64,000 bases of DNA, from NCBI GenBank assembly GCA_003220495.1, contig QHSP01000015.1, positions 124,001 through 188,000 of the forward strand. The letters run 5' to 3'. The notes below the pieces were generated by a model. It was not told the DNA's origin. It was given only the letters and a program-made list of their open reading frames with translations, and made no database searches. A program made the position numbers and the translations under genes. Origin of the DNA: Candidatus Rokuibacteriota bacterium. GTDB taxonomy: Bacteria > Methylomirabilota > Methylomirabilia > Rokubacteriales > CSP1-6. Positions within the stretch are counted from its first letter, which is position 1. The number at the start of each line of letters is the position of its first letter. Below, one piece after another: positions 1-64,000 of this stretch.

Positions 1-432
1 TATGCAATGGCCTCGCACCGGCACACGCCCGAGATCGAGCAGGAGCTCGGCGCGCTGGCCGGAACGCCCCTGCGCGTCGCGTTCACGCCGCACCTGGTTC
101 CGCTCAATCGTGGTCTCTTCACGACCGCCTCGGTGCCGCTGACCGCGACCGTGACCACGGCTCGGTTGCTGGACGTCTACCGTGAGTTCTACGCGGGGGA
201 GCCGTTCGTCCGCGTGCTCGACGAAGGCGAGCGCCCGACCACGCGCACCGTCGTCGGCTCCAACTACTGCGACGTCACCGTCGTGGCCGATCCGCGGACT
301 AACCGCGCGGTCTGCGTGTCGGCGATCGACAACCTCGGCAAGGGCGGCGCGGCGAACGGCGTGCAGAACCTCAACATCATGTTCAGCTGGGGCGAGCGCA
401 CCGGGCTCGAGGCGCCGCCCGTGTACCCCTGA
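1..432 (+). CDS. argC: N-acetyl-gamma-glutamyl-phosphate reductase, C-terminal part
   Basis: Third-step enzyme of arginine synthesis: NADPH-dependent reduction of N-acetylglutamyl phosphate to the semialdehyde, in the cytosol. The frame is open at the left edge (Tyr-Ala-Met in bases 1-9), so the N-terminal NADP-binding domain lies outside the window and about 143 residues remain. The visible part carries the family motif HRHTPEIEQEL with its conserved His, and the C-terminal DNLGKGGAANGVQNLN segment, ending in the usual short tail. The stop is two bases before the argJ ATG, so the two genes form one arg operon. Partial only because of the window edge; there is no sign of damage. Confidence 0.95.
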   Translation, partial: YAMASHRHTPEIEQELGALAGTPLRVAFTPHLVPLNRGLFTTASVPLTATVTTARLLDVYREFYAGEPFVRVLDEGERPTTRTVVGSNYCDVTVVADPRTNRAVCVSAIDNLGKGGAANGVQNLNIMFSWGERTGLEAPPVYP

Positions 433-434
433 CC

Positions 435-1655
435 ATGGCGGCCACCCACCTTCAGTGGCTCGACGGCGGCATCACGGCGGTGCCGGGCATCCTCGCCGGC
501 GGCGTCGTGGCGGGCATCAAGCCGAGCGGCAAAAAGGACCTCGCCCTCATCTACTCGTCGACCCCGGCGCGCGCGGCCGCGGTGTTCACCTCGAACCAGG
601 TCAAGGGCGCTCCCGTTCTGGTGTCGTCGGAGCACGTTCGCGGCGGGCAGGCCCAGGCGATCGTCGCCTCGAGCGGCTGCGCCAACGTCTGCACCGGTGA
701 GCAGGGGATCGCGGACGCGCGCGAGATGACGCGGCTCGTCGGCGATCTGCTGCGCATCCCCGCCGGCCACGTGCTGGTCGCCGCGACCGGCGTCATCGGC
801 ATTCCGTTGCCGATGGACAAGATCAGGGCCGCGATGCCGAACCTCGTCAAATCGCTGTCGCCCCAGGGAGGTCGAGCGGCCGCGGAGGCGATCATGACCA
901 CCGACACCCGGCCGAAAGAGGCGGCGGTGCGCGTCGAGATCGGTGGGCGGCCCATCACGATCGGCGGGATCGCGAAGGGTGTGGCGATGGTCGAGCCGCA
1001 TCTGGCCACGATGTTCTGCTTCGTCGCGTCGGACGCGGCAGTGGCGCGCGGCGCCCTCGCCCCGGTCCTGCGGCGTGCCGTAGATCGGTCCTTCAACCGG
1101 ACCACCATCGACTCCGACCAGTCGACCAGCGACACCGTGGCCATCCTGACGAACGGCCTGGCCGAGAATACCCCCCTCGAGACGGGCTCGCGGGGAATCC
1201 GTCAGTTCGCGCAGGGCCTCGACGCGGTGACGACGAAGCTGGCGCGCATGCTCGTGGCCGACGGCGAGGGCGCCACGAAGCTCGTCACGGTCGCCGTGCG
1301 CGGCGCCGCCAGCGGGCGGGACGCCCTGCACGCCGCGCGGGCCGTGGCCAACTCCCCACTGGTCAAGACGGCCATCAACGGTCAGGACCCCAACTGGGGC
1401 CGGATCATGATGGCCCTCGGCAAATCTCCGGCCCGGATCGACCCGGCCAAGATCGCGATCGCCTTCGGGGACGAGCGCCTGGTCGAGCGGGGGATGCAGA
1501 AGGAAGGCGTGCGTCTGGAGCGGGTTCGGGAGATCATGGGATTGTCGGAGTATGAGATCTCGATCGACCTGGGGCTCGGCCGCGGCGAAGACCGGGTCTG
1601 GACGTGCGATCTCAGCGAGGAGTACGTGAGGCTCAACGCCAAGTACACGACGTAG
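435..1655 (+). CDS. argJ: Glutamate N-acetyltransferase / ornithine acetyltransferase
   Basis: Transfers acetyl from N-acetylornithine to glutamate, which closes the cyclic arginine pathway; some family members also use acetyl-CoA. The 406-residue length is normal. The autoproteolysis site is visible as DGEGATKL (about residue 278), where the Thr becomes the N-terminal nucleophile of the beta chain; the oxyanion-hole region is visible as [11 protein letters not shown] near residue 118. The ATG lies two bases after the argC stop, so translation is probably coupled. The sequence cannot show whether it is mono- or bifunctional. Confidence 0.95.
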
Positions 1656-1669
1656 CTCACCATCACACA

Positions 1670-1727
1670 CGCCGCGCGCTTTCGGTGGCAGGTTTTCGCC
1701 CGCCGGGGAACCCTGTTAAGCGCGGCG
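1670..1727 (+). promoter_or_regulatory. Folded leader upstream of rpsB (candidate ribosomal protein autoregulatory structure)
   Basis: Outer stem: CGCC (1670-1673), a two-base bulge, then GCGCTT (1676-1681), pairing with AAGCGCGGCG (1718-1727). Inside it is a second stem CAGGTTTTC (1689-1697) with GGGAA-c-CCTG (1706-1715), using two G-U pairs and one bulge, around an eight-base loop. The fold ends 14 bases before the GGAGG that serves rpsB. S2 feedback on rpsB-tsf mRNA is known in E. coli; that this structure does the same here is inference. Confidence 0.4.
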
Positions 1728-1750
1728 GAGGCAAACCGAAGGAGGGACCT

Positions 1751-2515
1751 ATGGCCGCATTGACGATGAAGGAGCTGCTCGAGGCCGGAGTGCACTTCGG
1801 CCATCAGACCAAGCGTTGGAACCCGAAGATGCAGAAGTACATCTTCGGCGAGCGCAACGGCATTTACATCATCGACCTTCAGAAGACACTCAAGAAGTTC
1901 CGCGAGGCCTACGGGTTCGTGCGTGACCTGGCCGCGGGCGGCGGCACGGTGCTCTTCATCGGGACCAAGAAGCAGGCCCAGGAGACCGTGTTCGAGGAAG
2001 CGAGCCGCTGCGGCATGTTCTACGTCAACCAGCGCTGGCTCGGCGGGACGCTGACCAACTTCGCGACGATCCGCAAGTCGATCACCCGGCTCAAGAAGCT
2101 CGAGGAAATGAAGGAGACGGGCGAGTACGAGCGGGTGCCCAAGAAAGAAGCGCTCGAGCTCGATCGGGAGCGCGAGAAGCTCGAGAAGGCCCTGGTCGGC
2201 ATCAAGAGCATGGACCAGCTTCCGGCGGCGGTGTTCATCATCGACCCCCGCAAGGAGAAGATCGCGGTGGCCGAGGCGCAGCGGCTGGGTATCGCGATCG
2301 TCGCGATCGTGGACACGAACTGCGATCCCACTGGGATCGACTATCCGGTCCCCGGCAACGATGACGCGATCCGCGCCGTGCGCCTGATCACCTCGCGCAT
2401 CGCCGACGCGGTGAACGAGGGACGCGGCACCCTCGGCAAGGACGAGGGCGAGCCGGCGGTGACGGACGCGCCGGTCGAGGGCGCGGAGATGGCCGCGGCC
2501 GAGGCGGAGGACTAA
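1751..2515 (+). CDS. rpsB: 30S ribosomal protein S2
   Basis: Structural protein of the small subunit, binding late on the back of the 30S head and needed for S1 docking. The 254-residue sequence shows the S2 hallmarks [20 protein letters not shown] at the N-terminus, [12 protein letters not shown] near residue 95 and VDTNCDP near residue 193, and ends in an acidic Ala/Glu-rich tail. The ATG at 1751 is chosen because AAGGAGGG lies just upstream; the frame is open further upstream but without S2 similarity. It heads the rpsB-tsf-pyrH-frr cluster conserved across bacteria, behind a folded leader. Confidence 0.98.
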
Positions 2516-2518
2516 CGC

Positions 2519-3124
2519 ATGGCCGCAACCGCGCAAATGGTGAAGGAGCTCCGCGATCGGACCGGCGCGGGCGTGATGGACTGCAAGGAGGCACTCCAGG
2601 CCGCCAGGGACGACCTGGAGGCCGCCGTCGAGTTCCTCAGGAAGAAGGGACTCGCGCAGGCGGGCAAGCGAGCGCATCGCGAGGCCCGCGAGGGCGCCAT
2701 CGGGACGTACGTCCACCACGGCGCCAAGCTCGGAGTGCTGATCGAGGTGAACTGCGAGTCGGACTTCGTCGCCCGCACGGATGCCTTCCAGGAGCTGGTG
2801 AAGGATCTCGGGATGCAGGTCGCGGCGGCGAACCCGTCCTACGTCGCGCGCGAGGACGTCCCGAAGGAGGTCATCGAGAAGGAGCGCGAGATCTATCGCG
2901 GCCAGATCGCCGACCAGAAGAAGCCGCCGCAGGTGATCGACAAGATCATCGACGGCAAGCTGGAGAAGTTCTTCACCGAGCAGTGCCTGCTCGAGCAACA
3001 GTTCATCAAGGACGCCTCCGGCAAAACGACTGTCCGCGAGCTCGTCGACGGGGTGAACGCCAAGACCGGCGAGCGGATCGTCGTCAAGCGCTTCGCCCGG
3101 TTCCAGGTAGGCGAGGGGGGGTAG
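2519..3124 (+). CDS. tsf: Elongation factor Ts (short form)
   Basis: Guanine nucleotide exchange factor that recycles EF-Tu-GDP. The N-terminal UBA-like domain ([19 protein letters not shown], residues 8-26) and the core motif [14 protein letters not shown] (about residue 78) are both present. At 201 residues it is the short type seen in Thermus and many non-proteobacteria, lacking the extra subdomain of the roughly 280-residue E. coli protein. It starts three bases after the rpsB stop and ends one base before pyrH, so it is clearly co-transcribed with both. Confidence 0.97.
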
Positions 3125-3125
3125 C

Positions 3126-3866
3126 ATGGCGGCGGTTGCCGGCTCCGGCCGCCCGGCCTACCGCCGTATCGTCCTGAAGCTTTCGGGGGAGGCGCTCGCC
3201 GGGAGCCAGGGCTACGGGATCGATCCGCTCGTGCTCGATCGGGTGGCCTCAGAGGTGGGCGACGTCTCGGCGCTCGGCGTGCAGATCGCGATCGTCATCG
3301 GCGGCGGCAACATCTTTCGCGGCATCGCGGCGAGCGCCGGCGGGATGGACCGCTCGACCGCGGACTACATGGGCATGCTGGCGACGGTCATCAACGCGCT
3401 GGCTCTCCAGGACGCGCTCGAGAAAGCCGGCCTCCAGACCCGCGTGCTCTCGGCGATCGAGATGCGAGCGGTCGCCGAGCCCTACATCCGTCGGCGCTCC
3501 ATCCGACACCTCGAGAAGGGCCGCGTCGTGATCTTCGCCGCCGGCACCGGCAACCCGTTCTTCACGACGGACACCGCGGGGGCGCTCAGGGCCGTCGAGA
3601 TCGGCGCCGACGCGATCATGAAGGCCACGAAGGTCGACGGGATCTACTCGGCCGATCCCGTGCATGACGCCACCGCGCAGCGCCTCGAGCGGCTCACGTA
3701 CATCGAGGTCCTCAATCGCGGCCTCCAGGTGATGGACGCCGCGGCGATCTCGCTCTGCATGGACAACAAGCTGCCGATCATCGTCTTCGACCTGACCCGG
3801 CCCGGTAACATCAAGCGGATCGTCCTCGGCGAGGCCGTGGGCTCCATCGTATCGTCGGGAGGGTGA
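3126..3866 (+). CDS. pyrH: Uridylate kinase
   Basis: Phosphorylates UMP to UDP; a hexameric amino-acid-kinase-fold enzyme feeding pyrimidine nucleotides into RNA and cell-wall precursors. Visible motifs are [11 protein letters not shown] (residues 15-25), the glycine-rich [10 protein letters not shown] (about 57) and [16 protein letters not shown]-like [17 protein letters not shown] (about 139), which binds nucleotide. The 246-residue length is typical. It starts at the ATG one base after the tsf stop and its stop overlaps the start region of frr. Confidence 0.97.
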
Positions 3867-3871
3867 TGTCT

Positions 3872-4435
3872 ATGGCGGACACGCAAGGCATGATGAAGGA
3901 CGTCGAGACGAAGATGACCAGCGCGTTCGAGGCGCTCGGGCGCGAGTTTGCGGCGGTCCGCACGGGGCGCGCGTCGGCGGGCCTCCTCGACGGAATCCGC
4001 GTCGACTACTACGGCACGCCGACCCCGCTCAATCAGATGGCGTCCATCTCGGTGCCCGACGCCCGGACCCTCGTGATCCAGCCCTGGGAAGCCAGTCAGC
4101 TCAAGGCGATCGAGAAGGCGATCATGACGTCCGATCTCGGCTTGACGCCGGTCAACGACGGCAAGATCGTCCGGCTGGCGATGCCGTCGCCGACCGAGGA
4201 GCGACGTAAGCAGCTCGCGAAAACCGTGCACAAGATCGCCGAGGAGTCCCGCGTCGCGGTCCGCAGCCTCCGCCGCGAGGCGAACGATCGGCTCAAGACG
4301 ATGGCCAAGGACAAGAAGGTGTCCGAGGACGAGGAGCGGCGCAGCCACGATCAGATCCAGAAGACGACAGACCGCTTCATCGCCAAGATCGACGAGCTGC
4401 TCAAGAAGAAGGAGCAGGAGATCCTGTCATTCTAG
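3872..4435 (+). CDS. frr: Ribosome recycling factor
   Basis: Splits post-termination ribosomes together with EF-G. The 187-residue protein shows the three-helix-bundle signature with REFAAVRTGRASAGLLDGI near residue 27 and the C-terminal helix around DEERRSHDQIQKTTDRFI. Possible starts at GTG 3863 and ATG 3866 overlap the pyrH stop; I prefer ATG 3872 because the GGGAGGG at 3857-3863 is then correctly spaced. It is in its standard place directly after pyrH. Confidence 0.95.
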   Translation: MADTQGMMKDVETKMTSAFEALGREFAAVRTGRASAGLLDGIRVDYYGTPTPLNQMASISVPDARTLVIQPWEASQLKAIEKAIMTSDLGLTPVNDGKIVRLAMPSPTEERRKQLAKTVHKIAEESRVAVRSLRREANDRLKTMAKDKKVSEDEERRSHDQIQKTTDRFIAKIDELLKKKEQEILSF

Positions 4436-4473
4436 CGGAAGCCGAGCTATTCGACGCCGTCCGCGGCCAGCCG

Positions 4474-5166
4474 GTGCCCGAGCACGTCGCCATCATCATG
4501 GACGGCAACGGGCGTTGGGCGACCCGCCGCGGCCTGCCGCGCGTGGCCGGCCACCACGAGGGCGTGAAATCGGCGCGCTCGATCGTTCGCGCGGCCTCCG
4601 CGCTCGGGCTCCGGTACCTCACGCTCTACGCGTTCTCGACGGAAAACTGGAACCGTCCGGCCGACGAGGTCTCGATGCTCATGAGCCTCCTCGAGCGGTC
4701 GGTCAACGCGGAGCTTCCCGAGCTGATGGCGCGCAACGCGCGACTGCGCGTCCTCGGTCGGACGCACGGACTCCCGGCCGGCGTGCGGCGCGGCGTCGAT
4801 CACGTCGTGCACGAGACGCGCAACAACACCGGGCTCACCGTGCTGATGGCCTTCAACTACGGAGCCCGGGACGAGCTGATCGACGCGTTCCGCTCCCTGG
4901 CGCGCCAGGTCCTGGCGGGCGAGCTCAAGCCCGAGGACATCTCGGAGAAGAAGATCAGCGAGGCGCTCTACACCGCCGACATCCCGGATCCGGATCTGCT
5001 GATCCGCACGAGCGGCGAGATGCGGATCTCCAACTTCCTCCTGTGGCAGATCGCCTACACCGAGCTTCTGGTCACGCCGACCCTCTGGCCGGATTTCGGG
5101 CCCATCGATCTTTATCGCGCCGTGGCCGAGTTCCAGGGCCGGACGCGCCGATTTGGAAAGGTGTGA
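4474..5166 (+). CDS. uppS: Undecaprenyl pyrophosphate synthase (cis-prenyltransferase)
   Basis: Condenses eight isopentenyl units on farnesyl diphosphate to give the C55 lipid carrier for peptidoglycan. The catalytic block HVAIIMDGNGRWA sits at the very N-terminus (residues 4-16), with LYAFSTENWNRP (about 51) and the C-terminal DLLIRTSGEMRISNFLLWQ (about 174) as further signatures. GTG 4474 is the first standard start but has no Shine-Dalgarno. The frame stays open and protein-like upstream, to an ATT at 4429 that overlaps the frr stop and follows AGGAG by eight bases, so the true N-terminus may be 15 residues longer. Confidence 0.93.
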   Translation: MPEHVAIIMDGNGRWATRRGLPRVAGHHEGVKSARSIVRAASALGLRYLTLYAFSTENWNRPADEVSMLMSLLERSVNAELPELMARNARLRVLGRTHGLPAGVRRGVDHVVHETRNNTGLTVLMAFNYGARDELIDAFRSLARQVLAGELKPEDISEKKISEALYTADIPDPDLLIRTSGEMRISNFLLWQIAYTELLVTPTLWPDFGPIDLYRAVAEFQGRTRRFGKV

Positions 5167-5167
5167 C

Positions 5168-6061
5168 GTGGGCGAGACCGAGGTGGCCCGCGTGACCGTT
5201 CCCCGAGCCGCCGCCAGCTCGCCGGCCTGGAAGCGCATCGGAAGCTCGGTCGTCCTGATTCCGGTCTTCGTATGGGTGACGCTGTTCGCACCGGCGTGGG
5301 TCTTCCAGCTGCTCGTGGTCGCGACGAGCGCGGTGGCCTGTCGAGAGCTGGCGCGCATGTTCGAGCGCACGGGACGTCCGATCAGCACGTGGCTGACGGT
5401 CGGGGTCGGCGCCGCGCTCACGGCCAGCTTCGCCACGAGCCTCTACGCCGGGCTCGGCGACAACGGCAGTCCGCTTCGCTGGACGCCCACGCCGGAGCTG
5501 GTGCTCGTGATGGGCGTCGGGCTCATCTGCAGCGCGACGCTCTGGCAGCCGGGCCGTCCGCTGGTCGAGTCGACCGCGAACACCCTGTTCGGGGCGGTGT
5601 ACATCGGCTGGCTCCTCGGATACGCGGTCTGGCTCCAGGGCCGGGCGGCTGGCCCCCAGCTCGTGCTGTTCCTCGGGGGCGTGACGTGGGCCGGCGAATC
5701 GGCCGCGTACCTGGTCGGGTCTTCGGTCGGCCGTCACCCACTCGCGCCGATCTTGAGCCCGCGGAAAACCGTCGAGGGCGCGATCGCTCAGATCGTCGTC
5801 TCGCTCGCCGCGGCGCTGGCGTTGGGCGCCTGGCTCCTCCCGGCGTGCGGCCTCGTGGGTGCCGCCGGGGCCGGAGTGCTCCTCGGTGTGATCGGGCAGG
5901 TCGGCGACCTCGCCGAATCGGCGATCAAGCGGAGCATCGGAACCAAGGACACCGGCGACCTCATCCCAGGTCACGGCGGCATGCTCGACCGGATCGACAG
6001 CTTACTCTTCAACGCCCCGACCCTTTACCTCTACTCTTTGTATGCCTGGTGCCGCGCATGA
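5168..6061 (+). CDS. cdsA: Phosphatidate cytidylyltransferase
   Basis: Makes CDP-diacylglycerol from phosphatidic acid and CTP, the branch point of phospholipid synthesis, in the inner membrane. The 297-residue protein has several hydrophobic segments, starting with VVLIPVFVWVTLFAPAWVF, and the C-terminal CDP-alcohol signature SAIKRSIGTKDTGDLIPGHG followed by GMLDRIDS. GTG 5168, one base past the uppS stop, is preferred to the upstream TTG 5153. The TGA overlaps the dxr ATG. Confidence 0.95.
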   Translation: MGETEVARVTVPRAAASSPAWKRIGSSVVLIPVFVWVTLFAPAWVFQLLVVATSAVACRELARMFERTGRPISTWLTVGVGAALTASFATSLYAGLGDNGSPLRWTPTPELVLVMGVGLICSATLWQPGRPLVESTANTLFGAVYIGWLLGYAVWLQGRAAGPQLVLFLGGVTWAGESAAYLVGSSVGRHPLAPILSPRKTVEGAIAQIVVSLAAALALGAWLLPACGLVGAAGAGVLLGVIGQVGDLAESAIKRSIGTKDTGDLIPGHGGMLDRIDSLLFNAPTLYLYSLYAWCRA

Positions 6062-7233
6062 AAAGCATTACGCTGCTCGGAGCGACGGGATCCATCGGTC
6101 TTCGAACCCTCGACCTCGTGTCGAGCTTCCCCGAGGAATTCTCGGTGGCGGGGCTCGCGGCACGCGGGTCGAACGTCGAGCGGGTCGCGGACCTCTGCAA
6201 GAAGTACTCGCCGCGCGCCGTCGCGCTCCTGGAAGCGGACGCCCGCGACCAGCTGGCGCGGCTCCTTCCGGCGCCGCGCCCCGAGCTTCTCGCCGGTCCC
6301 GACGGGCTCGTGGCGCTGGCCCGCGACGTCAAGGCGGACATCGTGGTCTCGGCGCTCGTCGGCGGCGCCGGTCTGCTCCCGACCATGGCCGCGATCCAGG
6401 CCGGGCGCACCGTGGCGCTCGCCAACAAGGAAACCCTGGTGATGGCCGGCCGGCTGATGACCGCGGCCGCGCGGGCGCGGGGCGTGAAGCTCCTCCCGGT
6501 CGACTCCGAGCACAGCGCCGTCTTCCAGTGTCTGGCCGGCCACAGCCGGGCCGACGTCCACCGCATCCTCCTCACGGCGTCCGGTGGTCCGTTCCGCGAG
6601 ACGCCCAAGGCGCGGCTCGCGACGGTGACCGTGGAGGACGCGCTCCAGCATCCGACGTGGAAGATGGGGGCCAAGATCACGATCGACTCGGCGACCTTGA
6701 TGAACAAGGGGCTTGAGGTGATCGAGGCGCGCTGGCTCTTCGACGTCGCGTCCGATCAGGTCCAGATCGTGGTGCACCCGCAATCGATCGTTCACTCGAT
6801 GGTGGAGTACATCGACGGCTGCGTGATCGCCCAGCTGGGCGTGGCCGACATGGGCGTGCCCATCCTCTATGCGCTCACGTATCCGGAGCGGCGGCCGATG
6901 CCGACCGCCCGCCTCGATCTGGTGCGAGCCGGCCAGCTCACGTTCTACGAGCCCGACCTCGACAAGTTTCCGTGTCTGCGGCTCGCTCGCACAGCGCTCG
7001 ACTCCGTGAGCTCGGCACCCGTCGTGCTCAACGCCGCCAACGAGGTCGCGGTGGCGGCGTTCCTCGACCGGCGGATCGGCTTCAACGCGATCGCGGAGCT
7101 CATCGAGGAGGCGCTCAACACCTCGCGCGCGGGCGAGCTCGACTCGATCGAGGCGTGCACGGCGGTCGACGCCGACACCCGGCGCTCGGTGCAGCGGGCC
7201 ATCGACACCCGTCACGGAGCCCGCCCCTCATGA
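6058..7233 (+). CDS. dxr: 1-deoxy-D-xylulose 5-phosphate reductoisomerase
   Basis: Second and committed step of the MEP isoprenoid pathway: isomerisation and NADPH reduction of DXP to MEP with a divalent metal. The N-terminal nucleotide-binding LLGATGSIG (residues 6-14), ALANKETLVMAG (about 120) and PVDSEHSAVFQCL (about 147, metal-binding Asp and Glu) are visible, as is the catalytic-loop stretch ASGGPFRE. The 391-residue length is normal. It overlaps cdsA and rseP by four bases on either side, which places it in the conserved cdsA-dxr-rseP order. Confidence 0.97.
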   Translation: MKSITLLGATGSIGLRTLDLVSSFPEEFSVAGLAARGSNVERVADLCKKYSPRAVALLEADARDQLARLLPAPRPELLAGPDGLVALARDVKADIVVSALVGGAGLLPTMAAIQAGRTVALANKETLVMAGRLMTAAARARGVKLLPVDSEHSAVFQCLAGHSRADVHRILLTASGGPFRETPKARLATVTVEDALQHPTWKMGAKITIDSATLMNKGLEVIEARWLFDVASDQVQIVVHPQSIVHSMVEYIDGCVIAQLGVADMGVPILYALTYPERRPMPTARLDLVRAGQLTFYEPDLDKFPCLRLARTALDSVSSAPVVLNAANEVAVAAFLDRRIGFNAIAELIEEALNTSRAGELDSIEACTAVDADTRRSVQRAIDTRHGARPS

Positions 7234-8648
7234 CCGCCCTCTTCTCTCTGGCCGATCGCGTCGGCTCGATCATCGTCTTCCTGGCGGATCGCGTCGGCGT
7301 GTTCATCGTCGTCCTCGGGATCCTCATCCTCATCCACGAGCTTGGACACTTCTTCGTCGCCCGCTGGACCGGCGTGGGGGTCGAGCGGTTCTCGATCGGC
7401 TTCGGCCCAGTGTTGGCGCGCTGGCGCGGCAAGGAGACCGAATACTGCGTCTCGGCGATCCCCATGGGAGGCTACGTGAAGATGATGGGCGAGGAGAATC
7501 CGCTCGAAGGGGGCGGCTCACCCGTCGTCGACTCGCAGAAAGCCTTCGCGCTGAAGCCGCTCTGGGCACGATTCCTGATCGTGTTCGCGGGCCCGGGCAT
7601 GAATTTCGTGCTGGCCTGGGTGATCTTCACCGTCCTTCTGGCCGTGGTCGGGCGTCCCGTGTGGCCGGCCGTGTTGGGGCGCGTCACGGCCGAGGGGGCC
7701 GCGGCGGTCGCGGGCCTGCAGGCGGGTGACGTCGTGGCCGCGATCGACGGGCGCCCGATCGAGTACTGGGAGGACCTCGAGCGCGCGATCGCCGGCTCCG
7801 ACGGTCGGCCCCTGCGGCTCGCGATCAAGCGCGGCACCGAGCAGCGAGAACTCCAGGTCGCGCCACGACGGATCGTGACGCGAGATCCGATCTTCAAGGA
7901 ATCGCGGGAAGTGTGGAGCCTGGGCACGGGTCCGCAGGTGACGCCGCAGGTCGGGATGGTCACCCCGGATTCGCCCGCCGAGCGAGCCGGGCTTCGGGTC
8001 GGCGACGTCGTGGCCGCAGTCGCGGGGCAGCCGGTCTTCACGTCCGACGAGCTCACGCAGGCGATCCAGCAGGCGGGAGGCAAGCCGATCGACATCGTGG
8101 TCCAGCGGGACGGCAAGCCCCTGACCCTGAGCGTGACGGCCAATCGGGTGAAGGAAAAGAACGAGGCCGGCCAGGAAGTGGAGAACTGGCGGATCGGCGT
8201 CATCCTGGCCAGCAAGGTGGTGCGTTCCGAGCGCTACAATCCCGTGGCCGCCGTGGCGCACGGCGCCGCGAGGACCTGGGAGTTGACCGCGCTGACGGTC
8301 AAGGTGCTCTGGAAGTTCGTGAAGCTCGACCTGCCGTTGTCGAACCTCGGCGGGCCGATCCAGATCGCGACGGAAAGCCACCGCCAGCGGCAGGAGGGTC
8401 TGGCTCAGCTCGCCGGCTTCACCGCCTTCATCAGCGTCAATCTCGCGGTGCTGAACCTGCTGCCGGTGCCGATGCTCGACGGCGGCCATCTGCTGTTCTT
8501 CGTCATCGAGGGGATTCTGGGGCGGCCGGTGTCGCTCAAGAAACGCGAGGCCGCGCAGCAGCTCGGGCTCGTTCTTCTGCTGCTCTTGATGGTCTTCGCG
8601 ATTTACAATGACCTCGTCCGGATCGACGCGTTCAGAATTTTCAGATAG
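7230..8648 (+). CDS. rseP: Site-2 intramembrane metalloprotease, RseP family
   Basis: Zinc protease that cuts transmembrane anti-sigma factors and leftover signal peptides within the inner membrane. The HELGH zinc motif lies at residues 36-40 in the first membrane segment, and the second metal-binding motif LLPVPMLDGGHL sits near residue 412. Two PDZ domains lie between them (about 130-215 and 235-320). A C-terminal membrane helix is followed by a short tail. The 472-residue length fits the two-PDZ RseP type. Its ATG overlaps the dxr stop. No rseA or rpoE homologue is in the window, so its substrate is unknown. Confidence 0.95.
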   Translation: MTALFSLADRVGSIIVFLADRVGVFIVVLGILILIHELGHFFVARWTGVGVERFSIGFGPVLARWRGKETEYCVSAIPMGGYVKMMGEENPLEGGGSPVVDSQKAFALKPLWARFLIVFAGPGMNFVLAWVIFTVLLAVVGRPVWPAVLGRVTAEGAAAVAGLQAGDVVAAIDGRPIEYWEDLERAIAGSDGRPLRLAIKRGTEQRELQVAPRRIVTRDPIFKESREVWSLGTGPQVTPQVGMVTPDSPAERAGLRVGDVVAAVAGQPVFTSDELTQAIQQAGGKPIDIVVQRDGKPLTLSVTANRVKEKNEAGQEVENWRIGVILASKVVRSERYNPVAAVAHGAARTWELTALTVKVLWKFVKLDLPLSNLGGPIQIATESHRQRQEGLAQLAGFTAFISVNLAVLNLLPVPMLDGGHLLFFVIEGILGRPVSLKKREAAQQLGLVLLLLLMVFAIYNDLVRIDAFRIFR

Positions 8649-8657
8649 GACGGCGCA

Positions 8658-9755
8658 ATGATCACACGGCGAAAGACGCGGCAGATCAAGCTGGGCGGCC
8701 TCGCAGTCGGCGGCGGCGCCCCGATCACCGTGCAGTCCATGACCAAGACCGACACGCGCGACGTCCAGGCGACCTTGCTCGAGATCTGGTCGCTCGAGGC
8801 GGCCGGCTGCGACATCGTCCGGTGCGCGGTGCCGGTCAAGGAAGCGGCCGAGAAGCTCGGCGAGATCAAGAAGCAGATCCGCATCCCGCTCGTCGCGGAC
8901 ATTCACTTCAACTACAAGCTGGCGCTGATCGCCCTCGAGCAGGGCGTGGACGGCCTGCGGCTGAACCCCGGCAACATCGGCGGCAAGCAATTCGTGCACG
9001 AGGTGGTCACCGTCGCCAAGGAGAAGAAGATCCCGATCCGTATCGGCGTCAACGGCGGCTCGCTCGAGAAGGATCTGCTCGCGAAGTACGACGGGCCGAC
9101 CGCGCAGGGCATGGTCGAGTCGGCGCTGCGTCACATCCGCATCCTCGAGGACCTGAATTATCCCGAGATGAAGATCTCGCTCAAGGCCTCCGACCCCTTG
9201 ATGATGATCGAGGCGTACCGGATGCTCGCCGACAAGGTCGAGTACGCGTTCCACCTCGGTGTCACCGAGGCCGGGACACCGGGCGTGGGCACGATCAAGT
9301 CCGCGATCGGCCTCGGCGCGCTCCTGTCGGAAGGGATCGGCGACACGATCCGCGTGTCGCTCTCGGCGGACCCCGCCGAAGAGGTCCGGGTCGGGACCCA
9401 GATCCTCAAGTCGCTCGGCCTTCGCAAGGGCGGCCTGACGTTCGTGTCGTGTCCGTCGTGCGGGCGTGCCGACGTCGATCTGGTCAAGCTCGCGAAGGAG
9501 GTCGAGGACGAGTTCAAGGGGTTGAACGAAGAGATCCACATCGCGGTCATGGGATGCGAGGTCAACGGTCCGGGCGAGGCACGCGCCGCCGACATCGGCG
9601 TCGCGGGAGGACGCGGCATCGGCCTCATCTTCAAGAACGGAGACGTGATCCGCAAAGTACCCGAGAAGGAGATCGTCCAGGCGATGCGCGAGGAAGTCGA
9701 CAAGTTCATCGCCGAGCGTAAGGCCGCGAAGACGGCGGCCGTGGAGGCCCAGTGA
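8658..9755 (+). CDS. ispG: 4-hydroxy-3-methylbut-2-enyl diphosphate synthase (flavodoxin/ferredoxin type)
   Basis: Reductive dehydration of MEcPP to HMBPP, the penultimate MEP-pathway step, using a [4Fe-4S] cluster. The TIM-barrel half starts with the family motif GGAPITVQSMTKTDTRD (residues 15-31). The cluster-binding half holds the Cys pair in SCPSCGR (about residue 264-269) and the third Cys in MGCEVNGPGEA (about 299). At 365 residues it is the bacterial form without the plant A* domain. The enzyme needs an external electron donor; the next gene, overlapping by four bases, encodes a ferredoxin. Confidence 0.97.
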   Translation: MITRRKTRQIKLGGLAVGGGAPITVQSMTKTDTRDVQATLLEIWSLEAAGCDIVRCAVPVKEAAEKLGEIKKQIRIPLVADIHFNYKLALIALEQGVDGLRLNPGNIGGKQFVHEVVTVAKEKKIPIRIGVNGGSLEKDLLAKYDGPTAQGMVESALRHIRILEDLNYPEMKISLKASDPLMMIEAYRMLADKVEYAFHLGVTEAGTPGVGTIKSAIGLGALLSEGIGDTIRVSLSADPAEEVRVGTQILKSLGLRKGGLTFVSCPSCGRADVDLVKLAKEVEDEFKGLNEEIHIAVMGCEVNGPGEARAADIGVAGGRGIGLIFKNGDVIRKVPEKEIVQAMREEVDKFIAERKAAKTAAVEAQ

Positions 9756-10087
9756 TGGGACAGTACAAGACTCACGTCTTCGTGTGCACGTCCGGCGACT
9801 CGTGCCCCACCCAGGGCAACGTCGAGCAGTACGTGAAATTTCTCCGCGACGAGTCGGTGAAGGCCGGGCTCAAGGCCGACATCCGGATCAACAAGGCCGG
9901 CTGCTTCTCGCAGTGCGGTCACGGCCCGATGATGGTCTTCTACCCGGAGAACGTCTGGTACGGCGGCGTGCAGGAGTCAGACTTGAAGGAGATCTTCGAG
10001 TCCCATATCCGGGACGGTAAGCCCGTCGCTCGCCTGATCTACGACCCCGGCGTCAAGGGCGCCAACAAGAAGCCGGGTTACAAGTAG
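9755..10087 (+). CDS. Thioredoxin-like [2Fe-2S] ferredoxin
   Basis: Small (110-residue) electron carrier. It has the thioredoxin-like ferredoxin layout: an early Cys pair in VFVCTSGDSCPTQG (about residues 11 and 17) and a second pair in KAGCFSQCGHGP (about 50 and 54), the four ligands of a [2Fe-2S] cluster, followed by the MMVFYPENVWYGGV strand typical of the family. The GTG/ATG start overlaps the ispG stop and the gene ends the operon just before a strong terminator. Its position suggests it reduces IspG; that is inference, since the family also serves hydrogenases and other oxidoreductases. Confidence 0.85.
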   Translation: MGQYKTHVFVCTSGDSCPTQGNVEQYVKFLRDESVKAGLKADIRINKAGCFSQCGHGPMMVFYPENVWYGGVQESDLKEIFESHIRDGKPVARLIYDPGVKGANKKPGYK

Positions 10088-10115
10088 CAAGACCCGTCAA
10101 GGGCGCCGTGCCTCT

Positions 10116-10145
10116 GGTGGAGTGATGGAAGAGCACACCTCCACC
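10116..10145 (+). other. Hairpin in the ispG-rimP intergenic region
   Basis: GGTGGAG (10116-10122) pairs perfectly with CTCCACC (10139-10145) around a 16-base loop. It has no T-run and lies 33 bases before the terminator. It may help 3'-end folding of the ispG-ferredoxin mRNA; no function is assigned. Confidence 0.3.
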
Positions 10146-10178
10146 TTGCCTCCAGTCCGAACACGTGCTAAATTCCTG

Positions 10179-10205
10179 AAAAAGTGGGCCTAGCCCGCTT
10201 TTTTT
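10179..10205 (+). terminator. Rho-independent terminator after the ispG-ferredoxin operon
   Basis: AAAAAGTGGGC (10179-10189), loop CTA, then GCCCGCTTTTT (10193-10203): an 11-bp stem with one G-T wobble, running into seven consecutive Ts (10199-10205). It is the clearest intrinsic terminator in the window and separates the rpsB-to-ferredoxin block from rimP-nusA. Confidence 0.88.
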
Positions 10206-10227
10206 AGTTTTTGGTGGCTGGAATGGG

Positions 10228-10243
10228 GGCGGCGCGCGCCGCC
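10228..10243. repeat. 16-bp perfect palindrome upstream of rimP
   Basis: GGCGGCGCGCGCCGCC is self-complementary over its full length and lies 53 bases before the rimP ATG in the leader of the rimP-nusA-infB unit. Such GC-only palindromes can arise by chance in this base composition; a role in NusA autoregulation cannot be judged from sequence. Confidence 0.35.
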
Positions 10244-10296
10244 GGCCGTTGCGGGGCTGGGTGCCCTGGGGGTCGAGGCGCGCCGATAAAGTGGCG

Positions 10297-10764
10297 ATGG
10301 ACGACGCGGAACGGACGGCCTTGATCGAGGAAACGGTCGCACCGGTGGTGGAGGGGCACGGGCTCGAGCTCGTCGACCTCGAATGGCGTGGGCTTCGGCC
10401 CCGGGGCGTGCTCCGACTCTACGTCGACAAGGCAGGAGGCGTGGGGATCGGGGAGTGCGAGCGCCTGAGTCGGGAGCTCGGGGACGTGCTCGACGCCGCA
10501 GCCGTGATCGAGGGAGGGTACGACCTCGAGGTCTCCTCACCCGGGCTCGACCGGCAGCTCAAGAAGGATCGGGAGTACCGCTGGGCGGTTGGCAAGCAGA
10601 TCCGCTGCTGGCTCGCCGGCGGCGCCGAGTTTCATGGGCGGCTGGCGGAGGTCACGCCCGAGCGGCTGGTGCTGGACCGAGACGGCAAGCGCACCGAGCT
10701 GGGACGGGCCGAGGTCACGAAGGCGCGGTTGGAGGCGGAGGTCCCCTGGCCCCGTAAGGCGTAG
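10297..10764 (+). CDS. rimP: Ribosome maturation factor RimP
   Basis: Assists late assembly of the 30S head. The 155-residue protein shows the family N-terminal half (VAPVVEGHGLELVDLEWR, residues 12-29; VLRLYVDKAGGVGIGECERL, about 37-56) and DLEVSSPGLDRQLKKDREY near 75, then the small SH3-like C-terminal domain. ATG 10297 gives the usual length; GTG 10291 is an alternative. It is the first gene of the conserved rimP-nusA-ylxR-infB-rbfA operon. Confidence 0.93.
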   Translation: MDDAERTALIEETVAPVVEGHGLELVDLEWRGLRPRGVLRLYVDKAGGVGIGECERLSRELGDVLDAAAVIEGGYDLEVSSPGLDRQLKKDREYRWAVGKQIRCWLAGGAEFHGRLAEVTPERLVLDRDGKRTELGRAEVTKARLEAEVPWPRKA

Positions 10765-10787
10765 AATCTGGGCGAGTCAAGGACGCG

Positions 10788-12137
10788 ATGAACCGAGAAC
10801 TGATCACCGTGATCGAGCAGATCGGGCGAGAGAAGGGGATCGACAAGGAGATCCTCTTCGAGGCGTTGGAGTCTGCCCTGCTCTCGGCATCGCGCAAGAC
10901 CCTCGGCGCCTCGGACAACTGGCGGATGCACATCGACAGGAAGAGCGGCGACCTCCGGGTCTATTGCCGCAAGAAGGTCGTGACCGAGGTCGCCGACGAC
11001 AAACAAGAGATCAGCCTCAACGACGCCAAGGCGCTGAACGCCGACGCCGAGCTCGACGACGAGCTCGAGCTCGAGCAGGAGCGGCCGCCCCAGGACTTCG
11101 GGCGGATCGCGGCGCAGACGGCCAAGCAAGTCATCCTCCAGAAGGTGCGCGACGCCGAGCGCGAGGGGATCTACTCGGAGTTCGTGGGCAAGGAGGGCCA
11201 GATCCTCCGCGGCATCGTCCATCGAATCGAGAAGCGCAACGTGATTCTCGAGATCGGCAAGGCCGAGGCGATCCTGCCCGAGCGGGAGCAGATTCTGGGC
11301 GAGCGCTACAACCCGGGCGATCGGATTCGCGCCTACGTGCTCGAGGTGCGCCGGACGGCCAAGGGGCCGCAGATCTCGCTCTCGCGTACGCATCCGGGCT
11401 ACCTCGCGCGGCTCTTCCAGACCGAGATCCCCGAGATCCAGGAAGGGATCGTCCTGGTCAAGGCCACCGCGCGCGAGGCGGGCGAGCGGGCGAAGGTCGC
11501 GGTCGCGTCGACCAAGCGCGACGTCGATCCGATCGGCGCGTGCGTCGGCCTGCGCGGCACGCGCATCCAGGTCATCAGCCGCGAGCTGCGCGGCGAGAAG
11601 ATCGACATCATCGAGTGGTCGCACGACCCTGCGACGTTCGTGGCGCGCGCGCTCTCGCCGGCGAAGGTCTCGTCGGTGACGATCCACGAGGCCGACAGCG
11701 AGGGGCAGCCCTCGGCGACGGTCATCGTGCCCGACAACCAGCTCTCGCTCGCCATCGGCAAGAAGGGCCAGAACGCGCGCCTCGCGGCGAAGCTCACGGG
11801 CATGCGCATCGACATCAAGAGCGAGTCGGAAGTCGAGGCCGAGCGCTCCCCGAGCGAGCCGGTGGCCATCGAGGAGCGCGCCGCGCTCGAGATGCTGCCG
11901 GGTGTCGACGCCGCGCTGGCCGAAGTCCTGGTCGGGGCCGGGCTCGGCTCGCCCGGCGCGATCGTGCGGGCCGGGCGAGAGAAGCTGGGCCTGGTCGTCG
12001 AGGTGGGCGACCGCGCCGATGCGATCTACGCCGCCGCCGAGAAGCTCGTGGCCGCGCACCGCGCGGCGCAGGAAGCGAAGACCGCGCCCGAAGCCGACCA
12101 GCCCGAGAGGCCGCAAGGGGATCAGACGCCCTCGTGA
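10788..12137 (+). CDS. nusA: Transcription termination/antitermination factor NusA
   Basis: Binds RNA polymerase and nascent RNA to control pausing and termination. The N-terminal RNAP-binding domain covers residues 1-130, the S1 domain about 135-200 ([20 protein letters not shown]), and two KH domains follow: [20 protein letters not shown] near 250-269 and [19 protein letters not shown] near 320-340. The C-terminus carries one helix-hairpin-helix-like segment (about 365-440) and an acidic tail, giving 449 residues. The TGA overlaps the GTG of ylxR. Confidence 0.96.
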
Positions 12138-12505
12138 AGACACCTCCGAGCCGCACGTGTCTGGGATGCCGGCGGGCTCGGCCGCAGGCCGCGCTGGTCC
12201 GCCTGGTGCGGCTGCCGACCGGGACGGTCGTCGTGGACGCCGGAACCCGAGCGGCGGGACGGGGCGCGTATGTCTGCCCTGACACGCCATGCCTCGAGCG
12301 CGGGCTGAGCCGCGGTCGGCTCGGCCACGCCTTCAGAAAGCCCAGTGAGGCCAGCCCCAATCTGGCGGCGGCGGTGCGGGCCGCCGGTGAGCGCGAGGCT
12401 CGGGCGCAACCGGCCGTGGCCGAAACGAGCCCCGAGGGCGCGGTACTGTGCGAAGCCGGTGCGAGTGCGATCGACGACGTCGACGTGATCACGGTGAGAT
12501 CGTAG
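12134..12505 (+). CDS. ylxR: YlxR family RNA-binding protein
   Basis: Small protein of the YlxR/DUF448 family, nearly always between nusA and infB; B. subtilis YlxR has been linked to nucleoid and transcription control and to RNase P. Family motifs RTCLGCRRARPQAALVRLVR (residues 7-26) and GRGAYVCPDTPCLERGL (about 46-62) are present. At 123 residues it is longer than the roughly 90-residue core, with an Ala/Glu-rich extension after residue 80 of no recognised function. The GTG overlaps the nusA stop. Confidence 0.88.
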   Translation: MKTPPSRTCLGCRRARPQAALVRLVRLPTGTVVVDAGTRAAGRGAYVCPDTPCLERGLSRGRLGHAFRKPSEASPNLAAAVRAAGEREARAQPAVAETSPEGAVLCEAGASAIDDVDVITVRS

Positions 12506-12520
12506 GGAGGTGAGGGGACA

Positions 12521-15121
12521 GTGGCAGCAGCCAAGATAAAGGTGATCGAGCTCGCCAAGGAGCTCGGCGTGACCAGCAAGGACCTCATGGTCGCGGCCGA
12601 GGAGATGGGCCACAAGGGTATCCGGGCTATGAGTCCCCTCGACAGCACGCTCGCGAACGCGCTGCGCGTGAAGCTCGGCAAGGGCCGCGATCTTCCGGAG
12701 GCGCCCAAGCCCAAGCGCGTCCCGAAACCCAAGGTGGACGAGACGGGTGACGCGGCCGCGGCAGCCGGCGACGCCATCGTCAAGAAGCCCGCGTCGCGGT
12801 CGAAGAAGGCGAAGACCGAGGACGAGGTGCCGGCAGACGTCAAGCCGGCGGCGACGATCGTGAAGCCCAAGCCCGCGGGTCCGGCGCCCGAGATCACGCC
12901 GGAGCCACCGTTCGTTCCGGAGCCAGAGCCCGAGATCGTACCAGAGCCGACCTTCGTCGCGCCGGCGCCCGAGCCGCTGGTCCCGAAACCACCCGCGCCG
13001 GGCGCGCCGCCGCTGGGTCCGCCCGCGCCCAAGAAGCCCGAGCCCAAGATCGTTCCGTTCCGTCCGCTCGAGCGTGGCGCTCCGGCGCCTCCGCCGCGGC
13101 CGTCGCGACAGTCCACGGGCCCGTTCGCGCCGCCGAGAGTCACCGTGTCGCCGTCGAGGCCCGCGGCACCGGCTCCGCCGCCTCGGCCCACGTCGCAGCC
13201 TGCGCCGCCGTCCATCATCAGGCCGGCGGTTCCGGGAGCTCCTGGGGCACCGCCGGCAGCGCCGGTCCCGGCGCCCGCTCCGATCGCGCCCGCGGCCGTC
13301 GCGCCGGTTCCGGTCTCATCGGCCGCCGTCGCGTCGGCCATCGTCGAAGAGCCAGCGGCCCAGCCGGTCGAGGTGCGACGAGAGCTCATCCGAGTGCCGG
13401 AGTCGGTCACCGTCGGCGAGCTCGCCGAGAAGATGCGGCGGAAATCCGGCGAGGTGATCAAGGCGTTGCTCGAGCTCGGTGTGATGGCCACGGTCAACGA
13501 ACTCCTCGATCCGACTGCGGCCAAGCTCGTCGCCGACAAGTTCAACGTCGACGTCGAGATCCGCTCGGTCGAGGGTGACGTGGTCGACGAGGAAGATCTC
13601 GACCCGACGCAGCTCGCGCTGCGTCCGCCGGTCGTCACGGTCATGGGTCACGTCGACCACGGCAAAACGTCGTTGCTGGACGCCATCCGCAAGTCGAAAG
13701 TCGCCGAGAAGGAGTTCGGCGGCATCACCCAGCACATCGGCGCCTACCAGGTCACGACCTCGCACGGCAAGGTCACGTTCCTCGACACGCCGGGCCACGA
13801 GGCCTTCACGGCGATGCGGGCGCGCGGGGCTCAGGCGACCGACATCGTCATCCTCGTCGTCGCGGCGGACGACGGCGTGATGCCGCAGACGCAGGAAGCG
13901 ATCAACCACGCGCGCGCCGCGAACGTGCCGATCATCGTCGCGGTCAACAAGATCGACCGGCCCGAGGCCGACGCCGATCGGGTGAGGCGCGAGCTGTCCA
14001 ATCTCAACCTCGTGCCGGAAGAGTGGGGCGGGCAGACGATTTTCGTGCCGACCTCGGCCAAGACGGGTGTCGGTATCGACCAGCTCCTCGAGATGACCGC
14101 GCTCCAGTCGGAGATCCTCGAGCTCAAGGCCAACGCCGCCCGCGCCGCCAAGGGCGTCATCATCGAAGGTCGCCTCGACCGGGGGCGTGGACCCGTGGCT
14201 ACGGCGCTGATCCAGAACGGGACTCTGAAGGAGGGCGACGCGGTTGTCGTCGGCTCCTACTCCGGGCGGGTGCGCTCTTTGCTCGACCCCGCCGGCAAGA
14301 AGGTCAAGAGCGCCGGGCCGTCCGATCCTGTCGAGATCCAGGGCCTCTCGGGGGTGCCGGCGGCGGGCGACGTGCTCGTGGCCGTCTCGGACGAGCGCAA
14401 GGCGCGGCAGATCGCGACGATGCGGCTCGACCGGGAGAAGGCCAAGGGCAAGACGACGACTCGCATCACGCTCGAGGGGCTGCAGAAGCAGATCCAGACC
14501 GGCGAGGTCAAGGAGCTGCGGCTCATCCTCAAGGCCGACGTGCAGGGCTCGGTCGAGGCGCTGGCCGAATCGCTCGAGCGGCTCTCGACCGACGAGGTGA
14601 AGCTGAAGGTCATCCACAGCTCGGTCGGCATGATCACCGAGAGCGACGTGATGCTCGCCTCGGCGTCCAACGCGATCGTGCTGGGATTCAACGTAAAGGC
14701 GGAGCCCAAGGCGACGGCCCAGGCTCAGGCGAACGGCGTCGACATTCGGAACTACAACGTCATCTACGAGGCCATCAACGATCTCAAGGCCGCCCTCGCC
14801 GGCATGCTGGCGCCCGAGATCCGCGAGACGGCGCTCGGCAAGGCCCAGGTTCGCCAGATCTTCGTCATCTCCAAGCTCGGCCCGATCTGCGGCTCGTACG
14901 TGTCGGAAGGCAAGATCGTGCGCAACGCGAAGGTGCGCGTGCGTCGCGGCGACGAGATCTTCGGCCAGGGCACGGTCGGCTCATTGAAGCGCTTCAAGGA
15001 CGACGTCCGCGAGGTCCTCGCCGGGGTCGAGTGCGGGATCGGCGTCGACGGCGTCAACGGCGTTCAGCCCGGGGACATCCTCGAGGTGTACACGAGCGAG
15101 GAAGTGGCGCGCACGCTGTAA
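12521..15121 (+). CDS. infB: Translation initiation factor IF-2
   Basis: GTPase that places initiator tRNA on the 30S subunit. The IF2_N domain is at residues 4-55 ([17 protein letters not shown]), followed by a long Pro/Ala-rich linker (about 65-280), a second IF2_N-like helix domain (about 285-340), and the G domain: GHVDHGKT at 376-383, DTPGHEAF about 422, NKID about 477. Domains II-IV follow to residue 866. GTG 12521 has an excellent GGGAGGTGA upstream. The proline-rich linker has low complexity but is normal for IF-2. Confidence 0.97.
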
Positions 15122-15145
15122 GGGAACAGCGCGCCGGAGGGGGCC

Positions 15146-15436
15146 GTGTCGGCTGCGCGCGTCGCGCTCGGGCTCGTCGAGCTGCACCTGCCGGACGTCG
15201 CGTCCCTCAAGGACAAGCGGCACGTCCTGAAGGGTCTCAAGGAGAAGGTGCGGGCGCGGTTCGAGGTGTCCGTGGCCGAGGTCGACCACCAGGACCTCTG
15301 GCAGCGCGCCACGCTCGCCGTCGCCTACGTCTCCGCCGACGCGCGACACGCCAACGAGGTCATCGCCAAGGCGATGGACTTCATCGAAGACAACGTGGCC
15401 GGACGAGTGCTCGACACCTCAGTGGAGATTCTCTGA
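15146..15436 (+). CDS. DUF503/YlxP family protein
   Basis: A 96-residue protein of the YlxP/DUF503 family, commonly between infB and rbfA. The typical LPDVASLKDKRHVLKGLKEK segment (residues 15-34) and VSVAEVDHQDLWQRATLAVA (about 41-60) are clear. Its biochemical role is unestablished; genomic context suggests ribosome assembly or translation. The GTG start follows GGAGGGGG, and the stop overlaps the rbfA ATG. Confidence 0.88.
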   Translation: MSAARVALGLVELHLPDVASLKDKRHVLKGLKEKVRARFEVSVAEVDHQDLWQRATLAVAYVSADARHANEVIAKAMDFIEDNVAGRVLDTSVEIL

Positions 15437-15789
15437 TGCAAGGCAAGCGGCTGGACCGGGTCAATCAGCTCGTCAAGGAGGAGATCTCGACGCTCCTGCA
15501 GCGGGAGCTCAAGGACCCGCGGCTCGGATTCGTGTCGGTGACCGAAGTCGAGACCGCACGCGACTTGAGAACCGCCAAGGTCTTCGTGTCGGTCCTCGGC
15601 GACGAGGCCCAGTGGACCGGATCCTTGACGGCCCTCGTCAGCGCCCGTGGCTTCATCCGCAACTGGCTCCGGCAGCATCTGGATCTGCGGGTCACGCCCG
15701 AGCTCGACTTCCGGCCCGACCGGTCGATGGAGCACGCGGCGCGCATCCAGGCGCTCCTCCGGCAGGTCAGCGGCGACGCCGGGCGGTGA
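15436..15789 (+). CDS. rbfA: 30S ribosome-binding factor A
   Basis: KH-like cold-shock and assembly factor binding helix 1 of 16S rRNA in the immature 30S subunit. The 117-residue protein shows the family pattern RVNQLVKEEISTLLQRELKD at the N-terminus and FVSVTEVETARDLRTAKVFV after it. It is coupled by one-base overlaps to DUF503 upstream and nrnA downstream. Confidence 0.94.
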   Translation: MQGKRLDRVNQLVKEEISTLLQRELKDPRLGFVSVTEVETARDLRTAKVFVSVLGDEAQWTGSLTALVSARGFIRNWLRQHLDLRVTPELDFRPDRSMEHAARIQALLRQVSGDAGR

Positions 15790-16781
15790 AGGTCCCCATC
15801 GAGCACACGAGCCCCGTCCCCTCCGCCGCCGTGCTGGAACCATTCGCGCACGGCGGCCGCGCCCTCATGCTGGGGCACGTTCACCCGGACGCAGACGTCC
15901 TGGGCACGTTGCTGGCCCTCGGACTGGCGCTCGAGGCGCGGAGCTGGAGCGTGGTGTACGGCGGTCCGCATCCGGCGCCGGCGCTGCTTGGCTTCTTGCC
16001 CGGAGTCGATCGCTATCGGACGCTCGATCAGCTCGACGGGCGCTTCGACGTCGTGGTGCTGACCGACTGTCCGAATCCTCAGCGCACGGAGGGGCTCATC
16101 GATCGGGCCCGGGGCGCCGGCAAGATCATCGTCAACATCGATCACCACCCCGACAACCGGCGCTACGGGGACGTGAACTGGATCGACGCGAAGGCGGCCG
16201 CGACCGGCGAGATGATCTTCGAGCTGCTCATGGCGCTCCGCGTGACGCTCACGCCGGCTATGGCCACGAATCTCTTCACGGCGATCCACACGGACACCGG
16301 CTCGTTCCGCTACTCGAACGTGACCACGCGCACGTTCACGATCGCGGCGGCGCTCGTGGCCGCCGGCGCCCGTCCGGAGCTCGTCTCCGAATCGCTCTAC
16401 GAGCGGCGCGCTCCCGACGCGCTCCACTGGCTCGGCGAGGCGCTCACGAGGGTCGAGGTGAGCGCGGACGGGCGGATCGGCTGGCTGGCGCTCCCGGCCA
16501 GCGCGGTTCCCGAGCGGATCGTCGAGTCGGAGGAGCTCGTGAACTATCCGCGCTCCGTCGCCTCGGTTCGCGTCGCCTGTCTGCTCCGCGAGCTGGACGG
16601 CACCGTGAAGGTGAGCCTGCGGGGCAAGGGCGACGTGGACGTTCAGAAGATCGCGGCGCAGTTCGGCGGCGGTGGCCACGTGAACGCCGCTGGGTGTACC
16701 GTCGCCGGCCCGCTGCCCGAGGCGACGCGGATCGTGCTCGACGCCGTCCGGCGGGCCATCGACAACACGAGAGGCTCGTGA
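15786..16781 (+). CDS. nrnA: DHH-family nanoRNase / pAp phosphatase (NrnA-like)
   Basis: Predicted to degrade 2-5 nt RNA and to hydrolyse 3'-phosphoadenosine 5'-phosphate. The DHH domain carries GHVHPDADVLGT (about residues 30-41), LTDCPNP (about 92) and the signature NIDHHPDN (about 117). The DHHA1 domain ends with FGGGGHVNAAG near residue 298. The first motif reads HPDADVLGT where many homologues have HPDGDAIGS; the metal-ligand Asp residues are kept. The 331-residue length is normal. GTG 15786 overlaps the rbfA stop; the infB-rbfA-nrnA-truB order is widely conserved. Confidence 0.93.
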   Translation: MKVPIEHTSPVPSAAVLEPFAHGGRALMLGHVHPDADVLGTLLALGLALEARSWSVVYGGPHPAPALLGFLPGVDRYRTLDQLDGRFDVVVLTDCPNPQRTEGLIDRARGAGKIIVNIDHHPDNRRYGDVNWIDAKAAATGEMIFELLMALRVTLTPAMATNLFTAIHTDTGSFRYSNVTTRTFTIAAALVAAGARPELVSESLYERRAPDALHWLGEALTRVEVSADGRIGWLALPASAVPERIVESEELVNYPRSVASVRVACLLRELDGTVKVSLRGKGDVDVQKIAAQFGGGGHVNAAGCTVAGPLPEATRIVLDAVRRAIDNTRGS

Positions 16782-17722
16782 GCCGCGAGTCCGTGCGCTC
16801 CGGCATCCTGGTGGTCGATAAAGGCCGGGGGCCGACCTCGTTCGACGTCGTCGCCATCGTCCGCCGGCGCCTAGGCGTACGGCACATCGGCCACGCCGGT
16901 ACGCTCGATCCCGATGCGACCGGGGTGCTCCCGATCCTCGTCGGCGAGGCCACGAAGCTCACGCCCTATCTGGTCGACCAGGACAAGGAATACGTCGCCA
17001 CGTTGCGCTTCGGCTTGACGACCGACACGCATGACGTGAGTGGACGGGTCCTGTCCGAGACACGAGTGGACGATCTGGACCCGGCTCGGCTCGAGGAGGC
17101 CTGCGGCGCATTCGTCGGGCAGATCCGGCAGGTGCCGCCGATGTACTCAGCGGTCCACCATGAGGGGCGGCGTCTCTACGAGCTTGCGCGCGCGGGCATC
17201 GAGGTCGAGCGCACGGCGCGCGAGGTCGTCATCCGCTCGATCGTGATCGAGAAGGTCGACGGCCCGCGCGCGACGCTCCGGATCGTCTGCGGGAAGGGGA
17301 CCTACGTGCGCGTGCTCGCCGCCGACCTGGGCGCGGCGCTCGGCTGCGGCGGCGCCGTCGAACATCTCGTCCGCTGGCGGGTAGGCCCCTTCGATCTGCG
17401 CGACGCGGTGTCGTGGAGCGAGCTGACCGAGGCGCGCTCGGCAGAGAGCGACCGTGAGCTCTGGTCGCGGGTGCGCCCGGTCGAGACGGCGCTCGCCGGG
17501 TGGCCTTCCGTCCGTCTGGACGGGCCCGGCGCGGCGGCGTTCGGCCACGGGCAGGCGGCCGAGGTGATCCCGCCCGCGGCGGCCACCGAGGGCTTCGTGC
17601 GAGTCCACGACGCCGACGGTCCGATGATCGGGGTCGGCGAATTGATGGCGGGCGGGAGCAAGGTCAGGCCCGTCCGCATCCTGCATGCAGATCGTCCGCG
17701 GACTCGAATCCTTCCCGCCTGA
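16778..17722 (+). CDS. truB: tRNA pseudouridine-55 synthase
   Basis: Isomerises U55 in the T-loop of tRNAs. The catalytic motif HIGHAGTLDPDATGVLP contains the nucleophilic Asp (about residue 44), and KEYVATLRFGLTTDTHD and RQVPPMYSAVHHEGRRLYE (about 117) follow as in TruB. The 314-residue protein ends in a PUA-like domain. GTG 16778 overlaps the nrnA stop, and the C-terminus overlaps ribF by 38 bases. Confidence 0.95.
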   Translation: MSRESVRSGILVVDKGRGPTSFDVVAIVRRRLGVRHIGHAGTLDPDATGVLPILVGEATKLTPYLVDQDKEYVATLRFGLTTDTHDVSGRVLSETRVDDLDPARLEEACGAFVGQIRQVPPMYSAVHHEGRRLYELARAGIEVERTAREVVIRSIVIEKVDGPRATLRIVCGKGTYVRVLAADLGAALGCGGAVEHLVRWRVGPFDLRDAVSWSELTEARSAESDRELWSRVRPVETALAGWPSVRLDGPGAAAFGHGQAAEVIPPAAATEGFVRVHDADGPMIGVGELMAGGSKVRPVRILHADRPRTRILPA

Positions 17723-18602
17723 CGCGGGACCGAGCGCCGTCGCGCTCGGCGCCTTCGACGGCATCCACCTCGGCCATCGCGCCATTCTGGGGACGGCGGT
17801 GACGCATGCGCGAAGCGGCAAGCTCCGGGCGCTCGCGTGCACCTTCGACCGCCACCCGATGGAGGTGCTGCAGCCGGATCGCGCTCCGCTTCCGATCACG
17901 ACGCTCGAGGAACGGCTCGCGCTCATCGCCGAGACCGGGATCGACACCACCGTGGTGATCCCGTTCACTCCGGCCGTCGCCGGCATCGAGGCGAAGGCGT
18001 TCGTGCAGGACGTTCTCATCGGAACGCTCAGGGCTCGAGAGATCGTGGTCGGGTTCAATCACCGGTTCGGCCGGGGCGCCCGCGGCGACGCAGCGCTGCT
18101 CGAAACGCTGGCCGCGCCGCTCGGGTTTCGCGCTCACATCGTGCCGGCGTTCACGGTCGACGGCATCGCCGTCTCGTCGTCCGAGATCCGCGGGGCGCTC
18201 CAGCGCGGAGACCTTCCAGCCGCCGCCAGGCTCCTCGGGCGTCACTACTCGATCCGCGGCGAGGTGGTTCGGGGCGCCGGTCGGGGACGGACCCTCGGCT
18301 TTCCCACGGCCAACGTCAGAACCGACCGGCCTCTGGGACTTCCGGTCGGGGTTTACGTCTGCCGGCTCACGGTCGGCTTGCGCCAGCATCAGGCCGTCGT
18401 GAACGTTGGGTTCAGGCCGACATTCGGAGAGACCGAGCTCTCAGTCGAAGCTCATGTCCTCGATTTCACAGGCGATCTCTATGACGAACGGGTCACCCTG
18501 ACGTTCGTCCGCCGGCTCAGGGAGGAGCGAAAGTTCCCGAGCATCGACGCGCTGAAGGAGCAGATCGCCCTCGACGTCGCCGCCGCCCGAGCCACCTCCT
18601 GA
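17685..18602 (+). CDS. ribF: Bifunctional riboflavin kinase / FAD synthetase
   Basis: Converts riboflavin to FMN and FMN to FAD. The nucleotidyltransferase half shows VALGAFDGIHLGH (residues 19-31), VGFNHRFGRG (about 124) and SSSEIRGALQRGDL (about 164). The kinase half holds GAGRGRTLGFPTAN (about 198). The 305-residue length fits. The ATG lies inside truB; the overlap keeps it in the same operon. The many flavoenzymes elsewhere in the window depend on such an enzyme. Confidence 0.95.
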   Translation: MQIVRGLESFPPDAGPSAVALGAFDGIHLGHRAILGTAVTHARSGKLRALACTFDRHPMEVLQPDRAPLPITTLEERLALIAETGIDTTVVIPFTPAVAGIEAKAFVQDVLIGTLRAREIVVGFNHRFGRGARGDAALLETLAAPLGFRAHIVPAFTVDGIAVSSSEIRGALQRGDLPAAARLLGRHYSIRGEVVRGAGRGRTLGFPTANVRTDRPLGLPVGVYVCRLTVGLRQHQAVVNVGFRPTFGETELSVEAHVLDFTGDLYDERVTLTFVRRLREERKFPSIDALKEQIALDVAAARATS

Positions 18603-18615
18603 CCGTCCCCATGGC

Positions 18616-18644
18616 TTTACTTCGGTAGCCACGCGTGGTAGCCT
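18616..18644 (+). promoter_or_regulatory. Candidate promoter of rpsO-pnp
   Basis: TTTACT (18616-18621), 17-bp spacer, then an extended -10 TGgTAGCCT (18636-18644). The spacer and -10 include a direct repeat of GGTAGCC (18624-18630 and 18637-18643). The predicted start near 18651 gives a leader of about 86 bases before rpsO. Confidence 0.5.
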
Positions 18645-18683
18645 CCCAGCGTATCTCTTGACAAAAAAAGGCGTTTTGGAACC

Positions 18684-18717
18684 CGCCCCGGCGTGGGAGC
18701 ATAGGCTCCCTGGGGCG
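18684..18717 (+). promoter_or_regulatory. Stem-loop in the rpsO leader (candidate S15 feedback element)
   Basis: CGCCCC (18684-18689) pairs with GGGGCG (18712-18717), and inside it GGGAGC (18695-18700) pairs with GCTCCC (18705-18710) around the loop ATAG. The two helices are separated by a 5/1 internal loop. It ends 19 bases before the rpsO ATG. S15 represses its own mRNA through different leader folds in several phyla; this one resembles none I can name exactly. Confidence 0.45.
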
Positions 18718-18736
18718 TGGCGATTGGGGGCCTTCG

Positions 18737-19006
18737 ATGCCGCTTGCCGTCGACCGGAAGAAGAGTCTGATCGAGCAGTTCCGCACCCACGAGGGCGATA
18801 CAGGCTCGCCCGAAGTGCAGATCGCGCTCCTCACGGAGCGCATCAACGGCCTGACGGACCATTTCAAGCAGCACACCAAGGACCACCACTCGCGGCGCGG
18901 CTTGCTGATGCTGATCGGCAAGCGTCGCGGCCTTCTCGAGTACCTCCGGGCCCGAGTGCCGGAACGGTACCGCGTCATCATAGACAAGCTCGGCATCCGC
19001 CGTTGA
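18737..19006 (+). CDS. rpsO: 30S ribosomal protein S15
   Basis: Primary 16S-binding protein that organises the central-domain three-way junction. The 89 residues contain the classic [20 protein letters not shown] (18-37), [16 protein letters not shown] (about 42-57) and [10 protein letters not shown]. Start ATG 18737 follows a GGGGG stretch. The order ribF-rpsO-pnp is the common bacterial one; a separate promoter and a folded leader precede it. Confidence 0.98.
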
Positions 19007-19136
19007 CGGCGGACTCACTTCTCACTGATCGGTCCTCGGACGGAACGAATCCGGGGGCCCCCGAGCGGGCTGACTCAGCGTCCGCTCCACACGGCGTTCG
19101 CCGGATTCCGGCCGATACGCGAGGACAATTTTTCGT

Positions 19137-21275
<2,139 letters not shown>

Positions 21276-21286
21276 GAGGTGAGGGC

Positions 21287-22552
21287 GTGACGGAAGGCTA
21301 CCGGAAGGGCTTCCTGCCGAACGGCATTCGGGTCGTCACCGAGCGCATGGAGCACGTACGCTCGGTCGCCGTCGGCGTGTGGGTCGAGACCGGGTCGCGC
21401 CACGAGGCCGAAAACCGCGGCGGGATGTCCCACCTGATCGAGCACCTCGTGTTCAAGGGGACCGCGACGCGCAGCGCCGAGGCGATCGCCCGTACCATGG
21501 ACTCCGTCGGCGGTCAGATGGACGCGTTCACCACCAAAGAGCACACCTGCTTCTACGTCCAGGTGCTCGACGAGCACCTGCCGCTCGCGGTCGATCTCCT
21601 GACGGACATCCTCCTGCATCCGCTCTTCAACGCCGACGAGCTGGAGCGCGAGAAATCGGTCGTCCTGCAGGAAATCAAGATGGTCGAGGACACGCCCGAC
21701 GACATCATCCACGACCTGTTCGCGGCGCAGATCTGGGCCGGGCATCCGCTGGGCCGGCCGATTCTCGGCAGCCGCGAAGCCGTGACCGGGTACGCCCGAC
21801 AGGAGGCGCTCGGCTACTTCACCGACGAGTACGTGCCGCCGCGGGTGATCATCGCGGTCGCGGGCAACGTCACCCACGAGCGGGTCATGGAGCTGTTCAG
21901 CCTGGGCTTCCAGGGCTTCGATCGAGCCGCGACCGCGCGCACGGCGAGCCCACCCGTCCTCAAGCCGGGCGTGAACATCGTCAACAAGACCCTGGAGCAG
22001 GTTCACATCATCATGGGCTTCCCGGGGCTCCATCACTCGGCGCCGGAGCGCTACGCTCTGTTCCTGCTCAATGACATCATCGGGGGGAGCATGTCCTCAC
22101 GGCTCTTCCAGGAAGTGCGGGAGCGCGAGGGCCTCGTCTACGCGATCCACTCGGGCGTACAGGCGTACACCGACACCGGCACCCTCTACGTCTACGCGGG
22201 GACGGACGAGAAGAACTTCTCCAAGGTGCTGAAGTCGACCCTGAAGGTGCTCCGCGAGCTGAAGAAGACCGGCGTGACGGAGGACGAGCTGCGGCGGGCC
22301 AAGGATCATCTCAAGGGCAGCCTGATGCTCTCGCTCGAGTCGACGTCGAGTCGCATGAACCGGCTGGCCAAGCACGAGATGCACCATGGGACGTTCCTGT
22401 CGATGGACGCGATGCTGAGCGCGGTCGATACGGTTCGTCACGAAGAGGTGCAGGCGCTGGTCACCGACCTCCTCGACGAAGACCGCCTCTCGCTGACCAC
22501 CTTGGGCCCGCTGGATCGCCGGAATCTGCCCCGCGAGCTCCTGCACCACTGA
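21287..22552 (+). CDS. M16 family zinc metallopeptidase
   Basis: Pitrilysin/mitochondrial-processing-peptidase-like protease. The inverted zinc motif HLIEH is at about residues 49-53 with the distal Glu ligand in VVLQEIKMVEDTP (about residue 129). At 421 residues it has the two-domain size of the bacterial MlpA/YmxG type. GTG 21287 follows GAGAGGTGAGG. Placement directly after pnp mirrors the pnp-mlpA arrangement of Firmicutes and many other bacteria. The natural substrate is not known. Confidence 0.92.
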   Translation: MTEGYRKGFLPNGIRVVTERMEHVRSVAVGVWVETGSRHEAENRGGMSHLIEHLVFKGTATRSAEAIARTMDSVGGQMDAFTTKEHTCFYVQVLDEHLPLAVDLLTDILLHPLFNADELEREKSVVLQEIKMVEDTPDDIIHDLFAAQIWAGHPLGRPILGSREAVTGYARQEALGYFTDEYVPPRVIIAVAGNVTHERVMELFSLGFQGFDRAATARTASPPVLKPGVNIVNKTLEQVHIIMGFPGLHHSAPERYALFLLNDIIGGSMSSRLFQEVREREGLVYAIHSGVQAYTDTGTLYVYAGTDEKNFSKVLKSTLKVLRELKKTGVTEDELRRAKDHLKGSLMLSLESTSSRMNRLAKHEMHHGTFLSMDAMLSAVDTVRHEEVQALVTDLLDEDRLSLTTLGPLDRRNLPRELLHH

Positions 22553-22604
22553 ACCATCCGCCCGCCCCGCGGCCGGGCCTCGAAGCACGAAGGAGACGCA
22601 CCGC

Positions 22605-22715
22605 GTGCCGTTGAGCTTCTGCATCGATTCTGACTCCGGGCCCCTCGACGTGGGTGTATTCAAGGATCGGCGCGCGGCGGTGGGTTGGCTGCGCCACGAG
22701 GATGTCCAGCCATGA
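22605..22715 (+). CDS. 36-residue ORF coupled to the hydrolase gene
   Basis: GTG start nine bases after AAGGAG, 36 sense codons, and a TGA that overlaps the ATG of the next gene, so translation signals are good. The product contains VFKDRRAAVGWLRHEDV, which resembles the last helix (pattern vFxDRxxAlxWL) of STAS/SpoIIAA-like proteins. It may therefore be a remnant of such a gene, or a short leader peptide that couples translation to the hydrolase. No function is claimed. Confidence 0.5.
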   Translation: MPLSFCIDSDSGPLDVGVFKDRRAAVGWLRHEDVQP

Positions 22716-23572
22716 CGACCGCGCTCGAGCCCAGGAGCCAGACCCTCGACGTCAACGGCCTGCGCGTGCACTACCTCGACTGGGGCAACCCCGGCGCGCC
22801 ACCGATCGTGTGCGTGCACGGCTACACCTCGAGCGCGCAGGCCTTCAACGCGCTGGCGCGGCGTCTGCCCAGCCGCGATCACGTCATCGCTCCCGACGTG
22901 CGTGGCCACGGGGAGAGCGCCTGGTCCACGACAGGCGCATACCAGTACAGCGACCAGGTCGGCGACCTCGCCGCGATCGTCGACAAGCTCGGGCTGTCGC
23001 GATTCACGCTCGTCGGCACCTCGATGGGTGGCATCATCGCCATGGCGTACGCGGGCGCGCATCCCGATCGCCTCACGCGCCTGGTGATCAACGACGTCGG
23101 CCCGGATGTCGAGGTGGGCAGCCAGCGGATCACCCAGATGGTGGGGAGCCGGCCCGACGAGTTCGCAAGCCTGCACGATGCGATGGCCTACCGACGCCAG
23201 ATGTCGCCGATCGTGGCGGGGCGTAGCGCCGAGGATCAGCGCGAGCTGGCGCTCGGCGTGCTCAGGCAGCGGCCCGACGGCCACTGGATCTGGAAGATGG
23301 ACCCGGAATACATCCGCCAGCGCGTGCGGATCGGCGCGCCTCCGCGGCCGGCGCTCTGGCCCGCGCTCCAGCGGGTGACCTGCCCGACCCTGGTCGTGTG
23401 GGGGAGCGACAGCGACGTCCTCTCCGAGGCGCAGGCGCGGCGCATGGTCGCGACCCTCCCGAACGGCGAGCTCGTCACGGTGCCCGGTGTCGGGCACGCG
23501 CCCACGCTCGTAGAGCCCGTGGTGGTCGCCGCCCTCGAGCGCTTTCTCGGGTCGCCCGGCGCGCGCGTCTGA
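22712..23572 (+). CDS. Alpha/beta-fold hydrolase
   Basis: Serine hydrolase of the HAD/epoxide-hydrolase-like superfamily branch (286 residues). The oxyanion-hole motif VHGYTSSAQAFN (residues 30-41), nucleophile elbow GTSMGG (Ser about 103), acid in VWGSDSDVLS (about 230) and the catalytic His in GVGHAPTLVEP (about 262) are all present. ATG 22712 is preferred to the upstream start because it overlaps the preceding short ORF. Substrate unknown; no neighbouring pathway constrains it. Confidence 0.88.
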   Translation: MTTALEPRSQTLDVNGLRVHYLDWGNPGAPPIVCVHGYTSSAQAFNALARRLPSRDHVIAPDVRGHGESAWSTTGAYQYSDQVGDLAAIVDKLGLSRFTLVGTSMGGIIAMAYAGAHPDRLTRLVINDVGPDVEVGSQRITQMVGSRPDEFASLHDAMAYRRQMSPIVAGRSAEDQRELALGVLRQRPDGHWIWKMDPEYIRQRVRIGAPPRPALWPALQRVTCPTLVVWGSDSDVLSEAQARRMVATLPNGELVTVPGVGHAPTLVEPVVVAALERFLGSPGARV

Positions 23573-23652
23573 AATGACATCGGTTTACGCGGGTCAGCCG
23601 CTACTGGTAGTACCCACCGCAACTCCCGCTTCCATCGTTTGCGGTTTTGCTC

Positions 23653-23658
23653 TATGGT
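23653..23658 (+). promoter_or_regulatory. -10 box immediately before purB
   Basis: TATGGT ends six bases before the purB GTG, the spacing expected when transcription starts at the start codon itself. No good -35 is visible at 17 bp, and there is no strong Shine-Dalgarno. The same TATGGT-N6-start arrangement occurs at rpiB. Confidence 0.4.
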
Positions 23659-23664
23659 GAGAGC

Positions 23665-24963
23665 GTGATCGACCGCTACACCCGCCCGGAGATGGGTCGG
23701 ATCTGGAGCGAGGAGTCCAAGTACCAGGCGTGGCTCAGGGTGGAGCTGGCGGTGTGCGAGGCCTACGCGCGGCGAGGCCGCGTTCCCGCCGAGGCGCTAG
23801 CCCGGATCCGCCAGAAGGCGCGCGTCGACATCGCGCGGATCCTCGCGATCCAGGACCGCGTGAAGCACGAGATGATCGCGCTGCTGACCAGCCTCGAGGA
23901 GCAGGTCGGCGAGGACTCGCGCTTCATTCACATCGGGCTGACCACGAGCGACGTCTGGGACACCGCCACCGCGCTGCAGCTCCGCGACGCGGCCGATCTC
24001 CTGATCGCGGGACAGGAGCGCCTGCAGAAGGCGTTGGGCGAACTGGCGGTCCGCCACAAGGACACCCTGACCATCGGGCGGACCCACGGCGTCCACGCCG
24101 AGCCCACCAGCTTCGGCCTCAAGGTCGCGGTCTGGTACTCCGAAGCGGGGCGCAACCTCGAGCGGCTGGGCCGGGCGCGCGCGACGATCTCCGTCGGCAA
24201 GCTCTCGGGCGCCGTCGGCAATTTCGCCCACGTCGAGCCCGACCTCGAGGCCGAGGTGTGCCGCGAGCTCGGTCTGGAGGCGGCGCCCGTCTCCACGCAG
24301 ATCGTCCAGCGCGACCGCCACGCCGAGTTCTGTTCGATGCTCGCGGTGGCGGCCGCCTCGCTCGAGAAGATCGCCCTCGAGGTCCGCGGGCTCCAGCGGA
24401 CCGAGATCCTCGAAGCGCAGGAACCGTTCGGCGAAGGCCAGAAGGGCTCGAGCGCGATGCCGCACAAGCGCAATCCGGAGCTGGCCGAGCGCATCTGCGG
24501 CCTGGCGCGCCTGCTTCGGACCAACGCGCTGGCGGCGCTCGAGAACGTCGCGCTGTGGCACGAGCGCGACATCAGCCACTCCTCGGTCGAGCGCGTGATC
24601 TTGCCGGACTCGACGATCATGCTCGACTACCTCCTGCATCTGGCGGCGTTCATCGTCGAGGGGCTCGAGGTCGACACGGTCCGAATGGCCGAGAACCTCG
24701 AGCTGAGCCACGGCGTCGTCTATTCGCAGCGCGTGCTGCTGAAGCTCACCGACGCCGGGCTCCCGCGCCAGACCGCGTACGAGATCGTGCAGAAGAACGC
24801 GATGCGCGCCTGGAAGGAGCGTCGCTCGTTCTTCGAATTGCTCGCCGCCGATCCGAACGTGACGGAGCGCCTCTCGGCCGACGAGCTCAAGAGCAGCTTC
24901 GACCCGGCGTTCTTCCTGAAGAACGTCGACGCCATCTTCAAACGTCTGGGACTCACCCGGTGA
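23665..24963 (+). CDS. purB: Adenylosuccinate lyase
   Basis: Fumarase-superfamily enzyme acting twice in purine synthesis (SAICAR to AICAR, adenylosuccinate to AMP). The signature loop GSSAMPHKRNPE lies at about residues 262-273. The TSDVWDTATALQL segment (about 92) and TIGRTHGVHAEP (about 137, catalytic His region) fit. 432 residues. GTG 23665 matches family N-termini (VIDRYTRPEMGRIWSEE); a TTG six codons upstream is less likely. It heads the purine operon. Confidence 0.95.
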   Translation: MIDRYTRPEMGRIWSEESKYQAWLRVELAVCEAYARRGRVPAEALARIRQKARVDIARILAIQDRVKHEMIALLTSLEEQVGEDSRFIHIGLTTSDVWDTATALQLRDAADLLIAGQERLQKALGELAVRHKDTLTIGRTHGVHAEPTSFGLKVAVWYSEAGRNLERLGRARATISVGKLSGAVGNFAHVEPDLEAEVCRELGLEAAPVSTQIVQRDRHAEFCSMLAVAAASLEKIALEVRGLQRTEILEAQEPFGEGQKGSSAMPHKRNPELAERICGLARLLRTNALAALENVALWHERDISHSSVERVILPDSTIMLDYLLHLAAFIVEGLEVDTVRMAENLELSHGVVYSQRVLLKLTDAGLPRQTAYEIVQKNAMRAWKERRSFFELLAADPNVTERLSADELKSSFDPAFFLKNVDAIFKRLGLTR

Positions 24964-24976
24964 GCGCGAGGGGCCG

Positions 24977-25696
24977 ATGAAGATCGAGACGCGCGAGAAG
25001 CTCTACGAGGGCAAGGCCAAGATCGTCTACGAGACCAACCGGCCCGGCGTGATCATCCAGTACTTCAAGGACGACGCGACCGCCTTCAACGCCCTGAAGA
25101 AGGGGACCATCGTCGGCAAGGGCGTCGTCAACAACCGGATGTCGGCGGCCCTCTTCGAGCGGCTCGGACGCGGCGGGGTCCCGACCCACTACCTCGAGAC
25201 GCTCTCGGACCGCGAGATGCTCTGCCATCGCCTCGACATCATCAAGATCGAGACGATCGTGCGAAACATCGTCGCCGGTAGCCTCGCCAAGCGCACGGGC
25301 CTCGAGGAAGGCACGCCGATCAAGCAGCCGATCGTCGAGCTCTACTACAAGTCCGATCCGCTCGGCGACCCGATGCTCAACGAGGATCACGTGCGGATGC
25401 TGAAGCTCGCCTCCCCCGCGGAGGTCGCGTGGATGAAGCGCACGGCGCTCGCGATCAATTCGATCCTGAGGCCGTACCTGCTCAAGCGACGCCTCTTGCT
25501 GGTCGACTTCAAGCTCGAGTTCGGGCGCCGGGGCAAGAAGCTCTATCTCGGCGACGAGATTTCTCCCGATACGTGCCGGCTCTGGGACAGCGGGACCAAG
25601 GAGAAGCTCGACAAGGATCGCTTCCGCCGCGACCTGGGCGGCGTGGAGGAAGCCTACCAGGAGGTCTATCGCCGGCTCGTCACCGAGGACGCATGA
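24977..25696 (+). CDS. purC: SAICAR synthetase
   Basis: Joins aspartate to CAIR with ATP. The 239-residue protein begins with REKLYEGKAKIVYET (residues 5-19) and carries the core segments IVRNIVAGSLAKRTGLEEGT (about 92) and LVDFKLEFGRRGKKLYLGDE (about 176-195), the latter with the metal-binding acidic residues. It lies 13 bases after purB, and its TGA overlaps the purS ATG. Confidence 0.96.
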   Translation: MKIETREKLYEGKAKIVYETNRPGVIIQYFKDDATAFNALKKGTIVGKGVVNNRMSAALFERLGRGGVPTHYLETLSDREMLCHRLDIIKIETIVRNIVAGSLAKRTGLEEGTPIKQPIVELYYKSDPLGDPMLNEDHVRMLKLASPAEVAWMKRTALAINSILRPYLLKRRLLLVDFKLEFGRRGKKLYLGDEISPDTCRLWDSGTKEKLDKDRFRRDLGGVEEAYQEVYRRLVTEDA

Positions 25697-25962
25697 GAGC
25701 GCGCGTCCTCGTGCGGCTCAAGCCGGGTATCATGGACGTGCAGGGCGCCGCGGTGAAGCGCGCGCTCGCCGGCCTCGGATTCTCCGAGCTCAACGATCTC
25801 CGGGTCGGCAAGGTCATCGACATCGACCTGAACGAGCCGACGCCGGAAGCCGCGCGCGCGCGCGTGGGCGAGATGTGCCGCCAGCTTCTCGCGAACCCGA
25901 TTCTGGAGGATTACACGATCGAAACCGTGGACGACCTTGCCCAGCGCGGAGCCGCACGTTAA
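25693..25962 (+). CDS. purS: FGAM synthetase small subunit PurS
   Basis: An 89-residue structural subunit of the three-part FGAM synthetase (PurL-PurS-PurQ), which shuttles ammonia between glutaminase and synthetase. The typical VLVRLKPGIMDVQGAAVKRA (residues 5-24) and LLANPILEDYTIE (about 64) are present. Its presence explains the small-type PurL two genes on. Confidence 0.93.
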   Translation: MRARVLVRLKPGIMDVQGAAVKRALAGLGFSELNDLRVGKVIDIDLNEPTPEAARARVGEMCRQLLANPILEDYTIETVDDLAQRGAAR

Positions 25963-25974
25963 GATGAGTGCGCC

Positions 25975-26688
25975 ATGAGATTCGGCGTCGTCGTATTTCC
26001 AGGTACGTGGAGTGACTGCGATTTCCACTACGTGGTCTCCGAAGTCTTGCATCAGCCCGTGCGCTACGTGTGGCATCGGGAGCGCGAGCTCCGCGAGCTC
26101 GACTGCGTGATCCTGCCCGGGGGCTTCTCGTACGGCGACTATCTGCGCGCCGGCGCGGTGGCCGGGCGCTCGCCGGTGGTCGAGGCGCTCGGCGACTTCG
26201 TCGCGGGCGGCGGGCTCGTGCTCGGCTCCTGCAACGGGTTCCAGATCCTGTGCGAGGCGGGACTGTTGCCGGGGGTCCTCACGCGCAACGAGTGCCTGCA
26301 GTACCGCTGCCAGTCGAGTCATCTGGTGGTCGAGAACGTCGACACGCCGTTCACGCGCGGTCTCCGACCGGGCCAGGTGCTGACGATGCCGATCTCGCAC
26401 GGGGAAGGGAAGTACTATACCGACCCCGCGACCCTCGCCCGGCTCAAGCAGCAGAACCTGATCGTCTTCCGGTACGCGGAAGCCGACGGCCGGATCACGA
26501 AGAAGAGCAACCCGAACGGCTCGCTCGACAACATCGCGGGTGTCGTGAACCCCGAGGGCACGGTGCTCGGCATGATGCCCCACCCGGAGCGGGCCTCCGA
26601 AGCGGCGATGGGCGGCACTGACGGGCTCCTGATGCTCCAGTCTCTCCTCGGAAGCCTCGTCGAAGATGGCAGCTTCCTCAAGCGGTAA
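25975..26688 (+). CDS. purQ: FGAM synthetase glutaminase subunit PurQ
   Basis: Class I glutamine amidotransferase supplying ammonia to PurL. The nucleophile Cys is in LGSCNGFQIL (about residue 86), with the oxyanion motif LPGGFSYGDYLRAGA at about 44-58. The His-Glu pair lies in MMPHPERASE near residue 201. The 237-residue length is normal. It is 12 bases after purS and six bases before purL. Confidence 0.96.
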   Translation: MRFGVVVFPGTWSDCDFHYVVSEVLHQPVRYVWHRERELRELDCVILPGGFSYGDYLRAGAVAGRSPVVEALGDFVAGGGLVLGSCNGFQILCEAGLLPGVLTRNECLQYRCQSSHLVVENVDTPFTRGLRPGQVLTMPISHGEGKYYTDPATLARLKQQNLIVFRYAEADGRITKKSNPNGSLDNIAGVVNPEGTVLGMMPHPERASEAAMGGTDGLLMLQSLLGSLVEDGSFLKR

Positions 26689-26694
26689 CCAGGG

Positions 26695-28917
26695 TTGACG
26701 GGGGCCGAGCCCAAGGTCACGCTCGACCTGGCGCTGGAAGCAGGCCTCACGGCCGAAGAGTACGATCGCATCCTCTCCCGGCTCGGGCGCGAGCCCACGT
26801 ACGCCGAGCTCGGCCTGTTCTCGGCGCTCTGGTCCGAGCACTGCGCCTACAAGCACTCACGGGTCTTCCTCGCGCGCTTGCCACAGAGCGGCGCTCACGT
26901 CCTCCAGGGGCCGGGCGAGAACGCCGGCGCGATCGACATCGGTGACGGCTGGGCCGTGGTCTTCAAGATCGAGAGCCACAATCACCCGTCGTTCATCGAG
27001 CCGTTCCAGGGCGCGGCGACCGGGGTCGGCGGCATCCTCCGCGACATCTTCACGATGGGCGCGCGTCCGATCGCGATCCTCGACTCGCTCCGCTTCGGCG
27101 AGCTCGACCAGCCCAAGGTGCCCGAGCTCGTGAACGGCGTCGTGTCGGGCATCAGCTGGTACGGCAACTGCTTCGGCTGCCCGACGGTGGGCGGCGAGAT
27201 CGCGTTCGCGCCGGAGTACGCGGGCAATCCGCTCGTCAACGTGATGTGCGTTGGGCTGGTCCGCGCCGATCAGATCTTTCGCGCGCGGGCGGAAGGGCCG
27301 GGCAACCCGGTCTTCTACGTGGGCAACAAGACCGGCCGCGACGGCATCCACGGCGCGACGATGGCGTCCGCGACGTTCGACGAGCACGCCGAGGAGCGTC
27401 GGCCGACCGTGCAGGTCGGCGATCCCTTCACGGAGAAGCTCCTGCTCGAGGCGTGTCTCGAGGTGATGCGCACCGGGGCGGTCGTCGGCATCCAGGACAT
27501 GGGCGCTGCGGGCCTGGCGTGCTGCACCTCCGAGATGCCCGCGCGCAGCGGTACCGGGATGGACGTCGAGCTCTCGCGCGTCCCGCAGCGCGAGACCGGG
27601 ATGACGCCGTACGAGATCCTCCTGTCCGAGTCCCAGGAGCGCATGCTCCTCGTCGCCGCGCGGGGCCGCGAGGAGGACGTGCGCCGCGTGTTCGCGAAGT
27701 GGGAGCTCGACGCGGTCGAGATCGGCCGTGTGACCGAGGGCGGTGAGCTCACCGCGCGGCTCGGGGGCGAAATCGTGGCCAGGGTGCCGGTCGACCTGCT
27801 CGCGGAAGCGCCGAAATATCGCAAGCCGACCGCGGAGCCTTCGTGGCTCGCCGAGCGCCGCGCCTTCGATCCGCTGACCTTGCCCGAGCCGGGCGACTAC
27901 GGCGCGGCGCTGGTCCAGCTGCTCGGCTCGCCGACGATCGCGTCCAAAGAGTGGGCGTTCCGTCAGTACGACCAGCAGGTCGGGATCAACACCCTGGTCT
28001 TGCCGGGCTCCGACGCGGCCGTGCTGCGGGTCAAGGGCACGCGGAGGGCGCTCGCCGTGTCCACCGACGGCAACGGCCGCCAGGTCTTCCTCGACCCGCG
28101 GCGGGGAGCGGCGATGGCCGTGTGCGAGGCCGCCCGCAACGTCTCCTGCTCGGGCGGCGAGCCCCGCGGGATTACCGACTGCTTGAACTTCGGCTCGCCC
28201 GAGCGGCCGGAGATTCTCTGGCAGTTCGCCGAGGCGGTCGAGGGCATCGCGCTGGCGTGCCGGGCGCTCGACCTGCCCGTGGTCGGGGGCAACGTTTCCT
28301 TCTACAATGAGACGAGCGGCCGGGCGATCCTGCCCACGCCCGTCATCGGCGTGGTGGGGGTGCTGGACGATGCCGGCCGGCGTGCGACACAGTGGTTCAA
28401 GGGAGCCGGCCATCGCGTGGCGCTGCTCGGCCCGGACCAGGTGAGCCTCGGCGGGAGCGAGTACCTCTGGGCGCGGGAGCGCCGGCTCGCGGGGGCGCTG
28501 GCGCCACTCGACCTCGAGACGGAGCGCCGAGTGCAGCGGGCCGTGCGAGCGGCCGTGAGCGCGGGGCTGGTGACGGCGGCGCACGACTGCTCGGAGGGTG
28601 GGCTGGCGGTCGCGCTCGCCGAGGGATGCGTCACAGGGCGCGAGCTCATCGGCTGCGAGGCGACCGTGCCGGCGGTCGCCCGCGCGGACCTGGTGCTCTT
28701 CGGCGAGGGCCCCTCGCGCATCGTCGTCGCGGTCGAGACCGCGCGCGCGCGCGAGTTCGAAGCGCTGATGGCGGAATCGGCGATCCCCTGGCGGTGGGTC
28801 GGGACGACCGGTGGCGAGCGTCTGGTGATCCGCGTCGGAACCGAGGTCCTGCTCGACGTCGGCACGGCGCAACTCGAGCAGGCATGGAGGACTGGATTTG
28901 AACGTCACGTGGCGTGA
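26695..28917 (+). CDS. purL: FGAM synthetase large subunit PurL (small type)
   Basis: ATP-dependent amination of FGAR. The 740-residue protein is the Bacillus-type PurL lacking a built-in glutaminase domain, in line with purS and purQ next to it. Visible: [12 protein letters not shown] (about 45-56), [20 protein letters not shown] (about 90-109) and [16 protein letters not shown] (about 630). The start is TTG 26695, with a weak ribosome site. Its 3' end overlaps purF by 20 bases. Confidence 0.96.
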
Positions 28918-30310
28918 CGACAGATTCCACGACGAGTGCGGGCTCTTCGGCATCTGGAACCACCCGGAGGCCGCAAACGTCGCGTATCTCGGTCTCTATG
29001 CGCTCCAGCACCGCGGGCAGGAGTCGGCGGGCATCGCGGCGACCGACGGTACCTCGTTCCACACCGAGAAGCACATGGGATGGGTGGCGGACGTGTTCAG
29101 CCCGGAGCGGCTCCGCCGCCTGCCGGGCCATCGGGCCATCGGCCACGTGCGCTACTCGACCGCCGGGAGCTCGAATCTCCGGAACGCCCAGCCGATCACC
29201 GCGACCACGGCGCGCGGGCCGATCGCGATCGCCCACAACGGCAACCTCACGAACGCCGACACGCTCCGTCGCGACATGGAGCGCGATGGCGCCATCTTCC
29301 AGTCGAACTCCGACACCGAGGTCATCCTGCACCTCCTCGCGCGCGCCCCGGCCGGGCCGCTCGAAGAGCAGATCGCCCACGCGCTCTCGCAGGTGCAGGG
29401 GGCGTACTCGCTCCTGATCATGACGCTCGACGCGCTGTACGCGATCCGCGACCCGTACGGCTTCAGGCCGCTCAGCCTCGGGCGCCTCGGCGAGGCCCAC
29501 GTCGTCGCCTCGGAGACGTGCGCGCTCGATCTCATGGAGGCCTCGTTCCAGCGGGACGTCGAGCCGGGCGAGATTCTGATCATCTCGGACTCGGGCATGC
29601 GATCGGTGCGGCCGTTCCCGCCGGGCGAGCGACTGCACTGCGTCTTCGAGTACGTCTACTTCGCGCGGCCCGACTCGATTCTATGGAACCGCAACGTCCA
29701 CACCGTGCGCAAGGCGATGGGCCGGCAGCTCGCGCGCGAGTATCCCGTCGAAGCGGACATCGTCATCCCGGTGCCGGACTCGGGGACGAGCGCCGCGCTC
29801 GGTTACTCGGAAGAGGCCGGGACGCCTTACGAGATGGGGCTGATCCGCAATCACTACGTCGGGCGCACGTTCATCGAGCCCAAGCAGGGCATCCGCCACT
29901 TCGGCGTCAAGGTGAAGCTCAACCCGATGCGCGAGATGCTCGCCGACCGCCGCGTGGTGGTGGTCGACGACTCGATCGTACGCGGCACGACGAGCCGCAA
30001 GATCGTGCGGATGATCCGGAGCGCCGGCGCCAAGGAAGTGCACGTCCGGATCTCGTCGCCGCCGATCCAGTGGCCGTGCTACTACGGCATCGACACGCCG
30101 ACGCGCAAGGAGCTGATCGGCTCGAGCCACAGCCCCGAGGAGATCCGTCGCTACCTCGGCGCCGACTCGCTCGGCTATCTTTCGCTCGACGGCATGCTCA
30201 AGGCGACCGGCACGGACCCCGGGCAGTTCTGCCACGCGTGCTTCACCGGCAACTACCGCGTGGGTATCACGCCCGAGCCGACGCCACAACTCAGCCTCTT
30301 CGAGGGCTGA
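28898..30310 (+). CDS. purF: Amidophosphoribosyltransferase
   Basis: Commits PRPP to purine synthesis. The catalytic Cys14 in [10 protein letters not shown] follows a 13-residue propeptide, so the enzyme is probably processed as in B. subtilis. The PRPP site reads [18 protein letters not shown] (about 351-368). Four Cys at positions matching the B. subtilis [4Fe-4S] ligands are seen in [20 protein letters not shown] and FCHACFTGN, so this is the iron-sulfur type. 470 residues; TTG start within purL. Confidence 0.96.
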
Positions 30311-30311
30311 C

Positions 30312-31343
30312 GTGAAGCCGCTCACGTACCGCGAAGCCGGCGTCGACATCGACGCGGGCGACGATGCGGTCCGCCGCATCATCCCGCTCGCCCGCGCGAC
30401 GAACCGCGCCGAGGTGATCGGCGGGGTCGGCGGCTTCGCGAGCCTGGTCGGCCTGCCGTCGAAATACCGCGAGCCGGTCATGGTCTCGTCGACCGACGGG
30501 GTCGGGTCCAAGCTGAAGGTCGCCTGTCTGGCGGGCCGCCACGACACGGTAGGCATCGACCTGGTCGCCATGGGCGTGAACGACATCCTCGTGCCCGGCG
30601 CCGAGCCCCTCTATTTTCTCGACTACATCTCCGTGGGCCGGCTCGATCCTGGCCAGATCGAATCGATCGTGGCCGGCGTCGCCGAGGGGTGCCGGCTGGC
30701 GGGCTGCGCGCTGGTCGGCGGCGAGATGGCCGAGCATCCGGACTCGCTGCCGCCTGGAGAGTACGACCTGGCCGGCTTCGCCGTCGGCATCGCCGAGCGG
30801 AAGCGATTGATCGACGGCTCGACGATCCGTCCCGGGGACGTCGTGCTCGGCCTGGCCTCGTCCGGCCTGCACTCCAACGGCTACAGCCTGGTCCGCCGGA
30901 TCGTGTTCGACGTCATGAAGCTTCGGCTCACGGATCCTCTGCCGGGAACCGGGCGGGCCGTGGCGGACGAGCTGCTCACGCCGACGCGCATTTATGCTCG
31001 ATCGATTCAGGCGCTACTCGAGGCCGTCGAGGTGAGGGGAATGGCGCACGTGACCGGGGGAGGCGTCACGGGAAACATCCCCCGTGTGCTCCCCCGCGGC
31101 TGCCGAGCGAGGCTCGTGCGGAGCTCCTGGTCGCCCCCCGCGGTCTTCGAGACCCTGCGCGAAGCCGGCCAGGTGGAGGACGCCGAGATGTTCAGGACCT
31201 TCAACATGGGAATCGGCTACGTTGTGATCGTCCCGTCGGCCGCAGCGGAGACGGCCGCCCGAACACTCCGAGGGTCAGGCGAGCACGTCATCCGTCTCGG
31301 CGAGATCGTCGCAGGCGAGCGTGGCGTGGAGCTCGTCCCTTGA
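30312..31343 (+). CDS. purM: Phosphoribosylformylglycinamidine cyclo-ligase (AIR synthetase)
   Basis: ATP-dependent ring closure giving AIR. GTG start one base after purF. Family segments are YREAGVDIDAGDDAV (residues 5-19), GVGSKLKVACLAGRHDTVGI (about 64), GLHSNGYSLVRRI (about 186) and AHVTGGGVTGNIPRVLP (about 246). The 343-residue length is normal. Its TGA overlaps the purN TTG. Confidence 0.96.
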   Translation: MKPLTYREAGVDIDAGDDAVRRIIPLARATNRAEVIGGVGGFASLVGLPSKYREPVMVSSTDGVGSKLKVACLAGRHDTVGIDLVAMGVNDILVPGAEPLYFLDYISVGRLDPGQIESIVAGVAEGCRLAGCALVGGEMAEHPDSLPPGEYDLAGFAVGIAERKRLIDGSTIRPGDVVLGLASSGLHSNGYSLVRRIVFDVMKLRLTDPLPGTGRAVADELLTPTRIYARSIQALLEAVEVRGMAHVTGGGVTGNIPRVLPRGCRARLVRSSWSPPAVFETLREAGQVEDAEMFRTFNMGIGYVVIVPSAAAETAARTLRGSGEHVIRLGEIVAGERGVELVP

Positions 31344-31972
31344 CGCGCGCGGGCGGCCGCCTTCGAGTCGGCGTTCTGGTCTCGGGGCGCGGCTCCAACC
31401 TCCAGGCCCTGCTCGACGCCTCGGCGAGAGCCGATTACCCGGCCGAGGTCGCCGTCGTGATCTCCGACCGGGAGCGGGCAGCGGCGCTCGACCGTGCGCG
31501 GTCGGCTCGCGTCGAAGCGCTCTTCGTGAATCCGAAGGACTTTGCAGACCGGGAGGCCTTCGATCTCGCGCTGGTCCGCGAGCTCACGGCGCGCCAGGTC
31601 GGCCTGGTGTGCAGCGCGGGGTTCATGCGAATCCTTTCCCCGGCATTCACCCGCGCATTCTCCGGGCGGGCCATGAACATCCACCCCTCGCTCCTGCCCG
31701 CCTTTCCGGGGCTCCACGCGCAGCGCCAAGCCCTGGACCACGGCGCGAAGGTCGCCGGCGCGACGGTGCATTTCCTGGACGACGGGGCGGTGGACACCGG
31801 GCCGATCATCCTCCAGGCGAGTGTGCCGGTTCATCCCGACGACACCGAGGACACGCTGTCGGCGCGCATCCTGACCGAAGAGCATCGTCTCTATCCCGAG
31901 GCCGTCCGCCTGTTCGCCGAAGGGCGCCTGTCCATCGTGGGACGGCGGGTCCTCGTGAAGGGGGATCGATGA
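31340..31972 (+). CDS. purN: Phosphoribosylglycinamide formyltransferase (folate dependent)
   Basis: Transfers formyl from 10-formyl-THF to GAR. The substrate loop is LVSGRGSNLQALLDA (about 13-27), the catalytic Asn-His pair is in MNIHPSLLPAF (about 112-122), and the Asp is in DDGAVDTGPII (about 147-157). 210 residues. The TTG start at 31340 overlaps the purM stop, and the TGA overlaps the purH ATG. Confidence 0.95.
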   Translation: MTRAGGRLRVGVLVSGRGSNLQALLDASARADYPAEVAVVISDRERAAALDRARSARVEALFVNPKDFADREAFDLALVRELTARQVGLVCSAGFMRILSPAFTRAFSGRAMNIHPSLLPAFPGLHAQRQALDHGAKVAGATVHFLDDGAVDTGPIILQASVPVHPDDTEDTLSARILTEEHRLYPEAVRLFAEGRLSIVGRRVLVKGDR

Positions 31973-33543
31973 AAGTCCGCCGGGCGCTCATCAGCGTTCA
32001 CGACAAGACCGGCATCGTCGAGCTCGCTCGGGCGCTTGCCGCGCTCGGAGTCGAGATCCTCTCGACCGGAGGCACCGCGAAGCTGATTCGTGACTCGGGT
32101 GTCCGAGTCATGGACGTGTCGGAGGCGACCGGGTTCCCGGAGATGCTCGACGGCCGCGTCAAGACTCTCCACCCGAGGATCCACGGCGGGATTCTCGCCC
32201 GCCGCGACGTGCCCGAGCATCTCGCTGCCCTCGAAAAGCACGGGATCGCGCCCATCGACCTGGTGGTCAGCTCGCTCTATCCCTTCGAGCAGACCGTGGC
32301 CCGGCCCGGCGTGACCCAGGCCGAGGCGATCGAGCAGATCGACGTCGGCGGGCCCACGATGATCCGGGCGGCGGCGAAGAACCACGGGAGCGTGGCCGTC
32401 GTCACCGCACCGTCGCAGTACGGCGCGGTCCTCGACGAGCTGCGAGCCAGCGGCGGCTCGCTCAGCGACGCGACGCGCTTTAGGCTCGCGCAAGACGCCT
32501 TCCGGCGGACCGCGGAGTACGACGCGGCCATCTCGGCCTATCTCTCCTCGAGCGCGCCGCCGTCGGGCGAAAGGAGCGAGCTCTTCCCGGCGGCGTTGCG
32601 GTTCGAGGCCGAGCGCGTGCTCCCGCTGCGTTACGGCGAGAACCCGCACCAGGAGGCCGCGTTCTACCGTCAGGTCGGCGCGCCCTGGGTGGGGCTCGCC
32701 ACCATGAAGCAGCTCCACGGACCGGAGCTCGGCTACAACAACCTCCTCGACTTCTCGGCGGCGCTCTCCCTGCTGCTCGAGTTCCCGGAGCCCGCGGCAG
32801 TCGTCATCAAGCACATGAATCCGTGCGGCGCGGCGCGCGCCGCGACGGTCGGCGCCGCCATGGCGCTGGCGAAGGCGTCGGATCCGGTCTCGATTTATGG
32901 CGGCATCGTTGGCGTCAATCGAACTCTGGACGCCGCCGTCGTCGAGGCGCTCGCGGGAGTCTTCGTCGAGATCCTGTTCGCCCCGGCGTTCGCGCCGGAC
33001 GCGCTCGAGGAGATCAAGCGCACCAAGAAGAAGTGCCGCGTGTTCGAGATCGCCTGCGACCGCACCTTGCCCGGGCGGCTTGCCGAATACCGTGGCGTTC
33101 TGGGGGGGCTGCTGGTCCAGACCGCCGATCTCGCGGATCTCGAGCCCGCGACGCTCAAGACCGTGTCCAAGCGGACGCCGACCCCCGCCGAGCTCGACGC
33201 GCTCCGCTTCGCCTGGCGCGTCGGCAAGCACGCGAAGTCGAACGCGATCGTGCTCACGACGCGCGACCAGGTCGTCGGGGTCGGCGCCGGCCAGATGAAC
33301 CGCGTCGACTCGGCGCGGCTCGCGGTGATGCGCGCCCGGGAGATCGGGCTCGAGACGACCGGCACCGCGTGCGCGTCCGACGCGTTCTTTCCGTTCCGGG
33401 ACGGGCTCGACGTGGTCGCGCGGGCCGGCGCCACCGCGGTGATCCAGCCCGGAGGCTCCCTGCGCGACGAGGAAGTCATCGCCGCGGCCGACGAGCAGGG
33501 GCTCGCGATGGTCTTCACGGGCATCCGACATTTCCGTCACTAG
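31969..33543 (+). CDS. purH: AICAR transformylase / IMP cyclohydrolase
   Basis: Bifunctional last two steps to IMP. The N-terminal cyclohydrolase domain (residues 1-195) starts ALISVHDKTGIVELARAL and includes LDGRVKTLHPRIHGGILARR (about 60-79). The C-terminal transformylase domain carries LRYGENPHQEAAFYR (about 222), IKHMNPCGAA (about 280) and FFPFRDGLD (about 473). 524 residues, full length. Confidence 0.97.
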   Translation: MKVRRALISVHDKTGIVELARALAALGVEILSTGGTAKLIRDSGVRVMDVSEATGFPEMLDGRVKTLHPRIHGGILARRDVPEHLAALEKHGIAPIDLVVSSLYPFEQTVARPGVTQAEAIEQIDVGGPTMIRAAAKNHGSVAVVTAPSQYGAVLDELRASGGSLSDATRFRLAQDAFRRTAEYDAAISAYLSSSAPPSGERSELFPAALRFEAERVLPLRYGENPHQEAAFYRQVGAPWVGLATMKQLHGPELGYNNLLDFSAALSLLLEFPEPAAVVIKHMNPCGAARAATVGAAMALAKASDPVSIYGGIVGVNRTLDAAVVEALAGVFVEILFAPAFAPDALEEIKRTKKKCRVFEIACDRTLPGRLAEYRGVLGGLLVQTADLADLEPATLKTVSKRTPTPAELDALRFAWRVGKHAKSNAIVLTTRDQVVGVGAGQMNRVDSARLAVMRAREIGLETTGTACASDAFFPFRDGLDVVARAGATAVIQPGGSLRDEEVIAAADEQGLAMVFTGIRHFRH

Positions 33544-33556
33544 CCGAGAGCGTCCG

Positions 33557-34453
33557 ATGAGTCCGTCCCAGCCCGAGCGCATCTACGGCGTCCGGGAGCT
33601 CACCCGGATCCTCACGCTCACGCCCAAGCGCGCCGGCCAGCTCCGTCGGCTCGAGCTTCTGCGAGGCGACTCCGGCTACACCTTCCGCGATCTGCTCGCG
33701 CTCCGGGCCGCCAGCGCGCTGCTCGACGCGGGCGCGTCGGTGCGCCAGATCCGGGCGGCGCTCACGGCCCTGCGTCGACAGGATCCGGACCTCCAGCAGC
33801 CGCTGGCCGAGGTCCGGCTGGTCCTCGAAGGCGACCGGCTCGTCGCCCAGTCCGACCGCGTCCGGTTCGACCCGCGAACAGGTCAGATGGTCCTGGCCCT
33901 CGACTCGGGCGGCCTCCAGGCGGCCGCCACGGCTACCCTGGTCACCGGTCTGGTGCGGCCGCTCGCGCCACCGGCCGACCAGGCCGAGACGTGGTTCGAG
34001 CGCGCCAGCGAGTGGGATGGCGACCCGGCGCAGTGGGAGGACGCGATCGACGCCTACCGTCGCGTCGTCTCGATCGATCCGACCTACGCGGCGGCCTGGA
34101 ACAACCTGGGACTGCTGCTGCACCGCATGGGTCGCTACGACGAGGCCAACGAAGCATACCGGTCGGCGCTCGATCAGGATCCACAGTGCTGCGAGGCCGC
34201 CTACAACCTCGGGTCCCTGCACGAGGATCGCGGCGCGGTCGACGAGGCGATCGCCGACTACCGCAAGGCCCTCGAGCTCTCGCCGGACTACGCCGACGCC
34301 CACTTCAATCTCGCGGGGGCGCTCGCCCGGAACGGCCGTGACGGCGACGCGATCAAGCACTGGCAGCGCTATCTCGAGCTCGACTCCGGCAGTCCCTGGG
34401 CGCGCATCGCGCGAGCCCATCTCGAAGTCGTCGACCCCCCCGATCCACCGTGA
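33557..34453 (+). CDS. MerR-type HTH protein with C-terminal TPR repeats
   Basis: A 298-residue protein within the purine operon. Residues 9-70 form a MerR-like winged helix-turn-helix (YGVRELTRILTLTPKRAGQL ... YTFRDLLALRAASALLDAGA). A linker of about 75 residues follows. From about residue 150 to the end are at least three tetratricopeptide repeats, recognisable from AWNNLGLLLHRMGRYDEANE, AAYNLGSLHEDRGAVDEAIA and AHFNLAGALARNGRDGDAIK. It has no obvious small-molecule-binding domain, so TPR contacts may give the signal. Its place between purH and purD with a 4-bp overlap into purD suggests a purine-linked regulator; that is inference. Confidence 0.8.
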   Translation: MSPSQPERIYGVRELTRILTLTPKRAGQLRRLELLRGDSGYTFRDLLALRAASALLDAGASVRQIRAALTALRRQDPDLQQPLAEVRLVLEGDRLVAQSDRVRFDPRTGQMVLALDSGGLQAAATATLVTGLVRPLAPPADQAETWFERASEWDGDPAQWEDAIDAYRRVVSIDPTYAAAWNNLGLLLHRMGRYDEANEAYRSALDQDPQCCEAAYNLGSLHEDRGAVDEAIADYRKALELSPDYADAHFNLAGALARNGRDGDAIKHWQRYLELDSGSPWARIARAHLEVVDPPDPP

Positions 34454-35715
34454 AAATCCTCATCGTCGGCGGCGGGGGACGCGAGCACGCGCTGGCCTGG
34501 AGGATCGGCCAGAGCCCGCGCGTCGACACGCTGATGGCGGCGCCCGGCAATCCCGGGATCGCGCGCCACGCGCAATGCGTTCCCATCGGCGTCGAGGCTC
34601 ACGACGAGCTCGTCGCCTTCGCCCGGCGCGAGCGGGTCGACCTGGTGGTGATCGGGCCGGAAGCGCCCCTCGCCGCGGGCCTCGCCGATCGGTTCGCGGT
34701 CGCCGGCCTGGCCGTCTTCGGACCGAGCGCGCGCGCCGCGGCGATCGAGGGCTCCAAGGCGTTCGCCAAGGACTTGATGCGGCGGCACGGAATCCCGACC
34801 GCGCGCTTCGCGACCTTCGACGACGCCGAGCGCGCGCGGCGCTTCTGCCGTGAGATGGGCGCGCCGCTGGTGGTCAAGACCGACGGGCTCGCCGCCGGCA
34901 AGGGCGCGATCGTGTGTCCCACCCTCGAGGACGCCGAGGCGGCGGTCGCCCAGTGCATGGAGCAGCGAGCGTTCGGCACCGCGGGAGCGCGCGTGGTCGT
35001 CGAGGAGTTCATGACCGGGCAGGAAGTCTCCTTCTTCGTGCTGTCGAACGGCAGCGATGTCATGGCGCTCGCCGCCGCCGAGGATCACAAGGCCGTCTTC
35101 GACGGCGACCGCGGCCCGAACACCGGCGGAATGGGATGCTACTCGCCCGTGCTCGCGTTCGACGAGGCGCTCGAGAAGCGCGTCATGGAGACGATCGTGC
35201 GCCCGACGCTCGCCGCGCTCGCGCGCGAGGGAGCGCCGTACCGCGGCGTCCTCTACGTGGGCCTCATGCTGACGGCGCACGGTCCCAAGGTCGTCGAGTT
35301 CAATTGCCGCTTCGGGGACCCGGAGTGCCAGGCGCTGATGGTGCGCGCGCCCGGCGATCTGGTCCCGCTCCTCCTCGCGGCTGCGCGCGGAGAGGCGTGG
35401 CCCGCGTATCATCCGTGGCCGAGCACAGCCTCGGTGTGCGTGAACATCGCCTCGCGTGGTTATCCGGGAGCGTACCCGACCGGGCTTGCCATCCGTGGCG
35501 TGGAGGCCGCGGAGGCGCGACCGGGAGTCCAGGTGTTCCACGCGGGCACGGCGACGAAGCACGGGATGCTCGTGACCGCGGGGGGGCGGGTGCTCGGCGT
35601 GACGGCGGTCGCCGACCACATGGACGCCGCCATCGCAGCGGCCTATGCGGCGGTCGGCGAGATCGCCTTCGAAGGCATGCACTACCGGACCGACGTCGGG
35701 AGGCGCAGCGCGTGA
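34450..35715 (+). CDS. purD: Phosphoribosylamine-glycine ligase
   Basis: ATP-grasp enzyme making GAR from phosphoribosylamine and glycine. N-terminal ILIVGGGGREHALAWRI (residues 3-19), then ATP-grasp motifs VVKTDGLAAGKGAIV (about 140-154), GDRGPNTGGMGCYSPV (about 219) and VEFNCRFGDPECQALM (about 282, metal-binding Glu and Asn). 421 residues. The GTG start overlaps the preceding MerR-TPR gene by four bases. Confidence 0.97.
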   Translation: MKILIVGGGGREHALAWRIGQSPRVDTLMAAPGNPGIARHAQCVPIGVEAHDELVAFARRERVDLVVIGPEAPLAAGLADRFAVAGLAVFGPSARAAAIEGSKAFAKDLMRRHGIPTARFATFDDAERARRFCREMGAPLVVKTDGLAAGKGAIVCPTLEDAEAAVAQCMEQRAFGTAGARVVVEEFMTGQEVSFFVLSNGSDVMALAAAEDHKAVFDGDRGPNTGGMGCYSPVLAFDEALEKRVMETIVRPTLAALAREGAPYRGVLYVGLMLTAHGPKVVEFNCRFGDPECQALMVRAPGDLVPLLLAAARGEAWPAYHPWPSTASVCVNIASRGYPGAYPTGLAIRGVEAAEARPGVQVFHAGTATKHGMLVTAGGRVLGVTAVADHMDAAIAAAYAAVGEIAFEGMHYRTDVGRRSA

Positions 35716-36245
35716 CAGGACCCGTACGCGTAGGCATCGTGCTCGGCAGCGACAGCGATCTCGAGGTGATGCTCGAAGCGGTGAAGGTGCTCGACGCGCT
35801 CGAGGTCGGGAGCGAGGTGGTCGTCACCTCGGCCCACCGAACGCCGGAGCGGACTCACGAATACGCGACGACGGCGCACGCGCGCGGGATCGGCGTGCTG
35901 ATCGCCGGCGCGGGCGGCGCCGCCGCGCTGCCCGGCGTGCTCGCGGCCTCCTCGCCCTTGCCGGTCATCGGCGTCCCGGTCGCGGCGACGCCGCTCGGCG
36001 GCCTCGACTCGTTGCTCTCGATCGTGCAGATGCCGAAAGGCGTGCCGGTCGCGACGGTGGCGATCGGCAAGTGGGGCGCGGCGAACGCGGGGCTTCTGGC
36101 CGCACAGATCCTGGCGGTCGGCGACCCGGCGCTGGCGACGCGGATCGCGGCCTATCGCAAGCGGCTGGCCGACGAAGTAGACGAGCGCGCGCGCAAGGTC
36201 GCCGCGCAGCTGAAGTCGGGCGGCCCGCCGAAGTCGGGGACGTGA
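35712..36245 (+). CDS. purE: N5-carboxyaminoimidazole ribonucleotide mutase (class I PurE)
   Basis: Moves the carboxylate of N5-CAIR to C4. The 177-residue protein shows class I motifs GIVLGSDSDLEVM (about 8), TSAHRTPERTHEYA (about 40-53) and DSLLSIVQMPKGVPVATVAI (about 98-117). One departure stands out: where class I PurE normally reads GAGGAAHLPG, this one has GAGGAAALPG, so a conserved His is Ala. No purK follows, although class I PurE needs N5-CAIR made by PurK. PurK may be encoded elsewhere. Confidence 0.92.
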   Translation: MTGPVRVGIVLGSDSDLEVMLEAVKVLDALEVGSEVVVTSAHRTPERTHEYATTAHARGIGVLIAGAGGAAALPGVLAASSPLPVIGVPVAATPLGGLDSLLSIVQMPKGVPVATVAIGKWGAANAGLLAAQILAVGDPALATRIAAYRKRLADEVDERARKVAAQLKSGGPPKSGT

Positions 36246-36913
36246 CGCACGCCGAGCGCTCGCGCGTCATCACCGTCGACCCCGTTGCGCCCACTCGAGC
36301 CACCCTGCGCGCCGCCGCGGATACCCTCCGGGCCGGCGGCGTAGTGGCGCTTCCGACAGAGACCTTCTACGGGCTCGCCGCCGCCGCGCTCGACGCCGGG
36401 TCGGTCAGGCGGATCTTCGAGCTGAAGGGACGACCCGAATCGAAGCCGCTCCTCGTCCTCGTGGACTCGGTGGCGATGGCGGAGACCGTGGCGCACGTCA
36501 CCCCACCGGCGCGCGGCCTGATGACGCGCTACTGGCCCGGAGCGCTGACGCTCGTGTTGCCGGCGCTCGCCACGGTGCCGTCCGTCGTGACGGCGGGAAC
36601 GGGAACGCTCGGCGTTCGCCTGTCGCCCCATCCGATCGCGCGCGGCCTGGTCGAGCTGCTCGGCGAGCCGGTGACGGCTCCGAGCGCGAACCCGAACGGT
36701 CTGGCGCCACCCACGAGCGCGGCCGGCGTGCTCGCCTACTTTCCCGAGTCCATCGATCTCGTTCTCGACGGCGGAGCGACCCCCGGCGGGGAACCGTCGA
36801 CGGTGCTCGATCTCACCCTGGAGCCGCCGCGCGTCCTGCGTCAGGGCGCGGTGGTCGTGCGCGAGGTCGGCGCGCAGGGTTCGAGAATCCCGCCGTTCCG
36901 GACGAGCTCGTGA
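36242..36913 (+). CDS. tsaC: Threonylcarbamoyl-AMP synthase (TsaC/Sua5 family)
   Basis: Makes threonylcarbamoyl-AMP from threonine, bicarbonate and ATP for t6A37 in ANN-decoding tRNAs. YrdC-domain motifs are VVALPTETFYGLAAAALD (about 35), FELKGRPESKPLLVLVD (about 59-75) and APSANPNGLAPPTSA (about 147). At 223 residues it is the short TsaC type without the Sua5 C-terminal domain. GTG 36242 overlaps the purE stop. TsaB, a later player in the same modification, is encoded at 44122. Confidence 0.92.
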   Translation: MTHAERSRVITVDPVAPTRATLRAAADTLRAGGVVALPTETFYGLAAAALDAGSVRRIFELKGRPESKPLLVLVDSVAMAETVAHVTPPARGLMTRYWPGALTLVLPALATVPSVVTAGTGTLGVRLSPHPIARGLVELLGEPVTAPSANPNGLAPPTSAAGVLAYFPESIDLVLDGGATPGGEPSTVLDLTLEPPRVLRQGAVVVREVGAQGSRIPPFRTSS

Positions 36914-37510
36914 ATGAAAGTCACCGGAGTCATCCAGGCCGGAGGCCAGAGCACGCGGATGGGTGGCCGACCCAAGGCCCTCATCGAGCTCGGAGGACGT
37001 CCGATCATCGAGCGCGTGGTCGCGGCGCTGGCTCCCGCGGTCGACGCCATGCTCGTCGTGACCAACACGCCGGAGCTCTACGCCTTCCTCGAGCTTCCGA
37101 TGATCGCAGATGTCTATCCCGATCACGGCTCGCTCGGCGGGATCTACTCCGGTCTCAAGGCCGCGGCGGGCCAGGCGGCCTTGACGGTCGCCTGCGACAT
37201 GCCCTTCCTCCATCCCGAGATCGTCAAGCTCGTCGCGTCGCGAGCCGGTGAGGGCGACGTCGTGATCCCCCGCGTCGGGACCCGGCTCGAGACGATGCAC
37301 GCCGCGTACGGCAAGGCCTGCTTGTCGCCCATCGCGGAGCGGCTGGTGGCGGGACAGCTCAAGATCGTCGACTTCTTCGCGCGCGTGCGGGTGGTGGAGA
37401 TCGCCGAGGCCGACGTCGCGCGGTTTCGCGACCCGCGCGTCGCCTTCATGAACGTGAACACGCCCGACGAGCTCGAGCGAGCCCGCGCGCTGGCGACGGA
37501 GCTCGGCTGA
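36914..37510 (+). CDS. MobA-like nucleotidyltransferase
   Basis: A 198-residue NTP-transferase-fold protein. The N-terminal loop VIQAGGQSTRMGGRPKALI (residues 5-23) matches the MobA signature (AGGxSxRMG...K), with VACDMPFLHPEIV (about 94) as the metal-binding region and a late VNTPDELERA segment. MobA attaches GMP to molybdopterin, but the family also includes other cofactor nucleotidyltransferases. No molybdenum gene lies nearby, so the substrate is uncertain. The ATG directly follows the tsaC stop. Confidence 0.75.
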   Translation: MKVTGVIQAGGQSTRMGGRPKALIELGGRPIIERVVAALAPAVDAMLVVTNTPELYAFLELPMIADVYPDHGSLGGIYSGLKAAAGQAALTVACDMPFLHPEIVKLVASRAGEGDVVIPRVGTRLETMHAAYGKACLSPIAERLVAGQLKIVDFFARVRVVEIAEADVARFRDPRVAFMNVNTPDELERARALATELG

Positions 37511-37512
37511 TC

Positions 37513-38688
37513 GTGGCCAGGCTGCGTCCTGTGCTGCTCGTGCACTATCACGAGCTCGGCCTCAAGCGGGGCAACCGGCCGCTCTTCCTGCGCCATCTTG
37601 CGCGCAATCTGAGACAGGCGATCGCCGACCTCGGCCCGGTGAACCTGCGCCAGGTCTCGGGCCGGCTCTTGCTCGAGCTCGACGAGCACCCCGACCCGGC
37701 CGCCGTCCGCGACCGCGCCCGTCGCGTGTGTGGCGTCGCGAGCGCTGCCCTCGCGTATCGCGTGGTGTCGACCGTCGAGGCGATGAAGTCGGTAGTCGCC
37801 GAGCTCGTGGAGGGGCGGCGCATCGAGTCGTTCAGGATCTCGGCGCGCCGGGCCTTCAAGACCTATCCCCTGACGAGCGTCGAGCTCAATCGTCAGCTGG
37901 GCGCGTTCGTGCTCGAACGGGTCGCCACGCGCGTCGACCTGCGTCAGCCGGAGCTCGAGATCCACGTGGAGGTCATGCCCGCCGAGACGTTCGTCTACGT
38001 CGATCCGGAGCCGGGTCCGGGCGGGCTCCCCGTGGGCGCGAGCGGCACCGTCGCCGCGCTCCTGTCTGGTGGGATCGATTCGCCGGTCGCCGCCTGGCGA
38101 ATGATGAAACGTGGCTGCCGGGTCGTGTTCGTCCACTTCCACAGCGTGCCCTACCTGCCGCCCACCTCGCAGGCCAAGACGCGCGCGCTCGTGGAGCGGT
38201 TGACGGAGTGGCAGTACGACTCGACGCTCGTGCTGGTGCCCTTCGGCGAGATCCAGCGCGAGGTCGTGCTGACCGTCCCGCCGCCGGCGCGGGTCGTGGT
38301 CTATCGCCGGCTGATGGTGCGAATCGCCGGGGCGCTGGCGAGAAAGCACGGCGCGGTCGCGCTGACCACGGGTGAGAGCCTCGGTCAGGTCGCGTCGCAA
38401 ACCCTCTCGAACATCACGCGAATCGACGAGGCCGCGACCATGCCGATCCTGAGGCCGCTCATCGGCATGGACAAGCTCGAGATCACCGACGAGGCGCGCC
38501 GGCTCGGCACGTTCGAGATCTCGATCGAGCCGGACGCCGACTGCTGCACCCTGTTCGTCCCCAAGCATCCGGCCACGCGGATGTCCGAGGCCGAGGTCGG
38601 CGCGGTCGAGGCGCGTCTGGAGATCCCGCGGCTGGTCGCCGCCGGCTGCGACGGCGCTTCGGTGGAGGTCTTCGCGTTCCCGGCCTGA
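37513..38688 (+). CDS. thiI: tRNA 4-thiouridine synthase ThiI (no rhodanese domain)
   Basis: Adenylates U8 of tRNA and inserts sulfur. An N-terminal ferredoxin-like region and THUMP domain (about residues 55-160) precede the PP-loop domain with LLSGGIDSPVAAWRMM (about 183-198). At 391 residues it lacks the C-terminal rhodanese domain of E. coli ThiI, as in many Gram-positive and archaeal forms, so sulfur transfer must use another carrier. The C-terminal CCTLFVPKHP is conserved in the family. It ends the purine transcription unit. Confidence 0.9.
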   Translation: MARLRPVLLVHYHELGLKRGNRPLFLRHLARNLRQAIADLGPVNLRQVSGRLLLELDEHPDPAAVRDRARRVCGVASAALAYRVVSTVEAMKSVVAELVEGRRIESFRISARRAFKTYPLTSVELNRQLGAFVLERVATRVDLRQPELEIHVEVMPAETFVYVDPEPGPGGLPVGASGTVAALLSGGIDSPVAAWRMMKRGCRVVFVHFHSVPYLPPTSQAKTRALVERLTEWQYDSTLVLVPFGEIQREVVLTVPPPARVVVYRRLMVRIAGALARKHGAVALTTGESLGQVASQTLSNITRIDEAATMPILRPLIGMDKLEITDEARRLGTFEISIEPDADCCTLFVPKHPATRMSEAEVGAVEARLEIPRLVAAGCDGASVEVFAFPA

Positions 38689-38720
38689 AGACCTCTCAAT
38701 CACCCCTCTATGTTGTTGGC

Positions 38721-38750
38721 TTGACACGCCGGAGCCACTACCGATATGGT
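38721..38750 (+). promoter_or_regulatory. Promoter of rpiB-glyA-nrdR
   Basis: Consensus -35 TTGACA (38721-38726), 18-bp spacer, -10 TATGGT (38745-38750). The ATG of rpiB lies at 38757, exactly where transcription should start, and no Shine-Dalgarno is present. A leaderless mRNA is predicted. Confidence 0.7.
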
Positions 38751-38756
38751 GCCGGT

Positions 38757-39233
38757 ATGACTATCGTCGCGTTAGGTGCGGATCACGCAGGCTTTCCGCT
38801 GAAGGAAGACCTCAAGACCTGGCTGATCTGCCGTGGCTACGACGTTGTCGACCTGGGAACGCAGTCGGCCGAGTCCGTGGACTACCCCGACTTCGCGGTC
38901 GGTGTCGGCTGCGCCATCACGGCGGGCAAGGCCGACCGCGGCGTCCTCGTCTGCGGGACCGGCATCGGGATGGCCATGGCGGCGAACAAGGTGCCGGGGG
39001 TCCGTGCCGCGGCCTGCAGCGACGCGTATACGGCCCGCATAAGCCGCGAGCACAACGACGCCAACATCCTGGCGCTCGGGGCGCGGATCACGTCGCGCGA
39101 GGCCGCGATCGAGATTCTCGAGGTCTGGCTCGGTGCCGAATTCGCCGGCGGTCGTCATGCTCGCCGGATAGAAAAGATCGTCGCCCTCGACGGCATGCGG
39201 GAACAGGAGCCGCGCGATGCACCGGCTCGCTGA
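38757..39233 (+). CDS. rpiB: Ribose 5-phosphate isomerase B
   Basis: Interconverts ribose 5-phosphate and ribulose 5-phosphate. The family N-terminus is [20 protein letters not shown] (about 3-22). The catalytic Cys is in [20 protein letters not shown] (about residue 66) and the anion-binding segment is [16 protein letters not shown] (about 97-112). 158 residues. ATG 38757 is preferred to TTG 38721, which is part of the -35 box. The 3' end overlaps glyA by 17 bases. Confidence 0.94.
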
Positions 39234-40464
39234 CACCGACCCCGAGATCGCCAAGGCGCTGCGCGCAGAGGCGCAACGGCAGCACCGGAACCTCGAGCTG
39301 ATCGCTTCCGAGAACTTCGTGTCCGAGGCGGTGCTCGAAGCGGTCGGCTCGGTGCTGACCAACAAATACGCCGAAGGGTACCCCGGGCGCCGTTACTACG
39401 GCGGCTGCGAGGTCGTCGACGTCGTCGAGGATCTCGCGATCGCCCGCGCCAAGGAGCTCTTCGGCGCCGAGCACGCCAACGTCCAGCCCCATTCGGGCGC
39501 TCAGGCCAACATGGCCGTCTACTTCACCCTGTTGAAGCCCGGCGACACCGTGCTCGGCCCGAACCTCTCTCACGGCGGCCATCTGACCGCTGGAAGCCCC
39601 GTCAACTACTCCGGCAAGTTCTATTCGATCGTCGCGTACGGCGTGCGGAAGGACACCGAGCGCATCGATCTGGATCAGGTCCGCGACCTGGCGCGCCAGC
39701 ATCGGCCCAAGCTGATCATCGCCGGAGGCTCCGCCTTTCCGCGGGCGATCGACTTCGCCCCATTCGGCGACATCGCGCGCGAGGTCGGTGCGGTCCTCAT
39801 GGCCGACATCGCGCATCCGGCCGGGCTCGTCGCCGCCGGGCTTCATCCCTCGCCGGTGGGCGTGGCGGACTTCGTCACGACGACCACGCACAAGACGCTC
39901 CGCGGTCCGCGCGGGGGGATGGTCATGTGCCGGGCCTCGCACGCGCAGGCGCTCGACCGGACCGTGATGCCCGGAGTCCAGGGCGGCCCGCTGATGCACG
40001 TCATTGCGGGCAAGGCGGTGGCGTTCCGCGAAGCCCTCACGCCGGCCTGGCGGAGCTACCAGCAGCAGATCGTGACGAACGCGGCCGCGCTCGCCGCGGC
40101 GCTCCTCGGACACGGCTACCGGCTCGTGACCGGGGGCACGGACACCCATCTGATGCTTCTCGACCTCACCAGCCGGAACATCACCGGGAAGGACGCCCAG
40201 GAGGCCCTCGACCGGGCCTGGATCACCGTCAACAAGAATACGGTGCCGTTCGAGACGAAGAGCCCGATGGTGACGAGCGGCATCCGCATCGGCACGCCCG
40301 CGGTCACCACCCGCGGCATGCGCGAGGTCGAGATGGTGGAGATCGCGCGCCTCATCGACCGCGTTCTGTCCGACCTCGGGTCCTCATCCACGGAGGCGAA
40401 GGTACGGGGAGAGGTACAGGAGCTCACGAATCGGTTCCCGCTCTATTCGGAGCGAACCCGATGA
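39217..40464 (+). CDS. glyA: Serine hydroxymethyltransferase
   Basis: PLP enzyme converting serine and THF to glycine and 5,10-methylene-THF, a one-carbon source for purN and purH. N-terminal [20 protein letters not shown] (about 27-46), [20 protein letters not shown] (about 62), and the PLP-lysine motif [15 protein letters not shown] (about 222-236) are present. 415 residues. The rpiB-glyA-nrdR order is common in several phyla. Confidence 0.97.
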
Positions 40465-40495
40465 CCGGACCGGCATCGGGAAAGGGGGGAGCCCG

Positions 40496-40999
40496 ATGAA
40501 GTGCCCGTTTTGCGGTCACACGGAGGATCGGGTCGTCGACTCGCGGGTGGGCCGGGACGGGGAGTTCATCCGGCGCCGCCGCGAGTGCCTCAAGTGCCAC
40601 CGCCGGTACACGACGTACGAGTACATCGAGGACGTGCTGCCGCACGTGGTCAAGCGCGACGGACGCCGCGAGCCCTTCGACCGCCAGAAGCTCCGCGGTT
40701 CCATCTTGAAGTCGTGCGAGAAGCGATCGGTCGGTGTGCAGGCCGTCGACGACGTCGTCGTCGAGATCGAGGCCCAGCTGCACGAGCGCGCCGAGAAGGA
40801 GATCAGCAGCGAGGAGCTCGGCCGGGTGGTCATGGATCATCTCCAGCGCCTGGACCCCGTCGCCTACGTCCGGTTCGCCTCGGTCTATCGGCAGTTCAAG
40901 GATATCGGCCAGTTCGTCGAAGAGGTGAAGGGCCTCCAGCGAGACGACAAGACGAAGGCGGCTCCGGCCAAGCCCCGTCCCCTCGCCAAGACCAAGTGA
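40496..40999 (+). CDS. nrdR: Transcriptional repressor NrdR
   Basis: ATP/dATP-sensing repressor of ribonucleotide reductase genes. An N-terminal zinc ribbon uses Cys3 and Cys6 (MKCPFCGH) and Cys31 and Cys34 (ECLKCHRRYTTYEY). The ATP-cone domain spans about 46-140 (VKRDGRREPFDRQKL). At 167 residues it has a Lys/Pro-rich tail. A strong GGGGGGA ribosome site lies upstream. No ribonucleotide reductase gene is in the window. Confidence 0.95.
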   Translation: MKCPFCGHTEDRVVDSRVGRDGEFIRRRRECLKCHRRYTTYEYIEDVLPHVVKRDGRREPFDRQKLRGSILKSCEKRSVGVQAVDDVVVEIEAQLHERAEKEISSEELGRVVMDHLQRLDPVAYVRFASVYRQFKDIGQFVEEVKGLQRDDKTKAAPAKPRPLAKTK

Positions 41000-41010
41000 C
41001 CGGGCGGGTG

Positions 41011-41053
41011 AAAATAGCGCGGCCCTGCCGATGGAGTCGGATCGGCAGGGCCG
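41011..41053 (-). terminator. Terminator of the minus-strand micro-gene, convergent with nrdR
   Basis: A 13-bp perfect stem, 41020-41032 with 41041-41053 (core GGCCCTGCCGAT), around an eight-base loop. On the minus strand it is followed by GCGCTATTTT. On the plus strand the T-rich run comes only 20 bases later, inside the micro-ORF, so it may also weakly stop nrdR transcription. It lies 16 bases past the micro-ORF stop. Confidence 0.65.
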
Positions 41054-41068
41054 AGCGCCGCGTGGGCC

Positions 41069-41107
41069 CTACTTCTTTTTCTTCTTGGTCGCCTTCTTTT
41101 TCGCCAC
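41069..41107 (-). CDS. 12-residue lysine-rich micro-ORF
   Basis: Minus-strand GTG (41105-41107) to TAG (41069-41071), encoding MAKKKATKKKKK: nine lysines in twelve residues. Seven bases before the GTG is GGGAGG, within GGAGGTGA, which matches the full 16S anti-Shine-Dalgarno. A sigma70-type promoter (41157-41185) precedes it and a terminator follows it, making a complete gene of about 140 bases. An in-frame ATG at 41146, about four bases after the predicted mRNA start, could add 13 residues. The peptide would be expected to bind nucleic acid or acidic surfaces. Alternatively the transcript is mainly an sRNA. Function unknown. Confidence 0.6.
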   Translation of the reverse strand: MAKKKATKKKKK

Positions 41108-41156
41108 CGCCTCACCTCCCTTCGCCGAGACGCTCGAACGGCGCATCTGCTCGGCA

Positions 41157-41185
41157 ATGCTAGTGAGGTGGGAAAAATCTGTCAA
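41157..41185 (-). promoter_or_regulatory. Promoter of the lysine-rich micro-gene
   Basis: On the minus strand, perfect TTGACA (41180-41185), exactly 17 bp, then TAGCAT (41157-41162). Predicted mRNA start near 41150. A second TTGACT lies 13 bases further upstream. It is divergent from the radical SAM promoter at 41252-41280. Confidence 0.75.
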
Positions 41186-41251
41186 GGCCAAAAGTCAATA
41201 CCTGGGGGTCGGGAGGCATTTCACACCCCAAGATGTAGGGTCGTACGTAAA

Positions 41252-41280
41252 TTGACTTCCTCACGGCCGCGATGTAGCGT
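41252..41280 (+). promoter_or_regulatory. Promoter of the radical SAM gene
   Basis: TTGACT (41252-41257), 17 bp, TAGCGT (41275-41280). Predicted start near 41287 gives a leader of about 56 bases that includes GAGGAG for the ATG at 41343. Its -10 resembles that of the divergent micro-gene promoter. Confidence 0.7.
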
Positions 41281-41342
41281 GGGCGCACGGTCGAGCGCTG
41301 CCCATCACCAATAACTACCCGCTCTTGAGGAGATCTCCGTCG

Positions 41343-43160
41343 ATGAGACGCATGCTCAAGAAGCTTGTGTTCGTCGAACCGAAGTCGACCCATCTGCACA
41401 TCTACAGCCGGGTCTGCATTCCGCGGATCGGATCGGTCTTGCTCGCCACCATCATGCGGGCCAAGGGCTACGACGTTCGCGTCTATATCGAGGACATCCA
41501 GGCGCCGGACATGAACGAAGTCCTCTCGGCCGACCTGGTCGCCATCTCGGCCATCACCTCGACGGCGCCGCAGTCCTACCGGCTCGCCGACCAGGTCCGC
41601 GCCGCCGGCGGGATCGCCGTGCTCGGCGGCACGCACGTGAGCTTCTTGCCCGAGGAAGGGCTCGAGCACGCGGACTTCGTGGTGCGCGGCGAGGGTGAGT
41701 TCGCGTTCCAGGAGCTGGTCGACGCCATCCAGGCCGGCCACGGGCTCGAGCAGATCAAGAACCTCTCGTACATCGTGGACGGACAGGTGGTCAATCTCCC
41801 GGAGCGTCCGAAGATCCCGAACCTCGACGTGAACCCGATCCCGGACTACAAGCTCATCACGGGCTGGAAGCCTGGCGGGGTCATCTCGGTCGCGACGTCG
41901 CGCGGTTGCCCGTTCTCCTGCACCTTCTGCTCGGTGCCGGGCATGTACGGCCACGCCTTCCGCACCCACTCGGTCGAGCGCGTGCTGCAAGAGCTCGAGA
42001 GCCACCGCGGCAACGCGTACACCTTCTTCGCGGACGACATCTTCACCGCGAACAAGAAGCGCTGCAAAGAGCTCCTGCGCGGGATGATCGAGCGCAACCT
42101 CATTCCCGATTGGGGCGCCCAGGTCCGGACAGAAACCGTCGACGATCCCGAGCTCCTCGAGCTCATGCAAGCGGCAAACTGCTTCAACGTCTACGTCGGC
42201 TTCGAGTCGATCAATCCCCGGACGCTCAAGCTCTTCCAGAAGAAGCAGGACGTGGCGAAGATCGAGCGCTCGATCGAGCGGTTCCACGCCCACAAGATCC
42301 GGATCCACGGCATGTTCGTGGTCGGCTCCGACGAGGACGACGTCGAGACGATCGACGCCACCGCCGAGTTCGCGCTCAAGAACGACATCGACTCGATCCA
42401 GTTCATGATCCTCACGCCGATTCCGGGCTCACCCGACTGGGAGCAGCTCTACGACCGCGGCGGCAAGTACGTGATCAGCAAGAACTGGCAGTTTTACGAC
42501 GGGCACCACGTCGTGCACCAGCCGCGGCGCATGAGCCCCTACGAGCTGCAGAAGGGCGCGCTCGACGCCATGGCCAAGTTCTACTCCTGGCGCGGCATCG
42601 CCAAGAAGCTCATGAAGGGCGACAAGTACTACGCGGTGATCCGCTATTTCGGCAAGCGAATGGTCCGCGACTGGTGGAAGGACGACGAGAATCGCCAGCA
42701 CGTCGAGTGGCTCAAGGCTCAGCTCTACTCGGACGTGAAAGAGCTCGGACATCACGCGCTCCAGCGGGTGGGGCTGCCGGCGATCCTGCTCCAAGATTCG
42801 GTGGGACGCCTCCTCCAGCGCTTCCTGGGCGAGCTCGGCGTGACGGTCGTGCCGCTGGCCGAAGCGGCCGCCGAGGGCGCCGCGCGCGCCAAGGAGACCG
42901 TCGACTGCCTGATCACGCCGATCGTCAAGCGCGCCGTCAAGGAGCGCGAGGAGTTCTACGCGAGCCTCGCGAGCGTGAACATGAGGCTCCAGAGCCAGTG
43001 GGACAAGCTGCCCCACGTTAGCTTCCCGCTGCTCGACGGTCAGGGGCCGGTGTTCGAGCCCTTCGCGAAGATCGGGCTCCTCTTCACGAAGAACCTCGAT
43101 CGCATCCGCGACGCCTACAAGAGCGCCGGGGTCGCCGAAGGCCTCTGGGAAGCCGCATAA
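41343..43160 (+). CDS. B12-binding domain radical SAM protein
   Basis: A 605-residue enzyme. Residues about 20-150 form a cobalamin-binding-like domain (IPRIGSVLLATIMRAKGYDV; VVRGEGEFAFQELVDAIQAG). The radical SAM domain carries SRGCPFSCTFCSV with Cys189, Cys193 and Cys196 for the [4Fe-4S] cluster. The C-terminal 250 residues after a DUF4070-like segment are family-specific and predicted helical. Related class B enzymes methylate or rearrange unreactive carbon (for example HpnR/HpnP hopanoid methylases), but the product here cannot be named. It is monocistronic, with its own promoter, and ends at a large inverted repeat. Confidence 0.85.
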   Translation: MRRMLKKLVFVEPKSTHLHIYSRVCIPRIGSVLLATIMRAKGYDVRVYIEDIQAPDMNEVLSADLVAISAITSTAPQSYRLADQVRAAGGIAVLGGTHVSFLPEEGLEHADFVVRGEGEFAFQELVDAIQAGHGLEQIKNLSYIVDGQVVNLPERPKIPNLDVNPIPDYKLITGWKPGGVISVATSRGCPFSCTFCSVPGMYGHAFRTHSVERVLQELESHRGNAYTFFADDIFTANKKRCKELLRGMIERNLIPDWGAQVRTETVDDPELLELMQAANCFNVYVGFESINPRTLKLFQKKQDVAKIERSIERFHAHKIRIHGMFVVGSDEDDVETIDATAEFALKNDIDSIQFMILTPIPGSPDWEQLYDRGGKYVISKNWQFYDGHHVVHQPRRMSPYELQKGALDAMAKFYSWRGIAKKLMKGDKYYAVIRYFGKRMVRDWWKDDENRQHVEWLKAQLYSDVKELGHHALQRVGLPAILLQDSVGRLLQRFLGELGVTVVPLAEAAAEGAARAKETVDCLITPIVKRAVKEREEFYASLASVNMRLQSQWDKLPHVSFPLLDGQGPVFEPFAKIGLLFTKNLDRIRDAYKSAGVAEGLWEAA

Positions 43161-43165
43161 GCCGA

Positions 43166-43308
43166 CCGGGTCAGGGGCGGGGCCGGGACGTGCCCGCCTC
43201 GACCCGGTAGCAAATAGGCCGCAGCGTAATACCTCGGGACGTGTGTGTCGGGACAACCCTGACTACACGGGTCGAGGCAGACACATCCCGGCCCCACCCC
43301 TGACCCGG
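43166..43308. repeat. 41-bp imperfect inverted repeat between convergent genes
   Basis: Left arm 43166-43206 and right arm 43268-43308 are complementary at 37 of 41 positions, around a 61-base centre. All four mismatches are C opposite A. Arms begin CCGGGTCAGGGG and end GCCTCGACCCG. The centre repeats part of the arm sequence (CGGGACGTG at 43235-43243, also at 43185-43192 in the arm). It starts five bases after the radical SAM stop. It could be a REP/REPIN- or MITE-like element and a bidirectional terminator. No transposase is present. Confidence 0.75.
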
Positions 43309-43359
43309 CCGACTTCGCGTTTTCGGTCGACCTTCGGCGCTCCGGTGCTTCGGTCTTGC

Positions 43360-44043
43360 CTAGGCTTCTTTGGGTTCTTGGACCGAGGAGGGCTTGCGGG
43401 CGTGGCGGCGTCTCACGAACTCTTCGTTGAGCGGGACGCCGCGCTTGCAGAAGGGACACTTGTCCGGATCGTAGGTCGGGAAATCGCGGCTCACCAGGCT
43501 GAAGACCGGACGGTTGTCCAGCTCCACGGACGTGCGGCGCCAGAGGCAACCGACGCCGACCACGATCCCGCCCAGCTGCTCCACCAGGTTGATGAGCAGA
43601 CTCAACGTCGAGCCCGTGCTGACCAGATCTTCGATCAGCAGGATCTTCACGCTGGGCCGGATGAGCCGCTGGAACTCGACCGGCAGGGATACGCGGCGCT
43701 TGCCGCCGGACAAGCCCTTGGTGCCGTAGACGACGATCGGGCGCGAGGGATGGGCGCGCGCCACGCAGTGAGACAGAATCAGCGCGCCCGGGCCTGTCGA
43801 CAGCACCATGTCGATCGGCCACTGGGCGAAGTGCTTGGCGATCACCGCGCCGAGGCCTTCCGTGAACGACGGCTCCGTGGTCACCAGGGTCTTCTCGATG
43901 TACTCGGTCGTGTGCTGGCCCGACGGAAGGAGGATGTGATCGTTGGCGTGATAGGCGCCGGTACGCTTGAGGATTTCGAGGTGGATCTTCTCCCGGACTT
44001 CGGTCTCGACGGCGGCGGGGTCTTTCCTGGCGGCAGCGCTCAT
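43360..44043 (-). CDS. Orotate phosphoribosyltransferase-like protein with C-terminal CxxC
   Basis: Minus-strand 227-residue type I phosphoribosyltransferase. The PRPP loop reads VKILLIEDLVSTGSTLSLLI, and the N-terminal half (AYHANDHILLPSGQHTTEYI; VLSTGPGALILSHCVARAH) resembles PyrE. It is longer than PyrE (about 190-210), with a C-terminal FPTYDPDKCPFCKRGVPLNE that looks like a single zinc or redox knuckle. No other pyrimidine gene except pyrH is near. It could be a true PyrE or a salvage PRTase. ATG 44043 has AGGAGGG upstream and an extended -10 promoter at 44062-44070. Confidence 0.75.
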   Translation of the reverse strand: MSAAARKDPAAVETEVREKIHLEILKRTGAYHANDHILLPSGQHTTEYIEKTLVTTEPSFTEGLGAVIAKHFAQWPIDMVLSTGPGALILSHCVARAHPSRPIVVYGTKGLSGGKRRVSLPVEFQRLIRPSVKILLIEDLVSTGSTLSLLINLVEQLGGIVVGVGCLWRRTSVELDNRPVFSLVSRDFPTYDPDKCPFCKRGVPLNEEFVRRRHARKPSSVQEPKEA

Positions 44044-44061
44044 CGCGGCCCTCCTCAACGC

Positions 44062-44070
44062 ATTATCGCA
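44062..44070 (-). promoter_or_regulatory. Extended -10 promoter of the phosphoribosyltransferase gene
   Basis: On the minus strand TGcGATAAT (44062-44070): GATAAT matches five of six consensus bases and has the TG of an extended -10. No good -35 is seen. It is divergent from the tsaB promoter 40 bases away. Confidence 0.5.
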
Positions 44071-44106
44071 CGTGGCGCATCGGCGATGAGTCGCGCATTG
44101 GGCGCA

Positions 44107-44115
44107 TGCTAGACT
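44107..44115 (+). promoter_or_regulatory. Extended -10 promoter directly before tsaB
   Basis: TGcTAGACT (44107-44115) ends six bases before the tsaB ATG, so the predicted transcript starts at the start codon. No Shine-Dalgarno precedes tsaB. Confidence 0.5.
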
Positions 44116-44121
44116 CTCGCC

Positions 44122-44796
44122 ATGCGCGTGCTCGCCGTCGAGACCTCGACCCTGTCCGGCGGCGCCGCGCTCCTCGACGACGAGCGCGTCGTCGGCGAGT
44201 ACACCCTGGACGTCCGCATTACCCACTCCGAGCGCCTGATGGCCGCGATCGATCGGCTGCTGAGCGACGCGGGCTGGACGCCGCGCGACCTCGAGGGACT
44301 CGCGGTGACCGTCGGCCCGGGCTCGTTCACCGGGCTCCGCGTCGGTCTCAGCACGGTCAAGGGGCTGGCGCTCGCGCTCGCGATCCCGGTCGCCGCCGTA
44401 CCGACGCTCGACGCGATGGCGGCGATGCTGCCGTACGCCGCGTTGCCGGTCTGTCCCGTGCTCGACGCGCGCAAGCGCGAGGTCTACGCCTCGCTCTATC
44501 GCTGGGAGGATCGCGGCATGCGCCGGCAGTGGGACTACCTGGCGATCGCGCCCGACGACCTGGCTCGGCGCCTGGACGAGCCGGTGATCGTCGTCGGCGA
44601 CGGTGCGGCGGCGATCCGCTCGCCGCTCGTGCGCCATGTCCGGCCTCCGCGCCGGGGGCCGGCTCCGGCGGTCGTCGGCGCGCTCGGGCACACGCGGCTC
44701 GCGCTCGGTGACACGGTCGCGGTGGCCGACCTCGCTCCGATCTATCTCCGGCCGTCCGAGGCCGAGCTGAAGCGACGCGGTGCCGCCGTCAGTTGA
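44122..44796 (+). CDS. tsaB: tRNA threonylcarbamoyladenosine complex subunit TsaB
   Basis: Inactive kinase-fold partner of TsaD in t6A37 synthesis. The ASKHA N-terminus VLAVETSTLSGGAALLDD (residues 3-20) and the conserved VTVGPGSFTGLRVGLSTVKG (about 69-88) are clear. 224 residues. It is followed by an overlapping rimI, the standard tsaB-rimI pair. TsaD and TsaE are not in the window. Confidence 0.93.
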   Translation: MRVLAVETSTLSGGAALLDDERVVGEYTLDVRITHSERLMAAIDRLLSDAGWTPRDLEGLAVTVGPGSFTGLRVGLSTVKGLALALAIPVAAVPTLDAMAAMLPYAALPVCPVLDARKREVYASLYRWEDRGMRRQWDYLAIAPDDLARRLDEPVIVVGDGAAAIRSPLVRHVRPPRRGPAPAVVGALGHTRLALGDTVAVADLAPIYLRPSEAELKRRGAAVS

Positions 44797-45250
44797 TCGC
44801 ATGCGCCCCGACGACCTCGACGAGGTCCTCGGCATCGAGCGCGCCTCGTTCTCGATGCCCTGGTCGCGGGGCGCCTTCCTCTACGAGATTCAGCAGAACC
44901 GCGTGGCGCACTGCTGGGTCATGCGTGAGGACGGGCAGGTGGTCGGCTATCTCTGTCTCTGGGAGGTCGCCGACGAAGTCCACATCACCAACATCGCGGT
45001 CCGCCCCGAGTGTCGTCGGCGGGGCCTCGCCCGCACCTTGCTCGGGAACATCCTCGACGACGCGCGACAGCGCCGGATCAAGCTCGTCGTCCTCGAGGTT
45101 CGCCCGAGCAACACCGAGGCGCGCACGCTCTATGAATCCTTCGGCTTCCGCGTCGTCGGCCGCCGGCGCGGCTACTACTACGACACGGGTGAGGACGCCC
45201 TGGTCATGGAGGCCGACCTCCAGACCGCCCACCCGGGAACCCGAGCCTAG
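44780..45250 (+). CDS. rimI: Ribosomal protein S18 alanine N-acetyltransferase
   Basis: GNAT acetyltransferase acting on the N-terminus of S18. Acetyl-CoA site ITNIAVRPECRRRGLARTLL (about 71-90) and LEVRPSNTEARTLYESFGF (about 108-126) are typical of RimI. 156 residues from GTG 44780, which overlaps tsaB by 17 bases; ATG 44801 is the alternative start. Confidence 0.9.
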   Translation: MPPSVDRMRPDDLDEVLGIERASFSMPWSRGAFLYEIQQNRVAHCWVMREDGQVVGYLCLWEVADEVHITNIAVRPECRRRGLARTLLGNILDDARQRRIKLVVLEVRPSNTEARTLYESFGFRVVGRRRGYYYDTGEDALVMEADLQTAHPGTRA

Positions 45251-45313
45251 ACTCGCCCGTTCGTGGTATTAAGGCGTCGCCCGACCGCCGCCCGACTCTC
45301 GAACAGGAGATTC

Positions 45314-45961
45314 ATGGTGTCCCGACCGGCTACGTATGCGAGCGTCGCGTTCGTCTTGGCCCTGGCGGCGAGTCAGGCCCATGCGGACGTGATGTCGTTC
45401 AAGCTCTTGCCGAACTACTCGCGTGCCACGTTCAAGAGCGACGCGCCGCTCGAGACGTTCGTGGGCAACACCGCCGCCGAAGGCGTCGACGGCACGTTGA
45501 GCCTCGACCCGGCCCGGCCGCAGGCCGCCTCCGGGACGGTCAAGGTCGATATGAACCTGGTTAAGACCGGCATCGACAAGCGCGATGCCGACATGCGCAG
45601 CAAGAACTACCTCGACACGGAGGTGGAGGCCAACCGCTGGGTCACCTTCGAGGTCAAGAGCATCGAGATCGCCGGAGCGCTCGAGCCGGGCAAGATGGTG
45701 CCGGCCAAGGTGAAGGGGGTTCTGACGGTGAAGCAGAAGCCCGTGGAGCGCGTCGCCGACGCCACCGTGACCTGGATCAAGCTCACCCCGGAGGAGGTCG
45801 AGGCCCAGAAACGCTTCGGCTTCACGGCCGACAACATCAAGGTGCGCGCTCGGTTCGCGACGACCTTCACCGATCACGGGTTGAAGATTCCGGCGATCCT
45901 CTTCTACAAGGTCTCGAACGACATCCAGCTGGAGACCGACTTGACCTTCATCCGCCAATAG
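45314..45961 (+). CDS. YceI family secreted protein
   Basis: A 215-residue lipocalin-like protein of the YceI family, thought to bind isoprenoid lipids in the periplasm. A Sec signal peptide (MVSRPATYASVAFVLALAAS, cleavage after AHA about residue 23) precedes the beta-barrel with ATFKSDAPLETFVGNTA, DMRSKNYLDTEVEANRWVTF and VTWIKLTPEEVEAQKR. ATG 45314 follows CAGGAG. YceI proteins often occur with cytochromes; the stop overlaps the GTG of the next cytochrome gene by one base. Confidence 0.88.
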   Translation: MVSRPATYASVAFVLALAASQAHADVMSFKLLPNYSRATFKSDAPLETFVGNTAAEGVDGTLSLDPARPQAASGTVKVDMNLVKTGIDKRDADMRSKNYLDTEVEANRWVTFEVKSIEIAGALEPGKMVPAKVKGVLTVKQKPVERVADATVTWIKLTPEEVEAQKRFGFTADNIKVRARFATTFTDHGLKIPAILFYKVSNDIQLETDLTFIRQ

Positions 45962-46860
45962 TGGGTGTCTTGGCACGACGCGCCCGGCATCTCGCCGTCC
46001 TCCTCCTGGTGTCGCTGGTCTCTCTCCCCGCGCTGGCCTCCGCGCAGGCTCCGTCGGCCGCCGAGCTCGCGCGGGGCAAGTACATCTTCGGAGCGACCGG
46101 CGGATGCGGCTGCCACACCGTGCCCAAGCAACCGGTCAACGCCGGCGGACGGAGATACGACGGCCCGTACGGCACGGTGTACTCGAGCAACATCACACCC
46201 GATCGTGAGACCGGGATCGGCGGCTGGACGGATGAGCAGATCATCACGGCGACCCGGCTCGGCCGGCGGCCCAACGGCGAGCGTCTGATCCCGGTGCATC
46301 CGTACACCGTCTTCAACGGTATGTCGGCCGATGATCTGAAAGCGCTCGTCGCGTTCCTTCGCTCGGTCCCGCCGGTCAAGCAGGCGAAACAACCGAAGAA
46401 GATCTCCGTGCCGATGTTCGAGAGCGTGTTCCTGCCGGCATGGCTCGCGGCGTTCGCGCCGCGGGAGAGTCCGCCGACGTCGGCGCCGACCTCGGGCGTC
46501 GCGCGCGGCGAGTATCTCGTCCGTGCCGTCGCCCACTGCGGCGAATGCCACACGCCGCGCACGATGACGATGGCCACCGACAACACGCGCTTCCTCGCCG
46601 GCAATCCCAAGGGCCCCGAGGAGTCGGAGGTTCCGAACATCACGCCCGACAAGACGACGGGCTTGCAGTGGTCGGAGGAAGAAATCGCCGACTATCTCGG
46701 CAGCGGCAACAAGCCCGACGGCGACGTGGCCGGCGGGCTGATGGGCGAGGTCATCGAGGGCACGTTGGCCGGATACAAAGACCTGACCAAGGCCGACCGG
46801 CTGGCGATCGCCCAGTACCTGAAAACGATTCTCCCGATCAAGAACAAGATCGGCAAGTGA
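45961..46860 (+). CDS. Secreted diheme cytochrome c with a non-standard first heme motif
   Basis: A 299-residue protein with a signal peptide ending about ALASAQA (residue 30) and two class I cytochrome c domains. The second heme site is canonical, C193-G-E-C196-H197. The first reads C49-G-C51-H52, with only one residue between the Cys. Each domain also has the SNITPD or PNITPD turn typical of alcohol-dehydrogenase-type cytochrome subunits. No dehydrogenase catalytic subunit is adjacent. It probably passes electrons in the periplasm between YceI-associated functions and terminal acceptors; the partner is unknown. Confidence 0.88.
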   Translation: MGVLARRARHLAVLLLVSLVSLPALASAQAPSAAELARGKYIFGATGGCGCHTVPKQPVNAGGRRYDGPYGTVYSSNITPDRETGIGGWTDEQIITATRLGRRPNGERLIPVHPYTVFNGMSADDLKALVAFLRSVPPVKQAKQPKKISVPMFESVFLPAWLAAFAPRESPPTSAPTSGVARGEYLVRAVAHCGECHTPRTMTMATDNTRFLAGNPKGPEESEVPNITPDKTTGLQWSEEEIADYLGSGNKPDGDVAGGLMGEVIEGTLAGYKDLTKADRLAIAQYLKTILPIKNKIGK

Positions 46861-46899
46861 CGCAGTGGCAATCAATCCGGGCAGTCACAAGGAGAGGAC

Positions 46900-47400
46900 A
46901 TGAAACTCCGAACCGTGAGAGCTGCTGTGATCCTCGGTAGCCTTGTCGCGCTGGCCGTCGTGGGCTGCGCGACGGCTTCGAAGAGCCCCACGATCGGGAC
47001 TGGTGATCCAGTCGCGGACCGGCAACGGCTCATGAAGAACGTCGGCGCCAACTGGGCCGATATCCAGAACAAGGTGAAGGCGGGCGCTCAGGACACGGTG
47101 GCGGTGAATGCCGAGGCCCTCTCGCTCCACGCTCAGCGCATCCCGAGCCTCTTCCCCGAGGGCTCGCTCACCGACAAGTCGAAGGCGAAGCCCGACATCT
47201 GGCAGAAGTGGCCCGAATTCCAGGCGGCGGCGAAGAACCTCGAGAACCGCGCCGCCACCCTTCGTGACCAGGCGACGGCGAAGGACGGCGCGGCGGTCAC
47301 GGCGACGGTCGGCACATTCGGCCGGGACGCCTGCGGGGCGTGCCACACGCCCTTCCGCGTCCCGCCGCCCCAGCAGCAGCCGGCGCAACCACGTTCCTGA
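46900..47400 (+). CDS. Class II cytochrome c (c'/c-556 type), lipoprotein
   Basis: A 166-residue protein. The signal region ends in the lipobox VVGC (Cys23), so it is probably membrane-anchored. The mature part is predicted helical, with RQRLM (Met45) where class II cytochromes have their first-helix Met. The C-terminal heme site is C145-G-A-C148-H149, followed by a Pro/Gln tail. The overall layout matches the four-helix-bundle cytochrome c' family. It aligns without gaps from residue 35 with the next gene, a tandem duplicate. A GGAGAGG ribosome site precedes ATG 46900. Confidence 0.85.
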   Translation: MKLRTVRAAVILGSLVALAVVGCATASKSPTIGTGDPVADRQRLMKNVGANWADIQNKVKAGAQDTVAVNAEALSLHAQRIPSLFPEGSLTDKSKAKPDIWQKWPEFQAAAKNLENRAATLRDQATAKDGAAVTATVGTFGRDACGACHTPFRVPPPQQQPAQPRS

Positions 47401-47419
47401 AAACCCGAAGGAGGCGACG

Positions 47420-47932
47420 ATGCAGATCAAGCACGTGAAATCGGCCGTGGCGCTCGGGAGCCTCGTCGCGCTGGCGCTCGTCAGCTCGGCGACCGGGCAA
47501 TCCACCACCAAGCTCTGGACCGGCGATCCGGTCGCCGACCGGCAGCGGCTCATGAAGCTGAACGGCGCGAGCTGGGCGGACGCCCAGGCGAAGCTGAAGG
47601 CCGGCAACGCCGAAGCGGTCGCGGCGAACGCCGAGACGATGGCGCTGACCTCGGTGCTGGTCCCCGGGTTGTTCCCGGAAGGCTCGCTGACCGACAAGTC
47701 GAAGGCGAAGCCGGAGATCTGGCAGAAGTGGCCCGAGTTCGAGGCGGCGTCGAAGAATTTCACCGCGCAGGCCGAGAAGCTCCGAGATGCGGCCCGCACC
47801 AAGGACCTGGCGGCCACCGAGGCCGTCGCCAAGGAGTTCGGGCGCCAGGCGTGCGGGACCTGTCACACACCGTTCCGTGTGCCACCGCCACAGCAGCAGG
47901 CGCCCGCAGCACCACAACCGCAGCCGCGCTGA
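47420..47932 (+). CDS. Class II cytochrome c (c'/c-556 type), secreted paralogue
   Basis: A 170-residue paralogue of the preceding cytochrome. Here the signal peptide has VSSATGQ in place of the lipobox Cys, so this copy should be released to the periplasm. Heme site C145-G-T-C148-H149 and Met45 lie at identical positions, and the FPEGSLTDKSKAKP segment is shared word for word. ATG 47420 follows AGGAGG. The pair is probably a recent duplication with split location: one anchored, one free. Confidence 0.85.
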   Translation: MQIKHVKSAVALGSLVALALVSSATGQSTTKLWTGDPVADRQRLMKLNGASWADAQAKLKAGNAEAVAANAETMALTSVLVPGLFPEGSLTDKSKAKPEIWQKWPEFEAASKNFTAQAEKLRDAARTKDLAATEAVAKEFGRQACGTCHTPFRVPPPQQQAPAAPQPQPR

Positions 47933-47950
47933 TCGCCGTCTCGTGACCGG

Positions 47951-47974
47951 GGAGGGCGCCGACGGGCGCCCTCC
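47951..47974. terminator. GC-rich hairpin between the cytochrome and Fe-S reductase genes
   Basis: GGAGGGCGCC (47951-47960) and GGCGCCCTCC (47965-47974) form a perfect 10-bp stem around GACG. There is no T-run, so it would be a pause or factor-assisted stop, or an mRNA 3'-end stabiliser, rather than a standard intrinsic terminator. Confidence 0.45.
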
Positions 47975-47991
47975 TCGGCTCGTGGGGCCTG

Positions 47992-48000
47992 TGCTAAGGT
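47992..48000 (+). promoter_or_regulatory. Extended -10 before the Fe-S reductase gene
   Basis: TGcTAAGGT (47992-48000) lies ten bases before the ATG at 48011. No -35 or Shine-Dalgarno is clear. Predicted 5' leader of about four bases. Confidence 0.35.
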
Positions 48001-48010
48001 TGGGTCGCTC

Positions 48011-49999
48011 ATGACCTCGTCCGTTCCTTTTCGTGACACCTTCTGGAACGTCCCCGGCTGGGCCCAGGTCGCGCTCTACGTCGGCGGCGCGCTCGCGATC
48101 GCGATCTTCGCGTACGGGATGTGGCAGCGGGTGGCGCTCTGGCGCCGTGGCCTCCCCGAGGATCGTCTGGATCGGATCCCTGAGCGCATCGGCCGCGTGC
48201 TTGCTCACGCGCTCGGCCAGGTGCGCACGCTCTCGCAGGCGTATCCCGGCGTCATGCACGCGATCATGTTCTGGGGGTTTCTCGCCCTGTTCATGGGCAC
48301 CGTGCTGGCCACGCTCGACTGGGACGTCACCTTGCCGCTCTTCGGGTACAAGCTCCTCAAGGGGCCGTTCTATCTCGTGTACGAGACCGTGCTCGACCTG
48401 TTCGGACTCTTCTTCGTCATCGGTCTCGGGATGGCGGTCTGGCGGCGGTTCGTCCAGCGGCCGGCGCGTGTCGACGCGACCGCGCGCTTCGCGTGGGTCC
48501 TCGCGCTCCTGTTCGTCATCAACGTGAGCGGCTTCGTCATGGAGGCGTGTCGGCTGGCGGTCGTCGAGCCCTGGTGGGCCCCGTGGTCGCCGGTCGGCTG
48601 GGTGCTCGGCCGTGGCCTGGTGGCGCTCGGCCTCACGTCCGGCGCGCTGCGCGGGCTCCACGTCGTGACGTGGCTCTTCCATGCCGTGCTCGCGCTCGCC
48701 TTCATCGCCGTCATCCCGTTCTCCTACTTCCTGCATCTCCTGACGACGCCGCTGAACATCTTCTTCTCGAAGCTCGGTCCGCGCGGCGCGATCGCGCCGA
48801 TCACGAACATCGAGGAGGCCGAGTCGCTCGGCATCTCGAAGCTCGAGGAGTTCTCGTGGAAGCGGCTTCTCGACTTCGACGCGTGCGTCGAGTGCGGCCG
48901 CTGCCAGGCGGTGTGCCCCGCCTACATGTCAGGCACGGCGCTCTCGCCCAAGCAGATCATCGTGAAGCTCAAGCGCCACATGCACGGCGACCTGCCGGGC
49001 CCGATCCACGGCGAGCTGATCAAGGCCGACGAGCTCTGGGCGTGCACGACCTGCATGGCGTGCGTCCAGGAGTGCCCGGCCTTCATCGACATCGTCGACA
49101 CGATCGTCGATCTCCGCCGCTATCTGACCCTCTCGGAGGGCGCCTTGCCCTCGACGGCGCCCCAGTCGCTCCAGAACATCCAGCGCGCCGGCAATCCGTG
49201 GGGGCTGCCGGCCGGCGAGCGTCTGGCCTGGGCGCAGGGGCTCGACGTGCCGCTGATGCAGCCGGAGCGCGAGGTCGAGTACCTCTACTGGGTCGGCTGC
49301 TCGGCCTCGTACGACCGGCGAAACCAGGCGATCGCGCGCTCGGTGGTGAAGATTCTCAAGGCGGCCGGCGTGAGCTTCGGCGTGATGCCCGAAGAGCGCT
49401 GCCACGCGGAGGTCGGCCGCCGCCTGGGCGAGGAATACCTCTACCAGACGGTCGCGCAGGAGAACGTCGAGGCGGTCAAGCAGTATCGGTTCCGCAAGGT
49501 GATCACGCACTGCCCCCACTGCTTCAACACGATCAAGAACGAGTTCCCCCAGTTCGGCGGCAGCTACGAGGTCCTTCACCACTCGCAGGTCATCGAGCAG
49601 CTGATCGCTGACGGACGGATCAAGCCGACGAAGCCACTCGAGGCCACCCTCGCGTTCCACGACTCGTGCTACCTCGGGCGCTACAACGGCATCACCGAGG
49701 CGCCGCGGAACGTCGCGAAGTCGGTGCCGGGGCTGCGCGTGGTCGAGCTGCCGCGCAACCGCGAGCGCGGCCTCTGTTGCGGCGGCGGTGGCGGCCACAT
49801 GTGGATGGAAGTGAAGGCCGAGAAGCGCGTGAACCTGATCCGCGTGGAAGAGGCCCTCGAGGCGAAGGTCGACCTCGTCGGCACGGGCTGTCCGTTCTGC
49901 CTGGCGATGATCGATCTCGGTCGCAAGGTGAAGGGCGCCGAAGACACGCTCGCCGTGAAGGACGTCAGCGAGCTGGTGGCCGAGAGCCTCGAGCCGTGA
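48011..49999 (+). CDS. Membrane-bound Fe-S oxidoreductase (NarI-like plus HdrD-like domains)
   Basis: A 662-residue fusion. The N-terminal 270 residues hold about six membrane helices of the nitrate-reductase gamma type (for example VALYVGGALAIAIFAYGMW), probably a heme b quinone site. A [4Fe-4S] pair domain follows: CVECGRCQAVCP from about residue 292 and CTTCMACVQECP from about 345. Two CCG domains then follow (ITHCPHCFNTI; RGLCCGGGGGHMW), as in heterodisulfide reductase subunit D and glycolate-oxidase GlpC/GlcF relatives. It probably moves electrons between quinone and a soluble partner such as ETF; no etf genes are adjacent. Confidence 0.85.
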   Translation: MTSSVPFRDTFWNVPGWAQVALYVGGALAIAIFAYGMWQRVALWRRGLPEDRLDRIPERIGRVLAHALGQVRTLSQAYPGVMHAIMFWGFLALFMGTVLATLDWDVTLPLFGYKLLKGPFYLVYETVLDLFGLFFVIGLGMAVWRRFVQRPARVDATARFAWVLALLFVINVSGFVMEACRLAVVEPWWAPWSPVGWVLGRGLVALGLTSGALRGLHVVTWLFHAVLALAFIAVIPFSYFLHLLTTPLNIFFSKLGPRGAIAPITNIEEAESLGISKLEEFSWKRLLDFDACVECGRCQAVCPAYMSGTALSPKQIIVKLKRHMHGDLPGPIHGELIKADELWACTTCMACVQECPAFIDIVDTIVDLRRYLTLSEGALPSTAPQSLQNIQRAGNPWGLPAGERLAWAQGLDVPLMQPEREVEYLYWVGCSASYDRRNQAIARSVVKILKAAGVSFGVMPEERCHAEVGRRLGEEYLYQTVAQENVEAVKQYRFRKVITHCPHCFNTIKNEFPQFGGSYEVLHHSQVIEQLIADGRIKPTKPLEATLAFHDSCYLGRYNGITEAPRNVAKSVPGLRVVELPRNRERGLCCGGGGGHMWMEVKAEKRVNLIRVEEALEAKVDLVGTGCPFCLAMIDLGRKVKGAEDTLAVKDVSELVAESLEP

Positions 50000-50343
50000 A
50001 GGCGCTCCTGCGCGCGCTGCCGGACATCGTGCGCACGATCGGCGGCCTCGCCATCGACCCGGTGCTGCCGAAGGCCGCCAAGGTCGTGCTCGCCGCCGCC
50101 GTCCTCTACCTCGTCTCGCCCCTCGACCTGATCCCGGACTTCATCCCCGTGCTGGGCTACCTGGACGACGTCTTCGTCGCCGCGATCCTGGTCGACGGGA
50201 TGCTGAACTTCGTGAACCGGGGCCTCGTGCTCAAATACTGGCCCGGCAGCCCGGAGTCGCTCGAGCGTGTCGCTCGCTCGGCGCGCGTCCTGGCTGCCTG
50301 GGTTCCCCGACGGCTCAAGCTGCGGATCTTCTCGGGTCCCTAG
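49996..50343 (+). CDS. DUF1232 (YkvA) family membrane protein
   Basis: A 115-residue protein with the DUF1232 core AAAVLYLVSPLDLIPDFIPVL followed by GYLDDVFVAAILVDG (about 34-70), which forms one or two membrane helices. Function unknown for the family. GTG 49996 overlaps the stop of the Fe-S reductase, so the two are co-translated. This makes a link to the membrane reductase possible but unproven. Confidence 0.85.
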   Translation: MKALLRALPDIVRTIGGLAIDPVLPKAAKVVLAAAVLYLVSPLDLIPDFIPVLGYLDDVFVAAILVDGMLNFVNRGLVLKYWPGSPESLERVARSARVLAAWVPRRLKLRIFSGP

Positions 50344-50380
50344 AACCCTGGCCCGCTCACGCGCCGTCGCGCGGGCCCGC

Positions 50381-51142
50381 TCACCGGCCGCCCAGCGATC
50401 GCCGGTAGTAGGCCTGTCCTCGCGCGAAGCCGCGGCGGAATGCCGGCTCCCGGTACGTGGCCGGGTACCGGTCCTTCAAGAACGCATCGGGGTCGCTCTC
50501 GGCGCGATCGCGTCCGCGCGCCGCCAGCGCGGCCTCGAATCCTTCGCGGTAGATGGCCTCGTCTCGGTGGAAGTCGAGCCCCTCGGCGCGATACTCGAAC
50601 GCCTCGGCCTCGCGAAGGCCGATCCACCACCGCTCGCGGGCCGCGTCCACGCTCTCGGCGCCCGAGCCGTCCAGCACCGCCACGGCCCGCTCGTGCCCGT
50701 CGGCGTCGGTGGGCGTGACGACCACGATCGCGTAGCCGCGCCTGAGCGCTTCCTCGTACACGAACAGCTCGTCCTTGGGCAGTCCGCTCTCCAGCGCGTT
50801 TTCCAAAGCGCCGCCGACGGCCGCGCCGCTCAGACTCAGGAGCACGCCGCCGACGATCCCGATCGCGATGGCCGGACCCGCAACCGGCAAGAGCGCGCTC
50901 GCGGCCGCCGCCGCGCCGATCTCCGCACCGCTGGCGACCCCCACGGCCCCACCGATGACGCCGCCGATCGCCTTACCCATACCGGGCTGCTCGGCCTCGC
51001 TCATGGGCATCTTCGCGACCAGCGGCTCCGAATCCGGAACCAGCACGTGAATGCTCTTCGGCGACAGGCCGCCGGCCTTCAGATTTCCGACGGCGCGCTC
51101 GGCGGAAGCTCGATCGAAGAATATGCCAACTGTCGGACCCAT
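50381..51142 (-). CDS. Glycine-zipper protein with YflT-like N-terminal domain
   Basis: A 253-residue minus-strand protein. Residues 1-40 (VGIFFDRASAERAVGNLKAG) resemble the YflT/stress-protein-17M fold. Residues 55-115 are a Gly/Ala-rich glycine zipper (GKAIGGVIGGAVGVASGAEI, continuing to VGGVLLSLSGAAVGGAL) that could sit in a membrane. A second small alpha/beta stretch and an Arg/Tyr-rich C-terminal region (about 165-253) follow. ATG 51142 has GAGAGGAGA upstream. Likely a stress-induced membrane-associated protein; exact role unknown. Confidence 0.75.
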   Translation of the reverse strand: MGPTVGIFFDRASAERAVGNLKAGGLSPKSIHVLVPDSEPLVAKMPMSEAEQPGMGKAIGGVIGGAVGVASGAEIGAAAAASALLPVAGPAIAIGIVGGVLLSLSGAAVGGALENALESGLPKDELFVYEEALRRGYAIVVVTPTDADGHERAVAVLDGSGAESVDAARERWWIGLREAEAFEYRAEGLDFHRDEAIYREGFEAALAARGRDRAESDPDAFLKDRYPATYREPAFRRGFARGQAYYRRSLGGR

Positions 51143-51278
51143 TTTTTTCGTCTCCTCTCCGCTGGGCCGCCGCCCGACGGCGACGATGGATCGCGCGCTC
51201 GCGCGACACCCAGCCCACGGCCACCAGCATGCCGACGGCCACGGCGACGATCAGCCAGGCCGTGTCGCTCATCGTCAT
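50973..51278 (-). CDS. Small membrane-anchored ORF overlapping the glycine-zipper gene
   Basis: Minus-strand ORF starting MTMSDTAWLIVAVAVGMLVA, one membrane helix followed by RRRRAAAQRR, a positive-inside anchor. A GAGGGGG lies five bases before ATG 51278. The first 45 codons look like a real membrane peptide. The remaining 55 or so overlap the following gene in another frame and are Arg-rich without clear structure. Either the overlap is real and couples the two genes, or a frameshift shortens this ORF. Function unknown. Confidence 0.4.
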   Translation of the reverse strand: MTMSDTAWLIVAVAVGMLVAVGWVSRERAIHRRRRAAAQRRGDEKNGSDSWHILRSSFRRARRRKSEGRRPVAEEHSRAGSGFGAAGREDAHERGRAARYG

Positions 51279-51450
51279 CGACGCCCCCTCACGCCGACCG
51301 CCACTTGCACGCGCATCGGGTGATGACCTGACTCTCAGCTCGACGCGCTCGGCGTGATGCGGAACATCCCAGGCGCTCTCATCGCTCAATGGGCAAGAGG
51401 CGTGCCACGCGCATGCCGCGCTCGTGACGACCCACATGTACGTCGGGCGA

Positions 51451-51483
51451 GCGAGATCGCGCGCCGGCGCTGGCGAGATCGCG
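51451..51483. repeat. Two GCGAGATCGCG direct repeats, possible operator
   Basis: Identical 11-mers spaced 22 bp (two helical turns), about 40 bp upstream of the -35 box at 51523. Each contains the palindrome CGAGATCGCG-like core GAGATC. The arrangement suits an activator or repressor dimer pair; the regulator is not identified. Confidence 0.35.
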
Positions 51484-51522
51484 TAATTGTTATCGAGTAA
51501 GAATGCGCGATCCGTCGCGCTG

Positions 51523-51551
51523 TTGACTGTTCGCGACGCGAAGACTACCGT
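51523..51551 (+). promoter_or_regulatory. Promoter of the hydroxyacid dehydrogenase gene
   Basis: TTGACT (51523-51528), 17 bp, TACCGT (51546-51551). The start codon follows with a GGGAGGG ribosome site, giving a leader of about 14 bases. Confidence 0.65.
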
Positions 51552-51571
51552 GGCTCCCCAGGGAGGGCACG

Positions 51572-52462
51572 ATGGCTGGAGCCGTAGGATTCATCGGACT
51601 CGGCAACATGGGGCAACCGATGGCGCTGAACCTCGCGAAGCACGGCTTTCCGCTGATCGTTCACGACATCGACCCGGCGAAGGTCGAGCCCTTGCGGGCG
51701 CGCGGGGCGACGGTCGTCGAGTCGCCGGAGGCCGTGGCCAAGACGGCCGATCGCACGATCTCGATGGTGGAAACGACCGCGCAGGCCGAGTCGGTGATCA
51801 CCGGTGAGCGCGGGATCCTCGGCACCGCCAGGTCCGGGCACATCGTGATCAGCATGAGCACGATCGACCCGCTCGTCGCGCGGCGGCTGGCCGACGCGCT
51901 CGCGGCGCGCGGGGTGGCGATGCTCGACGCGCCCGTGAGCGGCGGCACCGAGCGGGCGAAGACCGGCGAGCTCTCGATCATCGCCGGTGGCGATGCTGCG
52001 ACCTTCGAGGCCTGTCGCGACCTCTTCAAGGCGATGGGCACGAAGATCTTCCACGTCGGCGGGCTCGGCCAGGGGCTCGCGATGAAGCTCGTCAACAACA
52101 TGCTGGTCCAGGTCAACATGGTGGCGGTAGCCGAAGCGCTCGTGCTGGGCGTGAAGGCCGGGCTCGACCCGCGCACGATCTACGAGGTCGTGCGGGTCAG
52201 CACCGGAACGAGCTCGGCCTTCGAGCGCGGCGCGGCGCGGATGCTCGCGCGCGATTTCTCGCCGGCCGGGACCGTCGACATTTCGTTCAAGGACCAGGAG
52301 CTCGAGACGGCGTTCGCGAAACAGCTCGGGGCGCCGCTCTTGCTGGCGAACGTGAGCCAGCAGGTCTACCAGATGGCGCGCGCGGCCGGGCTCGGCAAGC
52401 AGGACGGCACGGCCATCATCCAGGTGCTCGAGCGCCTGGCGGGCGTCAAGGTCGGCGGCTAG
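51572..52462 (+). CDS. NAD(P)-dependent beta-hydroxyacid dehydrogenase
   Basis: A 296-residue member of the 3-hydroxyisobutyrate/tartronate-semialdehyde dehydrogenase family. Rossmann motif FIGLGNMGQPMALNLAKHGF (residues 6-25), substrate motif DAPVSGGTERAKTGELSI (about 122-139) and catalytic Lys172 in AMKLVNNM are present. Substrate could be 3-hydroxyisobutyrate, 2-hydroxy-3-oxopropionate or a related acid. It has its own promoter. Its stop overlaps that of the convergent Rid-like gene by four bases. Confidence 0.88.
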   Translation: MAGAVGFIGLGNMGQPMALNLAKHGFPLIVHDIDPAKVEPLRARGATVVESPEAVAKTADRTISMVETTAQAESVITGERGILGTARSGHIVISMSTIDPLVARRLADALAARGVAMLDAPVSGGTERAKTGELSIIAGGDAATFEACRDLFKAMGTKIFHVGGLGQGLAMKLVNNMLVQVNMVAVAEALVLGVKAGLDPRTIYEVVRVSTGTSSAFERGAARMLARDFSPAGTVDISFKDQELETAFAKQLGAPLLLANVSQQVYQMARAAGLGKQDGTAIIQVLERLAGVKVGG

Positions 52463-53220
52463 ACCACGAGCTCTCGCGCTACGCCGCGCAAGTCCATCTC
52501 GTATTCGAGCCCGATCACCGGCGGCCGGCTCGGAAACCAGCGCACGCCGTGGATCGCGGCGGCGCCGGCCGGCGCCAGGACGGTGTCGGCGAGGAAGGGC
52601 TCGATGGGCTGCACGGTGTAGATGTCGATCGTGGTCACGTCGGACCACGCGCCGCCGAGTCCCTGAAGACGCGCCTGCATGATCCGCATCACGTGCGCCG
52701 CCTTCTCGCGCATCGCCGCGGCCGACGTCTCGCCGTGGCGGACGATACCCTCGACGCCGACTCCACGCTCGCGCATCTCGCCCGCGCCGGCCACGATGAA
52801 GGTCGGGCGCTGCGTGGCGCCGGGCACGGTGTAGCCGAAGCCGTACAGAGAGGGCTCCGGCGGGGCGCCGGCGACCGGGGCCACGTTCGTGCGGGCGATC
52901 GGATTGGCGCCGTCCACGAGCAGGTTCCATTCCTTCAGAAGCGCCTGATACCCGGCGTTGAACGCGTCGAATCCGTCGAAGGTGAACGGCGCCGGGCTCC
53001 TGAGTTCGATCGCGCACAGCGCCGCGCGGGGCCGGCCCTCCGCGCGCAGGTGACGGTCGATCAGGGCGAACCCGTCTCGCCACGGGATCGGCGCGCGAAG
53101 CGTCGCGTGGACCACCTGGAAACCCCCGGCCGCCGCCACACCCGACGAGAACGGCGCGATACCCGGCAGGAAGCGGTAGTTCCCGGCCACCACGTCACGC
53201 GCGGAAGAAGTCTGGCTCAT
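52459..53220 (-). CDS. Rid/YjgF-like protein (tentative)
   Basis: Minus-strand 253-residue protein. The C-terminal half, AHVMRIMQARLQGLGGAWSD followed by VTTIDIYTVQPIEPFL, has the helix-strand pattern of RidA-family imine/enamine deaminases. The N-terminal half (HATLRAPIPWRDGFALIDRH; AALCAIELRSPAPF) looks like a second, divergent copy. No active-site Arg could be assigned safely. ATG 53220 gives a sensible N-terminus and sits eight bases after an extended -10. Function uncertain. Confidence 0.55.
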   Translation of the reverse strand: MSQTSSARDVVAGNYRFLPGIAPFSSGVAAAGGFQVVHATLRAPIPWRDGFALIDRHLRAEGRPRAALCAIELRSPAPFTFDGFDAFNAGYQALLKEWNLLVDGANPIARTNVAPVAGAPPEPSLYGFGYTVPGATQRPTFIVAGAGEMRERGVGVEGIVRHGETSAAAMREKAAHVMRIMQARLQGLGGAWSDVTTIDIYTVQPIEPFLADTVLAPAGAAAIHGVRWFPSRPPVIGLEYEMDLRGVARELVV

Positions 53221-53228
53221 GAACGCGA

Positions 53229-53237
53229 ACCGTACCA
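53229..53237 (-). promoter_or_regulatory. Extended -10 before the Rid-like gene
   Basis: On the minus strand TGgTACGGT, ending eight bases before ATG 53220; no Shine-Dalgarno is present. It is back to back with the ABC-transporter promoter at 53263. Confidence 0.35.
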
Positions 53238-53262
53238 CGTCTCATCGCCCGGTGCCGGGCCC

Positions 53263-53291
53263 TTGACATTGTCGGACGAGCAACTTCTAAT
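53263..53291 (+). promoter_or_regulatory. Promoter of the ABC importer/catabolic operon
   Basis: Perfect TTGACA (53263-53268), 17 bp, TCTAAT (53286-53291, five of six). Predicted start near 53298, then GGGAGG (53326-53331) five bases before the ATG at 53337. It is among the strongest sigma70-type promoters in the window. Confidence 0.78.
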
Positions 53292-53336
53292 GCCCGCGCA
53301 GACCGGTTGCCGACCTACGCTCCCTGGGAGGCTCTC

Positions 53337-54656
53337 ATGTTTCGGAACGGACCGTTGCGCGTCGCGTGTGGGCTGATCGCGCTGGCGGTGGTGCTGGGTC
53401 TGGTACTCGCCTCGGATGCGCCGGCGCAGGGCAAGAAGCTGAAGATCGGCGTCGTCTACGATTACACCGGCCCGCTGGCGGGCGGCGGCTCCGAGCTGCA
53501 CGCGCTCGGCGCGAAGATCATGATCGACTACTTCATCAAGAAGGGCGGCGTCGAGGGCTATCAGATCGAGGCCGTGTACGCCGACGCCCAGAGCAAGCCC
53601 GACGTCGCCATCAACGAGGCCGTGCGGCTGATCGAGCAGGAGAAGGTCGACATGCTGCTCGGCTTCTACTCGTCGGCGCAGTGCGTGCCGGCGGCCGCGC
53701 GGGTCGAGCAGCTCAAGAAGTTCATGTGGATCACCACGTGCATCTCCTCGGCGGTGCTCGAGAACCGTCATCTCAAGTACGTCTTCCGCACGCAGCCGAG
53801 CGGCAAGCAGTTCGGGCTGATGTCGACGGACTTCCTCGCCCAGAACGCGAAGAGCAAGCTCGGCCGCGAGCCCAAGGACCTGCGCGTCGCGATCATCCAC
53901 GAGGACGGCGCGTACGGCGTCGACGTCTCGCGGGGCAACGAGGAAGGCGCCAAGAAGGCCGGCTTCAACATCGTGCTGAAGGAAGGATATTCCGCGACGG
54001 CCCCGGATCTGTCGGCGCTGGTGACCAAGCTCAAGCGCGGCCGCCCGGATGTGATCTTCCACACCGGCTACAACCCGGACATCACCTTGTTCCTCCGCCA
54101 GGCCCGCGAGCAGGGGCTCCGCTTCAGCGCGCTGATCGGCCACGGCGCCGGCTACGGCGTCTACGACAAGCTGAAAGAGTCGCTCGGCCGGGACGTCAAC
54201 TACTTCTTCAACGTCGACCCGATCTCGATCTGGCTCGCCAACGAGAAGTCGCTGCGCCCGCCGCTGCCGGCGATGATCAAGATGGTCGGGGAGGAGTACG
54301 AGAAGGCTCGGCCCGGCACACAGGTGCGCTCGGCGCACGTGGGCATGTCGGCCAGCAACACGTACGTGTTCATGACCGAAGTGTTGCCGCGCGCCATCAA
54401 GAAGCATGGCGGCGTCGATGCCGAAGCGCTGCGGAAGGCGGCGCTCGAGGTCGATCTGCCGGAGGGCGGCACCATGCTCGGCTTCGGCGTGAAATTCGAG
54501 GGGGAGTCCGGGGCCATGGCGGGGCAGAACGATCGCGCCTTCCCGGTGATCCTCCAGTACATCGACGACAAGCCCTATCTCGTCTGGCCCAAGAGCCAGC
54601 AGCAGCGCGAGCCGGTTCTACCGCTGCCGGGCACGTCACCGTACGCGGCGCAGTGA
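53337..54656 (+). CDS. HAAT-family ABC transporter substrate-binding protein
   Basis: Periplasmic-binding-protein type I receptor of the branched-chain amino acid/amide (LivJ-like) family, 439 residues. A signal peptide (VACGLIALAVVLGLVLASDA, cut near APAQG about residue 32) precedes LKIGVVYDYTGPLAGGGSEL, which starts the ligand domain. KGGVEGYQIEAVYADAQSKP and INEAVRLIEQEKVDMLLGFY follow. Ligand not predictable; this family takes up amino acids, urea, and aromatic or aliphatic carboxylates. It is the first gene of a five-gene importer operon. Confidence 0.9.
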   Translation: MFRNGPLRVACGLIALAVVLGLVLASDAPAQGKKLKIGVVYDYTGPLAGGGSELHALGAKIMIDYFIKKGGVEGYQIEAVYADAQSKPDVAINEAVRLIEQEKVDMLLGFYSSAQCVPAAARVEQLKKFMWITTCISSAVLENRHLKYVFRTQPSGKQFGLMSTDFLAQNAKSKLGREPKDLRVAIIHEDGAYGVDVSRGNEEGAKKAGFNIVLKEGYSATAPDLSALVTKLKRGRPDVIFHTGYNPDITLFLRQAREQGLRFSALIGHGAGYGVYDKLKESLGRDVNYFFNVDPISIWLANEKSLRPPLPAMIKMVGEEYEKARPGTQVRSAHVGMSASNTYVFMTEVLPRAIKKHGGVDAEALRKAALEVDLPEGGTMLGFGVKFEGESGAMAGQNDRAFPVILQYIDDKPYLVWPKSQQQREPVLPLPGTSPYAAQ

Positions 54657-54674
54657 GCCTGGCGACATAGCTAT

Positions 54675-55430
54675 TTGCTAGCCGTCCAGGGCCTCACCAA
54701 GCGCTTCGGCGGCTTCACCGCCGTCAACAACGTGTCGTTCGGGGTCGAGAAGGGCGAGATCCTCGGCCTGATCGGTCCGAACGGCTCCGGCAAGAGCACG
54801 ATCTTCAACATGCTCTCCGGCACGCTCGCTCCGAACGCCGGCTCGATTCGCTTCGAGGGGCGCGAGATCGCCGGGCAGCCGCCCTATCGCATCATCAACC
54901 TCGGGATCGGCCGCACGTTCCAGATTCCACGCCCGTTCCGCCGGCTCTCGCTCCTCGACAACGTGGTGCTCGCGGGCTTCTTCGGCCAGGGCCGGCACTC
55001 GCGGGCGAAGGCCTTCGAGGCGGCAGAGCGCGCGCTCGGGCTGGTCGGGCTACCGGTTGACCGCGCGACCACGGTGGAGGGGCTCGGGGCGGCCGCGCTC
55101 AAGAAGCTCGAGCTGGCCAAGGCGCTCGCCACCGATCCGAAGCTCCTGCTCGCCGACGAGAGCCTCAGCGGCCTGGACGAGCACGAGATGGAGCAGGCCG
55201 CGGATTTGCTGCGGCGGATCTGCCGGGAGCTCGGCGTCACGATCATCTGGGTCGAGCACATCATGGGCGTCTTGATGCGCGTGGTGGACCGCGTGATGGT
55301 GCTCGATCACGGCGAGAAGATCGCCGAGGGGCTGCCCGCGCGGGTCGCGAGCGATCCGCGTGTCATCGAAGTCTATCTCGGCACCCGCGCGGCGGCGGTG
55401 TCGGCGGCCGCGGCCGCCGGCCGCGCCTGA
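54675..55430 (+). CDS. ABC transporter ATP-binding protein (LivG-like)
   Basis: Cytosolic ATPase of the importer, 251 residues. Walker A is IGPNGSGKSTIFNMLSG (about 37-53). The usual LSGGQ signature is degenerate, seen around TVEGLGAAALKKLELAKALA. Walker B is KLLLADESLSGLDEHE (about 156-171). GRTFQIPRPFRRLSLLDNVV is typical of LivG. Start TTG 54675 lacks a clear Shine-Dalgarno. The signature change (EGLGAAALKKLE) is worth noting but similar wording occurs in LivG relatives. Confidence 0.92.
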   Translation: MLAVQGLTKRFGGFTAVNNVSFGVEKGEILGLIGPNGSGKSTIFNMLSGTLAPNAGSIRFEGREIAGQPPYRIINLGIGRTFQIPRPFRRLSLLDNVVLAGFFGQGRHSRAKAFEAAERALGLVGLPVDRATTVEGLGAAALKKLELAKALATDPKLLLADESLSGLDEHEMEQAADLLRRICRELGVTIIWVEHIMGVLMRVVDRVMVLDHGEKIAEGLPARVASDPRVIEVYLGTRAAAVSAAAAAGRA

Positions 55431-55447
55431 CCGGGCGGGCCACGCTC

Positions 55448-56152
55448 ATGCTCGAGCTGAAGGCCGTGCGCGCCGGGTACGGGACCTTCCAGGCGCTGTT
55501 CGACGTGTCGCTCGAGGTCCATCGCGGCGAGGCGGTCGGCGTCATCGGTCCCAACGGCGCGGGCAAGACAACCTTGATGCGGGTCGTCTCCGGCCTGATC
55601 CGGCCGACTGACGGAACGCTCGTCATGGAAGGCGTCGATCTCGCGGCCACTCCGGCGCATCGGATCGTCGAGCTCGGGGTGGCCCACGTCCCGGAGAGTC
55701 GCCGCCTGTTCCCGCGCATGACGGTCGAGGACAATCTGAGGATGGGCGGCTTCGTGCCGGCCGCGCGCCCGAAGTTCCGCCGCCAGCTCGAGGTCGTCTA
55801 CGAGCTGTTCCCGCGGATGCGCGAGCGCCGCCACCAGCTCGCCGGCAGCATGTCGGGCGGCGAGCAGCAGATGTGCGCGATCGGGCGCGCGCTGATGTCC
55901 GAGCCGAAGCTGCTCCTCCTGGACGAGCCGTCCGCGGGGCTGGCGCCGGTTCTCGTCGAGCAGGTGTTCGAGCTGGTCAACCGCATCCGCGCCAGCGGCC
56001 TGACCGTGCTGATCGTCGAGCAGAACGTGCAGCAGGTGCTCCGCGTGGTCGACCGCGCCTATTTGCTCAAGACGGGGCGCATTCACACCGCCGGGCGGGC
56101 CGCCGAGCTCCTGGCGAGCGACAGCATCCGCGAAGCGTACCTCGGAGTCTGA
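55448..56152 (+). CDS. ABC transporter ATP-binding protein (LivF-like)
   Basis: Second ATPase of the importer, 234 residues. Walker A IGPNGAGKTTLMRVVSG (about 34-50), signature LAGSMSGGEQQMCAIGRALM (about 132-151) and Walker B KLLLLDEPSAGLAP (about 155-168) are canonical. VPESRRLFPRMTVEDNLRMG is the usual LivF Q-loop region. Confidence 0.93.
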   Translation: MLELKAVRAGYGTFQALFDVSLEVHRGEAVGVIGPNGAGKTTLMRVVSGLIRPTDGTLVMEGVDLAATPAHRIVELGVAHVPESRRLFPRMTVEDNLRMGGFVPAARPKFRRQLEVVYELFPRMRERRHQLAGSMSGGEQQMCAIGRALMSEPKLLLLDEPSAGLAPVLVEQVFELVNRIRASGLTVLIVEQNVQQVLRVVDRAYLLKTGRIHTAGRAAELLASDSIREAYLGV

Positions 56153-56166
56153 GGAGACCGCGCTCC

Positions 56167-57036
56167 TTGGGCATCTTCGACATCTTCCTGCTCGAGGCGG
56201 TGATCAACGGGCTCCTGCTCGGGGGCGTCCTCGCCCTGCTCTCGCTCGGGCTCAACCTGGTCTTCGGGGTCATCGACGTCGTCTGGATCTGCTACGCCGA
56301 GCTCATCATGCTCGGCATGTACGGGATGTACTTCCTCTACACGGTCTACCACGCGCCGATCGTGGTGGCGGGGGCGGTCTGCATCGTCTGCGTCGGAATC
56401 CTCGGCCTCGCGCTGCACGCGCTCGTCATCGCCCCGCTTCTCGGCGCGGCGCCCATCAACCAGCTCCTGGCCACCGGCGGCGTCCTCTTCTTCCTGCAAT
56501 CCGCGGCGACGGTGCTGTTCGGCATCGAGTTCAAGAATCTCGGGCTGCGCCTGCCGGTCTTGAAGGTGGCCGGCATGTTCGTCAGCTATTCGCGCCTGCT
56601 GGCCTTCGGGGCGGCGCTGATCGCGATGGTGCTGGTATACCTGCTGCTGACTCGGACCTACACCGGTGCCGCCATCCGCGCCATCGCGCAGGATCGCCAG
56701 ATCATGCCGCTCATGGGCGTCGACACGCGCCGGATCTACCTGATCACCTCGGGGCTCGGCGGCGCCCTGGCCGGCCTGGCCGCGTGCCTGCTGGTGCTGC
56801 AGTACGACGTGCATCCCTTCGTGGGGCTGACGTTCGGGCCGATCACCTTCCTGATCTGCGTGCTCGGGAGCCTCGGAAACTTCGGCGGTGGCTTCGTTGC
56901 CGCCTTCGTGTTCGCCGAGATCATCTCGGTTGGCGGGCTCTACCTCGACCTCGAGTGGGGGTACGTCTTCGCGTTCGCCTTCTTCATCGTCATGATGTTC
57001 GTGCGGCCCGAGGGCCTGATGGCCCGGCGCTCGTGA
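56167..57036 (+). CDS. Branched-chain amino acid-type ABC permease (LivH-like)
   Basis: Integral membrane subunit, 289 residues, about eight hydrophobic segments. The N-terminal FLLEAVINGLLLGGVLALLS (about 6-25) and GAAIRAIAQDRQIMPLMGVD (about 163-182) are family hallmarks. The start is TTG 56167, ten bases after GAGGAG. Its stop overlaps the livM GTG. Confidence 0.9.
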   Translation: MGIFDIFLLEAVINGLLLGGVLALLSLGLNLVFGVIDVVWICYAELIMLGMYGMYFLYTVYHAPIVVAGAVCIVCVGILGLALHALVIAPLLGAAPINQLLATGGVLFFLQSAATVLFGIEFKNLGLRLPVLKVAGMFVSYSRLLAFGAALIAMVLVYLLLTRTYTGAAIRAIAQDRQIMPLMGVDTRRIYLITSGLGGALAGLAACLLVLQYDVHPFVGLTFGPITFLICVLGSLGNFGGGFVAAFVFAEIISVGGLYLDLEWGYVFAFAFFIVMMFVRPEGLMARRS

Positions 57037-58001
57037 CCCGCTACGTGCCGTGGATTGGCGGCGCCGCGCTGGTCGCGCTGCCGTTCGTCTATCGCTCCCC
57101 GTATCCACTGCACATCCTGATCATCATCCTCATCTGGTCGTTCGCCTACACCTCCTGGTCGGTGATGGGACGTTTCGGCCTCGTCTCGCTCGGGCACGGA
57201 GGCTTCATGGGGGTCGGCGCCTACGTCACGGCGCTCGCGTGGAACTACGGTCACGTCAGCCCCTGGATCGGCGTCCCGCTGGCCGTCGTCGCCAGCGCGG
57301 CGCTGGCGGCGCTGGTGGCGTATCCGTGCTTTCGATTTCGGATCACCGGCCACTACTTCGCGCTGGTCACCCTGGCGCTCTCGGGCATCGTGCTCCAGGT
57401 GATCACCGCGACCCGCGACTACACCGGCGGCTCGCTCGGCTACACGCCGGAGCGCTATCAGGGCGGCAGCTCCTTGTGGGCGTTCCAGTTCGGCGACAAG
57501 ACGACGTGGTATCTGATCGCGCTGGCGGTGTGGGCGGCCGGCCTCTACGTCTGGAACCGCGTCGACCGGAGCATGCTCCGCTATGCGCTCGAGGCGATCT
57601 CCGAGGACGAGGACGCCGCGGCCGCGACCGGAGTCCACGTGACCGCCGAGAAGCTCAAGATCACCGTGCTCAGCGCTACTATGACCGCCCTCGCCGGCGC
57701 CCTCTACTGCCAGTACCAGATGTTCATCTCGCCCGATACGGTCAGCGGCATCTCGGTCTCGCTCCAGATGGTCTTCGCCGTCGTCGTCGGGGGCATCTAC
57801 GTGTCGCTCGGCCCGACCATCGGCGCCGTGATCACCATCCTGCTCGCGGAAGTCTTGAGAATCTGGTTCGGCACCCGGGCGGTCGGCTGGGACAACCTCG
57901 TCTACGGCGTGTTGCTGGTCCTGTTCATCATCTTCCTGCCCAAGGGCGTCGTCGGAAGCCTGCTGGAGCTTCGCCGGAGATCGCGATGGACCTCGAGCTG
58001 A
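57033..58001 (+). CDS. Branched-chain amino acid-type ABC permease (LivM-like)
   Basis: Second membrane subunit, 322 residues. YTSWSVMGRFGLVSLGHGGF followed by MGVGAYVTAL (about 41-70) and LEAISEDEDAAAATGVHVTA (about 188-207, the EAA-like loop that contacts the ATPase) identify it. The C-terminus overlaps the SDR gene by 16 bases, which links importer and enzymes in one operon. Confidence 0.9.
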   Translation: MTRYVPWIGGAALVALPFVYRSPYPLHILIIILIWSFAYTSWSVMGRFGLVSLGHGGFMGVGAYVTALAWNYGHVSPWIGVPLAVVASAALAALVAYPCFRFRITGHYFALVTLALSGIVLQVITATRDYTGGSLGYTPERYQGGSSLWAFQFGDKTTWYLIALAVWAAGLYVWNRVDRSMLRYALEAISEDEDAAAATGVHVTAEKLKITVLSATMTALAGALYCQYQMFISPDTVSGISVSLQMVFAVVVGGIYVSLGPTIGAVITILLAEVLRIWFGTRAVGWDNLVYGVLLVLFIIFLPKGVVGSLLELRRRSRWTSS

Positions 58002-58738
58002 GCGGCAAGATCGCCGTCGTCACGGGCACCAGCGTCGGGCTGGGGCGCGAGATCGCCAAGGTGCTGGCCGCGGAGGGCGCGCGAACGCTCGTGGTCGCCC
58101 GGCGCGCCAATCTCCTGACGACGCTCCAGGACGAGATCGAGCGGGCGGGCGGTGCGCGGCCGGTGGCGCTGCCGCTCGACCTGCACACGCCGGATGCTCC
58201 CGCGCGGATCCGCGACGCCGCGCTCTCGGCCTACGGGCGCGTGGATATCCTGATCAACAACGCCGGCGGCTCGCGGCCGATCCCGTGGGACTCGCCGGAC
58301 GCGGCGTGGGACGAATCGTTCTCGATCAACTTCACCGCGGTGCGCCGGACGACCCAGGCACTCCTCCCGGGCATGATCGAGCGGCGCTGGGGCCGGATCC
58401 TCTGCGTCACCGGCAGCGCCGAGCCATCGGGTGTCAACGCCGCCGTGGCCGCGAAGGCGGGCGTCCACGCCTGGGCGAAGGGGCTCTCGCGCGAGATCGG
58501 GCGGAACGGGATCACGATCAATTGCCTGTCGCCCGGGCGCGTCCACAGCGAGCAGATCGACCAGCGCCTGCATCCAACGCCGGAGAGCCAGGCCGAGTTC
58601 GCGCGCAACATCCCGCTCGGCTATTTCGGCGACCCGTCCGACGTGGCGTTCCTGGCGGCGTTCCTCTGCTCGCCCAAGGCGCGCTACATCACGGGCGAGC
58701 GCATCCACGTCGACGGCGGGCTGCACCGCGCGGTCTGA
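57986..58738 (+). CDS. SDR-family oxidoreductase lacking the catalytic Tyr
   Basis: A 250-residue short-chain dehydrogenase-fold protein. The nucleotide site is VVTGTSVGLGREIAKVLAAE (about 11-30) and the NNAG motif reads ILINNAGGSRP. At the active site the classical YxxxK reads A153-V-A-A-K157, so the Tyr is Ala and only the Lys remains, within VNAAVAAKAGVHAWAKGLSR. An SDR subgroup with NAAxAAKA at this point is familiar to me, so this may be a lineage trait rather than a defect. Reaction unknown. Confidence 0.85.
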   Translation: MDLELSGKIAVVTGTSVGLGREIAKVLAAEGARTLVVARRANLLTTLQDEIERAGGARPVALPLDLHTPDAPARIRDAALSAYGRVDILINNAGGSRPIPWDSPDAAWDESFSINFTAVRRTTQALLPGMIERRWGRILCVTGSAEPSGVNAAVAAKAGVHAWAKGLSREIGRNGITINCLSPGRVHSEQIDQRLHPTPESQAEFARNIPLGYFGDPSDVAFLAAFLCSPKARYITGERIHVDGGLHRAV

Positions 58739-58744
58739 GGACGT

Positions 58745-59410
58745 ATGCCGCGCGTATCCCGCGACGTCTTCGCCTTTCTCGCCGAGCTCCGACGCCACAA
58801 CAATCGCGAGTGGTTCAACGAAAACAAGGACCGGTACCTGGCCGAGGTGCGCGATCCGATGCTCGCGCTGATCGCCTCGCTCGCGCCCGGGCTCGCGCGG
58901 ATCAGCCGCCACCTCTCGGTGGATCCGCGGCCTTCGGGCGGCTCGCTGATGCGGATCTACCGGGACACGCGATTCAGTCGCGACAAGACGCCGTACAAGA
59001 CCAACGTCGGCATCCACTTCGGTCTGAAGGCCCCGAGGGATTTCGAGGCGCCCGGCTACTATCTGCACCTGGAGCCCGGATCGGTGTTCATGGGCGCGGG
59101 CCTCTGGCACCCCGGCGCCGACGCGCTCCGCGCGATCCGCGAGGCGATCGTCAAGGATCCGGGCGGGTGGCAGCAGGCGCGGCGTCCGGGGCTCTCGCAC
59201 GACGAGGTGACCTTGAAGCGGCCGCCGCGAGGGTTCGACCCAGACCATCCGCTGATCGAGGATCTCAAGCGCCTCTCGTTCACGACCGGCACCGAGTTCA
59301 GCGAGCGCCAGGCCTGCGCGCCGGACTTTCCCGCCCGCTTCGTGGCGGCCTCCCGCCGCGCGACCCCGCTCATGCGATTCCTGGCCAGGGCGCTGGGGCT
59401 CGCCTTCTGA
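58745..59410 (+). CDS. DUF2461 (TIGR02453) family protein
   Basis: A 221-residue cytosolic protein with the family hallmarks FLAELRRHNNREWFNENKDR (about 10-29), YRDTRFSRDKTPYKTNVGIH (about 75-94) and YYLHLEPGSVFMGAGLWHP (about 103-121). The family has no established function. It sits six bases after the SDR gene and is probably co-transcribed; whether it takes part in the catabolic route is unknown. Confidence 0.88.
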   Translation: MPRVSRDVFAFLAELRRHNNREWFNENKDRYLAEVRDPMLALIASLAPGLARISRHLSVDPRPSGGSLMRIYRDTRFSRDKTPYKTNVGIHFGLKAPRDFEAPGYYLHLEPGSVFMGAGLWHPGADALRAIREAIVKDPGGWQQARRPGLSHDEVTLKRPPRGFDPDHPLIEDLKRLSFTTGTEFSERQACAPDFPARFVAASRRATPLMRFLARALGLAF

Positions 59411-59492
59411 GGCGGGCCCGCCGATTCGCTCCCGCGTCGGCCCGCGATCCGGTCTCGCCCAGACGGGCGGTCCGGCGTAGCATTGGGGGGCC

Positions 59493-60668
59493 GTGAGCCC
59501 AGGAAAATCCGCTTCAGCCGGGATCGCGCATTCGTCGCTGACCCGCGGCGAGCTGCTGCGTCGAGCCGCCGAGCTCGTCCCGGTCTTGAAGGAGCGCGCG
59601 ACGCGCACGGAAGAGCTCCGGCAAGTGCTCCCGGAGAGTGTCCAGGATCTGCTGGCCTCCGGCCTCATCCGGATCGGTAATCCACGCCGGTACGGCGGCC
59701 ACGACGTCGAGGTGGACACGGCCTTCGAGGTGGGATTCGAGCTCGGTCGCGGCTGCGGCTCGACGGCGTGGTGCTATTCGCTCTGGACGGCGCACAACTG
59801 GTGGCTGGGCCACTTTCCCGCTCAGTGTCAGGAGGAGTTCTTCGCGACCGGGCCGGACACGCTCTTCTCCAGCGGCTTGAACCCGGCCGGCGGCAAGGTC
59901 GAGCCCGCGAGCGGCGGGTTCAGGGTCTCGGGTCGGTGGGGCTTCTCGAGCGGCTGCGACGCGGCCACCTGGGTCATGGTAGCCGTGCCCGGCGCGCGCC
60001 CCAACGAGCCCCTGTGGCTCCTGCTCCCGCGCTCCGACTACCAGATCGTCGACACGTGGTTCGCGTCCGGCATGCGGGGGAGCGGCAGCAAGGACATCGT
60101 GATCAAGGACGCCTTCGTGCCCGCCCACCGAGCCGTCGACCCCGAACGGTGCGGCGCCGAGGATATGACCGGCTGGGAGCTTCACGGCCGCCTCAGCTAT
60201 CGCGCGCCGCTCAGATGTCTGGCCGGGTGGGATCTGGCGGCGCCGCTCATCGGCATCGCTCAGGGCGCGATCGACGAATTCACGGCGCGCGCTCAGCGTA
60301 TGTCCGGGCCCGGCCGGGCGGCGGACTCTGTGGCCCTGCAGCTCAGGCTGGCGGAGGCCGCGGCCGAGGTCGATGCGGCGCGCGCGCTCCACCGCCAGGA
60401 CATTCGCGAGATCCTCGACCGGGCGGCGCGCGGCGAAGGGTTCACCGAGCTCGATCGCGTCCGCTACCGCCGCGACAAGGCGTTCATCGCACGGCTCAGC
60501 GTTCGCGCCGTCGACCGCCTGTTCGAGGGGAGCGGCGCGCGCGCCGTGCTCGACGCCGAGCCGATCCAGCGCTGCCATCGCGACGCCCACGGCGCCTCGC
60601 ACCACGCGGCGCTCAGCTGGGACCTCATCGCCGAACAATTCGGCCGGCAAGCGATAGGACTCACATAG
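59493..60668 (+). CDS. Acyl-CoA dehydrogenase-fold flavin monooxygenase-like protein (group D)
   Basis: A 391-residue protein like the oxygenase components HsaA and HpaB-type group D enzymes. It has an N-terminal helical domain (ELLRRAAELVPVLKERATRT), a central beta domain (VSGRWGFSSGCDAATWVMVA; GSGSKDIVIKDAFVPAHRAV) and a C-terminal helical bundle. These oxygenases use reduced flavin from a separate reductase, which is not seen here. An acyl-CoA dehydrogenase role is less likely because the catalytic Glu region is not typical. GTG 59493 lies nine bases after TAGCAT, so it may also have its own promoter. Confidence 0.78.
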   Translation: MSPGKSASAGIAHSSLTRGELLRRAAELVPVLKERATRTEELRQVLPESVQDLLASGLIRIGNPRRYGGHDVEVDTAFEVGFELGRGCGSTAWCYSLWTAHNWWLGHFPAQCQEEFFATGPDTLFSSGLNPAGGKVEPASGGFRVSGRWGFSSGCDAATWVMVAVPGARPNEPLWLLLPRSDYQIVDTWFASGMRGSGSKDIVIKDAFVPAHRAVDPERCGAEDMTGWELHGRLSYRAPLRCLAGWDLAAPLIGIAQGAIDEFTARAQRMSGPGRAADSVALQLRLAEAAAEVDAARALHRQDIREILDRAARGEGFTELDRVRYRRDKAFIARLSVRAVDRLFEGSGARAVLDAEPIQRCHRDAHGASHHAALSWDLIAEQFGRQAIGLT

Positions 60669-60677
60669 GAGAAGAGA

Positions 60678-62324
60678 ATGAAAGTGGTCGACGCGATCGC
60701 CGAGATCATGAAGCGCGAAGGCGTGGAATTCCTCAGCACGTACCCGACGACACCCGTGATCGACGCGGCGGCCGCCGCCGGGATCCGGCCGGTGCTCTGC
60801 CGCCAGGAGCGCGTCGGTGTCGGCATCGCCGACGGCTTCAGCCGGACCACGAACGGCCGGCGGCTCGGCGTGTTCGCGATGCAGTACGGCCCGGGCGCTG
60901 AGAACGCGTTCCCCGGCGTCGCCACCGCCTACTCCGACTCGGTGCCGATCCTCGTGCTGCCGCTCGGTCACCAGCGCGATCGCGCTCAGGTGTTTCCGCT
61001 CTTCAGCTCGGCGCGCACCTACGCCTCGGTCACGAAGTGGGTCGAGACCTTGAATCAGCCCGGAGAGCTCGGCGAGGTCATGCGGCGCGCGTTCAACCTC
61101 CTGAAGATGGGGCGTCCCGGGCCGGTCATGGTCGAGATCCCGGCCGACGTGGCGGTCGCCGACGTCGCCGATCAGGTCGCGCTCCAGTACAAGCCGGTGA
61201 AGGCGACCAGCCCCGCGGGGAACGCGCGCGACATCGAGGCGGCGGCCCGAGTGCTAATCGAGGCGAAGAAGCCCGTGATCCACGCCGGGCAGGGGGTGCT
61301 GTACGCCGAGGCGTGCCCCGAGCTCACCGAGCTCGCCGAGCTTCTGCAGATCCCGGTCATGACCACGCTCGAGGGGAAGAGCGCGTTCCCGGAGGATCAC
61401 CCGCTCGCGCTCGGCACCGGCGGGGGCGGCGTCATGTCCGGGCCGTCGTATCACTTCCTGTCCCAGGCCGACGTGGTGCTCGGCATCGGCTGCAGCTTCA
61501 CCAAGCACGGCATGGCGTCGAACATCCCGGCGGGCAAGACCCTCATCCACGCGACCAACGACGAGCGCGATCTCAACAAGAACTACGCCGCCGACCATCC
61601 GATCCTCGGCGACGCCAAGGCGGTCCTGCGCCAGTTCATCGACGCGGCCAAGGACCTCCTGCGCGGCCGCCCTCGCGAGGCCGGCGCCGCCGCCGAGGTG
61701 AAGCAGGCGAGGGAGACCTGGCTCAACGAGTGGATGCCCAAGCTCACCTCGAACGAGGTGCCGATCACGCCGTATCGGGTCATCTGGGACTTCATGCAGG
61801 CGATCGATCCGCGCGACGCGATCGTGACCCACGATTCGGGCAGCCCGCGCAACCAGCTCGTGCCCTTCTACCGCGCCACCGCGCCCCGCGGCTACATGGG
61901 CTGGGGCAAGTCCCACGCGCTCGGCACCGGTCTTGGCCTCATCATGGGCGCCAAGCTCGCTGCCCCGGACAAGTTCTGCGTGAACTTCATGGGCGATGCG
62001 GCGTTCGGGATGACCGGGCTCGACTTCGAGACCGCCGTGCGGTGCGGCATCCCCATCACGACGGTCGTCCTCAACAACTCCGCCATGGCGATCGAGCGCC
62101 ACGCGCTCGTCGTCTCGCACGACCGCTACCGGACGCGCGACATCGGCGGCAACTACGCGGACCTCGGGCGCGCGATGGGCGGCCAGGCGGAGCGGATCAC
62201 GAAGCCGGCGGACATCATTCCGGCGCTGCAGCGCGCCCGGAAGGCGAACCAGGACGGCCAGGCCGTGCTGCTGGAGTTCATCACCAGCGAAGAGATCGCC
62301 TTCTCGCACCGGCGCGCGCTCTAG
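60678..62324 (+). CDS. Thiamine diphosphate-dependent enzyme (ALS/decarboxylase family)
   Basis: A 548-residue member of the acetolactate synthase/benzoylformate decarboxylase superfamily. The activating Glu44 sits in LCRQERVGVGIADGFSR, a central domain follows, and the ThDP/Mg motif GDAAFGMTGLDFETAVRCGI starts at about residue 439 and ends near VVLNNSAM. AGGAG precedes ATG 60678. The absence of clear FAD-site features argues against a standard acetolactate synthase. It could decarboxylate a 2-oxo acid or cleave an acyl group from the imported substrate. Confidence 0.85.
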   Translation: MKVVDAIAEIMKREGVEFLSTYPTTPVIDAAAAAGIRPVLCRQERVGVGIADGFSRTTNGRRLGVFAMQYGPGAENAFPGVATAYSDSVPILVLPLGHQRDRAQVFPLFSSARTYASVTKWVETLNQPGELGEVMRRAFNLLKMGRPGPVMVEIPADVAVADVADQVALQYKPVKATSPAGNARDIEAAARVLIEAKKPVIHAGQGVLYAEACPELTELAELLQIPVMTTLEGKSAFPEDHPLALGTGGGGVMSGPSYHFLSQADVVLGIGCSFTKHGMASNIPAGKTLIHATNDERDLNKNYAADHPILGDAKAVLRQFIDAAKDLLRGRPREAGAAAEVKQARETWLNEWMPKLTSNEVPITPYRVIWDFMQAIDPRDAIVTHDSGSPRNQLVPFYRATAPRGYMGWGKSHALGTGLGLIMGAKLAAPDKFCVNFMGDAAFGMTGLDFETAVRCGIPITTVVLNNSAMAIERHALVVSHDRYRTRDIGGNYADLGRAMGGQAERITKPADIIPALQRARKANQDGQAVLLEFITSEEIAFSHRRAL

Positions 62325-63410
62325 GTGAGAGCCCACGACGGACAGATGCGGTTCGGCTGGCTGACGCTCGCCCATTCCGGCTCGCCGGAAACCGACTACG
62401 CCGCGATCCAGGATCTGGTCGCCCAGGCGTGCTTCGCGGAAACGGCCGGCTTCGACGGGATCTGGCTCACCGAGCACAACTTCACGGGCGAGAGCGTGTA
62501 CTGCGACCCGATCCCGTTCGCCAGCGTCGTAGCGGCGAGGACGTCGCGGATCCGCATCGGCTTCGCTGTGCTCCAGCTCGCGCTGCGCCATCCGATCCGG
62601 CTGGCGACGGAGCTGGCGCTCCTCGACAATCTCTCGGGCGGACGGCTCGACGTCGGGGTCGGCCACGGCACCAACTTCAACGAGTACGAGTTCGTCGGCT
62701 TCGGCCTGCGCAGCGACGACAGCCGCGAGCGCATGGACGAGACCCTCGACGTGATGGTCCGAGCGTGGACCGAGTCGCCGCTGGTCCACGACGGGAAGTT
62801 CTACCGGCTCCGGCTGCCCGAGCTGCGTCCGCGACCGCACCAGCGCCCGCATCCGCCGGTGTGGCGCAGCGTGTCTTCCGGCGGCTCGCTGCGCGAGTGC
62901 GGCCGCCTCGGCGCCCCGATCATGATGGCGCGGATCCCGCTCGCCCGGGTGCCGGAGCGCCTGGCGGCGTACCAGGCCGGCCTCGCCGAGAGCGGGCTCG
63001 ACGCCGAGCGGCAGCAGAAGCTTCGCGAGCAAGCGGCGCTCTGGCGGTTCGTCCACGTCGCCGAGAGCCAGGCCCAGGCCGAGGACGAGCTGACGCAGGC
63101 GCTCCTCCAGACCCGGCGGCACATGGTCCACGCCCGCGAGGCCAATAACCCGGCCGATTTTCAGGTCGAGGCGACGCGCGTGAATCCCTGGAACGATCCG
63201 CGGGTCTCCGACGAGGAGGGCGTGCGGTATTCGCTCGAGACGTCCACGCTCTGCGGGACGCCCCGGCACGTGGCCGAGCGGATCGGCGAGCTGCGCGACG
63301 CCGGCGTGCACCACGTGCTGTGCCAGATGAGCTATGGCTACCTGGCGCAGACCGCGATCATGGACTCCATGCAACGCTTCGGCGAGGACGTCATCCCGAA
63401 GTTTCGCTGA
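62325..63410 (+). CDS. LLM-class flavin-dependent oxidoreductase
   Basis: A 361-residue luciferase-like TIM-barrel enzyme. FAETAGFDGIWLTEHNFTGE (about 36-55), IRIGFAVLQLALRHPIRLAT (about 76-95) and GGRLDVGVGHGTNFNEYEF (about 105-123) are the LLM core. Members use FMNH2 or F420H2; which cofactor is used cannot be told. The GTG directly follows the stop of the ThDP gene, so it is co-translated; ATG 62346 is the alternative start. It is the last gene of the catabolic run. Confidence 0.87.
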   Translation: MRAHDGQMRFGWLTLAHSGSPETDYAAIQDLVAQACFAETAGFDGIWLTEHNFTGESVYCDPIPFASVVAARTSRIRIGFAVLQLALRHPIRLATELALLDNLSGGRLDVGVGHGTNFNEYEFVGFGLRSDDSRERMDETLDVMVRAWTESPLVHDGKFYRLRLPELRPRPHQRPHPPVWRSVSSGGSLRECGRLGAPIMMARIPLARVPERLAAYQAGLAESGLDAERQQKLREQAALWRFVHVAESQAQAEDELTQALLQTRRHMVHAREANNPADFQVEATRVNPWNDPRVSDEEGVRYSLETSTLCGTPRHVAERIGELRDAGVHHVLCQMSYGYLAQTAIMDSMQRFGEDVIPKFR

Positions 63411-63701
63411 GGAGCTCGTCCCGCTCGGACGAGTCGCTCCTTCCGGCCGCCCGTTCATTCCCGATTTCGACCGTTCGTCCGATTTCGGACGGCCGGTGCT
63501 GTAGTCTCGATGCCCCGGTCTGGGTATCCCTCGATGTTGGCGCCGCGGTGCGACCGAAGTCCTCCGTCAGACGGGCGCGATTCGTCCTTACTGCGCCACG
63601 CGCTCGCCGCGCTATGCTGCGAGATATGCTGCGAGGCGGAGCTATACAGGTCTGTGGATTCAGAAGTTAGGCCAACTCCGCGTTGGCGATAGGATCGGAC
63701 G
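63411..63701. other. Intergenic region at the end of the catabolic operon
   Basis: 291 bases with lower GC than the operon. It holds a hairpin CTCGTCC (63415-63421) / GGACGAG (63427-63433) four bases after the LLM stop, a second hairpin CGTCCG-ATTT-CGGACG near 63477-63492, and a 12-bp tandem duplication at 63613-63636. The hairpins lack T-runs. No tRNA or convincing ORF was seen. Confidence 0.45.
63613..63636. repeat. Tandem duplication of a 12-mer
   Basis: TATGCTGCGAGA (63613-63624) is followed at once by TATGCTGCGAGG (63625-63636), eleven of twelve bases identical. Probably a replication-slippage product; each copy carries a TATGCT that could act as a -10-like box. Confidence 0.7.
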
Positions 63702-64000
63702 ATGCCAGTTGAGGTCGCGCGGGTCGTTGCACTCGGCGCCAGCAACCTGACTCGCGGGTTTCCGACCGTCGTCGCGACGGCTCGGGCAGCGTGGGGGCCA
63801 GGTGTCGAGATGATTGCTGCTCTCGGCCACGGCCGATCGTATGGTGCCCAGAGCCGAGTGGTGGTTCGGACCCTCCCCGGTATCCTGCAGTCGGGTCTGT
63901 GGCGGAAGTTGGAGTCGCTTCCTGTGGTTCCCACTCGTGGCCTCATCACTGACGTCGGTAATGACATCCTCTATGGGTTCTCAGCACAGCAGACCCTGGC
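63702..64000 (+). CDS. SGNH/GDSL-hydrolase-like protein, N-terminal part
   Basis: ATG 63702 opens a frame with no stop to the right edge (99 codons visible). VALGASNLTRGFPTV carries a GxSN motif like SGNH block I with its nucleophilic Ser. LITDVGNDILYGF near residue 83 resembles block III GxND with the oxyanion Asn. ALGHGRSYGAQSR lies between. This suggests an esterase/lipase-type SGNH fold; the C-terminal DxxH is outside the window. About 31% of codons end in A or T, clearly more than in the housekeeping genes here, so it may be acquired. No clear Shine-Dalgarno. Confidence 0.6.
   Translation, partial: MPVEVARVVALGASNLTRGFPTVVATARAAWGPGVEMIAALGHGRSYGAQSRVVVRTLPGILQSGLWRKLESLPVVPTRGLITDVGNDILYGFSAQQTL

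Follow-up and report, generated by a model that had tools for sequence, protein, structure and literature searches.

NrdR is usually regarded as a repressor that acts on ribonucleotide reductase genes. The dual-function small RNAs, of which SgrS/SgrT is an example, and the histone H1-like lysine-rich proteins (Hc1/HC2, AlgP) are the other described systems closest to the locus analyzed here. The locus resembles the NrdR regulon in that paired palindromic boxes, 31–33 bp apart and with the motif of the family's nrdJ genes, are present and nrdR adjoins. It differs in that the target is a 12-codon polylysine ORF and not a reductase, and in that the boxes are wholly upstream of the -35, whereas reductase boxes overlap the core promoter. 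In common with SgrS/SgrT there is a short transcript (predicted here), a strong Shine-Dalgarno (SD) sequence, a small ORF and a structured 3' end, but the peptide is much shorter. The Lys-Ala low-complexity composition is that of the H1-like proteins; however, the micropeptide has just 10–13 residues and is without H1-like length. No publication in the literature searched brings together NrdR, Rokubacteria and lysine-rich micropeptides, and a search for the peptide MAKKKA likewise gave nothing relevant.

The putative gene is on the minus strand of the window, i.e., the whole 64-kb stretch of DNA that was analyzed, to which the positions refer. Its promoter has a -35 hexamer TTGACA (positions 41180–41185) and a -10 hexamer TAGCAT (positions 41157–41162) separated by 17 nt, with 10 of 12 positions matching the consensus. 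A leader of 49 nt upstream of the micro-ORF is followed by the SD sequence GGAGGTGA (positions 41112–41119), a GTG start codon at 41107, eleven codons and a TAG stop codon (positions 41071–41069). The micro-ORF (positions 41069–41107) encodes the peptide MAKKKATKKKKK. An earlier note on this DNA had given the promoter and the order of SD, GTG, eleven codons and TAG exactly to the base. It had also pointed to an in-frame ATG at 41146 and an alternative 25-residue form; the ATG is present, but the longer form is ruled out, as the orthologues have no conserved in-frame start at the equivalent position. Downstream of the stop codon, a spacer (positions 41054–41068) leads to a 13-bp hairpin, CGGCCCTGCCGAT-loop-ATCGGCAGGGCCG (positions 41020–41053), with a loop of 8 nt and the tail CGCTATTTTC, which is terminator-like here. 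Within positions 40900–41400 the micro-ORF promoter is the only promoter-like site (0.1 expected from shuffles) and the micro-ORF hairpin the only terminator-like site (0.4 expected from shuffles).

The convergent neighbor is nrdR (positions 40496–40999, plus strand), which encodes a Zn-ribbon and an ATP-cone (PF22811 and PF03477) and lies inside the retrieved flanking sequence at 27 of the 38 single-copy loci. No same-strand gene is present downstream of the micro-ORF in the window. On the other side is a divergent B12-binding radical-SAM gene (positions 41349–43157, plus strand). The promoter of this gene, TTGACT-N17-TAGCGT (positions 41252–41280, plus strand), shares the box region and mirrors the micro-ORF promoter, with a common box pair between the two.

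Of 39 relatives, 26 are matched by a 301-bp query. A search for the pattern of SD, start codon and KKKA gave three matches in the whole 6-Mb genome; the reversed control gave none, and neither did 60 simulated 64-kb sequences. The pattern is present in 55 of 57 family genomes, in all 35 family genomes of good quality, and in 84 of 95 genomes of the phylum. A comparison of eight orthologues from the genus shows 100% identity in the -35 and 91% in the SD region. Codon positions 1 and 2 are 97.7% identical and position 3 is 81% identical, and the leader between the -10 and the SD is just 32–37% identical. Pairwise codon differences among these orthologues are synonymous in 67 cases and nonsynonymous in 14, where half of the latter are exchanges of GTG and ATG start codons and the rest represent one K-to-G change in one genome.

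The 38 single-copy loci come from 19 genera. The hexamer TTGACA is present in 37 of them, and the -10 hexamer of the orthologues is TAGCAT in 21/36 and TAGAGT in 7/36. The peptides consist of K3–5, one or two small residues, and K4–6; the small residues are A, T, S and also G, and R appears now and then as a charge-preserving replacement of K. The Lys codons, 90% of which are AAG, show AAA/AAG swaps between single-unit relatives, and the Ala codons likewise vary synonymously. Just two genomes were seen in which the ORF is lost or broken. One (L339) has no ORF but retains the boxes, promoter and SD, along with a hairpin that is slightly altered (one substitution); in the other (L340), with its ORF truncated into the hairpin, the -35, -10 and SD have changed as well.

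As judged from these alignments, selection maintains the unit as a whole; it acts on the peptide in view of the conservation of codon positions 1 and 2, the synonymous excess and the constrained forms of the peptide. There is strong support for a predicted stand-alone micropeptide gene of Rokubacteria (Methylomirabilota) that belongs to a family of 10–13-residue polylysine peptides. The earlier note had proposed a genuine micropeptide gene, for which the synonymous Lys codons and the conserved SD, promoter and hairpin now provide strong support. Its view that such a unit is unlikely to be accidental is borne out by the recurrence of the pattern in the family genomes and its absence from the reversed control. 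It had further suggested an alignment of related loci; this displays the synonymous Lys-codon variation, with SD, promoter and hairpin kept, but gives no signal for compensatory changes in the stem.

In published NrdR sites, two 16-bp boxes flank a spacer of 15–16 bp, i.e., 31–32 bp between centers, and binding is good with spacers of 14–17 bp (PMC12051234). Given this site geometry, the family's own nrdJ (ribonucleotide reductase) promoters were therefore examined. They were located with PF02867, and a matrix was built from the nrdJ boxes alone. The nrdJ box pairs are 31–32 bp apart and in the source genome are CCCCTAGATTCAGCGT / CCACAAGATGTAGTGA. In the window, the nrdJ-trained matrix reveals a distal NrdR-type box ACCCTACATCTTGGGG (positions 41226–41241) and a proximal box CCCCCAGGTATTGACT (positions 41193–41208), which is degenerate here, both in the minus-strand reading. 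The two box centers are separated by 33 bp, and the proximal center is at 15 bp from the -35. No other pair in the 64-kb window scores as high (19.7 vs. 12.3 for the next). With the same matrix, the 38 micro-ORF upstream regions have a mean best pair score of 20.4, compared with -4.8 ± 4.6 in shuffles, and the box pair is found at a shuffle p ≤ 0.05 in 37 of 38 single-unit loci, all 37 of them at p ≤ 0.03. Box centers are 31–33 bp apart in 36/36 scored loci, and the distance from the proximal box center to the -35 is exactly 15 bp in 32 of the 36 and 14–16 bp in all. In a genome-wide search of 12 genomes with the R1 profile, every match with E < 1e-3 is an nrdJ or a single-unit locus; this profile was trained partly on micro-ORF boxes, and its E-values are not independent, unlike the nrdJ-only matrix. 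The window's own proximal box is weak by the R1 profile (E = 0.09).

Binding of NrdR to the box pair, and thereby control of the micro-ORF gene, is predicted with strong support. The paired NrdR-type boxes and the multi-copy family described below are absent from the earlier note; the box pair is the main new point. The arrangement at nrdJ is different: the first box overlaps the core promoter, with its center 15 bp downstream of where the -35 begins. The micro-ORF boxes are instead upstream of the -35, so that the control may have the opposite sign. From this upstream position NrdR could activate the gene, or could repress it by occupying the AT-rich stretch that precedes the -35.

In most relatives a small hairpin, GCGCC-n4-GGCGC, is found 3' of the stop codon (it is weak in the window) and is followed by the conserved stem CGGCCCTGTCGG-loop-CCGGCAGGGCCG, the core of which is invariant in 23 aligned sequences. 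A covariance model of this hairpin has one match per genome in 43 of 95 genomes; in two of the 43 the model also matches the opposite strand at the same site. A pattern search shows that the hairpin is unique in the source genome. The 13-bp hairpin described in the earlier note stands, but the TATTTT that was placed after it is not a conserved U-tract. Most relatives have CCATCT, and not a clean U-tract, right after the hairpin, so that a terminator role is likely but not certain. Covariation in the stem gave no signal either way and is uninformative because the stem hardly varies. Single-sequence folding was no better than that of shuffles (z -1.25), and the window has no Rfam match above the gathering score. 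The hairpin may have an RNA role, as in a dual-function RNA.

The reading we consider probable is a stand-alone, selected micropeptide gene with predicted NrdR control, whose product may be a nucleic-acid-binding polycation. Put forward more tentatively is a dual-function NrdR-controlled gene, where peptide and invariant hairpin RNA would both serve in a dNTP-linked response and NrdR would possibly act as an activator, with nrdJ repressed. In another reading the RNA is the effector, i.e., an NrdR-controlled small RNA in which the CGGCCCTGTCGG...CCGGCAGGGCCG hairpin does the work and the ORF is secondary. The invariance of the hairpin sequence and not of the pairing alone, its single-copy presence in 43 genomes, usually without a clean U-tract, and the retention of boxes, promoter, SD and hairpin in the ORF-less L339 are consistent with this. 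However, conservation at codon positions 1 and 2 far exceeds that at position 3 and in the leader, the L339 hairpin has gained its substitution where the ORF is gone, the -35, -10 and SD of L340 have changed along with its ORF, and a stem nearly without variation offers no informative covariation. An RNA effector with a secondary ORF is considered unlikely. The box pair might instead regulate the divergent B12-dependent radical-SAM gene, with the micro-ORF promoter a constitutive bystander, as the boxes are between two divergent promoters in the window and in 27/38 loci. Yet eight genomes without a detectable radical-SAM orthologue (search at E ≤ 1e-60, without an internal positive control) keep the boxes, with an equal 15-bp spacing to the micro-ORF -35. 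Because of these genomes the boxes cannot simply be assigned to the divergent gene, and the bystander role appears distinctly improbable.

It is highly improbable that the ORF is a Lys-codon leader peptide, where termination at the hairpin is set by lysyl-tRNA charging. In the window's genus the convergent nrdR is next and there is nothing downstream to attenuate, but ORF and hairpin are kept; a conserved alternative pairing with the Lys codons was not seen in an unsystematic look. The run of Lys codons followed by hairpins would be in keeping with attenuation, as would the EamA transporter found downstream on the same strand in some genera, but attenuation was rejected since a co-directional downstream gene is absent in the window and its genus. 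The earlier note had also considered a translation-stalling polylysine ORF. Iterated AAA makes ribosomes pause and slide (PMC4363877); stalling is unlikely because the Lys codons here are 90% AAG, and the micro-ORF is not followed by a gene on its own strand in the window. In favor of a chance, functionless combination of promoter, SD, Lys codons and hairpin, purine-rich stretches can look like Lys codons, but this reading is refuted by conservation, which is region-specific and covers 55/57 family genomes vs. 0 in the reversed control. The probability of a chance assembly is negligible.

The family has two kinds of copies. The single unit, usually beside nrdR, has its own promoter and hairpin; the operon copy is usually a tandem pair. 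The second locus is between an AbiEi-like gene (AbiEi_2 domain, PF09952) and a convergent rpmB. In the source genome the tandem pair is at about 58376–58490 of G000:C68 (L031) and encodes the peptides MKKKATKKKKGK and MKKKAKKKKK; it is conserved family-wide. A single-copy unit on a 3.5-kb contig assigned to a different family, f9 (L066, G075:C169), has the ORF and hairpin but is without boxes and without TTGACA, and is possibly misbinned or transferred. In Methylomirabilia outside Rokubacteria (L068–L087), Lys-rich micro-ORFs are downstream of both an ArsR/HTH_5-type gene and another small gene that has no Pfam match, a context that is different but conserved within the group.

Outside Methylomirabilota, similar SD-preceded peptides are found in at least Eisenbacteria, Planctomycetes, Nitrospirae and others, a distribution to be read as a minimum. 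The peptides of these other phyla pass gradually into longer H1-like repeats of the KKKAAKKK type. When analyzed with Pfam HC2 (PF07382), the longer ones reach no more than 13.9 bits vs. a cut-off of 40; the 12-mer is too short for this profile scan. No neighbor gene is common across the phyla, and every clade has its own context. In four planctomycete-type loci (L131, L158, L188 and L242) a Lys-rich ORF of 18–39 aa is upstream of a lysA-like decarboxylase gene, on the same strand and a few hundred bases away, which could be a lysine leader peptide or a coincidence. No convincing NrdR box pair was found at tandem or other-phylum copies, the best being L227 with a score of 10.9 and one good box. 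Common descent with the other-phylum peptides is unproven because these are below the HC2 cut-off, have different neighbors and have no convincing box pairs. The absence of convincing boxes at the tandem and other-phylum copies also implies that NrdR control does not belong to the peptide as such.

The peptide leaves no room for a fold, so that a nucleic-acid-binding polycation is the simplest reading of its function. In the proposed mechanism NrdR, a nucleotide-sensing repressor, would bind the two boxes that closely precede the -35, and the micro-ORF gene and nrdJ would be controlled together by the dATP/ATP state. The peptide, with a charge of about +8 (+7 to +9), would bind nucleic acid (DNA, RNA or ribosome) and may represent a cheap polycation that is deployed when dNTP supply changes. 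The invariant 3' hairpin would serve to stabilize the transcript or to end it, and may have an RNA activity of its own. As the promoter has paired control sites like those of nrdJ, it is suggested that the peptide or RNA is tied to DNA-precursor supply. If true, this would be a second conserved NrdR target, one that encodes just a 10–13-residue polycation and has a different box geometry. Such a target would tie dNTP sensing to something beyond reductase supply, and could open activation by NrdR to direct testing. The locus also shows that genes of about 12 codons, below the usual annotation cut-offs, can persist across genera with full regulatory anatomy.
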